Positions 1-64,000 of a stretch of DNA of 64,000 nt are shown here, piece by piece. The stretch is from Salinigranum marinum (GTDB lineage: Archaea > Halobacteriota > Halobacteria > Halobacteriales > Haloferacaceae). The stretch is from the NCBI RefSeq assembly GCF_024228675.1, contig NZ_CP100461.1:1488001-1552000 (forward strand), given 5' to 3'. A program made the translations under genes and the position numbers. Position 1 is the stretch's first letter; each line of letters starts with the position of its first letter. Below the pieces are notes generated by a model that saw only the letters and a program-made list of their open reading frames with translations, did not search any database and was not told the origin of the DNA.

Positions 1-2
1 AA

Positions 3-122
3 GCAACACCCCTTAGCCCAGAGTTTGATGGATACGGAACCGATGAATACCCGTACTATGTTGGATATGGCAACACGTACATTCCAGATATGCCAGATCC
101 AAACACTATATATTCAAATTAA
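3..122 (+). CDS. C-terminal tail of an unknown protein (cut by window edge)
   Basis: An open frame runs from the window edge to a TAA at 120-122 and gives 39 residues rich in Tyr, Pro, Asp and Asn, ending PDPNTIYSN. There is no stop in this frame from the first base, and the composition (many Y, G, D, P) is protein-like. No domain can be recognised in such a short piece. It is followed by about 150 AT-rich bases without a gene before the end of the leftward recombinase. Confidence 0.45.
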   Translation, partial: ATPLSPEFDGYGTDEYPYYVGYGNTYIPDMPDPNTIYSN

Positions 123-275
123 CCAGACTTTTATCTTGTTCATATTGTCCAAGAGTTAGTAGCCGTCACAGACCGCGAGGAGTAGTTGTAGTAAGCGACG
201 AAAATAATCAGGAGACAACAGGAGTACTCGCCAGTGATAGCGTTAATCGAACAACCAACCAGCGTGATGGTGTAA

Positions 276-1373
276 CTACTCGTAGTCGTCCTCGAAGTAG
301 TCGCGTAAGACCTCGGCCTTCTCGTCTTCGTCGAGTTCGACGTAGTGTTCCTCCAGCACCTTCTCGCTGCAGTCGACCCGGCGACTGATGGCCCACGGTG
401 GGATGTCGTTCTCCATCATACGCGTCAACGCACCCGAGCGGAGAGCGTGGGGGGCCATGCTGGCCGGGCAACCGTACGCCTTGCTCTTCGACTGCGCAGC
501 CGAGCACGTTTTAGGGTCGCGATCTTCGCAGGGACAGCCGTCTTCGGTCAGGCATGGACGCGTGACCGAGTAGCAGAGATCGCGGAGATACTGCTTGTGC
601 CGCCGTCCCGTGCCGTCTTCGTTGCAGAAGAGCGGCGTCCGACCATACTCGTCTTCGACGTTGTCCGGGCGATCAGGCCGCTCAAGGAAGTCCTCGATGG
701 CGTCGACGACAGTTCCGTGGATAGTGACCGTGCGCTCGCCGACTTTGCCGTTCTTGAGTGTGGTGCCCTGATCGGGACGGTGGCGAAGCCGGATGAGGTT
801 CTCGTCGAAGTCGATGTCATCGACGTCGATACCGTGGGCAGCACCGATGCGCATCCCCGTCGACCAGATTACCTCGTGGAAGATGTGGCGCTCACTGGCC
901 CACGCGTACTTGCGAAGGTGGTCACGGATCTGATTGCCGCGTTCAGTCGGGAGGTGTTGCGACCGTTGTCCCTCCCCATCCTCGAGGTTCGGTGACTCCG
1001 CAAACTGGTGCATCCCGTCCGGGAGTGCGCCATACGATTCGAGGTTCCGGAAGAACACGCGAATCGTGTCCATCTGGGTTTTGAGCGTCGTTTTGGCAAC
1101 CTCGTTGCTCCGCTTGAGCTTGTAGTCCTGAATGTGGTGACGCTTGAGTTCGGTGGTCTTGCAGATGCGAGGCCCCTCGTCTTCTTCGGGCTCGAGAAGA
1201 GCCTTTGGCGTGAGCCACTCGATGAAGAGACTGAGACGGTACTGGTGAGACTCGATAGTAGCCCGGCGGCGGTTGTTGGCGCGCTGAATATCGGCGTGCT
1301 TCTCAAGCGCACTGTCCCACGTGAGCGGGATGAGATCGCTGTCGCGGCTGCCGTGCGGGCTGTCGATGCTCAT
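276..1373 (-). CDS. Tyrosine recombinase (XerC/D-like integrase) 1
   Basis: 365 residues. An N-terminal SAM-like core-binding domain (about 15-130) is followed by a catalytic domain with box I Arg175 (STGMRIGAAHG), a candidate beta-strand Lys at 207-210, His309-x-x-Arg312 (PHALRSG), and His343-Tyr344 near the C-terminus. All residues needed for the phosphotyrosyl reaction are present. Four to five cysteines (274, 280, 282, 290, 302) sit just before box II, spaced as in the second integrase at 17770, which suggests a metal-binding insert. The start ATG overlaps the stop of a 25-codon ORF (GAATGAGC). It lies outside the candidate att repeats, so it may belong to another element. The terminal sequence is very acidic, as usual in haloarchaea. 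Confidence 0.93.
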   Translation of the reverse strand: MSIDSPHGSRDSDLIPLTWDSALEKHADIQRANNRRRATIESHQYRLSLFIEWLTPKALLEPEEDEGPRICKTTELKRHHIQDYKLKRSNEVAKTTLKTQMDTIRVFFRNLESYGALPDGMHQFAESPNLEDGEGQRSQHLPTERGNQIRDHLRKYAWASERHIFHEVIWSTGMRIGAAHGIDVDDIDFDENLIRLRHRPDQGTTLKNGKVGERTVTIHGTVVDAIEDFLERPDRPDNVEDEYGRTPLFCNEDGTGRRHKQYLRDLCYSVTRPCLTEDGCPCEDRDPKTCSAAQSKSKAYGCPASMAPHALRSGALTRMMENDIPPWAISRRVDCSEKVLEEHYVELDEDEKAEVLRDYFEDDYE

Positions 1374-1447
1374 TCGCGAGCACCTCCAGTATCATCGCGG
1401 TTGTTCTGCGTCGATTCGTGCCGTGGCGGGTTGTGTTTGCCGTTCAT
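1370..1447 (-). CDS. Possible 25-aa leader peptide translated with the integrase
   Basis: ATG at 1447 opens a 25-codon frame (MNGKHNPPRHESTQNNRDD...) whose TGA overlaps the integrase ATG. A GGAGGT-like Shine-Dalgarno (complement of 1453-1458) lies five bases before this ATG, and a TATA-like box lies at 1481-1490. The RBS in front of the short frame and the stop/start overlap suggest that the integrase is made by translational coupling. The peptide matches nothing I recognise, and its own function is doubtful. Confidence 0.4.
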   Translation of the reverse strand: MNGKHNPPRHESTQNNRDDTGGARE

Positions 1448-1452
1448 CTTCA

Positions 1453-1490
1453 ACCTCCAGCCCCCCGGTATCCAGTCCTCATATAAATGG
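1453..1490 (-). promoter_or_regulatory. TATA box and ribosome binding site for the leftward integrase unit
   Basis: On the minus strand, ATTTATAT (1481-1489) is a good archaeal TATA element about 35-40 bases before the ATG at 1447. GGAGGT (1453-1458) is correctly spaced for initiation at that ATG rather than at the integrase ATG 74 bases further on. This decides in favour of a two-cistron transcript. Confidence 0.5.
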
Positions 1491-1778
1491 TTCTGCGCCG
1501 AGGCTGGGATCGGTGATCTCAGCAGGTAGGAACCTCAACGCCGGCAAATCCGCATTACTGTCCGGATGATTTCGGCTATTTGCAACGGAGTAACCAGCTG
1601 CGAATTGGCATCGGTCTCGATCCGGCTGACCAGCAGGACGGGCAGAATTTTAAGTGGTATGAGATAATAGAAACATGTGACGCGACAAACGGTTTCGTCA
1701 CGGCTTGTGACGGGTATTTTTCCTCTCGGATAAAGGTAATTGGGCAGACACGCGGCCTAACCAATCCCCGATATCGTG

Positions 1779-1793
1779 CCTGCAGCGCCCATC
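1779..1793. repeat. Candidate attL (15-bp direct repeat with 18962-18976)
   Basis: CCTGCAGCGCCCATC occurs here and, in the same orientation, 152 bases after the end of the rightward integrase (18962-18976). The two copies bracket the replication, structural, repressor and integrase-2 genes as one unit of about 17.2 kb. A 15-base match between two short intergenic windows is unlikely by chance. No tRNA or gene end is obvious at the site, so the att role is inferred only from position and identity. Confidence 0.5.
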
Positions 1794-1964
1794 TTTTCAC
1801 GGCTCGATTCGGCGCAAAAATGAAACACCTGGGAGAGCCGTCTATTCGCCGGATTTCGGGCGATGCGAATTTTTCGGCGAACCGCGCTCAAACAATACAA
1901 CTCCGTCACAACTCGCGTCCCTTCGCCGTCCGTCGATTTTGCTCGCAAACGGAGGTGACCTGGA

Positions 1965-2336
1965 TTGAACGCCGTTCCAGGTCATCACATCGAGTATCGC
2001 TGCGGGAGCTGCAAAGAGTGGTGTCTCGTTCCTCACTCCGAACCGCGCGCTAAGTATCACGAGTGCAACTCGTGTTTCCGCGTCCCCGATCTCGATCGCG
2101 AGCGCGTCGATCATCGACTCACCTCGCTGCTCTGGCTTCATCGGCTCGCGGCTGCTGACCTGGCTGGCTACATCTGCCCTTCCCCTCCCTCCCCCCGTGA
2201 AACGCGGTCGCGCCAGCATGACCGAGTGGCGACGCAACGGACTCGGCCCGGAATGGCCGACCGAAGGGAGGCCACACGCCCGGTAAGCCGTACCGTCGGC
2301 GCGAGGGATTCAACGGTGGGAGGTGGACAGACGTGA
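1965..2336 (+). CDS. Small zinc-finger protein at the left end of the provirus
   Basis: The first 55 codons look coding: two Cys pairs, CGSCKEWC and CNSC, separated by a short basic stretch, form a probable zinc ribbon. The start is a TTG at 1965. The second half (after about residue 75) is Arg/Thr-rich and resembles frame noise, so the true gene may be shorter or decayed. It precedes two tiny genes and the Rep gene in the same direction, consistent with an early or replication block. Function unknown. Confidence 0.4.
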   Translation: MNAVPGHHIEYRCGSCKEWCLVPHSEPRAKYHECNSCFRVPDLDRERVDHRLTSLLWLHRLAAADLAGYICPSPPSPRETRSRQHDRVATQRTRPGMADRREATRPVSRTVGARDSTVGGGQT

Positions 2337-2449
2337 GCGTCCTCGTCTTCGCTCTTGTCACTCTCTCGCTTCTCTACGGGGTCATCCTCTCGCTCGCGGT
2401 CCTCGACGAATATCTTCGCCAACGGCGATGGGAACGGAGGTCTCGATGA
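2333..2449 (+). CDS. 38-aa single-span membrane protein
   Basis: GTG at 2333 opens a 38-residue frame. Residues 2-23 (SVLVFALVTLSLLYGVIL...) form one hydrophobic span, followed by an acidic-then-basic tail (DEYLRQRRWERRSR), which suggests an N-out, C-in anchor. The stop overlaps the ATG of the next gene (CGATGA), so the two are probably translated together. No family is recognised. Confidence 0.5.
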   Translation: MSVLVFALVTLSLLYGVILSLAVLDEYLRQRRWERRSR

Positions 2450-2727
2450 ACGACGACAGCCTCCTCACTCTCCAACACACTGGTGAAGGCTACGAGTATG
2501 TCCGGTGTCGGGCGAACGGAGACGACTCGACGGTCTACATCCATCGATTGTTGTTCGTCGCTGAACACGGATTCGACAATCTCCCTCCCGGGTGGCACGT
2601 CCATCACGAGATTTCGATTCCGTGGCTCAATCTTCCCTCGAACCTTTCGGCGGTAGATCCCGATACCCACGGTCGTCATCACCTCCAGGATGAGCCTCTC
2701 GTGACGGGTGGTGGCTTCAGTGACTAA
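2446..2727 (+). CDS. HNH-type small nuclease-like protein
   Basis: 93 residues from ATG 2446, coupled to the preceding membrane peptide by an ATGA overlap. The segment VHRLL-like HRLLFVAEHGFDN, then GWHVHHEI, then NLPSNL and HGRHH gives the His-His...Asn...His pattern of haloarchaeal HNH proteins (beta-beta-alpha-metal fold). The protein is short but typical of stand-alone HNH proteins in haloviruses and plasmids. It may nick DNA during replication or recombination; activity is inferred from the motif only. Confidence 0.65.
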   Translation: MNDDSLLTLQHTGEGYEYVRCRANGDDSTVYIHRLLFVAEHGFDNLPPGWHVHHEISIPWLNLPSNLSAVDPDTHGRHHLQDEPLVTGGGFSD

Positions 2728-2854
2728 CTGCTGTGACGCCTGCGGGTGGACTATTGCAGAGGTTCGTCTCGTGGACGTTGGTGACGATCTCCTCCTTCTC
2801 TGTGGAGATTGTGAGTCGGTCGTCCTCTCTCGTCTCGGTGGCCATCATGAGTAG
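2720..2854 (+). CDS. 44-aa zinc-ribbon protein
   Basis: A GTG at 2720 (or 2711) starts a frame encoding NCCDACGWTI, then about 20 residues later LLCGDCES, a CxxC...CxxC ribbon. It overlaps the HNH gene by eight bases and the Rep start (2847) by eight bases, so it fits a compact run of coupled small genes. Such tiny zinc ribbons are common beside halovirus replication genes and are usually of unknown function. Confidence 0.5.
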   Translation: MTNCCDACGWTIAEVRLVDVGDDLLLLCGDCESVVLSRLGGHHE

Positions 2855-4751
2855 CGACGAGACACACGCTCCTGGTGTCGTCGACACACCGAGCAACCGA
2901 TCGGCCTCTCGGCCTTCCAAGGAGACTAACTCTGTAAACCCCGACGACGCCGAATCAACTGACTACGAAGAACTCGTTCACGAGCGAGTCATCGAGTTCA
3001 TCACAGAGTATCCTGAGCTGGCCGACCTCCCTCTCTCACGTACCCACGGGCGCAAACTCCGTCGGATCGTTACTGAAGCCGACTGGCGGGACGAGTGGGT
3101 GGAGCCGGATCATCCGACTGAGAACACCTTCAAAGTGACAGAACTCGAACGCCGGCAAGCGGCCACCTGGGCTGACGCCCTTTCGGCGTTCCTCACGGCT
3201 CACACCCGGTACAAAGGCCTCTTGGCCCGGTTCTCGAACAACGACGGAGACACGTTCGAGATCCCTCTCGTCGACGCTTGGGGAGAGGAGTACGCACGGA
3301 AATCCTACGCCCGCGCGATGGCGCTCCAGCGACAGATGGCTGGCGGCCATCGCCCTTCCGGCGGTGAGGCAGTCGCTGCGTGGTCAAATCCCGCTACAGG
3401 GATGCTCACTCTCACCGGCTCTTCGGTCCCATCTGACACCCGCCTCTCACCTGTCGAACACTTCGATGCGCTACACGACTCCTTCTCGTACGATGGCGTC
3501 CGTGATACCCTTCGGAACACGATGGAGTATCACCTCGGCCTCGACTCTGAGGAGTGGGGCTACTGGCTCCAAACGGAACCGCACGGCATGGGCGACGCGG
3601 CCTCAGACGACGAACCGGGACTGAACGCCTGCTACACACACCTTCACATCGGGATCTACTTCGACGCCGACGGCCTCGATCTGCACGCCGTCGGAGCCGA
3701 GTTGGAGAGAGTCATCGACAAACACGTAGATGTCTGCGAGTATGCCTCGTTCGACGCGCACGACTACACTGCTATCGACGACTACGTAGAGGACTCGGAC
3801 GGTTGCATCTCCCTGAACGCCGACGTTTCGAACATGGGTTCGTATCTCGCCACCTACATGGGAGGCTACACCGAGGAACTCCTGGAGAAACCCATCGAGT
3901 ACCTCGCCTGGGGCGCGGTCTACTGGTCAGCTGCTCGTCGACGCACCTCCCGATCGAGAGTGCTCACGATGGCGATTCAAGCCGACGCCTGTCAGCAGCG
4001 CGCCGAACACCCAGAGACTCAACAGACCGACGACCACGGTGACCGCGTCAAGTGGAACGACGGCCACGGCCTCGATGTCGTCTGCTCCTGCTGTGATTCG
4101 GGATGGAACATCGACCAATCTCGTCTTTCCGAACCCGTGTCCGATGACGAACTCTCCGAAGCTCTCGATGCAGACGACGATCTCGACGATCAGCTCTCAC
4201 TCTCTCAACGCTGGCCATCCGCGACTGAGGCGGCGTCTCTCGGTGAGTCGACTGTCCGCGCCCGTATCCGGAGTGACGTGTCTTCCTGGCTTCACCAACA
4301 TACCGAGACCACTCCGTCAGTCCCTCGTCTCTTGGGAGAGTTGCAAATCGACCCGGCTCACGCTCAGATCGTCACCGAGGTACTCGACGGGCAAGAACCT
4401 ACATCCGAGTCGTTCCACCGACCTGCTCCTCTGAACGACTGGCAGTTAGAGGCGATCGTCGATCGCGATGGACAGGAGCACGAGCCATCCGGCGGTGGCG
4501 TCGACATGGTAACGCTTCACCTTCCCGTTCGCCATCTCCTCCAGGAGACACGCCTTCAGTATGACCTGAAGAGTGGTGAGATGTTCCGCTGTGGAAACTG
4601 CGACGTGGCGACCTACCAGCCGGAGTGGATGGCTCGACACCTCGTTGAAGAGTATGGCCTCCACGACCCGGAGAGTGCGGACTCCGTCCTCACTGTCGAG
4701 GATTACAACGATAGACGGCGTGAGTGTATGAAGCATCCAGCTGCGGACTGA
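2847..4751 (+). CDS. HUH rolling-circle replication initiator (Rep)
   Basis: 634 residues from ATG 2847; a longer frame opens at 2733, but the ATG overlapping the zinc-ribbon gene fits better. The HUH motif is THLHIGIYFD (about 263-272), which coordinates the metal. The nucleophile region is MGSYLATYMGGY (about 330-341). A CSCC pair lies near 415, and a C-terminal C2H2-like finger (CGNCDV...ARHLVEEYGLH) near 578-602. The protein would nick one strand at the origin and join to the 5' end, as in pleolipoviruses and small haloarchaeal plasmids. The long, Asp/Ser-rich linker between the catalytic core and the zinc finger is typical of haloarchaeal Reps. The gene appears intact. Confidence 0.85.
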   Translation: MSSDETHAPGVVDTPSNRSASRPSKETNSVNPDDAESTDYEELVHERVIEFITEYPELADLPLSRTHGRKLRRIVTEADWRDEWVEPDHPTENTFKVTELERRQAATWADALSAFLTAHTRYKGLLARFSNNDGDTFEIPLVDAWGEEYARKSYARAMALQRQMAGGHRPSGGEAVAAWSNPATGMLTLTGSSVPSDTRLSPVEHFDALHDSFSYDGVRDTLRNTMEYHLGLDSEEWGYWLQTEPHGMGDAASDDEPGLNACYTHLHIGIYFDADGLDLHAVGAELERVIDKHVDVCEYASFDAHDYTAIDDYVEDSDGCISLNADVSNMGSYLATYMGGYTEELLEKPIEYLAWGAVYWSAARRRTSRSRVLTMAIQADACQQRAEHPETQQTDDHGDRVKWNDGHGLDVVCSCCDSGWNIDQSRLSEPVSDDELSEALDADDDLDDQLSLSQRWPSATEAASLGESTVRARIRSDVSSWLHQHTETTPSVPRLLGELQIDPAHAQIVTEVLDGQEPTSESFHRPAPLNDWQLEAIVDRDGQEHEPSGGGVDMVTLHLPVRHLLQETRLQYDLKSGEMFRCGNCDVATYQPEWMARHLVEEYGLHDPESADSVLTVEDYNDRRRECMKHPAAD

Positions 4752-4900
4752 GACAGCGGTAGGCTGCGTACGACTGAGCAGCGCCGACCCGGCAGGACGA
4801 GCTGGCGCAGCGCGACCAGCGGGAGCGACCGCCAAGCCGTCCCGCCCGGTCGACGCCGCGATTCTGGTTAGGCTGGTCACTGGTCCGCTGTCCGTCCCAG

Positions 4901-5335
4901 CTAATCGACTCCTGTGAGTTCTTGAGCAACTTCTAACGCGGTCGACCATCCCCCAGTACGCTTTTTCACTGTCCGCAATGACGGTACATCCTCACGACCA
5001 CGCGACCACTGTTCGTACTCTGAACTACTGATGAGTGTTCCTCGCTTAACGAGGGCCGTCGCTATTGCCCGAACGCAATCTGTCTCTGTAAATTCTTTTT
5101 CCGATCTCGATCGAGGTGACTCGACTCCAGCGCGATCACATGCTGTAGACCACCCGACTCTCGAGACGATTGTCCATGCAGAGGGGTGGTGTTCGTCACG
5201 GTGTTCCTGGTAATCGATCAGACGTAATGGACCGGAGACACGCGCTGATACTGTTCTAAGGGCATCGGTGAAATCTGAAATAGAGTATCTATTCTCACCA
5301 TTTTCATCAGAATGACCCGAGTCCTCACTTCTCAC
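4901..5335 (-). CDS. Protein with two homing-endonuclease-associated repeats
   Basis: 144 residues with two units of about 55 residues, each ending in a W-S-T-A block: VGWSTACDRAGV (about 82-93) and TGGWSTALEVAQ (about 127-138). This is the layout of the HNH/homing-endonuclease-associated repeat, a small helix-turn-helix that binds DNA. There is no nuclease domain, so it is probably a DNA-binding regulator or relic. It converges on rep, with about 150 GC-rich bases between the stops. The intergenic region after its start leads into the divergent pilin operon. Confidence 0.65.
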   Translation of the reverse strand: MRSEDSGHSDENGENRYSISDFTDALRTVSARVSGPLRLIDYQEHRDEHHPSAWTIVSRVGWSTACDRAGVESPRSRSEKEFTETDCVRAIATALVKRGTLISSSEYEQWSRGREDVPSLRTVKKRTGGWSTALEVAQELTGVD

Positions 5336-5674
5336 GATACCATATCTTTCACCCTCTATTGATAAGGCTCACCCACCATATTGACATATTCTCAATAAAT
5401 ATCCTACCGCAGGTAATACTGTATATCGATATTTGAATTTTCCTTTCTTTCTCGTATCGAGTCTCACACCCCAATACGCTTTATTACGAGTTTAAGTAGA
5501 GTTTATCTCCAAGTTTCATATCCGATAATCAGTGAGGTAATGTTTTGAATAGTGACTCTCGATTCGGAACCAACACGGTTGAGAGAAGGTTGGGGGATAA
5601 TCCCCTCACACACATCAAACCGCGTCCTACGCGGTAATAAATCTCCTCTCTCGGCCCGTGTGAGAAGAACAAGC
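5336..5674. other. 339-base AT-rich divergent promoter region
   Basis: It separates the leftward repeat protein from the rightward pilin/structural operon. No open frame looks coding. It holds two short dyads just before the pilin TATA box (annotated separately) and AT-rich tracts near 5340-5470. Confidence 0.5.
5593..5643 (+). promoter_or_regulatory. Promoter and two dyads of the pilin/structural operon
   Basis: GGGGATAATCCCC (5593-5605) is a six-base palindrome around a single A. CCGCG-TCCTA-CGCGG (5620-5634) is a five-base stem. They end exactly where the TATA-like run TAATAAAT (5635-5642) begins, about 33-40 bases before ATG 5675. The arrangement suits repressor or activator binding next to TBP/TFB. 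It is the only good promoter before the spike operon. Confidence 0.45.
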
Positions 5675-6148
5675 ATGAACCTCAAACAACTGATGACACA
5701 AGATCGGGCCGTGAGCCCGGTTATCGGGGTCATCCTGATGGTCGCGATCACGGTTATCCTCGCGGCTGTCATCGGAACGTTCGTACTCGGACTTGGGGAC
5801 CAGGTGTCGGAAAGCGCACCTCAGGCCCAGTTCACCTTCGACTACGACGGGGACAGCAAAATCAACATCACCCACGATGGCGGTGATGCGATTGATGCAG
5901 GTACCCTGAGCATCACAAGCGGAATTAACGTCAACGTTTCGTCAACCGGGTCGTCGTACACACCAGACCCCGCAGCGTCGACTACAGTCGAGCTCGAGGG
6001 TAACGGGTTCAGTTCTGGTGATACGATCAACGCCGGGACGACGATCTACGTCAAAGGTGACGGCTCCTTCGATGGCGAGACTGTTCGTATTGTGTGGAGC
6101 AGCCCCAACTCCGACAAAACCGCAACGGTTGGTCAATTCGAGGCATAA
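5675..6148 (+). CDS. Type IV pilin (class III signal peptide) 1
   Basis: 157 residues. The N-terminus [11 protein letters not shown] is followed by [20 protein letters not shown], the haloarchaeal pilin/archaellin-type class III signal: PibD would cut after Arg11 and leave a hydrophobic assembly helix. The rest is a Ser/Thr/Asp-rich beta head of about 110 residues. It is followed after two bases by a second pilin with an almost identical first 60 residues, so the pair is a tandem duplication with diverged heads. Pilins inside a pleolipovirus-like operon are unusual; they may serve attachment or be adhesion cargo. Confidence 0.9.
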
Positions 6149-6150
6149 AA

Positions 6151-6618
6151 ATGAATGTCAAAAAACTACTAATAGAAGACCGCGCAGTTAGCCCAGTAAT
6201 CGGCGTGATCCTGATGGTCGCGATCACGGTGATCCTTGCAGCCGTCATCGGGACCTTCGTCCTCGGACTCGGTGATCAGGTGTCTCAAAGCGCGCCGCAG
6301 GCGCAGTTCACGTTCGAATTCTCCGATTCCACATCGTCTGAATCGATCACGATCACCCACGACGGTGGTGACGCCGTTTCGGCTGACCAACTGTCCGTGA
6401 ACGTCGCTGGAACCGAGGCTTGGAACACGAGTGATACTGCGACAAACTACGGCTCTCCCAGTCCAGAATGGACTGGTGAGGTGAGCGCAGGTGACTCTCT
6501 TGGCCTGACAACCACTTCCGGCGGCACCATTTCATCCGGCGATACTGTTCGGGTGATCTGGTCTTCGTCGAATTCCGATTCAACAGCGACCATCGGACAG
6601 GCTGAGTTCTCGGCATAG
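6151..6618 (+). CDS. Type IV pilin (class III signal peptide) 2
   Basis: 155 residues: MNVKKLLIEDR then [20 protein letters not shown] and [16 protein letters not shown], near-identical to the upstream pilin to about residue 60. The head is different (Ser/Thr-rich with an EWTGEVSAGDSLGL segment). It starts two bases after the stop of pilin 1, so the two are surely co-translated. A stem-loop (6652-6667) follows the stop. No pilus ATPase or platform genes are nearby, so host machinery would have to assemble it. Confidence 0.9.
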   Translation: MNVKKLLIEDRAVSPVIGVILMVAITVILAAVIGTFVLGLGDQVSQSAPQAQFTFEFSDSTSSESITITHDGGDAVSADQLSVNVAGTEAWNTSDTATNYGSPSPEWTGEVSAGDSLGLTTTSGGTISSGDTVRVIWSSSNSDSTATIGQAEFSA

Positions 6619-6651
6619 ATCGCTGAAGATTTTTTATTGACCATTTTCTGC

Positions 6652-6667
6652 GTAGAGGAATCTCTAC
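6652..6667 (+). terminator. Stem-loop after the pilin pair
   Basis: GTAGAG-GAAT-CTCTAC is a six-base stem with a four-base loop, 34 bases after the pilin-2 stop and preceded by a T-rich run (TTTTTTATT). It could attenuate or end the pilin transcript before the next gene at 6752, whose upstream 85 bases may hold a separate promoter. Confidence 0.35.
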
Positions 6668-6751
6668 TCAGATTAGACTCCGGACTGTGTATTAGTTTCA
6701 CCCTGCTTCCCATTCGTTTCTAGATTATTCCTATCAGTGTTGTAATCGCGA

Positions 6752-7105
6752 ATGGCAACCCAAGAAACGCCGTCGTTCGACGACCTGACTCCGGTCAACA
6801 CGTCGGACGACACCGACGACGACGTCCCGGTCATCAAACTCGACCCCGGTGAATCCGTGGTCGCTGAGGTCCGCCACGTTGAGCGGAACGTCGGGAAGTG
6901 GAAGAATTCGGTTCTTCACCTCACCCGAAACGGCGAACCGTGCAAAATGTGGTCCAACGCGACTATCGATCGCGCGCTCAACGCGGCCGATGTCGGACCC
7001 GGCGACACCGTGGGGATCCGCAAGGGGGACGACCCGTACACCTACGAAACTGACGAAGGTGAAGAGCGCGAAGCGTACGACTTCGAAGTGAGGTGCCTCG
7101 CCTGA
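6752..7105 (+). CDS. 117-aa acidic protein of the provirus operon, unknown function
   Basis: The N-terminal 30 residues are Asp/Thr-rich and disordered. The rest (about 30-117) is a compact beta-rich domain ([19 protein letters not shown]..., [13 protein letters not shown]) resembling a small OB-like or nucleic-acid-binding fold, but I cannot assign a family. No membrane segment. Its stop overlaps the next ATG (TGATG), so the pair is co-translated. Equivalent soluble proteins sit before the membrane-protein genes in halovirus operons. Confidence 0.7.
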
Positions 7106-7515
7106 TGGCGTACTCCAGCAAGGCGAACTCGATGCTCTCGGACTACATGAACGTCCGGACCCTCCCGGCGATGATGTCGGTCATCTTCGTCGTTGCTGGT
7201 CTCTACCAGTTCGGCGGGATCTCGGACGTGACGCTCACCTGGCTCGGTGGGAGTGGCGGATACACTCTCACTGCGGAACACGCGACGCTCGCCTCCGCGC
7301 TCGTGTACGCTGCCGCTTTCATGAGTTCGGAGACGAAACGGTTCGAGTCCTACGAGACGTGGGAGCAGATCGCGATCGCTGCCGGCCCGATCGTCATCGT
7401 GGGGGACCAGTACGTGACCGAGGTTCACGACTTCCTGGTCTCGCTCGGTGATCCACTCGGGATGCAGCTCGCGTTCCTCGCGACTGTGCTCTCGTGGGCC
7501 GTCGCTGTCCGCTGA
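7105..7515 (+). CDS. Four-span membrane protein, pleolipovirus internal-membrane-protein-like
   Basis: 136 residues from ATG 7105. Hydrophobic spans lie at about 22-40 ([17 protein letters not shown]), 63-80, 95-112 and 117-134. The size, multi-span topology and place directly before the spike gene match the small internal membrane protein (VP3-type) of pleolipoviruses. That assignment rests on topology and gene order, not on sequence identity I can verify. Confidence 0.7.
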
Positions 7516-7970
7516 GGGATCTACCATGATTCACTTTTTCAAGGAGGCTACGAGACGATGAGCGCTGGCACCCGCCTGCTCTCCATCGCCTCGATCGCCT
7601 CCGCCACGATCGGCGGCTCGCTACTGCACCCGTTCGTAACCGGACAGGTCCACGCAACAACCAACCTCGGCGGCTCGATCGGCACCGGCCTGCTGCCCGC
7701 GTCTGCGTTGTTCGTCGCGATCGCGCTCGTCCTCGGGCTGGTCGCCTACCGGCGTCACATCCCGACGGTCGACCGCGCGATCTCCTCGACGACGACCAAA
7801 CGGGTCGCGACGCTCACCGTCACCGGTCTGGTCATCTCGACTGCTGTCCTCGGCGGCCTCGGAGGCCCCGCGTCACCCGTCGAGACGGTCCAGGCTGGCT
7901 ACTTCGAGGGTTGCGAGTTCTCCGACTCGCTCACCCTCGCGATCGGCACATCCCTCGGGATGGCCGAACA

Positions 7971-7975
7971 AGACT
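7971..7975 (+). repeat. ISH3 target duplication, left copy (AGACT)
   Basis: AGACT at 7971-7975 and again at 9375-9379 flank perfect 14-bp terminal inverted repeats. Five bases is the expected target duplication for this family. Confidence 0.85.
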
Positions 7976-9374
7976 CAGTACTTCACGAAGCCGGTTAGTT
8001 GAGACGTCTGCTTGCGGAAGGTGTGCTTAGAACCCAGCAAGCAGACAGTAGACTCCATGAGGACCAGATTCTTAACTTCCTCGTCAACACCCTTGACGAG
8101 GAAGTTTCGATCACTCTCGGTGAGAACGCTCAGATAACGTCGGAAGAGATCTGTGAGGTCCTCGTCGGCGCGTGCGCCGACGGGACCTCAATCTCGACAC
8201 TTTGTGAGAATAGTGCTAACTCCCCTCGTGCCAACGCCGTCCTCTATCATCTTCGGACGAAGTTCGAGCTGGAACAGCTCGAACGAGTCGGAAACACACT
8301 CCTCCAGCGAGATATTCTCGATGCCCTTCCCAAGCAGGTGGAGGTCGTCGCTGACCTCCACCTGCGTCCCTACTACGGTGACGAAGACGGCACAGAGGGC
8401 CTCTACCACTCGGAAGCCAAGCGTGGAACAACCGCATTCCACGCGTACGCGACGCTGTACGCACGCGTGAAGAACAAACGCTACACGCTGGCGGTGCGCC
8501 GTCTTGTCGACGGCGACACCGCCAGCAGCGTCCTCGCCGAGTTTCTCGGTATCCTTGACGGCCTTGACCTCGGCGTCAAGGCCGTCTACCTCGATCGAGA
8601 ATTCTACGACAGCAAGTGTCTCACGCTGCTGCAGGCGCACAACCACGCGTACGTCATCCCGATTATCCGGTGGGGTCAGTCGATCAAGCAAGAACTCTCC
8701 GAGGGCTGGAGTCGCGTGATTCACCACGACATGACGGCGAAACTCGACGGTCACAGCTGGACCGTCGAGTTTCCCGTCTACATCGACTGTACCTACCAGA
8801 ACGGACGATACGACGAACATGGCGTGGCGCGTCACGGCTACGCCGCTGACGCGCCGTTCATCAATTCTCCTCGCGACGCTCGATACCACTACGCGAAACG
8901 CTTCGGTATCGAGGCCAGCTACCGACTCTCCGAGCAAACGATTGCGACGACTACGACACAGGATCCGGCGGTACGGCTGCTGTACGTCGTAGTGAGTTTG
9001 CTGTTACAGAACGTGTGGCGGTATCTGCACTGGGAGTATGTGGCGACGCCCCGCCGAGGCGGGCGTCGCCTCTGGGAGTGGTCGTATAAGGAGTTCACCA
9101 ACATGATCCGACGGGCAGCGTGGACGGCCCTCGCGACGCGTCGGGCCGTCCCCGCAAACCGACCGCCGGACGACCGGTTCGTCCGGTAACGACCGATCGA
9201 GTACGCCCCTGCGGTGAGTGGCAAGGCTGTCGCGTCGGCGGCGGATCGCCGCCGACAGCGACGATCTTCTCTTGATCTTCCGGTGACCCCCTCGTCAAGA
9301 TCGATAGTGGAGTCGATTCGACACGGAACTTAAGCTTCAGAGGTGGTTAGCCGAGGAAGTTTCGTGAAGTACTG
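7976..9374 (+). mobile_element. ISH3-family insertion sequence (1399 bp)
   Basis: Ends are CAGTACTTCACGAA (7976-7989) and its exact reverse complement (9361-9374). The 5-bp duplication AGACT lies outside each end. The element holds one transposase gene in the same direction as the spike gene. It is complete and should be mobile. The exact repeats and clean restoration of the spike frame indicate a recent insertion. Confidence 0.92.
7999..9189 (+). CDS. ISH3-family DDE transposase
   Basis: 396 residues if translation begins at the TTG at 7999; an internal start giving about 385 residues is possible. Catalytic acids: Asp in VVADLHLRPYYG (about 118), Asp in VYLDREFYDSK (about 197) and Glu in KRFGIEASYR (about 311). 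The C-terminus WRYLHWEYVATPRRGG...RRAVPANRPPDDRF is a hallmark of the family. The enzyme cuts and pastes the IS through its 14-bp ends. The gene is intact. Confidence 0.92.
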   Translation: MRRLLAEGVLRTQQADSRLHEDQILNFLVNTLDEEVSITLGENAQITSEEICEVLVGACADGTSISTLCENSANSPRANAVLYHLRTKFELEQLERVGNTLLQRDILDALPKQVEVVADLHLRPYYGDEDGTEGLYHSEAKRGTTAFHAYATLYARVKNKRYTLAVRRLVDGDTASSVLAEFLGILDGLDLGVKAVYLDREFYDSKCLTLLQAHNHAYVIPIIRWGQSIKQELSEGWSRVIHHDMTAKLDGHSWTVEFPVYIDCTYQNGRYDEHGVARHGYAADAPFINSPRDARYHYAKRFGIEASYRLSEQTIATTTTQDPAVRLLYVVVSLLLQNVWRYLHWEYVATPRRGGRRLWEWSYKEFTNMIRRAAWTALATRRAVPANRPPDDRFVR

Positions 9375-10667
9375 AGACTGCGCGTTCTACACCCCCGACA
9401 CGGAGCAGGTCGATCAGACCGACGCCTACGCTGGCGGGCTCGCTCTGGGCGACGGCGCTGAGTCGTTCCGCACGACTCAGACGAACTTCGCTCAGGATTC
9501 CATCTCCGTCGCATGGGCGAAAGCGAAGATCGAGGTCATCAACTCGCTGAACAACAACGAATCGGAGGCCACGGCCCTCAACGACTCGAAAGAAGTCGTT
9601 GAGGACTACTACCTCACTCGCGAAAAGAACGTCATCCGCGATTGGGAGGCCCGCGCCGCCCACATGAACTACCTGTCGGCTCAATCAGGCACGGCCCTGT
9701 ACACCGAGGACGACACCGGTAGTTCTCAGGGCTACGTGAACGGCACAGAGGCGTCCTACGAAATCACCTCGAACATCAATTCGTCAGTCGACTACATGGT
9801 CAACTCGTCGGAGACTGACAAATACGATTGGGGTGCTGTCTTCGGACCTCGCATGGCCGGCAACAACGCCTACCACCAAGCGAGCGGGACGATCAATCCG
9901 GTCATCGTCTACGCGAACGACACCGACGCCACGAAAACTGAGGTGCTGTCGACGCTCCGGTACGAGAGCTTGCTCTCGAACCTGACAAGTCAGCACACGC
10001 AGGTCACGTCGAATCTCGAAACGTACGTCAACGAGACGTACGCAGCCTACCAGGCTGGTGAGATTGACTCGACCGACCTCGCTGCCTCCGACCCGACCAC
10101 GATCGCCACGCAAGCCGCGACGGACTACAACTCCACCGGCTACTACGGCCTCGCGAGTGCACAACTCGCCGCGATGGGACTGAGCGGGAACGAAACCGTC
10201 TCGCACGTCGTCAACACGACGGAGAACGGCTCGACCCGCGTCGTCACCGGGACGCTGTTCTACACCGGAGAGGATGACCAATCCTTCTCCACGGGAACCC
10301 AGTACGACCCGGCCACCCTGAACGGCTCGGTGTACATGAGCGTCGCGTCGATCACCGATGGGAACGGCACCGAACTGAACAACTCCGGTGGCTTCTACTA
10401 CGTCGACGAACCGTTCACGATCTCCGAAGCAACCGACACCCGAACGGGTGATGCGGTCAACACGACCGCGATGGAGACTCGTGACTACTCGTCGACGAAC
10501 GTCTCGAAGCTCCAACAGGAACTTGAGACGTTGAAAGAGCAACGCGAGTTCTACGAACAACAGACCTCCGCTGCCGGCGGCGGTACTGGCTCGTCAAACA
10601 CCATGCTGATCGCGGTGATCGCCCTCGCGGCGGGCGCGGCGCTCATGTGGAGGAGGGACGACGACTG

Positions 10668-10778
10668 ATGACTCTCGTCGACTTCGCTGCGGCTACCGTC
10701 GTCTTCCCGCTCTCGGTCATCTCCGGTGTCTGGCTCGCCCGCTGGCTCAAGAGTCAAATCAGGGAGGGTGCCTCCTGA
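10668..10778 (+). CDS. 36-aa membrane peptide after the spike gene
   Basis: The ATG at 10668 overlaps the spike stop (TGATG). MTLVDFAAATVVFPLSVISG... gives one hydrophobic span (about 5-25), then a basic tail (RWLKSQIREGAS). The stop is one base from the next ATG. Coupling on both sides and a coherent topology argue that it is real. Function unknown; probably a minor virion or assembly membrane protein. Confidence 0.5.
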   Translation: MTLVDFAAATVVFPLSVISGVWLARWLKSQIREGAS

Positions 10779-10779
10779 C

Positions 10780-10959
10780 ATGGTCTACTGGCTCCTCGTC
10801 GAGCTGCTTCCGATCCGGCTGATCGCCCTGATCGTCCTGGTCGTCCTCGGTCTCCAGTTCGGGGGAGTCGACGTGTTCGGGTTCGCGACAACGAACCTGA
10901 TCGACCCGTTCCTCAGCTGGCTAACTGAGGAGTTCACTACCAGCATCTGGCCCTGGTAA
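10780..10959 (+). CDS. 59-aa membrane protein of the structural operon
   Basis: ATG 10780 follows the previous stop by one base. Residues 4-27 (WLLVELLPIRLIALIVLVVL) form a strong membrane span. The rest is short, ending in a Trp-rich tail (SWLTEEFTTSIWPW) that may lie at the membrane surface. No family recognised. Confidence 0.6.
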   Translation: MVYWLLVELLPIRLIALIVLVVLGLQFGGVDVFGFATTNLIDPFLSWLTEEFTTSIWPW

Positions 10960-11029
10960 TCTCCCAGATCTCCTTCCCGTGTCGGACCGGCACCCAGCCG
11001 GAGGGTTCGACTCCCTCGCGGGGCCTCGG

Positions 11030-11653
11030 ATGGCTCTCGAAACAACAACCATCACCAAAATCATGATCGCACTGACAGTGCTACTCGCTGGACTCACCGG
11101 AGTCGTCGAGATCGGCGCGGCGCAAGAGACGCCGACGAACTCCTCGACCTCGACGGTGACCACGACCCAAACCGCTACGCCCACCTCGACGGCGACAGAG
11201 ACACCGGTCACCGACAACTCGACCGCTACCCTCGTCATCGGTCCGCTCGCGAAGGTGACCAAGTGGACGTACCGAAACGGAGAGTTCACGCTCCGAATCG
11301 AGGCGAAGGCTCCGACGCTCCTCACGATCTCGGAAGCCCCCGATACCTCCCGGGAATCAGGGAACGGTCGCCTGAGTCGGCAGCGACTCGCGTCCGGTAA
11401 AAACGTCGTTCGGTTCTCCACGGAACGGACCGGTTCGACGATCGTCCTCACGACTCCCGGCTCGATCCGAAACAGTGAGTACGCGTACATTTCTCCGGAC
11501 GGCGGCAGTGGCTCGTTCCTCTCCGGTCCGCCTCGCCCAGCTGACGTTCGCGACGGTGCGCTCGGTGCCTCGATCGGGACGGCCCTCGCTGCGCTGATCG
11601 TCATCATCCGCCGTCGGTTCGGCCTCCACCGTGGGATGGTGAGACAGGCATGA
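11030..11653 (+). CDS. Exported, membrane-anchored Thr-rich protein
   Basis: 207 residues from ATG 11030. This start is chosen because it opens with a signal peptide (ITKIMIALTVLLAGLTG..., cut near GAAQ-ETP), while the longer frame from 10979 has no signal features. A Thr/Ser-rich stalk (about 33-65) leads into a beta-rich domain (LTISEAPDTS, VVRFSTERTG, EYAYISPDGG). The C-terminus carries a membrane span (GASIGTALAALIVIIRRRFG) with a basic stop-transfer. It overlaps the next gene by four bases. Likely displayed on the virion or cell surface. Confidence 0.7.
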   Translation: MALETTTITKIMIALTVLLAGLTGVVEIGAAQETPTNSSTSTVTTTQTATPTSTATETPVTDNSTATLVIGPLAKVTKWTYRNGEFTLRIEAKAPTLLTISEAPDTSRESGNGRLSRQRLASGKNVVRFSTERTGSTIVLTTPGSIRNSEYAYISPDGGSGSFLSGPPRPADVRDGALGASIGTALAALIVIIRRRFGLHRGMVRQA

Positions 11654-12495
11654 CCGACGCGACCGAAGACGCCGAGCGCGTCGACGACGAGTCGAACGAA
11701 CCGGACGTGTCGACCTCTTCGACGACCGTCGACGCCGACGACTCTCGCGGTCGTCTCGTTCGCGCTCTCGTCTGGCTGATCAAGAACGGTCACCTGATCG
11801 CGGGCGCGCTGATCTTCGTCGGTGGCACGGCGCTGCTGGTCCTCGGGATCGAACTCCCTCGATCTGTGAAGATCATCGGCGGGACCGCGCTCGTCTCGGC
11901 ACTCCTGATCGGTCGGCCGACTGGCGTCAAAGCCGTCGAACTCATGGGCGGACCCGAACTGATGTGGCTCGTCGACGTGGATCTCCTCGATCGCGACGGC
12001 GCGGGTGTCTACAACTGTCCCACCCCGCGCTGGAACGACGAATGGGAGGTGACGAAGGACTCCCTCTGGTGGGCGACGCCGAACCTCGCGTTCGGGAAGA
12101 ACGTCGATCTCGACGAGAAGACGGTCGAAGGCACCTGGCCTGGCTCGCTTCCCGAGCCCGTCCTCATGCGGGCGCTGATCTACCTTCGGTACAACCGGAA
12201 CCAGCTGGAGAACAAGGCCAAGAAGGGTGAGGCGATCGAGATGAACGCCTTCGCGATGATCCGCTCTGCGGTCATGCGGACGACTCGGTCGGTCGTTCGG
12301 ACGTTCGAGGAAGGGACGCTTCCCGACGACGGGAAAGCGTTCCGCGAAGAGATCGACGCCGTCCTGGCTGACTACGATCTCGAAGAGACCGAACTGTTCG
12401 AGGAGGCTGACGACTTCGGTCTTGACTCGGAAGATTCTCCCTCGTTCGACTTCGAGGCCACTGACCCCACGCCCGAGGTGAACGGCAATGCGTGA
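11650..12495 (+). CDS. Membrane protein with two spans and a cytoplasmic domain
   Basis: 281 residues. An acidic N-terminus (about 1-35) precedes two close hydrophobic segments (LIAGALIFVGGTALLVLGI and VKIIGGTALVSALLIGR, about 50-85). A soluble domain of about 190 residues follows, with charged helices and an acidic end (DPTPEVNGNA). It begins inside the previous stop (ATGA) and its stop overlaps a 48-codon ORF. In pleolipovirus-like operons a protein of this kind lies just before the ATPase. Function not known. Confidence 0.65.
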   Translation: MTDATEDAERVDDESNEPDVSTSSTTVDADDSRGRLVRALVWLIKNGHLIAGALIFVGGTALLVLGIELPRSVKIIGGTALVSALLIGRPTGVKAVELMGGPELMWLVDVDLLDRDGAGVYNCPTPRWNDEWEVTKDSLWWATPNLAFGKNVDLDEKTVEGTWPGSLPEPVLMRALIYLRYNRNQLENKAKKGEAIEMNAFAMIRSAVMRTTRSVVRTFEEGTLPDDGKAFREEIDAVLADYDLEETELFEEADDFGLDSEDSPSFDFEATDPTPEVNGNA

Positions 12496-12634
12496 CCGAT
12501 TCACTGGCCCGAACGATCGGCTCCACCTCGGCTGGTCGAAGGGCTGTTACTACGGCCGGCCCCGAGACTGCTGCTCGCTGTGTACGCTTCGACTCCTCAC
12601 TGCTCCCATTCGGAGAGGGATCTCCCATGACTGA
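12488..12634 (+). CDS. 48-aa cysteine-rich microprotein overlapping both neighbours
   Basis: ATG 12488 lies inside the end of the previous gene and the TGA (12632-12634) overlaps the ATPase ATG (12627). The sequence has KGCYYGRPRDCCSLCTLR: four Cys in about 15 residues, possibly a metal knot. A bare 130-base gap would otherwise be odd in so tight an operon, and the overlaps on both sides support a coupled gene. It is too short to assign. Confidence 0.45.
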   Translation: MRDRFTGPNDRLHLGWSKGCYYGRPRDCCSLCTLRLLTAPIRRGISHD

Positions 12635-13598
12635 CGAACACCTCCTGACAGCGGCGAAGCTCTACGAACAGGTGACGGGCCGGCTCGATGGTGACGATCG
12701 TCTCCTCGATCACGCCGGACTCCCTCTGGACGACCGAACACACGCGAACCTGTCGTTCCTGAACTCTCCCGGCTTACTCGAGGGAGACACCTTCGCGTCG
12801 ACGACCCTCGGTCAACTCTGTGACTCCGCCTTCCGCTCGAAAGCGGCTACGAAAGCGGTCCAGAACCAACACGGGATGGCGCTGTCGTACCTTGTCGGTG
12901 TGACCGAGCAGGAACTCGACGCCTCCTCGCTGCGGCTCCCGCTGCTCCTCCTGGACGAACTCGAAAACGACGGCGCGCTCACCACGATCACCGGCGCGGG
13001 GAACCCGAACACTGGAAAGAGTAACACGATGTTCCTCCTCGCGGATCTCGCCCGCGTCCACTGGGACGACCTGATCGTTCTCTCGAACGTCGCCAGTTGG
13101 GACGGCACCGATATTCTCGTGCAGTCGATGCACGATCTCCTCGTCGAGCTGTGTCGTCATCGGGAGGCACCGAAGTTCGTCGTCATCGACGAAGCCTCGA
13201 CGCACTTCGACGCGCGGACCAATAGGCGCGAGGTGGCTACTCAGTGGACGCCCGCGCTGAAACGCTTCTCAAAGCTCGGTGTTGTGGCGAACGGTGTGAT
13301 CGGTCACACCGGGAAAGATCTCCATCCTGAACAGAAGCGACTCACTACGCTTCCGTTTTTCAAAAAGGAACAAACGGCTGTGGAGTTCTACACAGAGTGG
13401 CCGGCTGACTCTGACCGTCCCACTGGGAATCAATTCGGCGGCTCCCTAGTCAATCTTGAAACTACTTACACCGAATATGATCCCGACGACGCTTCGCCTT
13501 GGAATTGGGATCTTCAGGCAGATTTATTCACGGTCGCATTCGAGGATTGGGATGAATTCCTCGAACTGCTCCTCCGACGTGATCCGAAAAATGACTGA
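12627..13598 (+). CDS. P-loop ATPase of the pleolipovirus type
   Basis: 323 residues from ATG 12627; a frame opens at 12492, but its first 45 residues are low-quality and overlap the microprotein. Walker A is TGAGNPNTGKSNT (about 121-133), Walker B is KFVVIDEAS (about 183-191), then FDARTNRREVATQW. The final 60 residues are acidic and Trp-rich. An ATPase closing the structural operon is a conserved feature of pleolipoviruses (VP8-type), where it is thought to act in genome handling or assembly; the role here is inferred from that position. The gene is intact. Confidence 0.8.
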   Translation: MTDEHLLTAAKLYEQVTGRLDGDDRLLDHAGLPLDDRTHANLSFLNSPGLLEGDTFASTTLGQLCDSAFRSKAATKAVQNQHGMALSYLVGVTEQELDASSLRLPLLLLDELENDGALTTITGAGNPNTGKSNTMFLLADLARVHWDDLIVLSNVASWDGTDILVQSMHDLLVELCRHREAPKFVVIDEASTHFDARTNRREVATQWTPALKRFSKLGVVANGVIGHTGKDLHPEQKRLTTLPFFKKEQTAVEFYTEWPADSDRPTGNQFGGSLVNLETTYTEYDPDDASPWNWDLQADLFTVAFEDWDEFLELLLRRDPKND

Positions 13599-13607
13599 AA
13601 AATAGAA

Positions 13608-13616
13608 TTTATAATA
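13608..13616 (+). promoter_or_regulatory. TATA box of the split membrane-protein gene
   Basis: TTTATAATA is 27-35 bases before ATG 13643 in an AT-rich stretch with no Shine-Dalgarno. That spacing is what a leaderless archaeal transcript needs. Confidence 0.5.
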
Positions 13617-13711
13617 TCTCGTAGAATAGAAATAAGTAGATTATGCCCAGCAAATTTTATATGCAGCCTGATAGTGATTCTCGTGGAGGTATTAGAAATT
13701 CTATCTACGAA

Positions 13712-14714
13712 CGCTCATGGGAAGCACATTGTTGGTGAGTCAGAGCACAGTTCGAACGACGTCTTTGAGAGCTTCTTGACCAGGTTTACGCAAGATTCGT
13801 CGACGAAGCTGGAAGGCTCTAAGATAGGGCGTGAGCTTGTCTTTTGAGACGCCTCGATGCGGCGAGAGCCACCGTCGCGCCAGCGACGCGTGGCTCTCGC
13901 AGGTGTTCACGTGTGCGTCTCCATCGACGTATTCGCCATCGCCGTGGATCACCGCTTCTCGCTGGAAGTTTTCGTCTTCTTCGAGCGGGTCGTACGCTCG
14001 AAATCCGTCTGTATAGACGGTTAGCGACTCCTCCTCGCGGTCGCCGAGGAGGAGTCGCACCGTCGACTCGCCAGCGGATTTCGCAGGGACGACGTATCGC
14101 TGATCGCTGCCGCGATCAACGAGCGTGAACACCGGCGGCTTGTCCTCGCCATAGCTTCCGCGACCACGTTTCGAGAGGCCACGCGAGCGCGACTCCCGGT
14201 CGCGCTCGCGGCCTTTCAGCCCCGCAGACACGTAGAACTCGTCGATTTCGACCGGTCCGACGAGATCGATGGCTGGCGCGTCGAGCGTTCTGGCGAACTG
14301 CTCGACGCGCCGCCGAAGCGACCGATACGACACGTCAAGTTCAGCGTCGAGCTGGCGAATGCTCGTGTTGAACCGGAGCAACGTGTAGAACGCAAACAAG
14401 AGCTTGTCGAGGCCGATCTTCGCGTGCGCGAAGATTGTGCCGGTCTTGGGGTTGAACGTGCGGTCGCAATCCTTACAGAGATACCGCTGATACGTCCGAT
14501 AGCTGCCGTGTTTGATCACTGACTCAGACCGGCAGCGCGGGCAGTAGAGGCCGTCGCGCCAGCGAACCTGCTCCAGCAGGTTCGCGGCGCTCGCCTCTGA
14601 GCTAAGCAATTCAAATGGGAACATTGCGTTCGGGTGACGCTACCGCGTCACCCTTGCCCGCTACGCTTTGCCAGCGGCGGCTCTACTTGACCAACAACCT
14701 GCTTCCGAAGAGCG
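13712..14714 (-). mobile_element. IS1595-family insertion sequence, copy 1 (1003 bp)
   Basis: Imperfect inverted ends start CGCTCATGGGAAGCACATTG on the left and, read inward from the right, CGCTCTTCGGAAGCAGGTTG. The direct repeat ATCTACGAA lies at 13703-13711 and 14715-14723 (nine bases as I read it; the family is usually described with eight). One transposase gene is on the minus strand. A relative at 20151-21151 has the same end pattern. Confidence 0.9.
13740..14624 (-). CDS. IS1595-family transposase, copy 1
   Basis: 294 residues. An N-terminal zinc ribbon (YCPRCRSE, then CKDCDRTF, about 28-55) is typical of the family. The ISXO2-like catalytic domain has Asp in GPVEIDEFYVSAG (about 129), Asp in TVYTDGFRAY (about 206) and NTCESHASLARRWL (about 240-255). 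The rest of the element is short flanking DNA. The sequence appears intact and is about two-thirds identical to the second copy by eye. Confidence 0.92.
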   Translation of the reverse strand: MFPFELLSSEASAANLLEQVRWRDGLYCPRCRSESVIKHGSYRTYQRYLCKDCDRTFNPKTGTIFAHAKIGLDKLLFAFYTLLRFNTSIRQLDAELDVSYRSLRRRVEQFARTLDAPAIDLVGPVEIDEFYVSAGLKGRERDRESRSRGLSKRGRGSYGEDKPPVFTLVDRGSDQRYVVPAKSAGESTVRLLLGDREEESLTVYTDGFRAYDPLEEDENFQREAVIHGDGEYVDGDAHVNTCESHASLARRWLSPHRGVSKDKLTPYLRAFQLRRRILRKPGQEALKDVVRTVL

Positions 14715-14884
14715 ATCTACGAATTTTTTCGCACATGGCTGGTTGGCTTACTAATCATCATATTAATATCTCTTATAATATTAATAGTGGCAAATCAATT
14801 GGTGGGCTGGTACCCCATTCAGAATGAAAGTAGCATTGCAAGCGCGATGGGGGCGGTTGGAACTCTTACACTTGCTTGGCTAAC

Positions 14885-16279
14885 CATCGGTGTTCGGTTA
14901 AGCATTGGATCGCCTCATGAAGGCCTCAGCCACTCGTTCGCTGAGTAAGAGCCGCGATTTCTCTGGTTGGCGGGCGTCACGAAACATCAGCTCCGACAGA
15001 TTCGGCGGTGGATGTCCGAGCGACTGTGCCAGATCTTCGAGGATGAGCTGGGCGAAAGACCGGAAGGTCTTCGCCCAGCGCTCACGGGGGAACACCGTCT
15101 CTGGAAACAGCTCTTGAAACACGCCGAGCAAGGCTCTGCTGACCGTCAGTGTCAGCAGAGCCGCCACCACCAACAGGTGGACGATCGCTGGATCACTCGT
15201 CTGGAACTTCTCCAGCCCATACAGCGACTTCAGTTCCCGGAACAGCAACTCCACTTCCCACCGCAACCCGTACAGGGCCGCGATCTGCCTCGGAGTGAAC
15301 GCGTCGGGGAGATTTGTGACGTACAGATGGTAGTCGTCGGTGTCCTCGTTGCGGACACCGACGACGCGAACCTCCATCGAATCGGTTGACTCCTTCCCAG
15401 CGTATGCTCGCCGCTTGAACGAGATCTCCACGGTCACATCGATTATCTCCCGTGTGAGGTCACTCAGGACGTCCTGGAGGCGACGTCCTGGCAAGGAAAT
15501 GGCGCGCCCGCGCCATTTCCGCCGTTCTCCGACGATCAACGGGTTCGCGTTCGACTTCAGCCGTGTCAGGAAGAACCCACCGTTTTCCTCGATCAACGCG
15601 AACCGACGGAAATTGTAGAACCCGAGATCGAACAGCACCAACCGGCCTCGCAGCCAGCTCCCCGTGCGGAGCTGGCTGCTCTCGTGGGTGCATTCGTCGG
15701 TGAGCTGGAACTGCTCGATCGTCTGTGTCGTCGCGTTATGGACGAGGTGAAGCTTCGCGCCGGACTGATCCGCGTGAGTCGCCGGAAACTCGCTGAGGAG
15801 CCGATGCAACCGGAAGACGGTTGCATCGGCGATCAACACCTCACGAAACAACTCGAACTGGGGAGCGATCGTGTGGGGAACCGCGACCTCCTCGAGAGCG
15901 TGCTCGAGGAGGTCGCTCAACAGTGTCGCAAGTGCTGGTGTGAACCGGTCGTAAAAACTGGAGCGGGCAACAGTCTGGTTGGTCGCTGCGGAGTAAGCCC
16001 GCTGAAACCCGGCGATAGTGCGGGCTTCGCCGTCGACGGCGAAGCCCATGATGAGCGTCCAGACGAGCATCGTGATGTCGATTGTCCGGTGGCGTTGGAC
16101 GACATCGCGCTCGCGCGCGATGTCTTCGATAACCGCTGCTGGAAACAGGGAAGTGAGCCGCCGTCGTATGAGGTTCGGGGAGAGCGTCTTGAACACATTC
16201 TCTCCCCACGCGGTCTACATCGATAGCTTCGTCAGTGGAGCGCAGTCACCCGATTCAACGTCTTAACCGAACACGGATG
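14885..16279 (-). mobile_element. ISH8-group IS4-family insertion sequence, copy 1 (1395 bp)
   Basis: Ends CATCGGTGTTCGGTTAA and, inverted, CATCCGTGTTCGGTTAA (one mismatch in 17). The ten-base target duplication CTTGGCTAAC is at 14875-14884 and 16280-16289. It lies in the same host gene as the IS1595 copy, 170 bases away. Confidence 0.92.
14898..16196 (-). CDS. IS4-family (ISH8 group) transposase, copy 1
   Basis: 432 residues. DDE acids are Asp in VLIADATVFRL (about 123), Asp in LVLFDLGFYNFRRF (about 193) and Glu in RWEVELLFRELKSLYG, which carries the Y-(2)-R-(3)-E-(6)-K signature of IS4 enzymes. The N-terminal region (RHRTIDITMLVWTLIMGFAV) is the DNA-binding part. It is clearly related to, but well diverged from, the copy at 21825. 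Confidence 0.92.
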   Translation of the reverse strand: MFKTLSPNLIRRRLTSLFPAAVIEDIARERDVVQRHRTIDITMLVWTLIMGFAVDGEARTIAGFQRAYSAATNQTVARSSFYDRFTPALATLLSDLLEHALEEVAVPHTIAPQFELFREVLIADATVFRLHRLLSEFPATHADQSGAKLHLVHNATTQTIEQFQLTDECTHESSQLRTGSWLRGRLVLFDLGFYNFRRFALIEENGGFFLTRLKSNANPLIVGERRKWRGRAISLPGRRLQDVLSDLTREIIDVTVEISFKRRAYAGKESTDSMEVRVVGVRNEDTDDYHLYVTNLPDAFTPRQIAALYGLRWEVELLFRELKSLYGLEKFQTSDPAIVHLLVVAALLTLTVSRALLGVFQELFPETVFPRERWAKTFRSFAQLILEDLAQSLGHPPPNLSELMFRDARQPEKSRLLLSERVAEAFMRRSNA

Positions 16280-17006
16280 CTTGGCTAACATTCAAAACAA
16301 TCCGTCAGAATGAAAAACTGGTTCAGCACCAGCAACGTCAAATTGAAAATCAACGAGCACAATTAAGACCAATTCTTCGTCAGATTGGTGATTTCAGCCC
16401 TAATGACCGTGGTAACGGACTGATCTTCGCTCTGGAAAATATAGGTCAAGGAACAGCATATAAAATTAAATTTCGAACTGATATATTTTTACCAGAGTTG
16501 CAAATTAATACTGCATCCAATAAAAATCAAAAGAAGACCGATCCTAACTCATCTATACCTCAGCTCGGCGCTTCAAAATCAAATGTTTATATGAGCGAAG
16601 ATGTCTCACCGGTCGGTGTAAACGCGACGGGAGGTGTATTGCAACCAGAATCCAAAGGAAATTTCAAGTATCGTATTAGTTTCAGAAACAAATCAAAGAA
16701 CCAAGCGGGACCATTTATTAATCCTGAGGAGAGAAATGATGGCTCTCTACCTCCAGTGATCGTATTTGATCTACTGCTTGATCGGCTCGTAGAGGAGGGA
16801 ATCTCAGTAATGTTTTTCCAACATAAGTTAATCTACAATGATGTATATGGGAACGAATACACGGAAGCGTTCCCTACAAGAAGGCTAATTATTGATCAAA
16901 CTACGAGTATATCGGATCTCATTGACGCACCTATTTGGGTCGAAGGTGAGTCTGAAGAGATGACAGTTGTCCCTATCGGAGATATGACTTAAATCCATTT
17001 ACCCAC

Positions 17007-17045
17007 CCACCCACCCGACCCCGTTTACGGGGTGAGGGTGGGTGG
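17007..17045. terminator. Bidirectional hairpin terminator between convergent genes
   Basis: The 5' arm (17007-17023, CCACCCACCCGACCCCG) and the 3' arm (17028-17045) pair over ten plus six base pairs with a small internal bulge and a TTTA loop. It fills the gap between the stop at 16992 and the stop at 17050, so it can end both transcripts. The CCCA tandem run extends further left (17001-17006). Confidence 0.7.
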
Positions 17046-17049
17046 TGAT

Positions 17050-17346
17050 CTACCCATACCGAACTGACCAGTTCGGCAGATACCGAGCATCACACTTCCC
17101 TTCAAGATACGCGATCCCCATCGACGCGATCTCGTACATCTCCGCGTCTTCGACGATCGGCGCAATCAACTCCCGACTCACCAGCTGCTCACATCGCTGC
17201 TGGATGTAACTCTCGTCGACGCCGAGCTGCTGAAACCTCGAATCCGAGGCCATCGTACTCGGTGACGCCCACGACTCCTCGTTCAGATGCTCCAGGACGC
17301 GCTCGTCGACGGGATACATCCACGGACCCATCCGCCTCACGGTCAT
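17050..17346 (-). CDS. Winged-helix regulator (phiH1-repressor-like)
   Basis: 98 residues. MYPVDERVLEHLNEESWASP, then QLGVDESYIQQRCEQLVSRELI, gives helix-turn-helix and wing, ending with a Y-E-I-A strand pair (EMYEIASMGIAYLEG). This is the pattern of small haloarchaeal virus repressors. It follows the next regulator by three bases, so the two form one operon divergent from integrase 2. It is likely involved in holding the provirus dormant. Confidence 0.75.
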   Translation of the reverse strand: MTVRRMGPWMYPVDERVLEHLNEESWASPSTMASDSRFQQLGVDESYIQQRCEQLVSRELIAPIVEDAEMYEIASMGIAYLEGKCDARYLPNWSVRYG

Positions 17347-17349
17347 CGA

Positions 17350-17667
17350 TCAAGCCCCATCTTTTCCCTCGGCTTCCGAGTTGTTCGACTCTTCAGATAC
17401 CTCTACGTCGTTCTGCTCTGCGGCGTTGTACTCACCTCGAAGATACGCGCGACCGTCGTCGGTGATCGTGTAGACGCCCCTCCCGACAGAGAGGAGTAGA
17501 CCGTGTTCGGCTAACTTCTTGCATCTTCTGCCGACGTGGTTCGACGAATAGTGAATCCGATCGTCTTCGGCGATGTCAGATGGTGCCATGTATTCGTTCT
17601 CTTCCTCTTCCAATAGCTCTAGAATCCGGTCATCGAGGAGAACCATCCACTTCCCAGATTTTCTCAT
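17350..17667 (-). CDS. Winged-helix regulator, first gene of the repressor operon
   Basis: 105 residues from ATG 17667: KWMVLLDDRILELLEEEENE, then MAPSDIAEDD...VGRRCKKLAEHGLL and a wing strand pair (GVYTITDDGRAYLRGEY). The tail is acidic. The open frame continues up to 17733, but that ATG would sit inside the TATA box (17731-17738), so 17667 is preferred. Together with the shorter partner it resembles paired halovirus repressors, controlling the divergent integrase promoter. Confidence 0.7.
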   Translation of the reverse strand: MRKSGKWMVLLDDRILELLEEEENEYMAPSDIAEDDRIHYSSNHVGRRCKKLAEHGLLLSVGRGVYTITDDGRAYLRGEYNAAEQNDVEVSEESNNSEAEGKDGA

Positions 17668-17730
17668 AACCCGTATCCGGTGCTCCAGTCCATATCTATC
17701 ACGATGAGGACCAAAAAAGAATCGTAACAA

Positions 17731-17738
17731 CATATATA
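17731..17738. promoter_or_regulatory. Shared TATA region between repressor operon and integrase 2
   Basis: CATATATAG (around 17730-17738) is nearly symmetrical and can serve as TATA for the rightward integrase (ATG 17770, 32 bases away) and for the leftward regulator (ATG 17667). The intergenic DNA 17668-17769 is therefore the likely lysogeny switch; no perfect long operator is seen. Confidence 0.45.
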
Positions 17739-17769
17739 GTGTAGCAATTTCTATACGGATAGTAGATCC

Positions 17770-18810
17770 ATGAATGGTGATCTAGTTCCGATATCACCCC
17801 CCGAGGCGCGCGACCTCCACCTGGAGGCGATGAAAGACGACTCCGCGGAGTGGACCCGGACCTCTCACCGGAGTCACCTCCGCGCGTTCGTCGAGTGGTG
17901 CAACGAGGAGGGTGGGATCGACAACATGAACGACCTCAACGGACGCGATCTCTACGAGTTCCGCGTCTGGCGACGAAACGGCGGCTACAGCGAAGGGCAA
18001 AACGAAGAGATCGCGCCGAAGACCCTCGACTCCGCGCTCGCCACACTGCGCTCGTTCCTCCGGTTCTGCGCGCAGATCGAGGCGGTCCCTGAAGAGCTGT
18101 ACGAGAAAGTCCCGCTTCCCTCGCTCTCCGCATCCGAGGAGGTGAGTGATTCGACGATCGCTCCCGAGCGCGTCCCTCCGATCATCGACTACCTCCACCA
18201 GTACCAGTACGCGAGTCGGGATCACGTCGTCTGGATTCTCATCTGGCACACCGGCGCGCGGCTCGGCGCGGTCCGCGCGCTCGATCTCCAGGACTGCGAA
18301 CTCGACGGCCAGAAGAAAGGTCTCAACTTCGTCCACCGACCGCCCTCGACCCCGCTCAAGAACGACGAGAAAGGCGAGCGGTTCAACCGAATCAGCGACC
18401 GGGTAGCGAGTATTCTACAGAGCTACATCGACGGTCCGCGGAATCAGGTTCGGGACGACGACAATCGAGCACCGCTGGTGACGACTCAACACGGACGAGT
18501 CACTGCCAGCTGCATCCGCGACTCGTTCTATCGGTGGACTCGACCGTGCATGGTCGGGATCCAGTGTCCCCACGATGAAGATCCGACCTACTGCGATTAC
18601 ACCTCGTTCCAGAAGATGAGCATGTGTCCCTCGGCTCGATCTCCCCACGATGTTCGCAAAGCGCGAGTGACGAAGTACCGGAACGACGGCGTCCCGCGCG
18701 GTGTCGTCTCCGATCGGCTCGACGCCTCCGAGCAGGTGCTGGACAAACACTACGACCGTGCCTCGAAGCGTGAGAAGGCTGACCGTCGCTGGAGGTTGCT
18801 CCGCGAATGA
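17770..18810 (+). CDS. Tyrosine recombinase (XerC/D-like integrase) 2
   Basis: 346 residues. Core-binding domain about 15-115; catalytic set Arg164 (HTGARLGAVR), candidate Lys about 197-201, His293-x-x-Arg296 (SPHDVRKAR), and His327-Tyr328. Cysteines 260, 266, 275 and 286 lie directly before box II, as in integrase 1. It is divergent from the repressor operon and ends 152 bases before the right candidate att site, the usual place for a provirus integrase. The protein is intact, so the remaining element could still be excised. Confidence 0.93.
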   Translation: MNGDLVPISPPEARDLHLEAMKDDSAEWTRTSHRSHLRAFVEWCNEEGGIDNMNDLNGRDLYEFRVWRRNGGYSEGQNEEIAPKTLDSALATLRSFLRFCAQIEAVPEELYEKVPLPSLSASEEVSDSTIAPERVPPIIDYLHQYQYASRDHVVWILIWHTGARLGAVRALDLQDCELDGQKKGLNFVHRPPSTPLKNDEKGERFNRISDRVASILQSYIDGPRNQVRDDDNRAPLVTTQHGRVTASCIRDSFYRWTRPCMVGIQCPHDEDPTYCDYTSFQKMSMCPSARSPHDVRKARVTKYRNDGVPRGVVSDRLDASEQVLDKHYDRASKREKADRRWRLLRE

Positions 18811-18901
18811 GTCTCAAAAACGATTCCGGGAGTGGGGTGCCTCTGACAGCAGGTCGACAACAGGACTTGTTACTTGAATACCTTTTGGAATGTCAACAAG
18901 T

Positions 18902-18937
18902 CACCCCCCGAGGGTTACAACTCGAAACCGGGGGGTG
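18902..18937. other. GC-rich hairpin downstream of integrase 2
   Basis: CACCCCCCG (18902-18910) pairs perfectly with CGGGGGGTG (18929-18937), and GAG/CTC can extend the stem. It lies 92 bases after the integrase stop and 25 bases before the candidate attR. It could be a terminator, a recombinase accessory site or a replication signal. Confidence 0.45.
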
Positions 18938-18961
18938 TCTCGCGTTCCTTCTCGGTGAAGA

Positions 18962-18976
18962 CCTGCAGCGCCCATC
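18962..18976. repeat. Candidate attR (15-bp direct repeat with 1779-1793)
   Basis: CCTGCAGCGCCCATC is identical to 1779-1793. It lies just outside integrase 2, as expected for the right end of an integrated element. The flanks of the two copies differ on both sides, which fits an att core. Confidence 0.5.
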
Positions 18977-19254
18977 ATTCTGCGTGACGGGCAACATTTG
19001 GCAGACGGCGGTACGGCGTTTATAAAGGAACCCCTCTTCGACCGTTTTGATTTCATCACGTTTCGGAACGGGGGTCGCCGGTGTCATGCGATTCGCTTGC
19101 ATTTGAATGACACTGTGGGGACATAATACTTGGGTGGAGAGTGTAATTGGCGGCGCGCGCAAGAGGTTTTGCCGCTCAACTTCGACTCTCATCCCACCAC
19201 GCACCTCAGAAAATCAGATAGAATTCCGCCTGCTTCCGCGCAGTTTCTCGTCTC

Positions 19255-19425
19255 TCAGAGTTCCTGCTCCAGCCTCTCGAAGAGAGTACGCCATCGTTCG
19301 GGCACGTCGTCAGTGTCGTACACCCCGTCGTTGGCAAATTCTAAGAGCCGGACGGCTTCCTCATCGGTGAGGTTCTGAAGATTCAGCTCCTCCACGGTCT
19401 TTTTGCGCGCCCGTTCCGTGCTCAT
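19255..19425 (-). CDS. 56-aa acidic helical protein, unknown function
   Basis: ATG 19425 opens MSTERARKKTVEELNLQNL, then DEEAVRLLEFANDGVYDTDDVPERWRTLFERL. The composition (charged, amphipathic helices, few hydrophobics) is protein-like, whereas the frame further upstream (to 19581) is poor. It lies 3' of the disrupted methyltransferase on the same strand, with the 16-bp palindrome in between. It may be a small partner or antitoxin-like protein, but nothing supports a specific role. Confidence 0.45.
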   Translation of the reverse strand: MSTERARKKTVEELNLQNLTDEEAVRLLEFANDGVYDTDDVPERWRTLFERLEQEL

Positions 19426-19651
19426 TGGTCGGTCACGTTGGATGGCTCCGTGGAAATGGAACCAGAACATGAGATTCCCCTCAGACGGAACGGGTGGGCG
19501 CTTATCCTTACGGATTCGGTCAGGGATCAGTGGAAGCGACGGTACTGCCGAAAGAACGCTGAGGAACGACCGTCGAAACATGCCGTCGACAAAGTGACAC
19601 CATTCCTAAAATCTACCCCCACCCTGAGTACAGTCCAAGGTGCGTACTCAC

Positions 19652-19667
19652 GTACATACGTATGTAC
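19652..19667. promoter_or_regulatory. Perfect 16-bp palindrome
   Basis: GTACATACGTATGTAC is fully self-complementary and is framed by ACTCAC on the left and, after four bases, GTGAGT on the right, so the symmetry extends imperfectly to about 30 bases. It lies between the end of the methyltransferase gene and the start of the 56-aa gene. It fits an operator for a dimeric regulator. Confidence 0.45.
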
Positions 19668-20150
19668 ACAAGTGAGTAATTACGTAGCTCTGTAAACTCT
19701 TTAGCAGGTGTCGTGGCGAGTTCGACGACGATTGCCTCATTGATCCGTTCAATGAGGACACCGATATCTTCGGTGGAACGCACTCAACCTGCGAGGATGG
19801 GGATTTACATCACTTGTTGGAGCAAGCTGTCAAGTCGATTCAATACCGAGTCACAATCCCCTCCCTCTCTGGCAGCTTCACGCAACTCATCGAATAAGTC
19901 AGCCAGAGTAGCCACGAGTGTCTCTTCGAGCGTTGTCGGATCGATAACAGGGAGTTCTTTGAGCGTCCTGATCCTGAGTTTCTCGTAGCCGCCTTGCTGT
20001 GTTTGCGTCTGTGTTTGGATCACCTGCTGCCCGACGTTACTATTTAAGTACGCGAGCAACGCCTTCAACTCCGTCTCGTTAAGGTCCACGTCGTAGAACC
20101 CACGGAAGTTGTGGATGTTCCTCGCAGCTGTTTCGTTGAGAATGAAGGTA

Positions 20151-21151
20151 CGCTCATGTGTAGCACATTGTTGATTTCAGAGAGTGGCTCGAACAGCGTG
20201 TCTGAGAGCGTCTCGTCCCGGTTTTTGTAAGAGTTCTCGTCGGAGCTGAAACGCCCTGAGATACTGCGTCAGCTTGTCTTTTGAGACGCCTCGATGCGGC
20301 GAGAGCCACCGTCGCGCCAGCGACGCGTGGCTCTCGCAAGTGTTGACGTGAACGTCTCCATCCGCGTATTCGCCGTCGCCGTGGACGACGTATTCGCGGT
20401 CGAATGAGTCGTCCTCCTCAAGCGGTTCGTACGCTCGAAAGCCGTCGGTGTAGACGGTTATCGACTCCTGCTGGCGGTCGGCCAGCAGGAGTCGAATCGT
20501 CGATTCGTCTGCTGCTTTCGCCGGAATCACGTACCGCTGTTTGGTGCCTCGATCGACCAGCACGAACACGGGTGGTTTGTCGTCTTCGTATGTTCCTCGC
20601 CCACGCGTGGACAGGCCACGCGAGCGCGACTCGCGGTCGCGCTCGCGACCTTTCAGCCCGGCAGAGACGTACACTTCGTCGATCTCGACGGGCCCTTCCA
20701 GCGTGAGGGAAGGCGCGTCGAGCGCTCGGGTGAAGCGCTCGACGCGCCGGTGCATCGTCTTGTAGGTGACATCGATCTCCCGCTGAAGTTGGCGAAGGCT
20801 CGTGTTGAACCGGAGAAACGCGTAAATCGAGAACAACCATTTTCGAAGCGCGACCTTCGAGTGAGCGAAGATCGTACCGGTCTTATCGTTGAACGTGCGG
20901 TCGCAATCCTTACAGAGATACCGCTGAAAGTGCCCATAGCTGCCGTTTCTGACCGTGAGGTCAGAACGGCAGCGGGGACAAGTGACACCGTCACGCCAGC
21001 GAACCTGTTGCAGCAGGTCCGCTGCGACCGATTCCGACCCAAACACTTCCAGTGGAATCATTCGTGTCGGGCACCGCTGACGCGGTGCCCTTGTCCTCTT
21101 CGACTCCACAGCTGCCGCTGAACAGTATCAACAATCTCCTACAGAAGAGCG
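20151..21151 (-). mobile_element. IS1595-family insertion sequence, copy 2 (1001 bp)
   Basis: Ends read CGCTCATGTGTAGCACATTG (left) and, inverted, CGCTCTTCTGTAGGAGATTG. Direct repeat ATGAAGGTA at 20142-20150 and 21152-21160. It has the same length and end architecture as copy 1 but only partial sequence identity, so it is a separate family member rather than a recent daughter copy. Confidence 0.9.
20177..21061 (-). CDS. IS1595-family transposase, copy 2
   Basis: 294 residues from ATG 21061 (MIPLEVFGSE); the frame is open to 21109, but copy 1 starts at the equivalent codon. Zinc ribbon TCPRCRSD and CKDCDRTF; catalytic GPVEIDEVYVSAG, TVYTDGFRAY and NTCESHASLARRWL. It is aligned along its whole length with the transposase at 13740. 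The last 30 residues run to LRHAVRATL. The gene is intact. Confidence 0.92.
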   Translation of the reverse strand: MIPLEVFGSESVAADLLQQVRWRDGVTCPRCRSDLTVRNGSYGHFQRYLCKDCDRTFNDKTGTIFAHSKVALRKWLFSIYAFLRFNTSLRQLQREIDVTYKTMHRRVERFTRALDAPSLTLEGPVEIDEVYVSAGLKGRERDRESRSRGLSTRGRGTYEDDKPPVFVLVDRGTKQRYVIPAKAADESTIRLLLADRQQESITVYTDGFRAYEPLEEDDSFDREYVVHGDGEYADGDVHVNTCESHASLARRWLSPHRGVSKDKLTQYLRAFQLRRELLQKPGRDALRHAVRATL

Positions 21152-21811
21152 ATGAAGGTAAATCCATCTCGCCCTGCGTCTTGCACCAAGACCCGGGGCA
21201 AATTCTGTCGCCGAGGTCGATACCAGTATGGGCGGTTTTCGATTACGGTTGCTCCGAGTGAGTTGCTCCGGTACACGCTATCCCGTAGATACGAAACGAT
21301 CTTCGGTATCTCACCGTCACTGTTCCTCGGGAACGAGTCAGCGTTGAATAGCACTTGCTTCTCGAAGTCCGCTCGTGACTTCCGGACACCTGGTAGTACA
21401 TCCGGGTCTAGTAGCCACACCTCCTCACCAGCAGCCCGTAGTTCCTCCCAGTCCTCCTCGCGGAAGTCGTACCCGTTGACGAGCTTCGGTTGGCGAATGA
21501 GTCGAGACAAGTGTTTCTCAGGAATTCCGTACTCGTCAACCTCGTCCTGGGTTAAGCAGAAAAACGTCACATCGCCGGTGGACTTCCCGCGGTGGATCGT
21601 GACGAACTCGCCGAGCGGCGTGAGTCCGCTTGTATCGATGTCGGAGGGATCGAATATTGCTGCCCAGTTTGAGCCGGGCGCGAGATCCGCTTGCGGTACA
21701 TGATTGATGAAACCCCAGTCGGTCTCACCCTGGTCACCGTTCCGAACTGCATCACGAAGGGTATTCGCTTCGACGGATTCGTCCACGCGAATGAAGCGTG
21801 TCTTACCCGTA

Positions 21812-23204
21812 CATTCGTATTCGGTTAAGACATGAAACCAGCATACAGCGCTGCATTCACCTCCTCAAGTAGAGTCAGCCGTGATGGAGACGGTTGCCTC
21901 GCCTCCCGATACCACGTGTCTGGGAGATTCGGTTCGTAGCTGAACGAAACGACGATCTCGGAGAGGACTTGCTGGGCGTACGACCGGAAGGTCTTCGCCC
22001 AGCGTTCGGTTGGAAACACGCAGTCATCACCCAGTTCCTGGGCGTGATCGACGAACAACCGAAGGATGGCTCTGCTGACCACCAGTGTCAGCAGAGCCGC
22101 CGTCACCTGAATCCGGACGATGTGTTCCTTCTCCGTCCGAAATCTCCCCAGCCCATACTGCGACTTCAGCTCACGGAACAACAACTCAACGACCCACCGA
22201 GCACGGTACAGCGTCGCTACCTGCTCCGGACTGAACTCACCGCTCGGCAAGTTCGTGATGTACAACCGATAGCCGTCGTCGGCGTCCGAATCGCGGACGC
22301 CGACGACTCGGAACCGCTTGCTGTCCCACGATTTCCGTTCGTTGTACGCTCGCCGCTGGAACCTGACTTCGACCTCAACGTCGATGTGTTCCCTACACAG
22401 ATCACCGACAACATCGAAGACCCGCGTTCCGTCGAGCGGAATGGCGCGCCCGCGCCATTCCCGCAGTTCTCGGACGATCAGCGGATTCGAACTCCGCTTC
22501 AGTCTGCTGACGAAGAAGCCATCGTTTTCGTCGATCAACGCGAAACGACGATACTTGAAAAAGCCGAGATCCAGCAGGAACAGCCGTCCTCGCAGCCACG
22601 AGCCGGTTTTGAACAGGGTGCTTTCGTGGGTGCGTTCGTCGGTGATCGCGCGCGCGATCACCGACTGGGTGGTGACGCTGTGGACGAGGTAGAGCTTGAG
22701 CCCGGAGACACCGGGATGCGTCGCAGGGAACGCTGAGAGGAACCGAATCAACCGCACCACCGTGGCGTCAGCGACGACAACGTCGCGGAATCGGTCGAAG
22801 GCTGGAGCGATGGTGTGAGGGACAGCGACCTCCTCGACGGCGTGGTCGAGGAGGTCGCGCAGGAGCTGCTCCAGTTGTGCGGTGAATCGGTCGTAGAAAC
22901 TCGAAGCGACGAGATTCTGGCCGGTAGCGCCGTTGTACGTACGGCGATACGCGGCGATCGAACGGGCTTCGCCGCCGACGGCGAAGCCCACGACCATCGT
23001 CCAAACCAGTACACGGACGTCGAGTTTGCGCTCTCTCACGACGACTTCGCGCTCACGCGCGAGGTCGTCGATCATACCTGACGGAAACAGCGAAGTCAAC
23101 AGCGACGTAATTGCATCTGGGGAGAGCTTCATTCACCTCCCCTTTGCTCTACGAGTTCAGGTAGCCGTCGGCTTGCGATTTAGCTCCTAAACCGAATACG
23201 AATG
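21812..23204 (-). mobile_element. ISH8-group IS4-family insertion sequence, copy 2 (1393 bp)
   Basis: Ends CATTCGTATTCGGTT and its inverted partner are identical over 15 bases. The ten-base target duplication CTTACCCGTA lies at 21802-21811 and 23205-23214. It interrupts the methyltransferase gene after the catalytic domain. Confidence 0.92.
21825..23132 (-). CDS. IS4-family (ISH8 group) transposase, copy 2
   Basis: 435 residues. Catalytic acids: Asp in VVVADATVVRL (about 123), Asp in LFLLDLGFFKYRRF (about 192), Glu in RWVVELLFRELKSQYG within the Y-(2)-R-(3)-E-(6)-K motif. It is related to the copy at 14898 throughout but with many substitutions. Intact, so both ISH8 elements may still move. 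Confidence 0.92.
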   Translation of the reverse strand: MKLSPDAITSLLTSLFPSGMIDDLAREREVVVRERKLDVRVLVWTMVVGFAVGGEARSIAAYRRTYNGATGQNLVASSFYDRFTAQLEQLLRDLLDHAVEEVAVPHTIAPAFDRFRDVVVADATVVRLIRFLSAFPATHPGVSGLKLYLVHSVTTQSVIARAITDERTHESTLFKTGSWLRGRLFLLDLGFFKYRRFALIDENDGFFVSRLKRSSNPLIVRELREWRGRAIPLDGTRVFDVVGDLCREHIDVEVEVRFQRRAYNERKSWDSKRFRVVGVRDSDADDGYRLYITNLPSGEFSPEQVATLYRARWVVELLFRELKSQYGLGRFRTEKEHIVRIQVTAALLTLVVSRAILRLFVDHAQELGDDCVFPTERWAKTFRSYAQQVLSEIVVSFSYEPNLPDTWYREARQPSPSRLTLLEEVNAALYAGFMS

Positions 23205-24762
23205 CTTACCCGTACCACCATCGGTATCTGCTTCTAAGAAGCAAATGAGGGCAGTGACTTGGGCGTCCTCGAAGACCGACTCGCCTTCGGGGTCGAACTG
23301 CACGAGAGCAGTGATGGAAAACTCGTCAAGTAGGAACTGCTTGAGTGAGTCACCGTAGGCCGTCGTGAGGAAGCTGTCCGGCGTGAGGAACGCCGCACGA
23401 TCACCCGAAGACAGGAACGACCGACTGCGGTACAGGAAGTACGTGTAGAGTGGGGATCGTGCACTGACGTCGATTCCTGTCGATTGCTCTATGTCGGCGT
23501 TGACCTGTTCTTTGTACTCCTTCGGGAGCGCGTCCCCGCTCGTGTATGGAGGGTTACACACGATCCCGCCGATGTCGTGTTGCAGTTCGTCTGGATCAAG
23601 ATTGAGGAAGTCGTGCGTTCGCGGCGTATTCAGCTGTCCACCCAACGTGAGGGCTGTCGCTCCCATGACTCGCGCGAGGGGGCTACGTTCGATCCCGTCG
23701 ACGTGCGTGGGGTCAGTGTTCAGACTCCAGCGCGGGTGAAACGCGCTGGATAGTACGCCCGCTCCCATTCCAGGGTCGAGAAGGTGGTCGGCGTCACGGT
23801 CTACCCAGGACTTCATAGTCACTGCAATTTCCGGCGGTGTCCGAAACTGCCCGAGTGACTGTCGATACTTGCTCGGTGTTAGCTCCGCGTAGAGCTTCCC
23901 AATATCTTCCGTTGGCTGGGGTGAGAATAGCAATCGATCCCGGTGGGCCAACGCAGATTTCAGGGCGTCCTCATCAGCCAGTTCCGCGACGTGGTCCAGA
24001 ACGAACTGATCGAACGCTCTGTCTCCTGTCTGCTTCCGCGCGTTTCGAAACGCCCTTTGTACCGAATCGGAGAGCGGCGGAACGACACCGCGACACCGGT
24101 ACCATTCGTACAGGGCTGATTTCAGTAGCACACTCAGGACGGCGTGTCGCGCAACAGTTTTCTGGACAGCCCCTGTTTCTATCGACCCCAGCCCGTGTAG
24201 TTCGCACCACTCTTGGAGTCGCTCACGGAGCGACTCGGATAACTCCGTATCGAATACTGGAGTGATAGTGCCTGCTGTCCGTCGAATCTCCCTGATGAGT
24301 TCATCCATGACGACGGGCGCGGATGTTTGAGAGACCGAGTCCCACTCGTAGCTGAGTCGGTCAAGCACACGCTCGGTAACTCGGTTCTTTACTGCGGGTT
24401 TCCACACCTCGATGCCAACGCTCGCAGCAGTCTGGTACAGCTCTCGCTTCGAGAACGGTGCTGGAATCTCGTGCCCGCCGCTCGTGAGTTGCCGGATGAC
24501 GTCGTCTACCTGTTCACGCCGCCGTGCGTCTAACCCTACTGGGGTGGCCGGTGAGTGGGCTATCCCGCCCTTCGTTACCGGGGACGGGACAGGGGTCGGT
24601 GGATACGGACGGGCGTTGTTATTCGTTCCCCGACGGTGGAGTCGGGTGATCTCTTCTGGGTCTCTCATATACCTCGCTGCGGGCACGATCCGCAGTACGC
24701 CAGCCACTTGTGAGGAGTGGGGTTCCGAGGCAGTCGCTGGGTGTCCGTGACAGCCGCTGGAG

Positions 24763-25092
24763 CTACGTTTCGATCAGATGACTGAATTCGTCGACGACGA
24801 TCTCACCGTCGATGCCGCGTTCTTCGCACCAGTTCAGCGCTGCTTCCTCGTCGAGGGGTTCGATCTCCGCACCGCCAGTCGTGCCGCCCCCAGTACACGG
24901 CTTGGCGTATTTGGTTGCCGCACCGCCCTCACCGTGGAGGAAGTATTCCCCGCTTGAGGTCTTGTATAGCGTTTCGATGAGGTAGTAGAAGTCACCTCGA
25001 TCCGTGTTTGGGGCATGTTGGGCAATTTCTTCGGCTCGGTTCGTGTCGTACAGTTTCTGGTCGATGACGCGCTGCATTGCAAACCGGGACAT
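24763..25092 (-). CDS. 109-aa acidic hypothetical protein before the methyltransferase
   Basis: ATG 25092 (MSRFAMQRVIDQKLYDTNRA). A helical first half (RAEEIAQHA, FYYLIETLYKTSSGEYFLHGEGG) is followed by a Gly/Thr-rich loop (TGGGTTGG) and an acidic end (EEAALNWCEERGIDGE). The pattern YLIETLYKTSSGEYFLHGEGG with a Trp-Cys close is seen in small proteins of haloarchaeal plasmids. It is transcribed towards the methyltransferase, 56-95 bases upstream of it, and is likely co-transcribed. Function not known. Confidence 0.65.
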   Translation of the reverse strand: MSRFAMQRVIDQKLYDTNRAEEIAQHAPNTDRGDFYYLIETLYKTSSGEYFLHGEGGAATKYAKPCTGGGTTGGAEIEPLDEEAALNWCEERGIDGEIVVDEFSHLIET

Positions 25093-25415
25093 TACCTGGT
25101 CGTATTAAAGGGTTAGCCCTGAGATCCCGCCATTTCTAACGCCACAGGCCGTTAGAAGCCGAAATCCGGACTCACAGCACGACCGTCCGACTGACAGTAC
25201 GACCATATCGCCGATAGTGACAATATAGATACTACTCCACCCGCGAAAAGACGGTGAATCGCTCAACCCATCGCGCGCACCACCGGGAATCCCTCCCTTC
25301 TTCGATGAAACCTTTGTAATGCCACTACATCGCCGAGAATGTGCGGAATCTGGAAGACGACACGAAATCAAAACGACTCAACCAGACATTCTCTATGACC
25401 CAGAGACAGGAGCAC
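25093..25415. other. 323-base stretch between the small protein and the ATPase
   Basis: Short repeats of ACGACC and GACAG/GATAGTGAC (about 25183-25226) are seen, and AT-rich ATATAGATACTAC near 25227, which may be the promoter of the 109-aa gene and methyltransferase. No coding frame is convincing. Confidence 0.4.
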
Positions 25416-26807
25416 TCAATCTGGCGTGAGGAGATCGTCGATGTCCGTTACGCTGAACAGGGACCAGGAGTCGTCGAGGTGTTCTTCGAGGCCGTCGACG
25501 AACCCGCTTTTCGAGAACAGGGCGAACCGTTCGTCTCGGTCGGACGGCCCCCATCGGACGTGCTCGGCCTTCGCTCGTAGGCTCTCCACGAGGTCTTCCC
25601 CAACTGGATCTGTCGTCCACTTACATTCGGCGAGGAGGACTCGGTCGTCGTTCGGTGCCAGCCCGACGATGTCGATCTCTTCTTCCCCGTACCACCAGCG
25701 ACCGACCTCCGAGTACGGGTCGAACGTGCCGCGTCGAATCCCTTCCCAGACGGCTTCTTGACACACGTCTTCGAACGTGGTTGCGACGTGCGTTGGGAGG
25801 TCCGGCTCAATCGTTCCGTCGTACACGATCTCCGGTGCCTCCTCGATACTGGATCGATTCGGCTCGACGTACCGGAACCAGAACCGAAGGAACTCATCGG
25901 CCACCCGATACCGCGACCGCTTTGATTTCTTCCCCGAGGCCGTGACTGGAACGTCTCGTTCGATGAGCCTGAGTCGACGAAGTGTCTGGAGGTACTTCGA
26001 AAGTGGTCCCGAGTCGATCCCTGTTGCACCGGAGATCTCGTTCGGTGTCGTATGGCCCAGCGCGACCGCTTCGAGGATGCTCATATACCGGGCCGGGTTT
26101 CGGAGCTCGGTTCGCAGGAGGAACTCTGGTTCGTTGTATAGCACCGCAGACGGTGACAGCACGTGCGACCGAATATTCGCCGCGAGCGACTGCGTGTAAT
26201 CGAACAGCGTGAGGTACATCGGGGTGCCACCCGTGACGGCATACGAGCGAATCGCATCTTGGCTGTCGTACGAGATGACCTCTCGGGCCTGTCGAAACGA
26301 AAACGGCGTCACGTCGAGTTGCGCCGTTCGTCGCCCATAAAGTGGGCTCTCGTGTCCCAGGATCTCTGACTCCATCGTACTCACGCTCGACCCACAGAGT
26401 ACGAGCATCGAATCCGCCCCATCGAGTTCTTGGTCGACGAACCCTTGCACGTACGACGGGAGCGAGTCGTTCTCTGCGACGAGATACGGGAACTCGTCGA
26501 TGACGACGACGAGATCCTCACGCTGGAGTTGTTCCCCGAGGTACTCAAACGCCTCGTCCCACCCGTCGATTCGCGGGACGCGCTCGTCGAAGTGGTCCGC
26601 GATCTGGTCGAGGAACTTCTCTCGCTGTCTATGCTCGGCCTCCTGCGCGGCGAGGAAGTAAATGTGGGGACGGTTGGCACAGAATTCTTTGAGGAGCTCT
26701 GTCTTCCCGACTCGACGTCGCCCGTAAACAACGATGAAGTCCGAACCAGGGGACTCCACCGCGGCGGTGAGGGTATCGAGTTCCGCCTCTCGGTCGTAGA
26801 AGGTCAT
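25416..26807 (-). CDS. AAA ATPase with DUF234 nuclease-like C-terminus
   Basis: 463 residues. The N-terminal archaeal AAA domain has Walker A YGRRRVGKTELL (28-39), Walker B DLVVVIDEFPYLV (about 97-109) and sensor LCGSSVSTM. A winged helix follows (TTPNEISGATGI, SGPLSKYLQTLRRL, about 252-285). The end is a DUF234-type domain with GEEEIDIVGL and VLLAECKW, the E/D...ExK pattern of a PD-(D/E)XK fold. Such proteins are common in archaeal mobile DNA and may act as toxin-like or DNA-sensing ATPases. It lies downstream of the helicase on the same strand but, with a 169-base gap, has its own promoter. The gene appears intact. Confidence 0.85.
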   Translation of the reverse strand: MTFYDREAELDTLTAAVESPGSDFIVVYGRRRVGKTELLKEFCANRPHIYFLAAQEAEHRQREKFLDQIADHFDERVPRIDGWDEAFEYLGEQLQREDLVVVIDEFPYLVAENDSLPSYVQGFVDQELDGADSMLVLCGSSVSTMESEILGHESPLYGRRTAQLDVTPFSFRQAREVISYDSQDAIRSYAVTGGTPMYLTLFDYTQSLAANIRSHVLSPSAVLYNEPEFLLRTELRNPARYMSILEAVALGHTTPNEISGATGIDSGPLSKYLQTLRRLRLIERDVPVTASGKKSKRSRYRVADEFLRFWFRYVEPNRSSIEEAPEIVYDGTIEPDLPTHVATTFEDVCQEAVWEGIRRGTFDPYSEVGRWWYGEEEIDIVGLAPNDDRVLLAECKWTTDPVGEDLVESLRAKAEHVRWGPSDRDERFALFSKSGFVDGLEEHLDDSWSLFSVTDIDDLLTPD

Positions 26808-26976
26808 ACTCTTGATAATGATTATTGCGATAATGACTTAAACATTCGGTCAACCAGACCTAACCGGGAGATGCTCAGGCTGCGAGCAGAGTACGAACCA
26901 AGCCCAGCGAAAGTTCAGGCGAAACAGGGCTGGAGAGACGGGAATACCGTCCGTCCAATAACGCGGGTTCGACTGG
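26808..26976 (-). promoter_or_regulatory. Promoter region of the DUF234 ATPase with GATAATGA repeats
   Basis: Just before the ATG the plus strand reads GATAATGATTATTGCGATAATGAC: two GATAATGA copies 15 bases apart around an inverted TTATTGC. This AT-rich block sits in the place of a TATA element and could bind a regulator. The rest of the gap is GC-rich, without features. Confidence 0.4.
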
Positions 26977-29900
26977 TCACTCCTCAAATCCTGGACCGAC
27001 GGTGAATGAATCCGGTGCGCAGGTCAGTTGGTTGTGTTGGCACCACTGGCAGTGCTCACCAGCCGTGTACCGGCTAAACGAGAATTCAGTAATGTGGTTC
27101 ATTGACTCTGTCACGTCATCTCTGACTGCTTCCAGGTCGCCATCGCTGAACGTTCGGGATTCGATCTTCGGCCCTATCTCACCGACATAGGCGTATCCAG
27201 CACGTGTAACAGGCTCATCGTACAGGTCACGACACGCTAACAAGTAAATCGGGAGTTGCTTGTCGTCCTCCAAGTCGCGGTGGCGTTCGGTGGCCTTGTA
27301 GTCGGTGACGAGGAGCCCATCGTCCGGCGTTCGGTAGACGGCGTCGATGTAGCCGATGAGTTCGTGTCCGTCGATATTGAGTTCGAACTCTCGCTCCGCG
27401 TCGATGATCTCGTAGTTGGGAAGGTCTAACTCGAAGTACCGGTCGATACATTGCTTCGCCGCCGGAAGCGCGTCCGCGGCGCGGCGTTGGCTGGCGAGGC
27501 GGTCGCAGATCTCGTACCAGCCCTCACGGTCTCTCACGCTCTGATTCGCGGCTTGCTCTGCAGTGTCGTGGAATAATAACCCGATTTCGCGCTGGGACAC
27601 GCCATCTCCGGATCCGTTCGTGGCTGCTGTCACCTGATAATCGGGAAACGCATTAACCACGTAGTCTAGATAGTGGCTCCGCGGGCATTCCTCGTAGGCC
27701 GCCAGTGACGTGTAGCTGTGTGAGAGCGACGGTGCTGGCTTCGACGGGCCGGTCAGCGATGCAACTTGGAGTTTCTTGCGCTCGGTCCTCGGTGAGAGAT
27801 CCCCGTTGAGGGTGGCTGTTGCGAGGTCTAGCACTCGGTCGCGGGCCGCCTCGACCGTTAGTTCTTTCCCGTCATGATTGACGGTACCGCCGACGTGCCC
27901 GACCGTCTCGCTGGCCAGCGAGTCTGTCCAGTCTACCGCGTCATCCGGGAGACACTCCTGCACGTCGGTCCAGAGCGGGAGCTGCCCTCGCTCTGGCTGC
28001 CACGGGATCCGTGACGGTAGAATCTCGTCAACCGCCTCTAAAACCGGATGCACGTCCGTAGCATCGTCGGCCTCGCTGCCGCCCTGAAGAACGAGGATGT
28101 CTTCGGCGCGCGTGATTCCGACGTGGAACACGCGACGGGTTTCACGTGCGTCACGCTCGACGAAGTCCTCGGCGAACGCCGCCTCCGAGCCGTCCGAGAG
28201 GCTGGTTTCGAGCGCGTCGTACGTCCGCGAACTCGGTGCCCACTCGTCGGCCGTGACTTGCGGGATGAGGACGACTGGGAAGTCCAGGCCCTTGCTCTTG
28301 TGGATGGTCATCACGTTGACCGCGTCGTCGGCGACGTCCGGCTGACTCGTCGGTGACGAGCCGCTCTCGTCGAACAGGGAGTCGTAGTGTTCGAGCGAGT
28401 CGATGAACTCCGGCGTGAGCGGCGGCTGGACGGCGCTGTCGCCGTACTGTTCGATGACGTCCTCTAGCTGGGCGAGGTCTCGGCGCTCCTGCTCACTGAG
28501 ATACCACTCGATATTCGTGATGTCCGTGAGTTCGCGGTACAGGTGGCTGAGCGACGCCGAGTCCCGAAGGTCGAGAAGTTTCGTGACGTGTTCGCGGGCC
28601 TCTGCGACGCGGTCGAGCTCTTCGAACTCTTCCAGCGGCGTTTCGCGGAGCGTGTCCACGAGGCGGTCATCGCCCGCGTTGAGGGTGCGGAGGTCTGCAT
28701 CGCAGAGCCGATACCGCATCAGGAGGACGCGATTCCAACTCACCTCGTCTTCGGTTCTTGCGAGTGCCTTCAGGTAGGCGGTGACGGTGCCGACGCCGAC
28801 CGATTCCGTGGCCAAATCACCAGCAACCTGGTACGGGATGCCGGCGTCTTCGAATTCCTCGATGACCGGCGTCGCGTGGTCGTTCTTCCGGACGAGTAAC
28901 GCGATGTCGCCTGGGTTGTACGTGTCGTCGAGATTCTCCGCGTCACCGCTCAGCAAGTTCTGCACGACCGTGCGAAGTTGGGTCGCACCGTCTGCGTCGT
29001 CATCCTCGTCTGGTAGTTCGACGGTAGCGACAGTGTCCCCGTCGTACGCAGGTTCGTCGACGCGTTTCAGTGTCTTGTGTCGTTCGCGGTGATCGAGCTT
29101 CTGTATCGCCTCGTTCGCCAGATCGAGGATTGGCTGTCGGGAGCGGAAGTTCTCCTCTAAGGGTTCGTCAGTGAGTGCCGTGAACGCGCGGTCGAGTTCG
29201 TCGGTGATGTTGGCGACGTGTGCGCCGCGCCACTCGTAGATCGCTTGGTCGTCGTCACCGACGACGAACAGGTTCTCGTCGGTGACGAGTGATGTGACGA
29301 GGTCGAACTGGAGGCGATCCGTGTCTTGGAACTCGTCACAGAACACGTAGTCCCACCGGTCGGCGATTTCCTCACCGACCGGCGAATCCATCAGTGCAGC
29401 CGTCTCAACGACGAGACCGTCGAAGTCGATGAGATTCCGCTCGTCGAGTTCACGCTCGTACGCCGCATACCCCGCCGTCAGATCACGGGCCGTGAGACAG
29501 TCCGAAACGAACGAGTCGAGATGGTCTGTGAGTTCGAGATCGAGATTGTCTGGAATCCCTTTCGGCGCCCCGCTCGCGTATCCACCGAGCAGGTATTTCG
29601 GGAGCTTGTACGCGTTGTCCGGTAGTTCCCGCTCACCCGCCTCATGGGCTTCGAACGCTGCTTCCAGCGCGTCGCAAAGATCCACGAGGCGGTCGAGGAA
29701 GTCGCGTGCGCTGGCTTCGATACCGTCCGTCCCGAGCGCGTCGCGTTTAGCGACGAGGTCGGCACGCGCGTCCGGGAGCGAGTCCAGCACGCTCGACACG
29801 GACCGGCCGCCCAGATGGTCGCTGGCAATTGCCTCGACGCGCTCCGAGAGGTCAGCGAGTTCGTAGACGCGGTCAGCAGGGCCGAGGAACGCGTCGATGT

Positions 29901-30438
29901 CGTCGGGCGTGATGCCGCTACGTTTCATCGATCCGATGAAGTTGAGCAGCTTCGACGCGGCCCCTGACGCATACCCGTCGCTCCCGTACACGTTGGGTTT
30001 CACAAACCGATACTTGATGTCGTCCAGGACGTCCAGCACGATGGCGTACTTCTCGGCGTCTGTGGCGACTTCGAAGTCTGGATCGATTCCCGCCTCGTAC
30101 GCGTAGTCGGTGAGGATCTCGTTGCAGATCGAGTGGTACGTGTACGCGTCGATGTCGTACCCCGCTGTCCCGAGTTTCGCGTTGAGTTTCTCACGCATCG
30201 AGTCCGCAGCGTTGTTCGTGAACGTCAACGCGAGAATTCGGTCCGGGGATACATCCTCCTCGTCGATGAGGTGCTCGATCTTCCGCACCATCGTGAACGT
30301 CTTCCCCGTCCCGGCCCCGGCGAGCACACGCATCGGGTACGCGTCGGAGTCGATGATCGTCTGCTGTTGGGGCTCCGGCGATACGTCCTCTTCCGGGACC
30401 GGGAACCACGACGGATAGTCGTCACTGTCGCCGCTCAT
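26977..30438 (-). CDS. UvrD/AddA-type helicase with Fe-S RecB-like nuclease domain
   Basis: About 1153 residues from ATG 30438, which overlaps the previous stop (ATGA); the frame is open to 30471. SF1A motifs: Walker A LAGAGTGKTFTM (39-50), motif Ia ILALTFTNNAADSMREKL, motif II VFCDEFQDTDRLQFDL (near 380), motif V VMTIHKSKGLDFPVVLIPQ, motif VI HVGITRAEDILVLQ. The C-terminal 230 residues hold YEECPRSHYLDYV, GYIDAVYRTPD, LLVTDYKAT and HCQWCQHNQLTC: a PD-(D/E)XK nuclease whose four Cys could hold an iron-sulfur cluster. This is the layout of the AddA helicase-nuclease, with the cluster as in AddB/Cas4. It should unwind and cut DNA ends. Last gene of the Argonaute unit. Confidence 0.9.
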   Translation of the reverse strand: MSGDSDDYPSWFPVPEEDVSPEPQQQTIIDSDAYPMRVLAGAGTGKTFTMVRKIEHLIDEEDVSPDRILALTFTNNAADSMREKLNAKLGTAGYDIDAYTYHSICNEILTDYAYEAGIDPDFEVATDAEKYAIVLDVLDDIKYRFVKPNVYGSDGYASGAASKLLNFIGSMKRSGITPDDIDAFLGPADRVYELADLSERVEAIASDHLGGRSVSSVLDSLPDARADLVAKRDALGTDGIEASARDFLDRLVDLCDALEAAFEAHEAGERELPDNAYKLPKYLLGGYASGAPKGIPDNLDLELTDHLDSFVSDCLTARDLTAGYAAYERELDERNLIDFDGLVVETAALMDSPVGEEIADRWDYVFCDEFQDTDRLQFDLVTSLVTDENLFVVGDDDQAIYEWRGAHVANITDELDRAFTALTDEPLEENFRSRQPILDLANEAIQKLDHRERHKTLKRVDEPAYDGDTVATVELPDEDDDADGATQLRTVVQNLLSGDAENLDDTYNPGDIALLVRKNDHATPVIEEFEDAGIPYQVAGDLATESVGVGTVTAYLKALARTEDEVSWNRVLLMRYRLCDADLRTLNAGDDRLVDTLRETPLEEFEELDRVAEAREHVTKLLDLRDSASLSHLYRELTDITNIEWYLSEQERRDLAQLEDVIEQYGDSAVQPPLTPEFIDSLEHYDSLFDESGSSPTSQPDVADDAVNVMTIHKSKGLDFPVVLIPQVTADEWAPSSRTYDALETSLSDGSEAAFAEDFVERDARETRRVFHVGITRAEDILVLQGGSEADDATDVHPVLEAVDEILPSRIPWQPERGQLPLWTDVQECLPDDAVDWTDSLASETVGHVGGTVNHDGKELTVEAARDRVLDLATATLNGDLSPRTERKKLQVASLTGPSKPAPSLSHSYTSLAAYEECPRSHYLDYVVNAFPDYQVTAATNGSGDGVSQREIGLLFHDTAEQAANQSVRDREGWYEICDRLASQRRAADALPAAKQCIDRYFELDLPNYEIIDAEREFELNIDGHELIGYIDAVYRTPDDGLLVTDYKATERHRDLEDDKQLPIYLLACRDLYDEPVTRAGYAYVGEIGPKIESRTFSDGDLEAVRDDVTESMNHITEFSFSRYTAGEHCQWCQHNQLTCAPDSFTVGPGFEE

Positions 30439-31340
30439 CGCTGCACCTCCGTCGACAGGCGATCCGCACACATCTCTCGATAGTCACAGTCCGGGCACGC
30501 CTCCTCGTTGAGGAGATTGAACGGTTCTGGCTCATGGTTTCCGTTCGTGATGCCGTCGTGTGCGGCGCGAATGAGCGCCCAGATCGTGTCATAGTGGTCG
30601 TCGTAGATCTCCGTGGTTTCCCGTGGCCACCCTCGTGCAGACACGTCGTAGCCGTCGGGCGTGCTCTCGAACGACGTTTTGTTGAGGAGGCCGTAGAAAC
30701 TGAACCGGACCTCCATTCCATCCTCGTAGAACGGTTCGTTCTTCACGCCCTCGATGTATGTCGCCGTCTGGAACGCGTTCCGCACACGTTTCGGCTCGTG
30801 GGCCTCCCCGCCGAGGTGGTCGCCAAGGTACTCGGCTGTCCCGTCGGAGAGCATCCCGTGTGTTTTCCGCTTGTAGTCGAAGATGTGGAGGCCGTCGTCC
30901 GTCCGGATGACGTTGTCTGCTTTCCCGTGGAGGCCGCGCCCATCTATTTCACATTCTACCCAGCATTCGGTTGTGATTGAGCGGCGTGCGTGTTCGATGC
31001 CGGTCCCGCCGTCGGGATCGAAGAACGACTCGATGGCAGCCCGGTTCTCAGCGCGCTGGTACGCCTGATGCGCAGCCGATTCGTAATCATCCGGCGTGCT
31101 GTGTTCGTCCCACTTCGCATCGAAGATCCGAATCGCCCGGTCGTGAATCACCTCTGATGGATCGTCCCGGTCGGTCGCCTCGCACACGTCCTCGATAGTC
31201 TCGTGGTATATCGTCCCCTGATTGAGGTAGAGTTGGGTGCGGTCTGGCGCGTTCACGTCCTGCACGTACCGATAATCGTACAGCCGCGGGCACGTCGCGT
31301 AGTTCGCCAGCCGCGACGGTGAGAGCGACTCTTGGCTCAT
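30435..31340 (-). CDS. Cas4/AddB-type Fe-S PD-(D/E)XK nuclease
   Basis: 301 residues. Cys17 (NYATCPRLYDYRYV) and Cys282, Cys285, Cys291 (CPDCDYREMC) form the split four-Cys cluster of Cas4 and AddB. The catalytic core is LHGKADNVIRTD, then LHIFDYKRKTHG (Asp and D-x-K). Motif Q-like FQTATYIEGV follows. Start and stop overlap their neighbours by ATGA, so the protein is made in step with the AddB-like and helicase subunits. Size and motif order would also suit the detached nuclease half of an AddB protein. No CRISPR array or other cas gene is near, so adaptation Cas4 is unlikely. Confidence 0.88.
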   Translation of the reverse strand: MSQESLSPSRLANYATCPRLYDYRYVQDVNAPDRTQLYLNQGTIYHETIEDVCEATDRDDPSEVIHDRAIRIFDAKWDEHSTPDDYESAAHQAYQRAENRAAIESFFDPDGGTGIEHARRSITTECWVECEIDGRGLHGKADNVIRTDDGLHIFDYKRKTHGMLSDGTAEYLGDHLGGEAHEPKRVRNAFQTATYIEGVKNEPFYEDGMEVRFSFYGLLNKTSFESTPDGYDVSARGWPRETTEIYDDHYDTIWALIRAAHDGITNGNHEPEPFNLLNEEACPDCDYREMCADRLSTEVQR

Positions 31341-33394
31341 CGTCGCACCTCTCCGTTAGCGAATTCGACACGTGCACGCAATGCCTTCCGGAGCTTCTCG
31401 CCACGCGCCCCACTCTTATCGAGCAGGTCCTGAATCTCACCGAGTTCAGCTTCCACCTCGTCGAGCGACACCGACACGTCCTGACTGTTCGCGCGCCGAA
31501 CCTCCGCGAGCGCGTCATCAACCCGCGACAACAGGAAATCCTCTGCCGCTTGCTCGCTCGTGATGTGTGGATCGTCGGCTTCGGTCAGCCAGGACAGATT
31601 CTCGTAGGCGGTGGTAAGGAATCGTGACGCCTGCGCACGCTCTTCGAGCGCGGTGTCCTCGTACTCGTAGAGACAACAGTACAGGTGCTCGTCCGCAGCA
31701 CCAGCCCCAATCGCCAGACGTCGCCGTGCGTGTTCCGTGTGGTACCGCGCGAACGGGCGACTTGACGCCGTTGACGTCGTCGGGAACGTCGCATCCACGT
31801 CTGGTTCGTCGAGGTCCGTGACACCTGGGTAGTCCGGCATCGAAGCGACCCGCTCGGTTGGGAACAACCGTGTCAGGAACGGGTCACCCGGGTACTCGGC
31901 GTCGACGAGGTTGACGAGAAAGACGGCGCGGAACGATTCGTTCTTGATCGCCTGCAAGTGGTCCACGCGGACGCCGCCGTCGAGATCCGTCGCGCTCGTC
32001 TGGTTTTGTTGCGGTGCGTAATCATGGGCGCGTTCGAGCATTTCCTCGAAGGACGCCCACGTCGCATCCACGAATTCGGTGTCTTCGAGGAACTCCGCCA
32101 TCCGGAACGCTCGCTTGACGTTCCCGAACTGTGCCCTTGCGTCCAACGGCGTTGCGCGCTCCGCGATTCGCTCTTTCAACCCCGAGTCTGTCGCCCACCA
32201 GCGGACCCCGTCTTCGAGGCTGTCCATCTCGCGGATGCGATCCAAGCGCTCCGTATCGAGGTCTGGGCCGTGATCGGGTCTCTCCTCCCCATCTGTGGCG
32301 AGATGTCGGACGGCAGCGAGGAGCTCCCGAATCGCAGGGTCGTCTCCGAACCCGGTGACTGTCGTCGATTCCGTTGGAATCCCGGTGCCTTCGAACGCTT
32401 CGATAATGTCCGTAACCGTACTCCCACTTTGTTTCGTGGCGACAGCCACGTCGTCGTAGCTCCAGTCCGGCTGCGCGACGACTTCCTCAATCTTGTTTGC
32501 AACCTCGGCGAGTTGTTCGTCACTGGAGTCCGTAGCGAGAACTGATACCGATCCCGTTTCCGGGTCTTCCGGGACCGTCTGGTCAGCGAAATACGCTGCA
32601 GTGGCAGCCGGTCGCGTCGACGGTGCTCCCGCTGTTCCGCGGCGAGTCTCGCTGAACGAGACGTAATCCGTAATCGGTCCCGTCTCGACCCACGTGCGGC
32701 GCACGCTCGCGTTCTCTTCGGCGATACAGACGAGTTCACAGTCCCCTGCGAGCACGTCGAGATACGCACGGTCGAGCGGGAAGAACTCCTCAAACTCGAC
32801 TGCGAGCACCGCCTCGAAATCGACGACATCGTCGCGCGCATCCCCAGAGAGGACATCGAGTGCCTCAGAAATGAGTTGCCCGCGCTCCATATGGCCGTGC
32901 TCAGCCAGCCACTCGTGAAACGCGTCGAGCGCAGCCGTTATATCACGGAGTTCCGGGGTTTCCTCGGGCGTGACAGTCTGCCAAGAGATCGTGCCCATCA
33001 CGGCGTCCACGTCCTCGATGAACGACGGCTGCTCAGATGCCCGTCGAAGGTACTCCGTGTCCCACTCGTAATCTGCGAGGAACCGATAGAGGAGTTCCCG
33101 CCGTAGCGCGTCGGAGAGAATGATGCGGTCATCGGTCTGATTGAGAACATCGGTCGCGTGCACCACGAGCGACGTCACGTACGGCGTCGCCGCACCCGGC
33201 AGTTCCGCACCTAACGTTTCCCGGAACGTGTCCGTACTCGTCGGCGCACCCGTAATGACGAGCACATCCTCAGAATCGTGCTCGTCAAGGAGTGTTCGGT
33301 ATTCCTCTCGCGCTGTCCGTTCGACGTTCGCGCCCCCGAACGGTGCCGTGACTAGCGTCCCGTCGAACCGTCGGTGAGATGAGTGGTCAGACAT
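31337..33394 (-). CDS. AddB-like protein with inactivated helicase core
   Basis: 685 residues. The N-terminus aligns in layout with an SF1 P-loop (GTLVTAPFGGANVERTAREE), but the GxGK[S/T] lysine is absent, so ATP hydrolysis is not expected. Later motifs remain: DLDGGVRVDHLQAIKNESF then AVFLVNLVDAEYPGD (motif V-like), and RRRLAIGAGAADEHLYCCLY (motif VI-like). The C-terminal 90 residues are a charged helix. AddB of bacteria also has a dead helicase fold, but fused to the Fe-S nuclease; here the nuclease is the next, overlapping gene. I infer a scaffold/recognition subunit of an AddAB-like complex. Six bases separate it from the upstream PLD gene. Confidence 0.78.
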   Translation of the reverse strand: MSDHSSHRRFDGTLVTAPFGGANVERTAREEYRTLLDEHDSEDVLVITGAPTSTDTFRETLGAELPGAATPYVTSLVVHATDVLNQTDDRIILSDALRRELLYRFLADYEWDTEYLRRASEQPSFIEDVDAVMGTISWQTVTPEETPELRDITAALDAFHEWLAEHGHMERGQLISEALDVLSGDARDDVVDFEAVLAVEFEEFFPLDRAYLDVLAGDCELVCIAEENASVRRTWVETGPITDYVSFSETRRGTAGAPSTRPAATAAYFADQTVPEDPETGSVSVLATDSSDEQLAEVANKIEEVVAQPDWSYDDVAVATKQSGSTVTDIIEAFEGTGIPTESTTVTGFGDDPAIRELLAAVRHLATDGEERPDHGPDLDTERLDRIREMDSLEDGVRWWATDSGLKERIAERATPLDARAQFGNVKRAFRMAEFLEDTEFVDATWASFEEMLERAHDYAPQQNQTSATDLDGGVRVDHLQAIKNESFRAVFLVNLVDAEYPGDPFLTRLFPTERVASMPDYPGVTDLDEPDVDATFPTTSTASSRPFARYHTEHARRRLAIGAGAADEHLYCCLYEYEDTALEERAQASRFLTTAYENLSWLTEADDPHITSEQAAEDFLLSRVDDALAEVRRANSQDVSVSLDEVEAELGEIQDLLDKSGARGEKLRKALRARVEFANGEVRR

Positions 33395-33399
33395 GGTGG

Positions 33400-35520
33400 T
33401 TACCCTCGGACGAGCCGTGTGACCCGAGACAGAACACCGGTGTTGTCACCGGCTGTTTCGGTGTCGCGTCGTGCATCTTCGATAACACTGGGTTCATCTA
33501 TCCAATTCTTGAACCTGTTTGCGCTTTCAAACTGGACTGCCGGCCCGTAAATACTCGCCCGGATGTGGGCCGGCGTAGCCTTCTGGAACTGCCAACACTG
33601 CTGCTGATCCAGATTCGCTGAGAAATCTGCGATAACACGCCCGTCGTCCTTGAAATCGAGTTCACATAGCCCGTCGGACAGCGCGCTGATCCACTTCCGT
33701 CGTCCCGGGTCGTGTTCCTGTTCGGCGGGTTTCTCTAGTGGCACGTATTCCGGTGGTTCCTTCTCGGCATACGCGTACAGCTCCGCGAACACGTCCCGAG
33801 CATCCGCCAGCCGGTCGGACTGGTCTGGCAGCGAGATATCCCGCTGCAAGAACAGGTGGGCGAACCACGGGAACAGATTACAGCTGTCCGCCTGGCCCGC
33901 GATCTGCGCGGCGGCTTCCCGCTCGTCTTTCTCCAGTTCGGAGAAATTGACGTTGAAATCCAGCGTCTTCATCCGGGTCCGAAGTTCGGATTTCGGTTTC
34001 GTCGAGTCGTTCGAGGAGAAGATGAACGTGGGCATCTGGATGGAGCCGTCCCACTTCCCCTCCCAGTACGATTTGATGATGTCTCGGTCGATCTTTGACT
34101 TCGCCACGTCGTCAACGATGTACGGGAAAACAGTGTCCGACGCACGAGCACGCTCGATATTGTTTTTGATGAAGTCGTCGCCGGTGGTGACCTCCTGTAC
34201 GTACCCGTTCGAGATGAGCCGCGCCCCGAACCGCAGGAACATGCCCTTCCCGCTGTCGTTGTCGCCGTGAAGAAACAGGAACGGTAGGTCCTTGTCCAGT
34301 TCCGCAGATTCGTATTCGGCGTAGTGATGGGCGCAGTAGTTGGCGAATGGGGCCCAGCAGAAGTAGATAACTCCCTCGTAGAAGTGTGCCCGCGTTTCTT
34401 TCGTCGTTCGCGTTTCACCGAACTCGCCCACCGTTTCGACGTACTGCTCGATCAAGTCGAGCGCGTCAGCGACTTCCTGCGGATCGTCCGGGAGGGGAGC
34501 CGTTAATTCGAGGACGGAGTCGTCAACTCGCAGCCCGACTGTGTTCTCGTCCTTGTCGACGTTGAGGTCGGGGTATCCGGTGAAGGTCTCTTTGTACCGT
34601 GCAATGCCGGCGGGTGTCGCTACGATTTCACCGTCGTTGATACGGATGTTATTGGCGGATAGCGTGTCGTCCAGATTCGAGATGGCGTCTTCGAGACCCT
34701 GCGGGGAGAGGCGTACACGTTTGTCCGGACTGATCTCTGTTGGGTCGGTGTCCGTATCTTCGGCGGCGAACACCGCTTTCTCTGCTTCTTCGGCATCGGT
34801 GACGACGTTGTACGTGTTGACTTGGTCGTCGTCAACCGCTTCGTCGAGTCGGGCGTTCAGCTCGGCGACCGGGTCGTCACTGAACTCGTCCCCGCCCAGC
34901 CAGATGTCGTAGATCTTCGCCTCTTCTTCTGCCGTTTCGGCGTCTTCGATCTCCTCCGTGAGGTCCTCCATGAACGGCGTCGCGTAGTCCCTGTGGAACG
35001 CGTAGAGCCGTTCGAACCACTCGTCGACGGGCGTGTCCCCGTCGGTACGCCAGGCCATGTTGACGTTGGTTTGTTTGCTCCCCTGCCATGCCTGCTTGGA
35101 GAGGTTCGCCGACCCACAAATGAGTGTGCGAGACCCGTCCTGATTCTCGACGATGTAGAGCTTCGTGTGGAGGAGGACGCGCGCGGAATCGACAGTATGG
35201 ATGCGGAGATCACCGTCTCGTCGCAGCGATTCCAGTTGCGCGGCGATTTTCTTCGCGTTGTTCGTGTTCTTCAGCGACCGCCGGTAGTCGTCGTGTTGGT
35301 TGTCTCCGACGATGACTTCCAGTGAGTCCACTGCGAGGTCCCGGTTCTGAAACATCTTGTAGATGAACGCCGGGGACTGACTGTACGTGACGCAGTAGAC
35401 GTGCTGGGCGTCACCGAAGTAGTTCAGAAAACTGTCCCATGATTTGTCGGCAGCCATCTCCAGGTCAGCGGTGCTGCCGTCATCGAACTCGACTGTTGCT
35501 TCGAATTCTGTCTTGGTCAT
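33400..35520 (-). CDS. PLD-family nuclease fused to an AAA/SF3-like ATPase
   Basis: 706 residues. An N-terminal PLD domain (about 35-190) has one HKD-type motif: LLHTKLYIVENQDGS with His118 and Lys120, then LICGSANLSK (Ser137, Asn139). A single motif suggests that the active site is completed by a dimer. A variable middle follows. The ATPase domain has Walker A FLHGDNDSGKGMF (about 416-428), Walker B VFPYIVDDVAKSK (about 463-475) and a sensor strand TFIFSSND. The end is a Gln-rich helical domain (LDQQQCWQFQ). Nucleases of the PLD family are known neighbours of prokaryotic Argonautes. This two-domain form, with the ATPase next to the Argonaute, is unusual. It begins 63 bases after the Argonaute stop. 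Confidence 0.82.
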   Translation of the reverse strand: MTKTEFEATVEFDDGSTADLEMAADKSWDSFLNYFGDAQHVYCVTYSQSPAFIYKMFQNRDLAVDSLEVIVGDNQHDDYRRSLKNTNNAKKIAAQLESLRRDGDLRIHTVDSARVLLHTKLYIVENQDGSRTLICGSANLSKQAWQGSKQTNVNMAWRTDGDTPVDEWFERLYAFHRDYATPFMEDLTEEIEDAETAEEEAKIYDIWLGGDEFSDDPVAELNARLDEAVDDDQVNTYNVVTDAEEAEKAVFAAEDTDTDPTEISPDKRVRLSPQGLEDAISNLDDTLSANNIRINDGEIVATPAGIARYKETFTGYPDLNVDKDENTVGLRVDDSVLELTAPLPDDPQEVADALDLIEQYVETVGEFGETRTTKETRAHFYEGVIYFCWAPFANYCAHHYAEYESAELDKDLPFLFLHGDNDSGKGMFLRFGARLISNGYVQEVTTGDDFIKNNIERARASDTVFPYIVDDVAKSKIDRDIIKSYWEGKWDGSIQMPTFIFSSNDSTKPKSELRTRMKTLDFNVNFSELEKDEREAAAQIAGQADSCNLFPWFAHLFLQRDISLPDQSDRLADARDVFAELYAYAEKEPPEYVPLEKPAEQEHDPGRRKWISALSDGLCELDFKDDGRVIADFSANLDQQQCWQFQKATPAHIRASIYGPAVQFESANRFKNWIDEPSVIEDARRDTETAGDNTGVLSRVTRLVRG

Positions 35521-35583
35521 GCGAGGGTTACCGGTGTGGTGATGAGTGCGTGCGTGGTTGCGTGAGGCTGTACTGGCGCATGG

Positions 35584-37134
35584 TCAGATGTATGGGACAC
35601 CGCGGATGACGCTGCCCTTGGTGAGGTAGCCCTTCATGGCGAAGTCGGCGCACTTGTCGGCGTAGTACGTGGTGATTGGAAGCCGGGTGGACCGACTCAG
35701 CGAACCAACGTGTGCCTCCGACAGCCAGTAGGTTTGCTCCGCGAGCGTGTCGAGGTCTGTCGATCCGTGGCGTTTCACGATCTGTAGCGGCCGCGGCGTG
35801 CCAGGACTACCCTCCTTCCCACCGGTCGTGGTCAGGTAGGAATGGTCGCCGTTGTGGACGTGGAAGGCGACGCCTTTGTCCGCGATATCGAACCGTGATT
35901 TCGATTCGTCGTACTCGGCGATGCGGGGGTTCCCGGATTTTCGGATCTCGACGAGGTCGAAGCGCTGGATGAGATCCCTAGCCTTGTCGAGACGCTTGAT
36001 CAGGCTCTCGATGTCGAGGTAGAACTTCCCGTCACGATGGATGACTACGTGCCGCGGTGGTCGGCCTTCCTCTTCGGCGAAGATTTCCAGAACGTGCTTG
36101 ATGACGTTCGCTACGTCGTCCTCGTCGAACGTCTCGCCAGCTTGCTTCGTGACGGCCTCGGACGCGAGGATGGTTCCGTCGGCCATGATGACGTTCGCGG
36201 CCGCGCCGAGGTGTTGTTTTGTCGCATGGTCGTAGGTCACATCGAGGCCGACGAACGCGTCAACATCCCCTGGAACGTCGTCGATCCGCCACGGCACACC
36301 GCCCGCTTTCCCGATTAGAGACGAACCGATGTTCCCGAGATAGCTGTCGTTGCCGAGATTGTCGATGGTGATCATCTGACTCGGCACCCCGAGTTGTCCA
36401 AGTCGGCGCTTAAACTCAGGATACGGGTCGTCGTAGTCTGCTGCCGCAGCTTTGTCCTTATCAGGGACGACGATTAGCGCCGCATCGTAGTCGCTCGCCT
36501 TCTGTGCATGCTGGGAGTAGTGGAACTCCGAGCCCAGTTCGTAGGTCTCCTGGTCGAACTTCGTCGGCTTTCCGTCGTATTCCGCGAGCTTGCCGAGTAC
36601 TGAGAGGACGTACGGTCGTGCTGCGGCTTGTTCGCTGTCCGGATACAGCGCGATGATGTCGAACGACTCTGGAGCCTTGTACACGCCGTAGCCATTCCGT
36701 TCCAGCCCGCCAGCCCCGTAGTACCCTGTTCGGCCATCGCCGAACCGCAGGTTCGGGATATTCGGTGTCTTTTGCTCTCGGTACCCGGCGTTTGTTGGCT
36801 GCGGGACCGGGTCGAAGTCGAAGTACGGGGTCGGGCCGAGCAGGTCGACGAACGACGTGACGACGTTGAACCGTTCTTCTGGTTTCATCCGGCTCTCGTT
36901 GTGGATGACGTTCAGGAACGTTTCATCGACGCGGCCCAACTGGTCGAACGTCGGAATGACCTTACAGTACTCCAAGAGCTGCGGGAAGATCGAATCCTCG
37001 CCGCTCCCGTACTGCAGGTCAGCAATGACGGGATCCCCGGCCCGCATCGAGTCGATGACGTCCTGTTCGACGTGTTTCTCGTGGTACTCCGACATCGGGA
37101 CGCCTGGCCCGTCCAGCATATCATCGTAGTCCAT
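35584..37134 (-). CDS. Prokaryotic Argonaute, 5'-truncated (PAZ end, L2, MID, PIWI)
   Basis: Coding runs from the stop at 35584 upstream; ATG 37134 gives 516 residues, but recognisable Argonaute sequence continues to about 37260, and the frame, no longer Argonaute-like, stays open to 37431. Domains: end of PAZ (GPGVPMSEYHEKHV, YCKVIPTFDQLG, MKPEERFNVV), L2/MID (GLERNGYGVYKAPESFDIIALYP), PIWI from about 36300 down. Catalytic candidates: Asp in FVGLDVTYD (36241-36243), Glu in AGETFDED (about 36126), Asp in VIHRDGKF (about 36031), Asp in TYYADKCADF (about 35658), a DEDD tetrad as in cleaving Argonautes. The C-terminus ends in GVPYI, as usual. The N domain, L1 and most of PAZ are missing, so guide loading may be lost. 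First gene of the helicase-nuclease unit. Confidence 0.85.
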   Translation of the reverse strand: MDYDDMLDGPGVPMSEYHEKHVEQDVIDSMRAGDPVIADLQYGSGEDSIFPQLLEYCKVIPTFDQLGRVDETFLNVIHNESRMKPEERFNVVTSFVDLLGPTPYFDFDPVPQPTNAGYREQKTPNIPNLRFGDGRTGYYGAGGLERNGYGVYKAPESFDIIALYPDSEQAAARPYVLSVLGKLAEYDGKPTKFDQETYELGSEFHYSQHAQKASDYDAALIVVPDKDKAAAADYDDPYPEFKRRLGQLGVPSQMITIDNLGNDSYLGNIGSSLIGKAGGVPWRIDDVPGDVDAFVGLDVTYDHATKQHLGAAANVIMADGTILASEAVTKQAGETFDEDDVANVIKHVLEIFAEEEGRPPRHVVIHRDGKFYLDIESLIKRLDKARDLIQRFDLVEIRKSGNPRIAEYDESKSRFDIADKGVAFHVHNGDHSYLTTTGGKEGSPGTPRPLQIVKRHGSTDLDTLAEQTYWLSEAHVGSLSRSTRLPITTYYADKCADFAMKGYLTKGSVIRGVPYI

Positions 37135-37260
37135 GTCAATGATCTCCTTGACTGTCGCCGTGCGCGCGCTGTCGTACAGGTCCGTGTCGTGCTCGACGGT
37201 TACATCGGCGATGTCGTGTCCGCGCTGCACCCACTCGGCGGCGGAGAACGTCGATTCGAG

Positions 37261-37612
37261 ATGAACGTTCTCCGGACCGTCTCTGGGGGCACCGCAACTC
37301 AGTACGCACCTGACCCGCTCTACACGCGAATGCAGGCTCTCCGCGACCTCCTCGACAACTGCGACCGCGACGGCCTTCTCGAATTGCGTGGCGACCTGCA
37401 AGAACAGGTTGAGGAGTGGCAGACCGAGCACGACGCGGCTTCACCGAGCGAGCTTCGCGAGCAGGCGGCACATACCGATACTGCTGAAAAAAACGCGAGA
37501 GATGCGCCGGACTGCGAACGACTGGGAGATCATCGCGTATCGTCTCCAACTCGTCGAGGACGCTATCGAACACTACTCCGACTACGCTGGGAGTGCCCCA
37601 GTATCTGCCTGA
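37261..37612 (+). pseudogene. Winged-helix regulator remnant, N-terminus lost and frameshifted
   Basis: Starting near ATG 37261, MNVLRTVSGGTATQYAPDPLYTR and MQALRDLLDNCDRDGLLELR match the second half of a common haloarchaeal winged-helix protein. At the A7 run near 37490 the frame changes: the continuation TREMRRTANDWEIIAYRLQL lies in the next frame and ends SAPVSA at 37612. The DNA-binding half upstream is missing and instead overlaps the opposite-strand Argonaute. One extra A restores a long frame, so decay or a homopolymer sequencing error are both possible. Confidence 0.65.
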
Positions 37613-37638
37613 CCGAATGTTCGCGTTCGACGGCGGCT

Positions 37639-38054
37639 ATGACCCCGGACAGGTATCACACGGTTCTACTCGAACTCAGACGCACGATCGAGCGGCATCC
37701 TGCCATCCTGCACGCAAGCGGAGAACCCCCGGGCAATTCACCCGTGTCGTTGCGACACTTGATCCGGCTATCCTCGGAAGCGAAGCAGACGGGGGAACGC
37801 TTACGATTCGGTGGTACGCGGGCGAGACTGCCGACGCAGACCCAGAGTTCGCCTTTTATCACAGCGAAAGCTCGGGCTTCGACTGTGGGTGGCACCACGA
37901 ACCAAACCCGCACGTAGACGGATGGGCGCACTATCAAGAACGTCCGGCGGCTAGTGACGAGTACGCGTATGAGGCGATCTCCTTCAGCAGCCTCCAGCCA
38001 ATTCCGTTGCTCTGGGAAATCCTTGGCCGGCTCGAAGACCGTCTTGGTGACTGA
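37639..38054 (+). pseudogene. Partner gene of the winged-helix protein, frameshifted
   Basis: ATG 37639 opens MTPDRYHTVLLELRRTIERH and PAILHASGEPPG. After the C5 run (about 37725) the reading frame shifts by one, and the rest, QFTRVVATLDPAILG... through FDCGWHHEPNPHVDGWAHYQ, continues to the stop at 38054. The second part is a well conserved haloarchaeal domain with HxxxPH and Trp residues, found next to the winged-helix gene in a toxin/antitoxin-like pair. Function unknown. A continuous frame needs one C fewer. Confidence 0.65.
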
Positions 38055-38139
38055 TCCGCCGAGCGTGGATAGTATGGACGATTCCCAGTGTGCATCTGTA
38101 GGAGCAGGGAGCCGTTTGAATATGAACGTGATGTGAGTA

Positions 38140-38404
38140 TGTACGAGCCGCAACGAGAAGCCTGAGCTTGGAGAACGCGGGCAGGTCACCCTCCCGAAAG
38201 AACTCCGGGAGAAGTTCGACGTTCACGGAGGGGATAAAATAATCATCCACAAAGAAAACGGGAAATTGCCGTCGAGAAACCCGTGAGTCGAGGCGAACTC
38301 GCCGAGGGATAGCGACAGTATGCAGCAGAGTCCGAAGCCCTCGAAGATGAGACGGCCGGCGTGTCCCACGAAAGCAATCGAGAGCTCGGCGATGCGCCGG
38401 ATTG
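38140..38404 (+). pseudogene. AbrB/SpoVT-type antitoxin pseudogene
   Basis: GERGQVTLPKELREKFDVHGGDK is the swapped-hairpin AbrB DNA-binding motif. After KIIIHKENGK the frame shifts (an AAA run lacks one A) and continues IAVEKPVSRGELAEG, hits an in-frame TAG, then YAAESEALEDETAG and SHESNRELGDAPDW, the typical end of haloarchaeal VapB/AbrB antitoxins. One frameshift and one nonsense codon mean that no full antitoxin can be made. No PIN-domain toxin follows. Confidence 0.65.
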
Positions 38405-38714
38405 GTATCTCGGAAGTGACCGCGCCGCCGCGACCGCGGGTCGCCGCTGTTCGCCCCGTGCGCTACGGCGGGCCGACCGCCTTGACCGGACGGCACGCGT
38501 TCTCGAACGGACCGCCGACCGCCTCGACCAGCGCGCCGCGTACTACCGCGCGAAAGCCGGTGACGATCCTGATGACCCGAACGGTCCGCCACCGCCGAAC
38601 ACCCCGGGAAATAACGGGGAAGACAATGGCGGTGGGAGCGACGGACCGGGAGGCAACGATACTGACAATGATGACCCGCCCGACAACGGCGGCGGGACCC
38701 TTCCGCCGAGCTAA
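38361..38714 (+). CDS. Asp/Pro/Gly/Asn-rich low-complexity protein, doubtful
   Basis: The first 15 residues are the tail of the AbrB pseudogene read through. From about residue 35 the frame reads RRADRLDRTARVLERTADRL and then a DDP/NGG/PPP repeat region ending GGGTLPPS. The regular Arg/Leu heptads and codon choice suggest true coding sequence, perhaps the C-terminal end of another gene fused by decay. No function can be given. Confidence 0.35.
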   Translation: MSHESNRELGDAPDWYLGSDRAAATAGRRCSPRALRRADRLDRTARVLERTADRLDQRAAYYRAKAGDDPDDPNGPPPPNTPGNNGEDNGGGSDGPGGNDTDNDDPPDNGGGTLPPS

Positions 38715-38716
38715 GC

Positions 38717-38779
38717 ATGCAGTCAGACACGCCAGTCCCAGACCGCCGCAAAGTCCTCGAGTACGCAGGCCTCGCCTGA
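38717..38779 (+). pseudogene. Truncated twin-arginine (Tat) protein start
   Basis: Twenty codons, MQSDTPVPDRRKVLEYAGLA and stop: a Tat n-region (DRRKVLEYAG) like that of haloarchaeal lipoproteins, cut before the hydrophobic core and mature part. It is two bases after the previous stop. The remaining 180 bases to 38966 carry no continuation. Confidence 0.45.
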
Positions 38780-38966
38780 GCGGCACCGTGCGAACGGGCG
38801 GAACTGTGACAGTCGATCGTCTCCGGCCTACCCGAGACAGAGCCGCTACGGCCAGCGAATCCGGCCGCGGCTGTCGCGCCGAGTCCGATGAGGACCTGTC
38901 GTCTAGAGGGCGTACGAGCACACCGATCGACGGCTGTTCCCCGTGGTGTATCCCTGCCCGTTTAGA

Positions 38967-39758
38967 CTACTCGCGAAGGAACGCATCGATCTCCGATGCG
39001 ATTCGGCCCGGCGCTTCACCTGGGCCGCCGTGGCTGACACCGTCGAATTCGACGAGACGGCTGTGTGGAAGCGCCTCGTGAACACCGCGAGCGCTCTCGC
39101 GGAGGAAGTCAGGTCCGTCAGTGCCCGTCATCACGAGGACTGGCGCTGTGACATCGAGCGTCTCCGGTAGCTGGTACTGTTCGACGGCGCGGTTCATCCG
39201 GACGACCTCTTCGGCCAGTTCCACGCAGTCAGGCCAGACCGGCCACTCCGCCAACCACGCGTCGAGGTCGTCGATTCCATGGGGGTGGAGGACCTGTTCG
39301 ACGTAGCGCTTTACGGCTTCCTGTCGTTCACCGTCCTCGACGAGTGCCGCCATTCGGTCGGCGAGATCGGCTCGCGTCCGGTAGTCGTCTGGGAGCACCG
39401 CCGGTTCGTACGCGATCACCGCCCCGACCGCCGCGTCCGTCGCGGACTCGACTGCCGTCAACGCACCGAAGGAGTGGCCGAACAGGATCGGCTCGCCGTC
39501 GACGAGGTCGACGAGGGTGCGTACGTACTGAGTCTCACGGTTCAGTACGTCATCGGCGCTCGTCGTTTCGAGATCGTCGAGGCACGTGCCGAAGCCCGGT
39601 CGCTGCGGGATCACGGCGGCGTACTCCTCGAAGTGCGGCAGGACTGGGTTCCAGTACTGCCGGGGGGCCATCCCCCCGTGGAGAAAGATCAGAGGCTGAC
39701 CGTCGCCGTGTCGTTCGTAGGCTATCTCGGAACCATCTGTGGACTGTGTCGTCACCAT
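38967..39758 (-). CDS. Alpha/beta-hydrolase
   Basis: 263 residues. The fold signature is complete: oxyanion loop PLIFLHGGMAP (about 24-34), nucleophile elbow ILFGHSFGALTAV (Ser about 96), acid Asp in VMTGTDGPDFL (about 213) and His in GVSHGGPG (about 245). The cap region is helical. Substrate unknown; family members include esterases and haloperoxidase-like enzymes. It is convergent with the graveyard and divergent from the Bat-like regulator at 39961. It appears complete. Confidence 0.85.
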   Translation of the reverse strand: MVTTQSTDGSEIAYERHGDGQPLIFLHGGMAPRQYWNPVLPHFEEYAAVIPQRPGFGTCLDDLETTSADDVLNRETQYVRTLVDLVDGEPILFGHSFGALTAVESATDAAVGAVIAYEPAVLPDDYRTRADLADRMAALVEDGERQEAVKRYVEQVLHPHGIDDLDAWLAEWPVWPDCVELAEEVVRMNRAVEQYQLPETLDVTAPVLVMTGTDGPDFLRESARGVHEALPHSRLVEFDGVSHGGPGEAPGRIASEIDAFLRE

Positions 39759-39960
39759 GCAACTTCCTGTTCGAGGACGACGAGGCTAACTCGTTCTCTC
39801 AGTCATCGGGCCGTTTATACGGCACCCGGATGGGGAGACAGAGCCCAGACAGAACAGACCGACGAGTTCGTTAGCGCCGGCTGGATCAGTGCTCGTCAGG
39901 CGTTCCCGTGTTGATCGACGTTTTCGACATCCCCATTACGATCGGTCGAAACGGTAACAT

Positions 39961-40647
39961 ATGGGACTCGTGGCTGAGTTCGATATCGACTGTCAGGCGT
40001 TACCGCTCGCGGGGGTGGCAGCAGACGTTCCCGAAGCAACGCTGACGCTCGACATGCAGTTCAATCACGGGAACCGGCCGTTGTTTCTCGTTACCGTACA
40101 AGACGGGTCTCAGACGGCAATCGAGGACGCATTCACGGACGCATACGACGTCGGGGAGTGGACGCTCGTCGGGCAGGCCGGCGAAACCCGTCGGTACCAG
40201 ATATTCCCCGCACTCAGTTTGGCGGAACAACTCGGTGAGAGCCTCGACGACCTCGAAGGTCTCGAGGCGCTCGCGACGGCCGACGCGATCATCGAGCGGA
40301 TCGACGTGGTACCGGGCGGGTGGCGACAGACTGGCTGGTTCGCCAACAGGGACGCGTTCGGTACGTTCTCATCGTTCTGGCAGCGCAACGCTGGCTTCCG
40401 GTTGCACCGCCTCACGCGAGACGGGGAGTCCGAACCGCCGGGGGGCGGACTCACCGACCGGCAACACGAGGCACTCCGAATCGCCTACGAACGAGGGTAT
40501 TTCGACATCCCACGGCGGGCGTCACTGGAAGACGTCGCCGGAGAGTTGGACATCTCCGCGTCGTCGGTCTCTGAGCGGTTACGTCGCGCCCAGACTCGAC
40601 TCATCGAGGAGACGGTGGCGACGACGTGGCCACCGCTCCCCGACTGA
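39961..40647 (+). CDS. Bat-type HTH-10 transcription regulator
   Basis: 228 residues. The N-terminal 150 residues form the haloarchaeal Bat/GAF-like sensing domain (GLVAEFDIDCQALPLAGVA..., DGSQTAIEDAF). The end is the HTH-10 DNA-binding domain: LTDRQHEALRIAYERGYFDI, then SLEDVAGELDISASSVSERL. A proposed one-component regulator; signal and targets unknown. It is followed by the ABC transporter pseudogene, so its original target may be that transporter. Confidence 0.85.
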   Translation: MGLVAEFDIDCQALPLAGVAADVPEATLTLDMQFNHGNRPLFLVTVQDGSQTAIEDAFTDAYDVGEWTLVGQAGETRRYQIFPALSLAEQLGESLDDLEGLEALATADAIIERIDVVPGGWRQTGWFANRDAFGTFSSFWQRNAGFRLHRLTRDGESEPPGGGLTDRQHEALRIAYERGYFDIPRRASLEDVAGELDISASSVSERLRRAQTRLIEETVATTWPPLPD

Positions 40648-40734
40648 CGGAGAACGACTCACTCCGTGACCGGGCGATGAGTTCAAACGCCCCACGAATT
40701 CGAGAACTGCCTCTGGGAGTTCGTCTCGATGTCT

Positions 40735-41155
40735 TCTTGCCTTCTGGCATCGCAACAGGCACGACACCGATCCGAGCACGAGCTGGACGCCTCGAATCGT
40801 CCAGCCGCTATCGGCGCAGCGGACGTTCACGTGACGTACGACGGTGGGGCTGAAGCGGTCAGAGACGTCTCACTCGACGTCGAAGGGGGGCGAGTGCTTC
40901 GGCTTTCTCGGTCCCAACGGAGCCGGGAAGACGGCCACTCAAAAAGCCTCGTCGCGCCGTTGGACCCGACGAAGGGCTCAGGACGAACGAACGGCGACCA
41001 GACGAGGAACGACCCACTGGCCGTGCGCGAATCCATCGGCGGCGAGACCCGCGAGACGAGTGTCGACGCCGAGCGCACACCCCGTGAGAATCTACGCGTC
41101 GCGCGTCGGCTGTACGGCGTTCCGGGGGAAGAACGAGCGGAACGCAAAAGCCTAG
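40735..41155 (+). pseudogene. ABC transporter ATP-binding protein, decayed
   Basis: Pieces of a DrrA-like ATPase lie in successive frames: AADVHVTYDGGAEAVRDVSLD, then after a G6 run CFGFLGPNGAGKTATQKA (Walker A intact), then after a missing base LVAPLDPTKGS, RNDPLAVRESIGGET and ETSVDAERTPRENLRVARRLYG. A short deletion removes the Q-loop area (FQ before ETS). The second half (signature motif, Walker B) is lost where menB's end begins. No permease gene is adjacent. Several independent lesions make true decay more likely than sequencing error here. Confidence 0.75.
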
Positions 41156-42057
41156 TAGTGCCAGGGGAACTGCCTGAACCTGGGTTCGCGCTTTTCGAGG
41201 AACGCGTCTCTGCCTTCCTGTGCTTCGTCGGTCATGTACGCCAACCGCGTCGCCTCCCCGGCGAACACCTGCTGACCGACCATGCCGTCGGTGTCGAGAT
41301 TGAACGCGAACTTGAGCATCCGGATGGCAGTCGGCGACTTCTTCGTGATCTCGTCGGCCCACGCCAGCGCGACGTCCTCTAACTCGTCGTGATCGACGAC
41401 CTCGTTCACCATCCCCATCTCCGCGGCCTCCGCGGCGTCGTAGTCCCGTCCGAGGAAGAAGATCTCCCGGGCCTTCTTCTGGCCGACCTGGTGGGCGAGA
41501 TACGCGGAGCCGAAGCCGCCGTCGAAGGAGGCGACGTCGGCGTCGGTCTGTTTAAAGACGGCGTGTTCGCGCGAGGCGAGCGTGAGGTCACAGACCACGT
41601 GCAGGGAGTGTCCCCCGCCGACGGCCCAACCCGGAACCACGGCGACGACCGGCTTGGGCATGAACCGGATGAGCCGCTGGACTTCGAGGATGTGGAGCCG
41701 ACCGACCCGCGGCGTGTCGTCGGCGTCGTCCTCGCTTTCGTCGCCGTCGTACTCGTAGCCCGACGCGCCGCGGATGGCCTGGTCGCCGCCGGAGGAGAAC
41801 GCCCAGCCCCCGTCCGTCTCGGAGGGGCCGTTGCCGGTTAGGAGGACGCAGCCGACGTCGGGGTCCTGGCGGGCGTGATCGAGCGCGACGTACAGTTCGT
41901 CGACCGTCCGGGGGCGGAACGCGTTTCTGACCTCGGGTCGGTCGAACGCGATCCTGACGGCGGGGACGTCGACGGCGCGGTGATACGTGACGTCGGTGAA
42001 CTCCGCGGCGGCGTCCACCGGTTCCCACCGCGCGGCGTCGAAGAGTTCCGAGACCAT
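41152..42057 (-). CDS. menB: 1,4-dihydroxy-2-naphthoyl-CoA synthase
   Basis: 301 residues of the crotonase fold. It closes the second ring of menaquinone from o-succinylbenzoyl-CoA. Features: FDRPEVRNAFRPRTVDEL (CoA site), TGNGPSETDGGWAFSSGGDQ, VVPGWAVGGGHSLHVVCDLT (oxyanion hole), ASFDGGFGSAYLAHQVGQKK and the C-terminal FRQFPWHY that crosses the active site. An acidic insert (DGDESEDDADDTP) reflects halophilic adaptation. It is in line with a membrane-protein gene and menD on the same strand. The stop is adjacent to the ABC pseudogene, marking the start of stable chromosome. Confidence 0.95.
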   Translation of the reverse strand: MVSELFDAARWEPVDAAAEFTDVTYHRAVDVPAVRIAFDRPEVRNAFRPRTVDELYVALDHARQDPDVGCVLLTGNGPSETDGGWAFSSGGDQAIRGASGYEYDGDESEDDADDTPRVGRLHILEVQRLIRFMPKPVVAVVPGWAVGGGHSLHVVCDLTLASREHAVFKQTDADVASFDGGFGSAYLAHQVGQKKAREIFFLGRDYDAAEAAEMGMVNEVVDHDELEDVALAWADEITKKSPTAIRMLKFAFNLDTDGMVGQQVFAGEATRLAYMTDEAQEGRDAFLEKREPRFRQFPWHY

Positions 42058-42121
42058 GCTTCGACGGCGGGACCGACGCGCAAAAAGATTCGTGTCTCCC
42101 GACTTCGCCCCCGGTCGGGCG

Positions 42122-42577
42122 TTACCGACCCAGGGTCGCGACGAGCGGGGGGAACAGCCCCGCGCCGACCGCGCCGACGACGAACGCGGTCGGGAGCAAC
42201 AGCGCGGGGCCGCCGCCGGTCGCCACGCCGACGAGCCCCGGAAGGGCGACCCCGCAGACGACGACGGCGTTGAAGTACGCGAGGCGGGCGACGCTCAGTC
42301 GGGTGCTCGTTTTCGGCCACTCGGCGCCGACGGCGAGCGTCCGGCGTTTCACCGCCGCGGCGACGAGGACGAACCCCGTCGCCGTGAGGATCGTCCGCCC
42401 GCTCAGGGTCGCGCTGTTGAACAGCACGACGAGGACGAGCGCCGGGATGGCGAAGACGACGAGCTCGGAGGTGGCGTCGAAGAGCCGTTCGAGCCAGGTG
42501 CCGACGGCGTCGTTCTCCGGCCGGAGGCGGACCCGACGCTCCTCGATCTCGGGTGTGGTCCCGCGGTGCTCGTCCAT
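42122..42577 (-). CDS. Membrane protein between menB and menD
   Basis: 151 residues from ATG 42577 (MDEHRGTTPEIEERRVRLRP), chosen because the longer frame (to 42928) is a shadow of menD. Four or five hydrophobic spans (LVVFAIPALVLVVLFNSATL; TILTATGFVLVAAAV; ARLAYFNAVVVCGVALPGLV; ALLLPTAFVVGAVGAGLFPP). It lies 41 bases downstream of menD. Co-transcription suggests a role linked to quinone synthesis or membrane lipids, but no family is known to me. Confidence 0.75.
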   Translation of the reverse strand: MDEHRGTTPEIEERRVRLRPENDAVGTWLERLFDATSELVVFAIPALVLVVLFNSATLSGRTILTATGFVLVAAAVKRRTLAVGAEWPKTSTRLSVARLAYFNAVVVCGVALPGLVGVATGGGPALLLPTAFVVGAVGAGLFPPLVATLGR

Positions 42578-42618
42578 GGTTCGACGGTAGACGAGGAGCC
42601 AATTAACGGTGTTGGAGG

Positions 42619-44367
42619 CTACTGGATCCGGTCGATCACGCGCTCTTTCAGCCGCGCTCGGACCCGGTGGCTCGCCTCGGCGTCGGTCTCGACCTCGACG
42701 ACGTGCGTCCCCTCGTTCGACACCGCCTCGGCGTACGTGTCGCGGAACTCCGCCTCGGGCACGCGCGCGAACGAGAGATCGTACAAACCCTCGGTCGGTG
42801 CGAAGTCCAGGTCGTGCGGCGTCACGAACTGCTCGGTGAAGGGCGGCTCGAAGTCCGCGATCGGGAGCATGTGGAAGATGCCGCCGCCGTCGTTGTTGAT
42901 CAGGACGATCGTCGCGTCGACGTCGCACCGTCCCAGCGCGAGCAGGCCGTTCATGTCGTGGTAGTACGCGAGGTCGCCCGTGACGAGCGTCAACGGGTCG
43001 GTGGTCGCGCTGGCCGCGCCGAGCGCGGTCGAGACGACCCCGTCGATCCCCGACGCCCCCCGGTTGCCGAGCACGGTCAGCGACTTCGTCGACGGCGCGG
43101 CGAAGCGATCCAGGTCACGGACGGGCATCGAGTTCGAGACGAAGAGTGTCGCGGGGTCGGGAGCCGCCTCGACCACCGACGCGAGCAGGCGACCCTCACA
43201 GAACGACGGCGACTCCTCGCACTCCGCGAAGTGGGCCGCCTCGGCGTCGAGCCACCGCTCGCGCCAGGAGTCGCTCCCCGACCCGCGCCCGAGCGCCTGC
43301 GCGAGTCGCCACGCGAGCGTCGCGGGATCGGCGACGACGAGGTCGGTCGCGGCGAACTCGGCCTCGCGCCAGCCCGCGGCGGGATCGACGACGAACTGCC
43401 GTGCGCCCGTTCGGGCGAGGTACTTCCGGAGCGGTTTCGAGGTGGGCGACGCGCCGACCCGGAGGACGACCTCCGGGTCGGGCCACGTTCGCGTCAGCGA
43501 TTCGTCGAGGAAGCCGTCGTAGCCGCCGACGACGGGCGTCGTCCGGACGTGACCGCCGAACCGAAGCCCCGAAAGCGGGTCCGCGAGCACCGGAAAGCCC
43601 GTCGCGTGGGCGAGCGCCGCGATCGACTCGCCGTCGACACCGGGGGCGTCGGCGGGGCCGGCGACGACGAGCCCCCGATCGACGTCGAGCGCGCTCGCGA
43701 CTGTCCGCAGGTCCTCCTCGCCGACCGCGGCCGCACCGGCGGTCGTCCGGACGAACGGCGCGTCGCCGTCGCGGCCGCGCGCGGCGAGGTCGGGGAGGTC
43801 GTCCGGCACGTCACTGTCGACGCGGGTCGGTTCGAGCGGCTTCCGGAAGGGGAAGTTGAGGTGGACCGGACCGGCGGGTGCGACGGTCGCCTTCGCCAGC
43901 GCCCGGGCGGCGGTCGTCCGAAGTGACCGGAGCGTTCGATCCGTCGGCGCGGGTTCGGCGACGTCGCGGTACCATCTCACGGAAGAACCGAACAGCTTCT
44001 CCTGGTCGATCGTCTGGTTGGCACCCGAATCACGGAGCTCCGGGGGCCGGTCGGCCGTCAGCACCAGGAGGGGAACGCGTGCCTGCGACGCCTCGATAAC
44101 AGCGGGATGAAAGTTCGCCGCGGCGGTGCCCGAGGTACAGACGAGCGGCGTCACCTCACCCGTGCGGCGGGCCCGCCCGAGCGCGAAGAAGGCCGAGGAG
44201 CGCTCGTCGAGGTGCGAGAAGACGTGGACGTCCTCGTGGCGGTCGAACGCCACTGTCAGCGGCGTCGAGCGACTCCCGGGCGTGATGCAGACGGCGGAGA
44301 CGCCGCCGCGGGCCAGCTCGTCGACGAACGCCTCGGCCCAGAGCGTGTTCCGGTTCGGCGCGGTCAT
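42619..44367 (-). CDS. menD: SEPHCHC synthase (2-succinyl-5-enolpyruvyl-6-hydroxy-3-cyclohexene-1-carboxylate synthase)
   Basis: About 582 residues from ATG 44367 (MTAPNRNTLWAEAF); an upstream ATG adds nine residues. A ThDP enzyme that joins isochorismate and 2-oxoglutarate. Seen: VCITPGSRSTPLTVAFDRH, HLDERSSAFFALGRAR (catalytic Glu), TSGTAAANFHPAVIEA, VTGDLAYYHDMNG and INNDGGGIFHMLP (ThDP/Mg). The full length matches the family. It is the first gene of the menD, membrane protein, menB run, and lies downstream of an AT-rich promoter (around 44490-44540). Confidence 0.95.
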   Translation of the reverse strand: MTAPNRNTLWAEAFVDELARGGVSAVCITPGSRSTPLTVAFDRHEDVHVFSHLDERSSAFFALGRARRTGEVTPLVCTSGTAAANFHPAVIEASQARVPLLVLTADRPPELRDSGANQTIDQEKLFGSSVRWYRDVAEPAPTDRTLRSLRTTAARALAKATVAPAGPVHLNFPFRKPLEPTRVDSDVPDDLPDLAARGRDGDAPFVRTTAGAAAVGEEDLRTVASALDVDRGLVVAGPADAPGVDGESIAALAHATGFPVLADPLSGLRFGGHVRTTPVVGGYDGFLDESLTRTWPDPEVVLRVGASPTSKPLRKYLARTGARQFVVDPAAGWREAEFAATDLVVADPATLAWRLAQALGRGSGSDSWRERWLDAEAAHFAECEESPSFCEGRLLASVVEAAPDPATLFVSNSMPVRDLDRFAAPSTKSLTVLGNRGASGIDGVVSTALGAASATTDPLTLVTGDLAYYHDMNGLLALGRCDVDATIVLINNDGGGIFHMLPIADFEPPFTEQFVTPHDLDFAPTEGLYDLSFARVPEAEFRDTYAEAVSNEGTHVVEVETDAEASHRVRARLKERVIDRIQ

Positions 44368-44581
44368 TGCCCCGTGTTCGGGGGAGGGCGTCAATACTCC
44401 TGTGGGTTCGGCTCACGCCGTCGACTGCCGCGACGGCCCCGTGCCTCGATTCCTGACGCTTTTGCCTCACGACGTCAGATTCCGCAACTCTGAAGCCAAT
44501 ATAGTGACCATATTATTCATTATCTTCGTTCTAGCGAACGCTTTTCACACGTAAGTCGATGTAGTTAGACGATTATCATCT

Positions 44582-45100
44582 ATGAACGGGGACACAGCGG
44601 AGGTCGGGGGGGCGACCGACGACGCACCGCACGCCGGGGAGACGGAGTCGACGGCCGCGGCGGTGTCGATGGTGCTCCGGACGCGAACGCCGGTGTGTGG
44701 CTCGCGGACGACCGTCATCGACCGACTCGGGCGGCTCCGGGCGACTGGGGCGATCGACGACTTCAAGGTCCGCACGTGGCCCGACGAGGTGGTGCTGTCC
44801 GACGGGACCAGCGCCGACCCGGTCGTCGAGACGTTCGAGCGGTTCGAGCGGTGGGCGGCCGCACATGGGCTGAGCGTCCGCCCGGCGTTCGACGTGCGGA
44901 CCGTCTCGTCGCTCATCGGTCGGGAGCGCGAGCTGCTCACGCTCCCGATGATGAGCCTCGCGGTCTCGGCCGACGGCGACCTCGTCGGCGTCTTCCCCTG
45001 CCGGAACGGCGAGCAGACGTGGACGATCGGCGACTGCCTCGACGCGTACGAGGGCGACGGCGACGCGCTGGCGGAGCTCGATCCGACCGGGTCGCGCTGA
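44582..45100 (+). CDS. Conserved haloarchaeal protein of unknown function
   Basis: 172 residues. A short disordered start (about 1-25) precedes RTPVCGSRTTVIDRLGRLRA and DDFKVRTWPDEVVL, a conserved alpha/beta unit, then a helical segment (FERFERWAAAHGLSV) and ERELLTLPMMSLAVSADGDL with VFPCRNGEQTWTI. It looks like a small regulatory fold with paired Cys, but no known domain is certain. It is divergent from menD across the AT-rich 44396-44581 region and convergent with menF. Confidence 0.7.
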   Translation: MNGDTAEVGGATDDAPHAGETESTAAAVSMVLRTRTPVCGSRTTVIDRLGRLRATGAIDDFKVRTWPDEVVLSDGTSADPVVETFERFERWAAAHGLSVRPAFDVRTVSSLIGRERELLTLPMMSLAVSADGDLVGVFPCRNGEQTWTIGDCLDAYEGDGDALAELDPTGSR

Positions 45101-45227
45101 CGGGTCGCGACGGTCGAAGACGACGCGGGCGGCGAGCATAGGCCGCCGGAGCGTCGCGCGAGTCCTCCGTCACCCGACGCTCGTCGGTGTGTGGTCGACG
45201 GAGACGTGCGGACGGTGACCGAACGGT

Positions 45228-46562
45228 TCAGGTGTCGTCTTCGAGTTCGTCGAGGATCGGCCGGTACTTCAGCTGGACCTCGTCCCACTCGCGGTCGGGG
45301 TCGGAGTCGGCGACGATGCCGACCCCCGCGAACAGCGTCACCTCCCGCTCGGCGGCCACCGCCGAGCGGAGCGCGACGGCGAACGAGCCGTAGCCGGCGG
45401 CGTCGATCCAGCCGACGGGGGCGGCGTACCACCCGCGGTCGAACGGCTCCGTCTCGCGGATCGTCGCCAGCGCGGCTTCGGGGGGGAGCCCGCCGACGGC
45501 GGGCGTCGGGTGGAGCGCCTCGACCAAGTCGAGGACGTGGTAGTCGCGGTCGAGTTCGGCGGTGATCGGCGTCCAGAGGTGCTGGACGGTCGCCAGCCGG
45601 CGCACTCGGCGCTCGCCCGTCGCGACCGACGCGGCGAACGGGGCGAGCTGCTCGCGGATCGTCTCGGCGACGAGGTCGTGCTCGTGGACGTTCTTCTCGG
45701 AGTCCATAAGCTCCTGGGCGAGCCACTCGTCCTCCGCGGGCGTCTCACCGCGCCCTGTCGTACCCGCGAGCGCCCCCGTCTCGACCGTCCGCCCGCGTAC
45801 GGAGACGAGTCGCTCGGGCGTCGCGCCGAAGAAGCTCGTCTCGCCGTCGGCGGGTTCGACGAGGAAGCGGTGACAGTCGGGGTACTTCTCGTCGAGCCGT
45901 GCGAGCGTGTCCGACAGCGACAGTGGCGAGTCGAGGTCGACGTCGAGCGCCTGCGCGAGGACGACCTTCCGCAGGTCGCCCGAGCGGATCCGCGAGACCG
46001 CGGCCTCGACGCCCGTTCGCCAGTCCTCGACGGCCGTCGTTCGGGTTCGCGAGCGGATCCCCGGGCGCGATCGCATCGGCTCGGCAGTCAGGTCGGCGAG
46101 CCGGTCGCGTTCGGCGTCGAGCCGTGATTCGACGGCCTCGACGGTCGCCTCGGACCCGACCGCGTTGACCGTGAGCCACGTGCCGTTGTCGGCGTACGTC
46201 ACCTGCACGCGGGGGAAGACGAAGCGGGCGTCCGGGAAGTCGCGCCAGGGGTCCCGTTCGGCACCCTCGTCGTGGAAGGCGAAGCCCCCGAACAGCCGCG
46301 GGCGGGCCGCCTCCGTACCGGCGTGGACGTCGCCGGTCTCGAAGAGCGCTTCCGCTGCCTCGCGAACGTGGGCGAACCGGTCCGGCCCGTTCGCCGTGAC
46401 GGTGGCCGCGGCACCGCTGCCGACCACGGTGGCGTCACCCGGTGCACTCCAGACCGTCCGCGGTCGCGTCGCCGCCTCGAGGACGGCCCGGAACGGTGGA
46501 TCCCGTATCCGTACCGTCCGGCTGACGAGGTTGTCGACCCCGCCAGTCTGTGGCGGTTCCAT
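45228..46562 (-). CDS. menF: Isochorismate synthase
   Basis: 444 residues. Converts chorismate to isochorismate, the first committed step to menaquinone. Chorismate-binding core: GDLRKVVLAQALDVD, YPDCHRFLVEP, FFGATPERLVS, ETGALAGTTGRGETPAED, SEKNVHEHDLVAETI, HLWTPITAEL, LHPTPAVGGLP, GWYAAPVGWID, FAGVGIVADSDPDREW with the Mg-binding glutamates. Full length. It is separated from menD by one gene on the other strand, so the pathway is clustered but not one operon. Confidence 0.93.
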   Translation of the reverse strand: MEPPQTGGVDNLVSRTVRIRDPPFRAVLEAATRPRTVWSAPGDATVVGSGAAATVTANGPDRFAHVREAAEALFETGDVHAGTEAARPRLFGGFAFHDEGAERDPWRDFPDARFVFPRVQVTYADNGTWLTVNAVGSEATVEAVESRLDAERDRLADLTAEPMRSRPGIRSRTRTTAVEDWRTGVEAAVSRIRSGDLRKVVLAQALDVDLDSPLSLSDTLARLDEKYPDCHRFLVEPADGETSFFGATPERLVSVRGRTVETGALAGTTGRGETPAEDEWLAQELMDSEKNVHEHDLVAETIREQLAPFAASVATGERRVRRLATVQHLWTPITAELDRDYHVLDLVEALHPTPAVGGLPPEAALATIRETEPFDRGWYAAPVGWIDAAGYGSFAVALRSAVAAEREVTLFAGVGIVADSDPDREWDEVQLKYRPILDELEDDT

Positions 46563-46681
46563 CGTCCGACCCTCGGGACCACGTGCTCTTGTACCTGACT
46601 ATGATTCGCGGCCGGCGCGCGTTTCGCTCGGGACGAACCTACCGGCGTCACGAGCCGGGGTGTGGCCCGGGAGCGCGGGGC

Positions 46682-47272
46682 TCAGGCGTACCGTTCTTCC
46701 TCCCAGGGGTTCGCCGTGTTGGAGTAGCCCCGCTTCTCCCAGTAACCGCGTTCGGGCTCGGTCAGGAACTCCACGCCGGAGACCCACTTCGCGCCCTTGT
46801 ACGCGTACCTGTGTGGGGTGACGACGCGGAGCGGCCCGCCGTGGTCCGACGGGAGGGGTTCGCCGTCGTACTCCGAGGCGAACAGAACCTCCTCGCGCAT
46901 GCAGTCCGCGAGCGGGAGGTTCGTCGTGTAGTCGTCCATCGCGTGGAACATGACGTGGACCGCGTCGTCGGTGACGCCGGCCGCCTCGGCGAGTGTGGGG
47001 AAAGTGACGCCCGTGAACTCGCAGTCGAACTTGCTCCAGCCGGTGACGCAGTGGAAGTCCTGTCGCTGCGTCTCGGTGGGAAGCTCGTGGAACGCCTCCC
47101 ACGTGAGTTCGAGCGGGTCGTCGACGGCACCCCAGACCTCGAAGCGCCACTCCTCGCGCTCGACCCCCGGCGTCCCGGATTTCGAGAGGACGGGGAAGCG
47201 ACTCGTCTCGCGCTGGCCCGGCGGGAGGCGTTCGTCGCCGAACTCCCGGTAGAGCTCCGTGACGTCGTTCAT
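46682..47272 (-). CDS. Molybdopterin-dependent (sulfite oxidase-like) oxidoreductase
   Basis: 196 residues from ATG 47272 (MNDVTELYREFGDER). Single domain of the sulfite oxidase/YedY fold: EEWRFEVWGAVDDP, LPTETQRQDFHCVTGWSKFD (Cys ligand of Mo within HCVTGW), DCMREEVLFA, PLPSDHGGPLRVVTPHRYAYKGAKW. No signal peptide, so cytoplasmic. The electron acceptor is unknown. Convergent or adjacent genes give no pathway. Confidence 0.88.
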   Translation of the reverse strand: MNDVTELYREFGDERLPPGQRETSRFPVLSKSGTPGVEREEWRFEVWGAVDDPLELTWEAFHELPTETQRQDFHCVTGWSKFDCEFTGVTFPTLAEAAGVTDDAVHVMFHAMDDYTTNLPLADCMREEVLFASEYDGEPLPSDHGGPLRVVTPHRYAYKGAKWVSGVEFLTEPERGYWEKRGYSNTANPWEEERYA

Positions 47273-47525
47273 ACGCGCGGTTGGGAACGGACGCACCTAT
47301 ACTGTCGGGTTCGGGTCGGCCCGTGACGCCGCCCCGGCGCGGGCCGTGACTACCGGGCGGCTGGGGAGGACCCGGCGGACGCGACGACGCGACTCGGCGC
47401 GTCCGCCGGACCCCTCGGGCCGAACGGTTGTCAACGGGCGTGAGGCGGCAGTTCACGACGATCGCTCGGCCGGCTACACCCCCGCCAGAACTAAATATGG
47501 TCACTTCAAACCCCCCCACAGTCAG

Positions 47526-47735
47526 ATGCCTACAGTAGAGATAACGGTCCCCGAGCACCTGGAGATGCAGATCGCGCAGATGGTCGAAGAGGGGGAGTTC
47601 GTCAACCGGGAGGAGGCCATCGAGGAGTTGCTCTCGACGGGGCTGCGTGCGTTCAAGACCAGCGGCCCGATCGACGACGACCAAGAGTTCCAAGACGACG
47701 GGATGATGGGTCACGAAGACGAGTACGTGTTCTGA
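47526..47735 (+). CDS. Ribbon-helix-helix (CopG-like) small protein
   Basis: 69 residues from ATG 47526: MPTVEITVPEHLEMQIAQMV, then EGEFVNREEAIEELLSTGLR and an acidic tail. The beta strand TVEITVP, then two helices, is the RHH pattern. The frame is open upstream to 47259, but that part is not protein-like. The ATG follows an AT-rich stretch AACTAAATATGGTCAC (about 47489-47504), a likely promoter. Likely a transcription regulator. Confidence 0.8.
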   Translation: MPTVEITVPEHLEMQIAQMVEEGEFVNREEAIEELLSTGLRAFKTSGPIDDDQEFQDDGMMGHEDEYVF

Positions 47736-48136
47736 CGGTCCGTCGCCGTCTGAGCCTCCCACGCGGGACGGGGGCGTCGTCCTTTCCGGCGGCTCCGTGG
47801 CTCGTCGTGAGGACGTTTCCTGCCGTGCCGGTCGTCCGCGAGAGCCCCGGCCACGCTCGCGCTGGCGGCCCGTGGTGGGTTCGACGAGGAGCGGTTCGGC
47901 GTTCGCCTCCCCGGACGCGCGTCCGCCGCGGGCGACCCCGCTGAGCACGGCGAGGGAGACGCCGTGGACGACCGCCGCTCCCCTCGCGACGACCGCTGAG
48001 CCGGGCCGATCGTCCAGACCGTCACGCGGAACGGTCGACTGACCGAGGGACGAGCGTTCGCTGTCACTGGGGCCACGGCGGCCGTGTCAGCAGCCCCCCA
48101 ACAATGCTTAAACGGAACTCGCTCGTACGCGTGTAT
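47736..48136. other. 401-base GC-rich intergenic stretch
   Basis: All frames are open in short runs with Arg/Pro/Ser-rich shadow composition. Nothing looks like a gene or a stable RNA. The UPF0058 promoter is probably in the last 60 bases (AACAATGCTTAAACGG). Confidence 0.5.
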
Positions 48137-48415
48137 ATGCACAAGGACGAACTGTTAGAGCTACACGAACAGCTCGTGACGATCAAAGATCACTTCAAAG
48201 GGCGCGAAGAGGTCCCCGAGGGACTGTTCGACGAGTACGAGGGGCTCGGGGTCGATCCCTCGCACGTTCACAAGTCCAAGAGCGAACACAAACACGCGGT
48301 GTTCGTGCTCGGAAGCGCGCTCGCGGCCGCGATGTCGGACGACGAGTTCTCCAGCGCCGGCCGTGTCGGCAAGCGCATGGAGGAGCTCGCCGAGGACGCG
48401 GAGTCGAAACTCTGA
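48137..48415 (+). CDS. UPF0058 family protein
   Basis: 92 residues from ATG 48137 (MHKDELLELHEQLVTIKDHF); an earlier in-frame ATG at 48104 adds 11 atypical residues. A helical protein with KSKSEHKHAVFVLGSALAAA and a regular acidic end, as in the archaeal UPF0058 family. Biochemical role unknown; small cytosolic. It is followed 47 bases on by the rhomboid gene. Confidence 0.85.
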   Translation: MHKDELLELHEQLVTIKDHFKGREEVPEGLFDEYEGLGVDPSHVHKSKSEHKHAVFVLGSALAAAMSDDEFSSAGRVGKRMEELAEDAESKL

Positions 48416-48462
48416 GGCGTGACGCCGGATCACCTCGACCAGCCGACACGACGTAGATAGCC

Positions 48463-50154
48463 GTGCCGTTCACACCCCCACCCGTTCCCCCCTGGCTCCC
48501 GCTGCAGCAGCTGGCCGTTCTCGGCGTCGTCGCCCTCTCTCTCCTGACTGTCTGGTACATCGAGCGCCCCGCCGGACGGTGGGGGCAGCTGCTCCGCCGG
48601 CGCTTCCTCGCGGGCGTCCCGTGGGGGACGTTCGTCGTGAGCGCGATGGTCCTCGGCGTCTACCTCTTCATCCAGGGCGGGATCGACCACTGGGTGTCGC
48701 CGATCGTCGTCCCGTTCCGCGCGTGGTCGTACTTCTACCCGCTCGGCCTCGTCGTCTCGGGCTTCGCACACGCGGGCCCGAACCACCTCATCGGGAACCT
48801 CGTCGGGACGCTCGTGTTCGCCCCGCTGGCAGAGTACGCGTGGGGACACTTCCCCACCCGGCGCGGCTCGTCGTCGTTCTCCTCGTGGCGGACCAACCCG
48901 TACGTCCGTGCGTTCGTCCTCTTTCCCGCCGCCGTCGTCGTCGTCACCGTCGCCACGTCGGTCGTGGCCATCGGCCCCGTCATCGGCTTCTCCGGGGTGG
49001 TGTTCGCCTTCGCCGGCTTCGCGCTCGTTCGCTACCCAGTGGCGACGGTCGTCGCGCTCGTCGCCGGTCGCGTGCTCGGACTGATCCGGGCGGCGCTCCA
49101 GATGCCGACCGTCCAGGCGAAAGCCCAGCCCACGTTCTCGTCGCCGTGGTGGGCCGAGATCGCCATCCAGGGCCACGCGGTCGGCCTGCTCGTCGGCGTC
49201 CTCCTCGGCGTCTGGCTCCTCCGTCGACGCGGCGACCCGCGGCCGCCCACCGCCCGGACGTGGGGCGGTGTGCTCCTCTTTGCCGTCTCGCAGTCGATGT
49301 GGGCCGTCTACTGGTTCCGCGGCGGCGAGACGTTCGTCCTCTTCCGTGCGCTCGGCGTCGTCCTCGTCTTCGCGCTCGCGACGGTCGTCGCGCTGACGGT
49401 CACCGCCTCCGACCGGCCCCTGTTCGGGCGCGCCCTCAGCGACGGCGGAAAACCGGACCTGCTCACGCTCCCCCGGTGGGAGTGGGGCGTCGTCGTCATG
49501 GTGCTGTCGGCGTCGGCCCTCGCCGGCCCCGCGGTGCCGGTAAACCTTTTCACCGCCTCTGACGCCCCCCTGCCGGGCGATCCGGTCCAGGTCCGCGACT
49601 ACGAGGTGACGTACGCCGAGGACGTCCCCGACGGGATGATCTCGGCCGTCGACGTCAGCGCGTTCGGCGAGACGACGGCCGTCAACACTTCCGGCGTCAT
49701 CGTCCGCAGCCGCGACCGCGGCATCTGGACCACGGCCGTCACCAAAGGTCGACTAGCGTTCGCCGGGCGGCTTCCCGTCCGGGTCGGCGGCGTCGGCTGG
49801 CGCGACGTGGTCGTCGTCGACCGGTCGGGGTGGACGGTCGTCGGTGGCGGCGACGTCTACCGGATCAACGCGACGCACGACGGCGACACCCGGACCGTCT
49901 ACCGGTCGCCGCCCGCGACAGCCAGGCCGATCGTCAGTGGCCGAAACGTCACCGTCGCCGCCGAGCCGACGGGGTTCGTCGTCAGGGTCACTCACGGCAA
50001 CGAGACCGCGAGCGCGCCCATCCCGCCGGCGGGCGAGTCGGTGACGCTCGAAGGCGTCGAACTCCAGCGGACGAAGAAGGCTCTCGTCGCACACTACGAG
50101 GGGACGCGGGTCCGGGTCGCGAAGCCCGAGACGTACCCCGGTCAGCGGAACTAG
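48463..50154 (+). CDS. Rhomboid intramembrane serine protease with extracytoplasmic beta domain
   Basis: 563 residues, GTG start. Rhomboid core (about 55-270): the His/Asn helix HAGPNHLIGNLVG, nucleophile motif GFSGVVFAF (Ser in GFSG) and partner His in IQGHAVGLLVG. Six or seven spans. Two more C-terminal spans and an unusual soluble beta-rich domain (about 370-563, GDPVQVRDYEVTYAED...) follow, probably outside the cell. Substrates unknown. It overlaps the convergent methyltransferase stop by four bases. Confidence 0.9.
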   Translation: MPFTPPPVPPWLPLQQLAVLGVVALSLLTVWYIERPAGRWGQLLRRRFLAGVPWGTFVVSAMVLGVYLFIQGGIDHWVSPIVVPFRAWSYFYPLGLVVSGFAHAGPNHLIGNLVGTLVFAPLAEYAWGHFPTRRGSSSFSSWRTNPYVRAFVLFPAAVVVVTVATSVVAIGPVIGFSGVVFAFAGFALVRYPVATVVALVAGRVLGLIRAALQMPTVQAKAQPTFSSPWWAEIAIQGHAVGLLVGVLLGVWLLRRRGDPRPPTARTWGGVLLFAVSQSMWAVYWFRGGETFVLFRALGVVLVFALATVVALTVTASDRPLFGRALSDGGKPDLLTLPRWEWGVVVMVLSASALAGPAVPVNLFTASDAPLPGDPVQVRDYEVTYAEDVPDGMISAVDVSAFGETTAVNTSGVIVRSRDRGIWTTAVTKGRLAFAGRLPVRVGGVGWRDVVVVDRSGWTVVGGGDVYRINATHDGDTRTVYRSPPATARPIVSGRNVTVAAEPTGFVVRVTHGNETASAPIPPAGESVTLEGVELQRTKKALVAHYEGTRVRVAKPETYPGQRN

Positions 50155-50780
50155 TCCCCGGCCCAGACGATCCGGTACACCTCGGTCCGGAGCTCTTTGC
50201 GATTCTCCTCGTGGAAGTCGAACTGACGGGCGAGGTCGAACGTGGCCTCGAACGCGTGGGTCACCTCGCCGCCGTTGTCGGCGGCGAACGCCTCGACGAA
50301 CTCCTGGCTCCCGGCGTTGTGGATCGAGTACGAGACGTCGGCGAGCTCGGCGGCCGTCGCGAGGAACGCCCGGTCGGCGTGTTCGTGGCCGCGCTGTGCG
50401 CCGAACGGCGGGTTCATCACCACCGTCGTCCGCTCCGTCAGTCGGAGCGGACACCGCGTCGCGTCGGCCTGGACCCAGTGGATGGGTGCGGTCGTTCCGA
50501 CCCGGACCCGGTTCGCGCGGGCGGTCGACAGCGCCTCGCGGTCGACGTCGAGGCCGATCACCCGCGCCGGGCCGCGCAAGGCCGCACCGAGCGCGAGCAT
50601 CCCGGTCCCGGTTCCGAGGTCGACGACGGTCCGACCCTCGATGTCGTCGTTGAGGTCGGCGACGTGGACGACGTGTGCGGCGAGTTCGGGCGGCGTCGGG
50701 TACTGTTCGAGGCTCACGCTCGGGTTCTCGAACCCCGCGACGACGGCGAGTTGTGTCTCCAGTGCGGCCTTCGTCGCCAC
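50151..50780 (-). CDS. METTL5-like SAM-dependent methyltransferase
   Basis: 209 residues from GTG 50780 (start of VATKAALETQLAVV); a longer frame to 50882 has a poor N-terminus. SAM motif I VVDLGTGTGMLALGAAL, acidic loop GLDVDREAL, and the NPPF catalytic motif (VVMNPPFGAQRGHEHAD). Matches the archaeal METTL5 family, whose homologs methylate adenine-N6 in rRNA or tRNA. Tail-to-tail with the rhomboid gene. The N-terminal helix YPTPPELAAHVVHVAD is typical. Confidence 0.82.
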   Translation of the reverse strand: MATKAALETQLAVVAGFENPSVSLEQYPTPPELAAHVVHVADLNDDIEGRTVVDLGTGTGMLALGAALRGPARVIGLDVDREALSTARANRVRVGTTAPIHWVQADATRCPLRLTERTTVVMNPPFGAQRGHEHADRAFLATAAELADVSYSIHNAGSQEFVEAFAADNGGEVTHAFEATFDLARQFDFHEENRKELRTEVYRIVWAGD

Positions 50781-50882
50781 GGCTACGCACCCCTCGGCGA
50801 CGCCTGACGGCAACCCGGATCGATCCGTGCGCCTCCGCCCGACCTGTCCGTCGTGTTCGGTGAGCGCGTCATGGGTACCCAT

Positions 50883-51233
50883 ATCTTCCGGTTATGCTAA
50901 AATCTTCCCGCATGTACGCGAGTAATGCCGGCGGCGACGGGCGTGCCCGGGGGACGCCAGACCGCTGTCCGCTGATACGTCTCCGGCACCTCGGGTGAAA
51001 CGGGGTCACACGCTCACAGGCATCCCCCCTCCGTCGAGTGACCCCACCGCCACTACCCGCGAGTAATCGCCGGGCCGTTCGTGTCGGAGCACCCGCCCCG
51101 ACCGACGGCGACGAAGCCACGGAAAACCGGCAAACAGCGGGACGTCCCTCCCGAGGAGTTCTCGCCGCCGTTCGAGACTATATCAAAAATCTGTTACAAA
51201 GGTTTAAATTTACCCCTCACCACAAACCTTATA
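50883..51233. other. 351-base TFB upstream region
   Basis: Mostly GC-rich without a gene; the last 70 bases turn AT-rich and carry the TFB promoter. No small RNA structure recognised. Confidence 0.45.
51203..51210 (+). promoter_or_regulatory. TATA box of tfb
   Basis: TTTAAATT lies 24-31 bases before ATG 51234, with no Shine-Dalgarno in between: a leaderless archaeal promoter. Confidence 0.6.
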
Positions 51234-52187
51234 ATGGAACGTCCGAGTCGGCAGCGTCAGCGCGAGCAGGCATCGGAACAGGAAACGGATGAGGAGATCG
51301 TCTGTCCTGAGTGTGACTCGGAAAACATCGTCACCGACGCCGACCAGGGGGAGTTAGTGTGTGACGACTGTGGGCTCGTCCTCGACGAGCGGCAGATCGA
51401 CCGGGGGCCGGAGTGGCGGGCGTTCAACCACTCCGAGCGTCAGTCGAAGTCCCGAGTCGGCGCACCGATCACCGAGACGATGCACGACCGCGGGTTGACG
51501 ACGACGATCGACTGGAAGGACAAGGACGCCTACGGACGGTCGCTCTCCTCGGAGAAACGATCGCAGATGCATCGGCTGCGCAAGTGGCAAGAGCGCATCC
51601 GGACGAAGGACGCCGGCGAGCGCAACCTCCAGTTCGCGCTGAGCGAGATCGACCGCATGGCAAGCGCGCTGGGCGTCCCACGGTCGGTACGAGAGGTCGC
51701 GTCGGTCATCTACCGACGGGCGCTCAACGAGGACCTCATCCGCGGACGAAGTATCGAGGGCGTCGCCACGAGCGCGCTGTACGCCGCCTGCCGGCAGGAG
51801 GGCATCCCGCGGTCGCTGGACGAGGTCGCCGAGGTGTCCCGAGTGCCGCAGAAGGAGATCGGCCGCACGTATCGGTACATCTCCCAGGAGCTCGGCCTCG
51901 AACTCAAGCCGGTCGACCCCAAGCAGTTCGTCCCCCGCTTTGCGAGCGCGCTGAACCTCTCTGAGGAGGTCCAGGCGAAGGCGACAGAGATCATCGACGT
52001 CTCCGCCGAGCAGGGTCTGCTGTCGGGGAAGTCGCCCACAGGGTTCGCCGCGGCGGCGATCTACGCCGCCTCGCTGCTCTGTAACGAGAAGAAGACCCAG
52101 CGCGAGGTCGCCGACGTCGCGCAGGTCACCGAGGTCACGATCCGGAATCGGTACCAAGAACAGATCGAAGCGATGGGCTTCCGCTGA
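51234..52187 (+). CDS. tfb: Transcription initiation factor TFB
   Basis: 317 residues from ATG 51234 ([12 protein letters not shown]). N-terminal zinc ribbon [11 protein letters not shown] and [11 protein letters not shown]-finger/reader [15 protein letters not shown], then two cyclin folds ([40 protein letters not shown]) and the HTH end [13 protein letters not shown]. It recruits RNA polymerase to TATA-bound TBP. Haloarchaea carry several tfb genes, so which paralogue this is cannot be told. The ORF is open upstream to 51081 but without homology. Confidence 0.95.
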
Positions 52188-52193
52188 GTCGGC

Positions 52194-53786
52194 TCAGACG
52201 CGGACGAACACGACGATCTCGCGGTTCCACAGTCCAAGCCGGTAGCGGCTGCGCTCGTACCCCGGCAGCCGTGGCTCGACCGACCCGGCGTCGTCGGGGT
52301 CGACGACGACGACCGGCGGCGGGTCGGCGGGGAGCGCCGCGTTCGACGCCAGCGTCGTCGCCTCGGCTCCCTCGCGGGCGACGTACCACGGCAGGGGGAG
52401 CTGACCGCCCCACGCCGTGGGAACGGGCGGGCCGTCGGCGACGGCCCAGTCACCCGTGTGGAAGCGGTCGCCGTAGTACAACACCGCCGGCTCCCCCTCG
52501 CCCGCCGCCGAGACGTTCGCGGCGAACGGCTCCAGGTCGTCCGCGGGCTGGCCGTACTCCGCGAGCGCGCCGTCGGGCGTCGGCGGCCCGTAGACATCGC
52601 TCGCGAGGACCCCCCCGACCTGGGCGACGCCGGCGACGACCACGAGCAACACGGCGGCGACCGCGGAGGCGTCCGCACGCGAGACGGCCGCCCGGCCGTA
52701 CGCCACGCCGCGTCCGGCCCCGACCGCTGCCGGAACCGCCAGCGGGACGACGGCGTGGACGGCCGTCCAGGGCGCGTCGACCTCCGCGATGGTCGGGAAA
52801 AAGAGGACCGCGGCGGCGGCCCACACGGCGAAGAACGCGACGACCGTCCGGTCCGCCCCGACGTACCGTTCCGAGAGGGCACCGACGACCGCGAGCGCGA
52901 CGGTCGGGAGCGCCGCGGCGAGGAGCGTCCGCACGAGCGAGATGACGAACGGCACGAGCGGGTGGGTCGCGCCGTCGGCGTACCGGGAGGCGACCCGTAC
53001 GGCGAAAAAGCGGCCCGGTGCCTCGCTGAAGGCGAACGCCACGGCCCGCGGGAACGTCGCCGGCGACCAGAGGCTCACGCTCCCGCCGCGCGGGGCGTAG
53101 AGGAAGACGACCGCGGCGACGAACACGAGGAACAGTCGGGCGAGGAGCGTCGACTCCGCCCGAAGACGGTCCGAGAGTGCCGCGAGCGCGTCGCCCGGGA
53201 GTCGCCGCGCGTCGAAGACGACGGCGCAGGCGACGAGGACGCACGCGAACGTGGCAACGACGAAGCCGGAGGCGGCGACCGCGGCCGCGACCGCCAGCAC
53301 CGCGCCGTAAGCGGCCCCCCGACGACCCGAGTCGACCGCGCGGACGACGAGGACGCACGCGACGAACGCCGCCGCGGCGAGGAGGGCGTCGCCGCGGAGG
53401 ACGCGCGTGTAGTACAACAGCGGTGGCGAGGCGGCGAGGATCACCGCGAGGAAGACGGTCTCATCGTCTGCGAGCCGACCGCGGAGCCCGAGCGCCGAGA
53501 GGGGGAGGAGGCCGCCGACGAGCGCGACGGGGAGGCGAGCGGCGGCGTCGGTCGCGCCGAACAGCGCGAACGAGCCACGCGCGAGGTGGTACGGGAGCGG
53601 TCCGCCAGCGACTGGGCGGTACTCGAACGCGCCCGCGCGGGCGAACCGAAGCGCCCAGACCCCGACGCGGGCCTCGTCCCAGTGGAACGGACGGCCGTCG
53701 AGTCCGACGAGCCGGATCGACAGCGCGACCACGGCGATCACGCCGACGACGGCGCGGGTGGAGTCGACGCGACCGGCCCGTGACAT
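52194..53786 (-). CDS. Agl23-like (GT39-fold) multi-span membrane protein
   Basis: 530 residues from ATG 53786; the frame to 53954 is not protein-like. Eleven or twelve spans and the first loop [18 protein letters not shown], with the acidic DE as in GT39/ArnT-type enzymes; [20 protein letters not shown] and [17 protein letters not shown] are conserved in flippase-associated haloarchaeal Agl23 proteins (TIGR03663). A C-terminal extracytoplasmic domain ([20 protein letters not shown]) follows. Function in surface glycan work is inferred from the family name. Convergent with tfb, six bases apart. Confidence 0.82.
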
Positions 53787-53983
53787 GGCTCTTCGTGCCG
53801 ACGCTCGCGGCAGAAACGTTTCGGTTCGCGGCGGGTGCGTCGGGCGGACGGCGTCCAGCACGCGCGGATGGTTCGCGGGCGAACCGCACCGCGGCCGACG
53901 CTCGTTTCGTCGGACGATCGGCTGCTCCCGGCACCCGGGAACCGTCACCAACACCTAAGCCCCGGCGTGGTGACGCATGCGGT

Positions 53984-54463
53984 ATGTACGACGCGATCCT
54001 GGTTCCGACCGACGGAAGCCCCGCCGCCGAGCGCGCGGTCGACCACGCGGTCGAACTCGCCACGACGTTCGGTGCGACGGTCCACGCACTGTACGTCGTC
54101 GACGTGGCGCTGTACTCGTCGCTCGAAGCGGGCGTCGACGCCGTGATCGATGCGCTGGAACGCGAGGGGGAGTCCGCGGTCGAGGCGGTCGAAACGCGCT
54201 GTGCGGCCGCCGGCATCGAGACCGAGACCGAGGTCGTCATCGGCCCGGTCCACCGGGCCATCCGCGACTACGTGACCGAACACGACATCGACCTCGTGGT
54301 GATGGGCACCCACGGCCGCCAGGGGGTCGAGCGATTCCTCCTCGGGAGCGTGACCGAACGGACCGTCCGCACGTCGCCGGCTCCCGTCCTGACGGTCGGC
54401 CCGGACGACGAGGACGCGACCGCCGAGTCCGGATCCGGTGGAAACGACGCCGACACGGCGTAG
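53984..54463 (+). CDS. Universal stress protein (UspA family)
   Basis: 159 residues. [20 protein letters not shown] and [20 protein letters not shown] with [16 protein letters not shown]: the ATP-binding Usp signature (G-2x-G-9x-G-[ST]). An acidic tail of about 20 residues. Single Usp domain, soluble. Divergent from the Agl23-like gene; upstream region about 200 bases. Confidence 0.92.
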
Positions 54464-54628
54464 AGACGAGGGCGTGGTGGTGTCGGCGTGCGGAGTCTGG
54501 CGTCGGCGGCGGTCAGACCGACCCGGGTGGCCCGACCGCCCGGCCACCCGCCCACGTCGACGTGGTGTGTCGCCGCGCGGCCGGCGGGATGCATAAAGAG
54601 TTTTGCTCCGCTCGGTCGAACGCGCGGT

Positions 54629-54955
54629 ATGACCGACTACACGGTCGAGTTCGTCAACACGGGCGAGACGATCACCGTCTCCGACACGGAGACGATCCTC
54701 CGCGCGTGTCTCGACGCCGGCATCGCCCAGGAGTACTCCTGTCGCGTCGGGATGTGTCTCGCCTGTTCGGCCGAGATCCTCGACGGAGAGGTGACACAGC
54801 CCGCCGCCCACGCGCTCACCGACGAGGAACAGGAATCGTACGCGCTCACGTGTATGGCCCGCCCCCAGTCCGACCTGAAGCTCGACCGCGGTTCGTATCC
54901 GCCGAGCATCGACACCGACGGTGCGGCGGTCGACTCAGCGGCGGCCGACGACTGA
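54629..54955 (+). CDS. 2Fe-2S ferredoxin
   Basis: 108 residues from ATG 54629 (MTDYTVEFVNTGETI). Plant-type cluster ligands: YSCRVGMCLACSAEIL (C-x4-C-x2-C) and LTCMARP (fourth Cys). An acidic end. It carries electrons at about -400 mV in related proteins; the partner here is unknown. An earlier in-frame start (54488) gives a non-homologous extension. Intergenic upstream has AAAGAGTTTTGC (54595-54606). Confidence 0.92.
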   Translation: MTDYTVEFVNTGETITVSDTETILRACLDAGIAQEYSCRVGMCLACSAEILDGEVTQPAAHALTDEEQESYALTCMARPQSDLKLDRGSYPPSIDTDGAAVDSAAADD

Positions 54956-55111
54956 CCCGAGCCGGTCGCCCCGCCGTCGCGGCTTCTCTGCGGCGAGTGC
55001 TCGTTTCACCGACGCCCAGAGCGCGTGCTGTCGCTCCAGGCGGTGACCGCCTCCGTGGCGCGTCCCTCCCGCGGTGGGGGACTCTCCGGCGGAGGGGGAC
55101 GCGACGTCGCC

Positions 55112-56287
55112 TCAGTCGGCGTCCGCGGCACGGGTCGCCGCGCAGTTGTTCGGCCCGAGTTCGAGCTCGAACGACTCGTCGGCGGCGGCGGACTCCCGCC
55201 CGAGGTTCACCGCGATGATCTCCTCGTAGTTCGCGGGGCGCGGCGGCATGTCGGCGAGGACGAAGTCGATGAACTCGTCGGGAGCAAGCGACAGCGCGTG
55301 GAGGCGCCCTCGGAGGTCTCCCATCCGTGCGACGTACGCGCCGGCGTCGTTCGGTCGGGCGGCGTCCGAGAAGTGTGCCGGCGCGATCAGGCGGTCGTCG
55401 TCGAGCGCCGACAGCGTCGCGTGCAGGCGTCGGGCGGCGTCGGGTGCGCCCTCGTCGCCCGCTTCGAGGTCCGGCCGGGCGACGCTCTCGAGGAAGACGG
55501 TGTCCCCGGCGAACAGCAGACCCCCCAGTCGGTAGCCGAGCATCTCGGTCGTGTGGCCCGGAAGCGCCACGGCGTCGAGCGCGACCTCACCCACCTCGAT
55601 CGTGTCGCCCGCCCCGACGAGTCGGGCGTCGAAGGAGAGCCCCCGCTCGCGGGCACCCGCGGGGAGGAGCACGTCCGCGTCGGTCGCCGCCCTGAGGTCG
55701 CGGACGCCGCTGACGTGGTCGGCGTGGACGTGCGTGTCGACCGCCGCGACCAGCTCGACACCGTGGTCGCGCGCGGCGGCGACGTAGCGGTCAGTGAACG
55801 CCCGCAGGGGGTCGACGACCAGCGCCTCGTCGCCCGAGACGACGAGGTACGACAGACAGCCCGAGGAGGGGCGCTGGTACTGGACGACGGTGGCCGAGTC
55901 GGTCTCGATCTCGACGGTGTGGGAGACGCGGGCCCACCCGCGCATTCCCTCGTCGAGGTTCGCGGCGGCAAGCCCCTCGGCCTCGAGGAGTTCGGCGACG
56001 TACGCGCTCGACTCGCCGCGGCCACAGACGACGAGGACCGGTTCGTCCAGTGCCTCGCGCACCTCGCGTGCGAGGTCGTCGACGGCGTCGGTGACGTCGG
56101 CCTCGACGAACCGGTAGTACGGGATCTGGACGGTGGTCACCGCCGCGCCCGACAGCGGCCACGCCTCGGCGTCGGCGCGGTTGCGGACATCGAGAACCGA
56201 CACCGGCTCGCCCGTCCGGAGCTGTTCGGCCAGTTCGGTCGGCGCGACGGCGTCGACCGGCCCCGACGCCTGCGGATACTCGCTCAT
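55112..56287 (-). CDS. Rhodanese and metallo-beta-lactamase fusion (persulfide-dioxygenase-like)
   Basis: 391 residues from ATG 56287 (MSEYPQASGP). Rhodanese domain first: VSVLDVRNRADAEAWPLSGA and VLVVCGRGESSAYVAELL (active Cys). MBL domain: AVDTHVHADHVSGVRDLR (HxHxDH), ALPGHTTEMLGYRLGG, FAGDTVFLESVARPDL. The order rhodanese-MBL is the reverse of many bacterial fusions. Likely sulfur transfer or persulfide oxidation. C-terminus PPRPANYEEIIAVNLGRE is typical. Confidence 0.9.
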   Translation of the reverse strand: MSEYPQASGPVDAVAPTELAEQLRTGEPVSVLDVRNRADAEAWPLSGAAVTTVQIPYYRFVEADVTDAVDDLAREVREALDEPVLVVCGRGESSAYVAELLEAEGLAAANLDEGMRGWARVSHTVEIETDSATVVQYQRPSSGCLSYLVVSGDEALVVDPLRAFTDRYVAAARDHGVELVAAVDTHVHADHVSGVRDLRAATDADVLLPAGARERGLSFDARLVGAGDTIEVGEVALDAVALPGHTTEMLGYRLGGLLFAGDTVFLESVARPDLEAGDEGAPDAARRLHATLSALDDDRLIAPAHFSDAARPNDAGAYVARMGDLRGRLHALSLAPDEFIDFVLADMPPRPANYEEIIAVNLGRESAAADESFELELGPNNCAATRAADAD

Positions 56288-56415
56288 ATCTCCCGTAGGC
56301 GGGCGATCGGCAAAAACGAACGGGCGGCAGTCGGCGTCGGGCACGGTCCGTGCGGTCGGCCGACGGCGTCCGGCCCCGCGGAAACGTTGAAACCAGCCCG
56401 CGCCCTTCGACGAGT

Positions 56416-57048
56416 ATGGACGGCGACACGTTCCGCGAGTCGGTCGAGTCGGCGAAGCGCACGGAACTCGACCGGCTGGGATCGAGCAAGCTGCTCATCG
56501 CGCTGACCGGCGCACGGATCGAACGCGAGCGCGTCCTCGAGGTGGCGGCCCACTCCGAACACGCCGCCCGCGAGACGTTCCGCGCGTGGGCGGCCGACGA
56601 GCCACACGACGGCGCGAGGGCGGCGTTCGAGGCGGTCGCCGCCCAGGAGGACACCCACCTCGACCGCGTCCTCGCGGCGCTCGACGGCGAGGTCGACCTC
56701 GCCGACGGCGGACCGATGCACGCGTACCTGCGGGGACGCGAGGAGACGATCGAACGCGTCGCGAGCGGGATGGTCGGCCGACCGCTCGTCAGTCTCCGCA
56801 CGCACACCCAGCTCATCGGCTTCTTCATCAACGAGGCCGACGAGTCGGGTGCGGACCTCTTCCGCGATCTCAAGTCCGAGACCGCAGCCGTGATCGACGA
56901 CGGCGTCGCGCTCCTCGACGAGCACTGCACGGACGACGCCGAGTGGGAGCGCGCGCGCATGGTGGCCGAGTACGTGATCCAGGTCGCGTACGACGACTAC
57001 GCCGACGGGCTGACCGAGCTGGGACTCGGTGTCAAGGACGTCTGCTGA
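56416..57048 (+). CDS. Ferritin/rubrerythrin-like four-helix protein
   Basis: 210 residues from ATG 56416 (MDGDTFRESVESAKRTELDR). Helical throughout: HSEHAARETFRAWAADE, AFEAVAAQEDTHLDRVL, VVSLRTHTQ-type helix (RPLVSLRTHTQLIGFFIN). The E-x-x-H pairs (AAQEDTH) hint at a diiron or degenerate rubrerythrin-like site. Haloarchaeal family with unknown role. It lies divergent from the rhodanese gene and is followed by the split kinase. Confidence 0.72.
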   Translation: MDGDTFRESVESAKRTELDRLGSSKLLIALTGARIERERVLEVAAHSEHAARETFRAWAADEPHDGARAAFEAVAAQEDTHLDRVLAALDGEVDLADGGPMHAYLRGREETIERVASGMVGRPLVSLRTHTQLIGFFINEADESGADLFRDLKSETAAVIDDGVALLDEHCTDDAEWERARMVAEYVIQVAYDDYADGLTELGLGVKDVC

Positions 57049-57351
57049 GTGGAGCCGTCCGCTCGCCGCCGCGCAGGAGATCTGATTCTCATGGCGGAAA
57101 ACCGGAGTGTCAGCACTAAGTAGTGGAGTTCCTACCATCGGGCATATGGGTCTCTTCGTCGTCTCGTGGGCGTTTCTCGGCTACGTGCTCGCGTACGGTG
57201 GTGCAACACTCGTCTGTGCGGTCGCACTCGTCCGCGCGCGGCGGATCGACGACGCCGAGACCCGCCGCGGACTCGTCGCGCTCATCGCCGGGAGTGGGGG
57301 CTGGGCCGCGTGGGAACTCGGCTTCCTGGTCGCACCGACCCCCCGGTTGCA

Positions 57352-57358
57352 GTACGGC
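57352..57358 (+). repeat. Target duplication of the 405-bp element, left copy (GTACGGC)
   Basis: GTACGGC at 57352-57358 and 57764-57770. Removing the element and one copy restores the kinase frame exactly. Confidence 0.8.
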
Positions 57359-57432
57359 GAGCGTGTCATAGAACTCTTCACACACTATAGTCAGTTTGAT
57401 TACTATTATATCAGGTTATTAGCTCAGAAGTA

Positions 57433-57449
57433 CGTGCACTCGGTGCACG
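57433..57449. promoter_or_regulatory. Palindrome 1 flanking the element's RHH gene
   Basis: CGTGCAC-TCG-GTGCACG, a 7-base half-site repeated inverted across a 3-base spacer. It lies 15 bases beyond the stop of the RHH gene. Confidence 0.6.
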
Positions 57450-57463
57450 GAGTTCAAAACCAG

Positions 57464-57664
57464 TCAGAGAGTGCCCTTTCGTTTCCGAATAATGATTTCT
57501 CGCACCCGTTCAACGTGGTTCGTCTCGGAGTGAACGAACGCTGTGAGGATGGCTTCGACGATCTCGGAGCGGCTGGCTCCGAGATCGTCACACTCAGCGA
57601 CCAATTCATCCACTTTTCGCACGATTTCCCCGTCAACAGCGACTCCGAACTTCTCTTTTGCCAT
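57464..57664 (-). CDS. Ribbon-helix-helix DNA-binding protein inside the element
   Basis: 66 residues: MAKEKFGVAVDGEIVRKVDE, then LGASRSEIVEAILTAFVHSE and a basic tail (RVREIIIRKRKGTL). A strand followed by two helices is the RHH/CopG-MetJ pattern. Between inverted palindromes it is likely to bind its own promoter (palindrome at 57687, 23 bases upstream of the start) and the opposite end. A gene of this sort in so short an element is unusual. An alternative is a toxin-antitoxin relic. Confidence 0.75.
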   Translation of the reverse strand: MAKEKFGVAVDGEIVRKVDELVAECDDLGASRSEIVEAILTAFVHSETNHVERVREIIIRKRKGTL

Positions 57665-57686
57665 AGCTAAAACAATCTGAGAACAG

Positions 57687-57703
57687 CGTGCACCAAGTGC
57701 ACG
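57687..57703. promoter_or_regulatory. Palindrome 2 flanking the element's RHH gene
   Basis: CGTGCAC-CAA-GTGCACG, with the same half-sites and spacer length as 57433-57449. It lies 23-39 bases before the RHH start, over the promoter, so self-repression is plausible. Confidence 0.65.
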
Positions 57704-59345
57704 GCGGTTTCAATTTGTCTAAGCTGATTCAGCGAGCCATGTGAACTCTTCTATGACACGCTCGTACGGCAGCTATCTCGTCAGCCTGGTAGTCGGCCTC
57801 ACGACCGTCGGTGCCTGGCTGTACTTCTGCTCGGCGTACACCCACCGCTCGTTCCACACGGACCCGACCTACCGGCGGGCCGCGGTCGCGGTGTATCTCG
57901 CCATCGTCGCGGTGAAGCTCACGAACCCGTTCCACGGGATCTACTTCACGACCGAGTTCGTGACGGAGCCGTTCCCCCACCTGACCGTCATACACGGGAC
58001 GTTCCACTGGATCGTCTCCGGGCTCTCGTACGCGCTCGTCGCCGTCGGCTTCTTCATGCTGTACGAGCTGTTCCTCGAATCCGACTACGATACCCGCCCC
58101 CTCGGGATCGTCGCGGCCATCACCGGCCTCCCGGTGGTGTTCGACATCGTCGGCTTCGCCAGTACGAGCCTCATCGACATCAACTACGAACCGCTCGGCG
58201 TCGCCGTCTTCGCCGTCGGGGTGCTGTACGTCTTCGAGGAGGAGTTCCTGGCCGTCCAGCTCACGGACGGCGTCGACGACGCGGTGGTGTACCTGGACGA
58301 CGACGGGCGGATCCGGCAGTTCAACGACCGGGCTCGGGCGCTGTTTCCGTCGCTGGCGGGCGCGCCGGGTGCCTCGTTCAGCGCCGTGCTCCCGGACGCG
58401 GCGGCCCGCCTCGGCACCGACGAGCCGGTGCTCGACCGCACCCGCGACGGGGAGACGCGGTACTACCTCGTGAGCGACACCGCCTTCACCATGGGCCAGA
58501 CCGACATCGGACGGCTCGTGGTCTTCACCGACGTGACCAACACGGAGCGCCAGCGCCGGGAACTCGACCGACAGAACGAACAGCTCGAAGGGTTCGCCGC
58601 CGCGATCAGACACGAACTGCTCAACACGCTCCAGATCGTCAGCGGGCGGGTGACCATCGCCGGGGAAGCGCTCGAAAGCGGCGACGTACAGACCGCCCGG
58701 GAGTCGTTGCGGACGGCCTCGCGAACGGCCGACCGGATGTCGGACATCGTCGGCGACCTGGCGGAGCTCGCGCGACACGGGCAGACGCTGGAGGGCACCG
58801 ACTGCGTCGACCTGGCGGCGACCACCGAAGCCGCCTGGGACGCAGTCGACACCGGCGACGTCTCGCTGTCGGTCGACGCCGACGGACAGGTCGACGCCGA
58901 CAGGGGTCGCGTCCACGGGCTCTTCGAGAGCGCCTTCGCCTTCGCGGTCCACAACGACGCGTCGACGGTCGCGGTCGCCCTCGACGACGACGGCTTTTCG
59001 ATCACCGACGACGGCCACCCCGTGGGCGATGACGCGCCCGAGGACTTCTTCCGGTACGGCGTCTCCGTCCCCGACGCGGCGTCCGGGATGCTCCTGCCGA
59101 ACCTCCGGATGCTCGCCCGCACCCACGGCTGGGAGGCGACGATCGACACCGCCTACACCGACGGGATCCGGATCGTCGTGCGCGGCGTCGGCGTCCGACG
59201 CAGGCGCGAGCAGGCCGCCTGAGCGCACCGCCTCGGAGCGAGTCGTCACCGACGCGAACCCGCGTGACCGCCGGTGGTCGCGTCGGGGCAGTCGAACGCC
59301 CCGGCGGACAGAACCGCTTTCTCCCCACGCTTCGTCCCTCCCGGC

Positions 59346-59864
59346 ATGGGACGGGTCGAAGCTGTATTCACCGCGCCCGCGGATGGCGAGCCGATGGACG
59401 CACACGAGTCGGTCGACGCCGTCGAGGGCGGCCTGCGCGGCGACCGCTACCTCTTCGGGAGTGGCCACTACTCGCCGTACGACGTCTGCGAGGTGACGTT
59501 CGTCGCGGGCGAGGCGATCGGCGAGATCCGCGAGCGGTACGACATCGATCTCTCCGACGGCCGGCACCGACGCAACGTCGTCACGCGCGGCGTCGACCTC
59601 CGGTCGCTCCTGGAGACGACGTTCCGGGTCGGCGAGGCGACGTTCAGGGGCACACGCCCGCGGCCACCGTGCGCACACGTCGAACGCGTCGCCGGTGAGG
59701 ACGGCGTCGCCCGCGCGCTGAAAGAGGGGCGAGGCGGGATCTGCGCCGACGTCCTCGAGCCGGGAGCGGTCCGCGTCGGCGACGAGATCACGGTCGTCGA
59801 GGCGTCGCCGCGAGCGGTCGGACAGGAGATCGCGGAGCGACTCCGCGGCGACGCGAGCGAGTGA
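59346..59864 (+). CDS. MOSC-domain protein
   Basis: 172 residues from ATG 59346 (MGRVEAVFTAPADGEPMDAH). MOSC signature regions: GGLRGDRYLFGSGHYSPY and HRRNVVTRGVDLRSLLETTF, GTRPRPPCAHVERV (Cys of the sulfur-carrier pocket), GICADVLEPGAVRVGDEI. In other organisms MOSC proteins handle molybdenum-cofactor sulfur; the substrate here is not known. The longer frame from 59274 is rejected. Confidence 0.87.
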   Translation: MGRVEAVFTAPADGEPMDAHESVDAVEGGLRGDRYLFGSGHYSPYDVCEVTFVAGEAIGEIRERYDIDLSDGRHRRNVVTRGVDLRSLLETTFRVGEATFRGTRPRPPCAHVERVAGEDGVARALKEGRGGICADVLEPGAVRVGDEITVVEASPRAVGQEIAERLRGDASE

Positions 59865-59987
59865 GGGTCGCCGCCGCGCGTGACCCGACGTGGGCACCGG
59901 CACCGCGCTGGACACGGCGGCTGGCGCTGTGGTCTCGCGGATGCACGGCCGCTATACGGTTATTCGGGAGGAGAACCGATCAGGAGT

Positions 59988-61163
59988 ATGTCATGGGTAC
60001 CGGGTCGACGGGCGTTCCTCGCGGCGTCGGGCGTCGGGCTCGCGGGGCTCGCGGGGCTGGCCGGCTGTCTCGGGGACGCCGACGGGACGGGCGGGTCGAG
60101 CGAAACAGACACCGCCACCGAGGCGGCCGACAGCGGATCGACGCAGTCGGCGACCGGACGAGGCTCGGCCGAGGCTGCCAGCGACGGCGGCGACTACTCG
60201 ACCGACACGAGCGTCCTGCCGACGCGCGACCAGCCGCTCCCGGTCGAGTGGTCGTTCGCCCGACTTCGCGACGAAACGCTCAGCGGCGGCCCGCCGAAGG
60301 ACGGCATCCCCTCGGTCGACGAGCCATCCTTTTGGTCGGTCTCGGAGGCCGATGAGTTCCTCGCGCCGGGTGACATCGTCTTCGGCGTCGCGGGCGAGAG
60401 CGACGTGAAGGCGTACCCCCAGCGGGTCCTCGTCTGGCACGAGATCACGAACGACGCCATCGACGGAGAGAACGTCTCGGTCACGTACTGCCCGCTCACG
60501 GGGACGGCGATGGGCTTCTTCCGCGGGGAGACGGAGTTCGGCGTGTCGGGGCGGCTGGTCAACTCGAACCTCGTGATGTACGACCGTGAGACGGACTCGC
60601 GGTGGCCGCAGGTGCTCGCGACGGCCATATCCGGGCCCTTCGAGGGGCAGTCGCTCACGGAGTTCCCCCTCGCGTGGACGACCTGGGGTGAGTGGAAGGC
60701 GGCCCACCCCGACACGGTCGTGCTCTCGGAGGAGACGGGCCACGTCCGCAACTACAACCGCGACCCCTACGGCGAGTACAATCCCCCACGGGGCTACTAC
60801 ACCAACAAGAACACCCTCTTCGCCCCACTGTCGGCGGACGACCGCTACCAGGAGAAAGCAGTCGTCGTCGGGGCACGCCCGCGGGAGGGGGCAGTCGCCT
60901 TCCGCAAGGAGTCGCTCCGGGAGCAGGGGCTCCTGACGGGCGAAGTCGGGGGGACGACCTTCCACGCCGTGTACGATCCCGCGCTCGACACGGCACACGT
61001 CTACCGCGGCGACGGAACCGACCTCTCGTACGCCGACGGGCAGGTGTCGGTCGGCGGCGAGACGGTCGCTCCCGACGCGCTCCCGCTCGGACGGGTGGTC
61101 GACTTCGACGCGATGTGGTTCGCGTGGGCGGGTTTCTACCCCGAAACCGTGGTGGTCGCGTGA
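59988..61163 (+). CDS. DUF3179 lipoprotein
   Basis: 391 residues from ATG 59988. Tat-type signal GRRAFLAASGVGLAGLAGLA with lipobox AGC (Cys about 27), then a Thr/Ser/Gly-rich stalk to about 75. DUF3179 domain: FGVAGESDVKAYPQRVLVWH, VSVTYCPLTGTAMGFFRG, VMYDRETDSRWPQVLATAI, and FDAMWFAWAGFYPETVVV. The stop overlaps the next ATG (TGATG), a coupled pair with a membrane protein. Function unknown; exported to the outer face. Confidence 0.88.
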   Translation: MSWVPGRRAFLAASGVGLAGLAGLAGCLGDADGTGGSSETDTATEAADSGSTQSATGRGSAEAASDGGDYSTDTSVLPTRDQPLPVEWSFARLRDETLSGGPPKDGIPSVDEPSFWSVSEADEFLAPGDIVFGVAGESDVKAYPQRVLVWHEITNDAIDGENVSVTYCPLTGTAMGFFRGETEFGVSGRLVNSNLVMYDRETDSRWPQVLATAISGPFEGQSLTEFPLAWTTWGEWKAAHPDTVVLSEETGHVRNYNRDPYGEYNPPRGYYTNKNTLFAPLSADDRYQEKAVVVGARPREGAVAFRKESLREQGLLTGEVGGTTFHAVYDPALDTAHVYRGDGTDLSYADGQVSVGGETVAPDALPLGRVVDFDAMWFAWAGFYPETVVVA

Positions 61164-61774
61164 TGACCGGCCTCGTCGATCGCGGGCGCGCGGCCCTCTC
61201 GAAGACGCTCGTCGCCGTCCGCGGTGCCGTCGTCCGGCGCGACGCCCGAGCGATCCTCGTCGGTGTCAGCCTCCTGTATCTCGGGCTGTACCTCTACGTC
61301 CTCGGGCATCTCCGGTTCACCGGCGGCGGCGGCTTCGACTCCCTCGTCGTCTCCGACCCGCTGGCGCGGATGTTCGAGTCGCGGGGACCCCTCGCCTTCG
61401 AACCGGTCGCAGCGCTCGTGGTCGGCCCGCTCGAACTCCTCGTCGCGCCCGTGAACGTCGCCATCGGCGCGGCGCTCGCGCTCCTCGTCGGCGTGAACCT
61501 CGCGGTGTCGTTCCTGGCCTGGCGACACCCCGCCGCGTGTGGGATCGGGAGCGGCGCTCGGGGATCGGGACTCCTCGCCGGCCTCCCGGCGCTCCTCTCG
61601 GGGACGGCCTGCTGTGGGCCGGTCGTCCTCATCGCACTGGGCATCCAAGCGTCGGGCGTCATCGTCGCGTCGTTCGGCTTTCTCGTCCCCGCCGCGGCGC
61701 TCTTACTCTTGGGGAGTCTCGTCTACGTCGGTCGGCAGGTCGATCCGACGGTCGCCGAGCCACGGACCGGTTGA
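61163..61774 (+). CDS. Membrane protein coupled to the DUF3179 lipoprotein
   Basis: 203 residues from ATG 61163. Spans near 33-50 (ILVGVSLLYLGLYLYVLGHL), 82-116 (two) and 136-185 (two), with LLSGTACCGPVVLIALGIQ, a conserved CCGP motif in the fourth span. Possibly a copper or heme-related carrier in the same unit as the lipoprotein; this is inference from motif and coupling only. Confidence 0.75.
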   Translation: MTGLVDRGRAALSKTLVAVRGAVVRRDARAILVGVSLLYLGLYLYVLGHLRFTGGGGFDSLVVSDPLARMFESRGPLAFEPVAALVVGPLELLVAPVNVAIGAALALLVGVNLAVSFLAWRHPAACGIGSGARGSGLLAGLPALLSGTACCGPVVLIALGIQASGVIVASFGFLVPAAALLLLGSLVYVGRQVDPTVAEPRTG

Positions 61775-61885
61775 CGACGGCCGCGCGCGATCGTGACGGC
61801 CCGCATCGACTCCGGTCGCCGGTCACACCCGCGGTCACGACCCCCGGGATTGAAGCGCTCACCCCCGGTACTGACGAGCCAGACG

Positions 61886-63067
61886 ATGACCGCAGGGGAG
61901 CCACGCGCGGCGTTCTCGGAGGCGTACGGCCGGACACCGACGGCGGTAGCGAGTGCCCCGGGCCGGGTGAACCTCGTCGGCGGGCACACCGACTACAACG
62001 AGGGGCTCGTGCTCCCGATGGCCGTCGATCTCCGGACCGCGGTCGCCCTCGCGCCGCGGGACGACGGTCGGATCCGTCTCCGGTCGACGGAGTTCGCCGA
62101 CGAGGTGGTCGTCGACGGCCTCCCCGACGATCCGATCGACGACCGGGACGACTCGTGGGCGAACTACCCGCTGGGCGTCCTCGTCGAACTCGACGCGGCG
62201 GGGCTCGCGCCGGTCGGCGACGGCCTCGACCTCCTCGTGACGGGCGACGTTCCGCAGGGTGCGGGCCTCTCCTCGTCGGCCGCCCTCGAAGTGGCGACCG
62301 CGGCGGCGGCCTACGGGCTCGACCCGGGGGTCGAAACCGGCACGGACCTCCCGAAGGGGCGTCTCGCGGAGGCGGCCTGGCGCGCCGAAACGGGCTTCGT
62401 CGGCCTCGACTGCGGCATCATGGATCAGTACGCGAGCGCGCTCTGCCGGGCGGACGAGGCGCTCTTCTTGGACTGTCGCTCGCGCGAGACCGAGCGCGTC
62501 CCGTTTCCCGACGACGACTACCGCGTGGTCGTCGTCGACACCCGCGTCGAGCACGAGCTGGCCGCGTCGGCGTACAACGACCGCGTGGCCGAGTGTCGGG
62601 AGGCGGCAGAGCGGCTGAACGACCTGCTCGGCGGCGTCGACACGTTGCGCGACGTCGACCGTGACGACTTCCTCGCACACGCCGACCACCTGTCGGCCCC
62701 GCTTCGCCGTCGCGTCCGCCACGTCGTCACGGAGAACGAGCGGGTACGGGCGGCCGCTGCCGCGCTCTCGGCGGGCGACTTCGACGCGGTCGGCGACCGG
62801 ATGTACGAGTCCCACGCCAGCCTCCGCGACGACTACGAGGTGTCCTGCCGAGAACTCGACGCCGTGGTCGACGTCGCGTGGACGACCGACGGCGTCGTCG
62901 GCGCGCGGATGACCGGCGGCGGCTTCGGCGGGAGCGTCGTCGCGCTCGTCGCCGCCGACGCCGTCGACGAGTTCTCCGCGCGCGTCGACCGGGCGCTCTC
63001 CGAGGAGGCCGATGTCCACCCGCGAACGTTCGTCTGCGCGTCCGCCGAGGGCGTCCGCCTGGAGTGA
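61886..63067 (+). CDS. galK: Galactokinase
   Basis: 393 residues from ATG 61886. GHMP kinase: ASAPGRVNLVGGHTDYNEGL (galactokinase signature, sugar site), TGDVPQGAGLSSSAALEVAT (ATP P-loop), FVGLDCGIMDQYASAL (catalytic Asp), ARMTGGGFGGSVVALV (motif 3). Makes galactose 1-phosphate. Complete. The frame opens at 61793 but without homology. No other Leloir gene is in view. Confidence 0.93.
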   Translation: MTAGEPRAAFSEAYGRTPTAVASAPGRVNLVGGHTDYNEGLVLPMAVDLRTAVALAPRDDGRIRLRSTEFADEVVVDGLPDDPIDDRDDSWANYPLGVLVELDAAGLAPVGDGLDLLVTGDVPQGAGLSSSAALEVATAAAAYGLDPGVETGTDLPKGRLAEAAWRAETGFVGLDCGIMDQYASALCRADEALFLDCRSRETERVPFPDDDYRVVVVDTRVEHELAASAYNDRVAECREAAERLNDLLGGVDTLRDVDRDDFLAHADHLSAPLRRRVRHVVTENERVRAAAAALSAGDFDAVGDRMYESHASLRDDYEVSCRELDAVVDVAWTTDGVVGARMTGGGFGGSVVALVAADAVDEFSARVDRALSEEADVHPRTFVCASAEGVRLE

Positions 63068-63082
63068 GCACGAGCGCAGCGC

Positions 63083-64000
63083 TCAGGGGAAGACGCTCTC
63101 GGGCAGGTACGCCGTCACCGTCCAGTTGGGGGCGTCGACGACCTCGCTGATCTTCAGGTCGACCGCCGCCGAACAGAGGATGTACGCCTCGCCACGGGTG
63201 AGCCCGCGCTCGGCCTCGAGGTGGTCGATCATGTGCCGGACGGCCTTCTTCGTCGCGACCATCAGGTCGTCGGCGATCCCCGCGGTGCCGTACATCGGTT
63301 CGTCCGCGCCCGTTGGGGTGAACGGCCCCGTCGTCTCCAGTTCGGGCTGGGTGATCGACTTCTCTTTCAGCACGTCGAAGCGCGCGGTGACGAACATCGG
63401 TGCTTCGATACCCGTCACGCAGACCTCACCGTCACCCTGCGCAGCGTGGCAGTCACCCGTCGAAAAGAGCGCGCCCCCGACCTCGACGGGGAGGTAGAGC
63501 GTCGACCCCGCGGTGAGGTGTTTGATGTCGAAGTTGCCGCCGGTGTCCCTGGGTGGAAGCGTGTCGTGTTCGCCGGTCTCCGCGGGGGCGACGCCCGCGA
63601 TGCCGGGGAACATGTCCAGTGGGACCTCGATGCCGTCGACGAAGTGGGCCGCGCCGTCGTCGAGATCCCAGACGTGTAGGCCCGCGTCGGCAAAGTCCTC
63701 GGGGAGGAGGCCGAGGCCCATCTCGCCGGGCATAAAGCCCGTGAAGCCCCAGCCCTTGTGCTCGAAGTCGAGGAACTCGACGGCGAGGACGTCGCCGGGT
63801 TCGGCACCCTCGACCGCGACCGGCCCCGTCAGCGGGTGGACGGGATCGAAACTCGCGGTCGCGAGGTCCTCGACGTCCGAGTCCGGGCCGACCTGCCCGT
63901 CGAGCGCGTCGCGACACTCGAAGCGAACCACCTCGCCCGGCTCGACGGTGAGAATCGGATCGAGGCTGTTGTCCCAGGCGTTGTGGATGTGCTCGTCGCC
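63083..64000 (-). CDS. Acetamidase/formamidase family protein (N-terminus beyond window)
   Basis: The frame is open to the window edge and reads GDEHIHNAWDNSLDPILTVE... at the edge; about 305 residues are visible. FmdA/AmdA motifs: PVHPLTGPVAVEGAEPGDVL, TGGNFDIKHLTAGSTLYLPV, FSTGDCHAAQGDGEVCVTGI and DHLEAERGLTRGEAYILCSA. Hydrolyses short amides in known members. Convergent with galK, 15 bases between stops. Confidence 0.92.
   Translation of the reverse strand, partial: GDEHIHNAWDNSLDPILTVEPGEVVRFECRDALDGQVGPDSDVEDLATASFDPVHPLTGPVAVEGAEPGDVLAVEFLDFEHKGWGFTGFMPGEMGLGLLPEDFADAGLHVWDLDDGAAHFVDGIEVPLDMFPGIAGVAPAETGEHDTLPPRDTGGNFDIKHLTAGSTLYLPVEVGGALFSTGDCHAAQGDGEVCVTGIEAPMFVTARFDVLKEKSITQPELETTGPFTPTGADEPMYGTAGIADDLMVATKKAVRHMIDHLEAERGLTRGEAYILCSAAVDLKISEVVDAPNWTVTAYLPESVFP

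Follow-up and report, generated by a model that had tools for sequence, protein, structure and literature searches.

A MITEHsal2-like element of Salinigranum marinum and the RHH gene-palindrome cassette that it shares with ISH2 and other transposase-free elements of Halobacteria

The common view of MITEs is that they are empty passengers of the transposase of another element. In the window, i.e. the whole 64,000-nucleotide stretch of Salinigranum marinum DNA that was analysed, a small element interrupting a histidine-kinase gene contains a gene for a ribbon-helix-helix (RHH) protein between two matched palindromes. This raises a question that is testable in genetically tractable archaea, namely whether a MITE uses a protein of its own to control how it moves. 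The original prediction had described a non-autonomous mobile element with an RHH gene between two palindromes. This description was borne out, and both gene and palindromes appear to be under selection. The features of the locus are the following.

57146..57358, plus strand: histidine-kinase gene, interrupted, 5' part (flank joining and congener alignment)
57352..57358: target-site duplication (TSD) GTACGGC, 7 bp, flank repeat
57359..57763: whole non-autonomous element, 405 bp, matching MITEHsal2, with ISH11-type ends
57359..57373, plus strand: terminal inverted repeat (TIR) GAGCGTGTCATAGAA; the same end is found on a ~1069-bp ISH11-like IS of this genome and on ISH11 of NRC-1
57406..57411, plus strand: TATA-like motif TTATAT ahead of the downstream palindrome, directed inwards and antisense to the RHH gene; a putative promoter motif
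57433..57449: downstream operator-like palindrome CGTGCAC-TCG-GTGCACG, 15 bp past the stop codon; the one retained in gene-less derivatives
57464..57664, minus strand: RHH (CopG-like) protein gene, 66 aa, intact (ORF, Pfam, purifying selection)
57688..57704: upstream operator-like palindrome, core GTGCAC-CAA-GTGCAC; in most copies this 15-bp core starts 38 bp ahead of the start codon
57749..57763, minus strand: other TIR, a perfect match to GAGCGTGTCATAGAA on the opposite strand
57764..57770: TSD GTACGGC, 7 bp, flank repeat
57771..59222, plus strand: histidine-kinase gene, interrupted, 3' part (flank joining and congener alignment)

Re-reading of the sequence confirmed that the element spans exactly 57359-57763, as given earlier. 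Its ends match perfectly over 15 bp, and across 25 nt their complementarity is 88%; the 15-bp ends are expected 0.00 times by chance in the 64-kb window while 2 were found. When the flanks are joined, a single open histidine-kinase frame of 554 aa is obtained, 535 aa of which align with 0 gaps and 77-78% identity to the orthologues of three congeneric genomes, where the gene is uninterrupted. Since this alignment is gap-free, the joined flanks represent the empty site, and the claim that the element has 15-bp inverted ends and a 7-bp duplication restoring the kinase frame proved exact.

The element is present as a single copy in its own genome. It had been foreseen that a single-copy sequence without relatives would speak against a mobile element; the search for relatives found it to be multicopy elsewhere, so that this is not the case. 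Relatives of 82-96% identity, mostly of exactly 404-405 bp and with TSDs mostly of 6-9 bp, are found in many Halobacteria, a single genome often having several of them. For instance, Halomicrobium katesii carries about 10 copies of a 395-bp version in one genome. Of 391 Halobacteria genomes searched with a protein profile, 48 contain RHH relatives, and a scan of viral contigs as a possible source returned no relative. A full-length IS with the same ends, which the prediction had proposed to look for, was also found. It is ISH11-type (IS5-type) and about 1069 bp long, and ISH11 of NRC-1 likewise has ends matching the 405-bp element. Moreover, the own genome contains at least 10 intact copies of the ISH11-type transposase, and the six loci examined have the element's ends. 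The shared ends and the size of the TSD thus suggest that an ISH11-type transposase moves the 405-bp element in trans. The ORF did not turn out to be a piece of a transposase either: no larger IS containing it was seen, all RHH relatives with resolvable ends sitting in transposase-free elements.

Concerning its name, MITEHsal2, which is multicopy in Halobacterium salinarum 91-R6, measures 405 bp without its TSDs of 6-8 bp (413-8 and 411-6; PMC10264941), and the window copy has 405 bp with a 7-bp TSD. The pHSAL2 plasmid of 91-R6 carries a 405-bp copy that is 84.6% identical and is annotated RHH CopG. The name was assigned by length, TSD and strain as tabulated in PMC10264941 together with this plasmid copy, and since these match, the element is very probably of this known, named kind. 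The statement that no family of this design was known is therefore not supported, the more so as ISH2-type MITEs with an ORF had already been reported. In the passages found in PMC10264941, MITEHsal2 is a table entry as a MITE only, with no mention there of the RHH gene, the palindromes or the link to ISH2.

The assignment of the 66-aa protein to the RHH proteins is marginal by profile. Its match to Pfam RHH_1 (E=0.0014) falls narrowly short of the curated cut-off, and the L228 protein, a closer relative in this family, passes it (E=8e-05). The AlphaFold model (pLDDT 82) has three helices, and the predicted helices are consistent with an RHH protein. Foldseek matches of the model were non-significant, among them the CopG-DNA structure 1ea4 and an antitoxin. 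Comparison of 24 ORFs in 275 pairs gave an NG86 dN/dS of 0.138, which indicates that the gene is under purifying selection. Together with the low entropy of the palindromes, this led to the rejection of the idea that the gene is a neutral relic.

The CGTGCAC-N3-GTGCACG palindrome reported on both sides of the gene was confirmed at 57433-57449 and 57688-57704. For GTGCACN3GTGCAC, 0.01 occurrences are expected in the 64-kb window and 2 were found, both palindromes being parts of one 28-bp direct repeat. Among 27 distinct ISH11-ended elements, mean column entropy was 0.07-0.08 in the TIRs and 0.15 and 0.09 in the palindrome arms, compared with 0.60-0.98 in other non-coding DNA and 1.06 in the centre of the downstream palindrome. 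By this measure of alignment columns, the palindrome arms are conserved about as strongly as the ends of the element. The TTATAT motif, located about 25 bp ahead of the downstream palindrome, is also conserved in most of these 27 elements.

Do the palindromes belong to the ends or to the gene? A catalogue of 103 RHH modules was assembled, the completeness of which is bounded by the search thresholds and the sampled genomes. Both palindromes were recognisable in 82 of 91 modules, in which one precedes the start codon by 33-39 bp and the other follows the stop codon at 5-15 bp, whatever the ends. The distance between them is 242-255 bp across end types (254, 251 and 242-243 bp), whereas the distance from operator to end varies from 51 to 136 bp between element types. 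Because the distances to the gene are fixed and those to the ends vary, the palindromes belong to the gene cassette and not to the ends. A shared helical phase of the operators was considered and rejected, spacings of 254, 251 and 242 bp being out of phase.

The resolvable ends of the catalogued modules fall into three classes, the ends of several modules being undefinable.

Class 1: ISH11-type ends; 395-405 bp; TSD mostly 6-9 bp
Class 2: ISH8-type ends; 496-606 bp (521-522 bp, including ISH2; also 496-509 and 606 bp); TSD 10-11 bp
Class 3: ends CTGTCKCGTTTCGAG; 416-417 bp; TSD 8 bp

A tree of the RHH proteins, built on few columns, gives strong support to a position of the ISH8-ended module L228 beside the ISH11-ended clade; its well-supported branches cannot be explained with fewer than two changes for ISH8-type ends. 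The catalogue shows the RHH gene with its two putative operators to be a portable cassette enclosed by ends of at least three IS classes in Halobacteria, including those of the long-studied ISH2. This ~521-bp MITE is mobilised by ISH8 (PMC10264941, PMC3119063). ISH2-type MITEs were known to contain an expressed ORF that is not a transposase (PMC3119063; PMC10134880), and the ISH2 protein VNG_0210H was detected by mass spectrometry (PMC10134880). This ORF was found to be a homologue of the window RHH gene, about 53% identical at the protein level and flanked by the same two palindromes, and on pNRC200 it is the sole annotated gene lying wholly within ISH2. On the contrary, the ends of ISH2 (CATTCGTCTTTAGTTAAG, IS4/ISH8 transposase family, TSD 10-11 bp) are unrelated to those of the window element, which are ISH11-type with a TSD of 7 bp. 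In the open-access literature, no text was found that calls the ISH2 ORF an RHH protein or notes the two palindromes.

Several further modules and a possible partner were seen during this survey. A likely partner of class 3 is an IS of 1.42-1.47 kb with ends CTGTCNCGTTTCGAG (L300, 1501-2922; L301, 46-1517), which encodes a DDE transposase of 385-401 aa; its nearest named relative is ISHth3, and its nearest named relatives are annotated IS4. In Halococcus thailandensis, an RHH module (L229, the same as locus L204) lies between CACTSGTTATCGCTTTAGC inverted repeats, possibly a fourth type of end, and its downstream segment is duplicated beside an N gap. RHH relatives beginning MAREKFGVALS (L270, L271, L276) have an upstream CTGTGCACCCGGTGCACAG palindrome and no downstream one; their 3' ends are broken or fused, and they are apparently decaying modules of another type.

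The protein and its candidate sites have changed together. In RHH proteins, the segment around residue 5 is expected to form the DNA-reading strand. In a clade whose proteins begin with MSNTEF, E replaces K at this residue, and both flanking palindromes read GTTGCAG-N3-CTGCAAC. Among the scored modules, K5 proteins go with GTGCAC palindromes in 83 of 83 cases and E5 proteins with TTGCAG sites in 8 of 8, none being crossed; as a single clade is concerned, the change counts as one event. A joint change of both sites would be the outcome expected if one protein binds both. The two versions have the core TGCA-N5-TGCA in common. In the sequence of pMV158, this core is present once, upstream of copG, for a chance expectation of 0.00. 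CopG of pMV158 is an RHH autorepressor that shares with the window system the operator-like core upstream of the gene and the spacing of the half-sites, and it represses the copG-repB replication operon (PMC6607859). The window element differs from it in having no second gene and two operators, one on each side. From the conservation of the palindromes, their joint change and the CopG-like core, it is very probable that the RHH protein binds both palindromes, and autorepression through the upstream one appears probable too.

In the own genome, four exact GTGCACN3GTGCAC sites exist, all at RHH modules and none away from them. With up to one mismatch, 12 sites were counted versus 14 for a reversed-pattern control, i.e. 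no excess. Control of the neighbouring gene by the RHH protein, as had been suggested, is thus left unsupported, exact sites being confined to RHH modules. Two other RHH modules of this genome, both of ISH8-type, are a 496-bp ISH8-ended element with a 10-bp TSD ATCTCCGACC (C1 near 2787328) and an ISH2-like module whose downstream palindrome is degraded (C3 near 208088). The idea that the transposase gene is repressed through the same operator was rejected, as ISH11 and ISH8B of NRC-1 contain no TGCA-N5-TGCA palindrome. Other ISH11-ended elements without the RHH palindrome also exist, and the site is therefore not required for ISH11-type mobilisation.

A family of derivatives that have lost the gene bears on the role of the downstream operator. 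Fourteen of its members were compared. All have ISH11-type ends and a length of 262-264 bp, and in them a common ancestral deletion removed the N-terminal half of the RHH gene, the promoter and the upstream palindrome; the remaining portion of the gene has decayed. Although their mean pairwise identity is only 0.64, the downstream palindrome is retained in 14 of 14, at 74-76 bp from an end (73-75 bp in): seven are exact, four have one change, two have three changes, and in one the two changes are symmetric and leave the dyad symmetry complete. With an entropy of 0.270, the palindrome ranks first in conservation among 203 internal windows (0.552 for the next one, 0.899 for the median) and comes close to the TIRs of these elements (0.22-0.26). 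The TTATAT motif is not conserved among them. An operator retained without its gene should have a use beyond RHH expression, and this conservation implies a second job of the downstream operator for the mobile DNA itself. The family stems from one deletion, so that the retention represents one lineage, however diverged.

The explanation that best accounts for the whole, and that is judged somewhat better than even, is a self-repressor of the CopG kind, the sites of which have a use for the element as well. The element, mobilised in trans by an ISH11-type transposase, would encode in its only gene a protein that binds both flanking palindromes. At the upstream one it would repress its own promoter, and at the downstream one it would act as an accessory or timing factor that modulates transposition; gene-less copies would use protein from any copy present in the cell. 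Such modulation from the downstream operator, by a protein from any copy, is the most likely form of the second job. That the operator acts on the movement of the element is in itself a possibility put somewhat below an even chance. It is proposed more tentatively still that there is a class of MITEs encoding their own accessory transposition factor (the RHH protein and its operators). This factor would pass between elements of unrelated transposases, and gene-less derivatives with one operator would make use of it in trans. If so, what defines these elements would be the control cassette that they have in common and not their ends.

A different use of the same parts would be copy-number self-limitation, in which the protein bound near the ends hinders the transposase so that more copies give fewer jumps, just as plasmid copy number is limited by CopG. 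The CopG-like core, the autoregulatory geometry of palindromes and gene, and the site kept by gene-less copies for a protein made in trans all fit with it. Yet gene-less elements escaping control should lose an inhibitory site, which is instead their best-conserved internal stretch, and ISH11 and ISH8B of NRC-1 are without the site, so self-limitation is considered unlikely. For the first of these reasons an accessory role is preferred, with low certainty. Similarly unlikely is a purely transcriptional function of both operators, the downstream one controlling a promoter near the left end that is directed inwards (giving an antisense RNA against the RHH gene, or control of read-through). The conserved TATA-like motif before the downstream palindrome of the 405-bp elements points in this direction, but in the gene-less derivatives this motif is not conserved while the operator is.

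The original prediction had also suggested that the protein bridges the two ends. By bridging the two operators it would pair or loop the element and so help directly in the synapsis of the ends. This proposal is suited by the presence of two matched operators, both in direct orientation, and by their spacing, which is apparently held within each of its values while protein length and stop-to-operator distance change. However, the variable operator-to-end distance, the single operator of the gene-less derivatives and spacings differing by non-integral helical turns make it more doubtful still. The least probable reading is that of a passenger beneficial to the host, i.e. a mobile insertion cassette with a regulator of host genes. 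ISH11-type ends do bound other cargo in relatives (an Rce1-like protease, a PQQ beta-propeller and a lipoprotein-like protein), but the confinement of exact sites to RHH modules and the lack of excess of near matches in the own genome argue against it.

Part of the picture was already available: the kind of element (MITEHsal2) and ISH2 as a MITE with an expressed ORF (PMC10264941, PMC3119063). The new findings are the palindrome-RHH-palindrome cassette common to ISH11-type, ISH2-like and third-class elements, the purifying selection on the RHH gene, palindromes about as conserved as the ends, the joint change of sites and residue 5 (K5E), and the palindrome kept in gene-less derivatives. Supposedly empty jumping elements thus seem to carry a shared control unit, a selected protein-and-operator cassette that recurs and whose operator outlives the gene in derived elements.

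In its organisation, the window element corresponds to the mobile insertion cassettes (MIC231, mic-qnrD; PMC3913671), with two IS-type inverted ends, a TSD and a cargo gene in place of a transposase. The cargo of those cassettes consists of enzymes useful to the host or resistance genes (PMC3913671), whereas here the cargo gene encodes a DNA-binding protein, and the sites of this protein apparently sit on its own type of element only.

Other dispersed small repeats, of ~150 bp (genome G095; L106-L111 near 2001) and about 297 bp (genome G099; L113-L119, 1781-2077), were observed, each with one GTGCACN3GTGCAC palindrome but lacking an RHH gene; the longer repeat occurs in seven places with 88-99% identity. 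ISH11-type ends were also found around other transposase-free cargo elements of ~1.0-1.5 kb (L056, 3193-4675; L057, 4005-5041; L061, 493-1838; L067, 2875-4024). The cargo of these four loci comprises a PQQ beta-propeller protein, a lipoprotein-like protein, an unnamed 322-aa protein and an Rce1-like (CAAX) protease, and two of the elements have 8-10-bp TSDs. Mobile insertion cassettes of the ISH11 type may therefore be common in haloarchaea.
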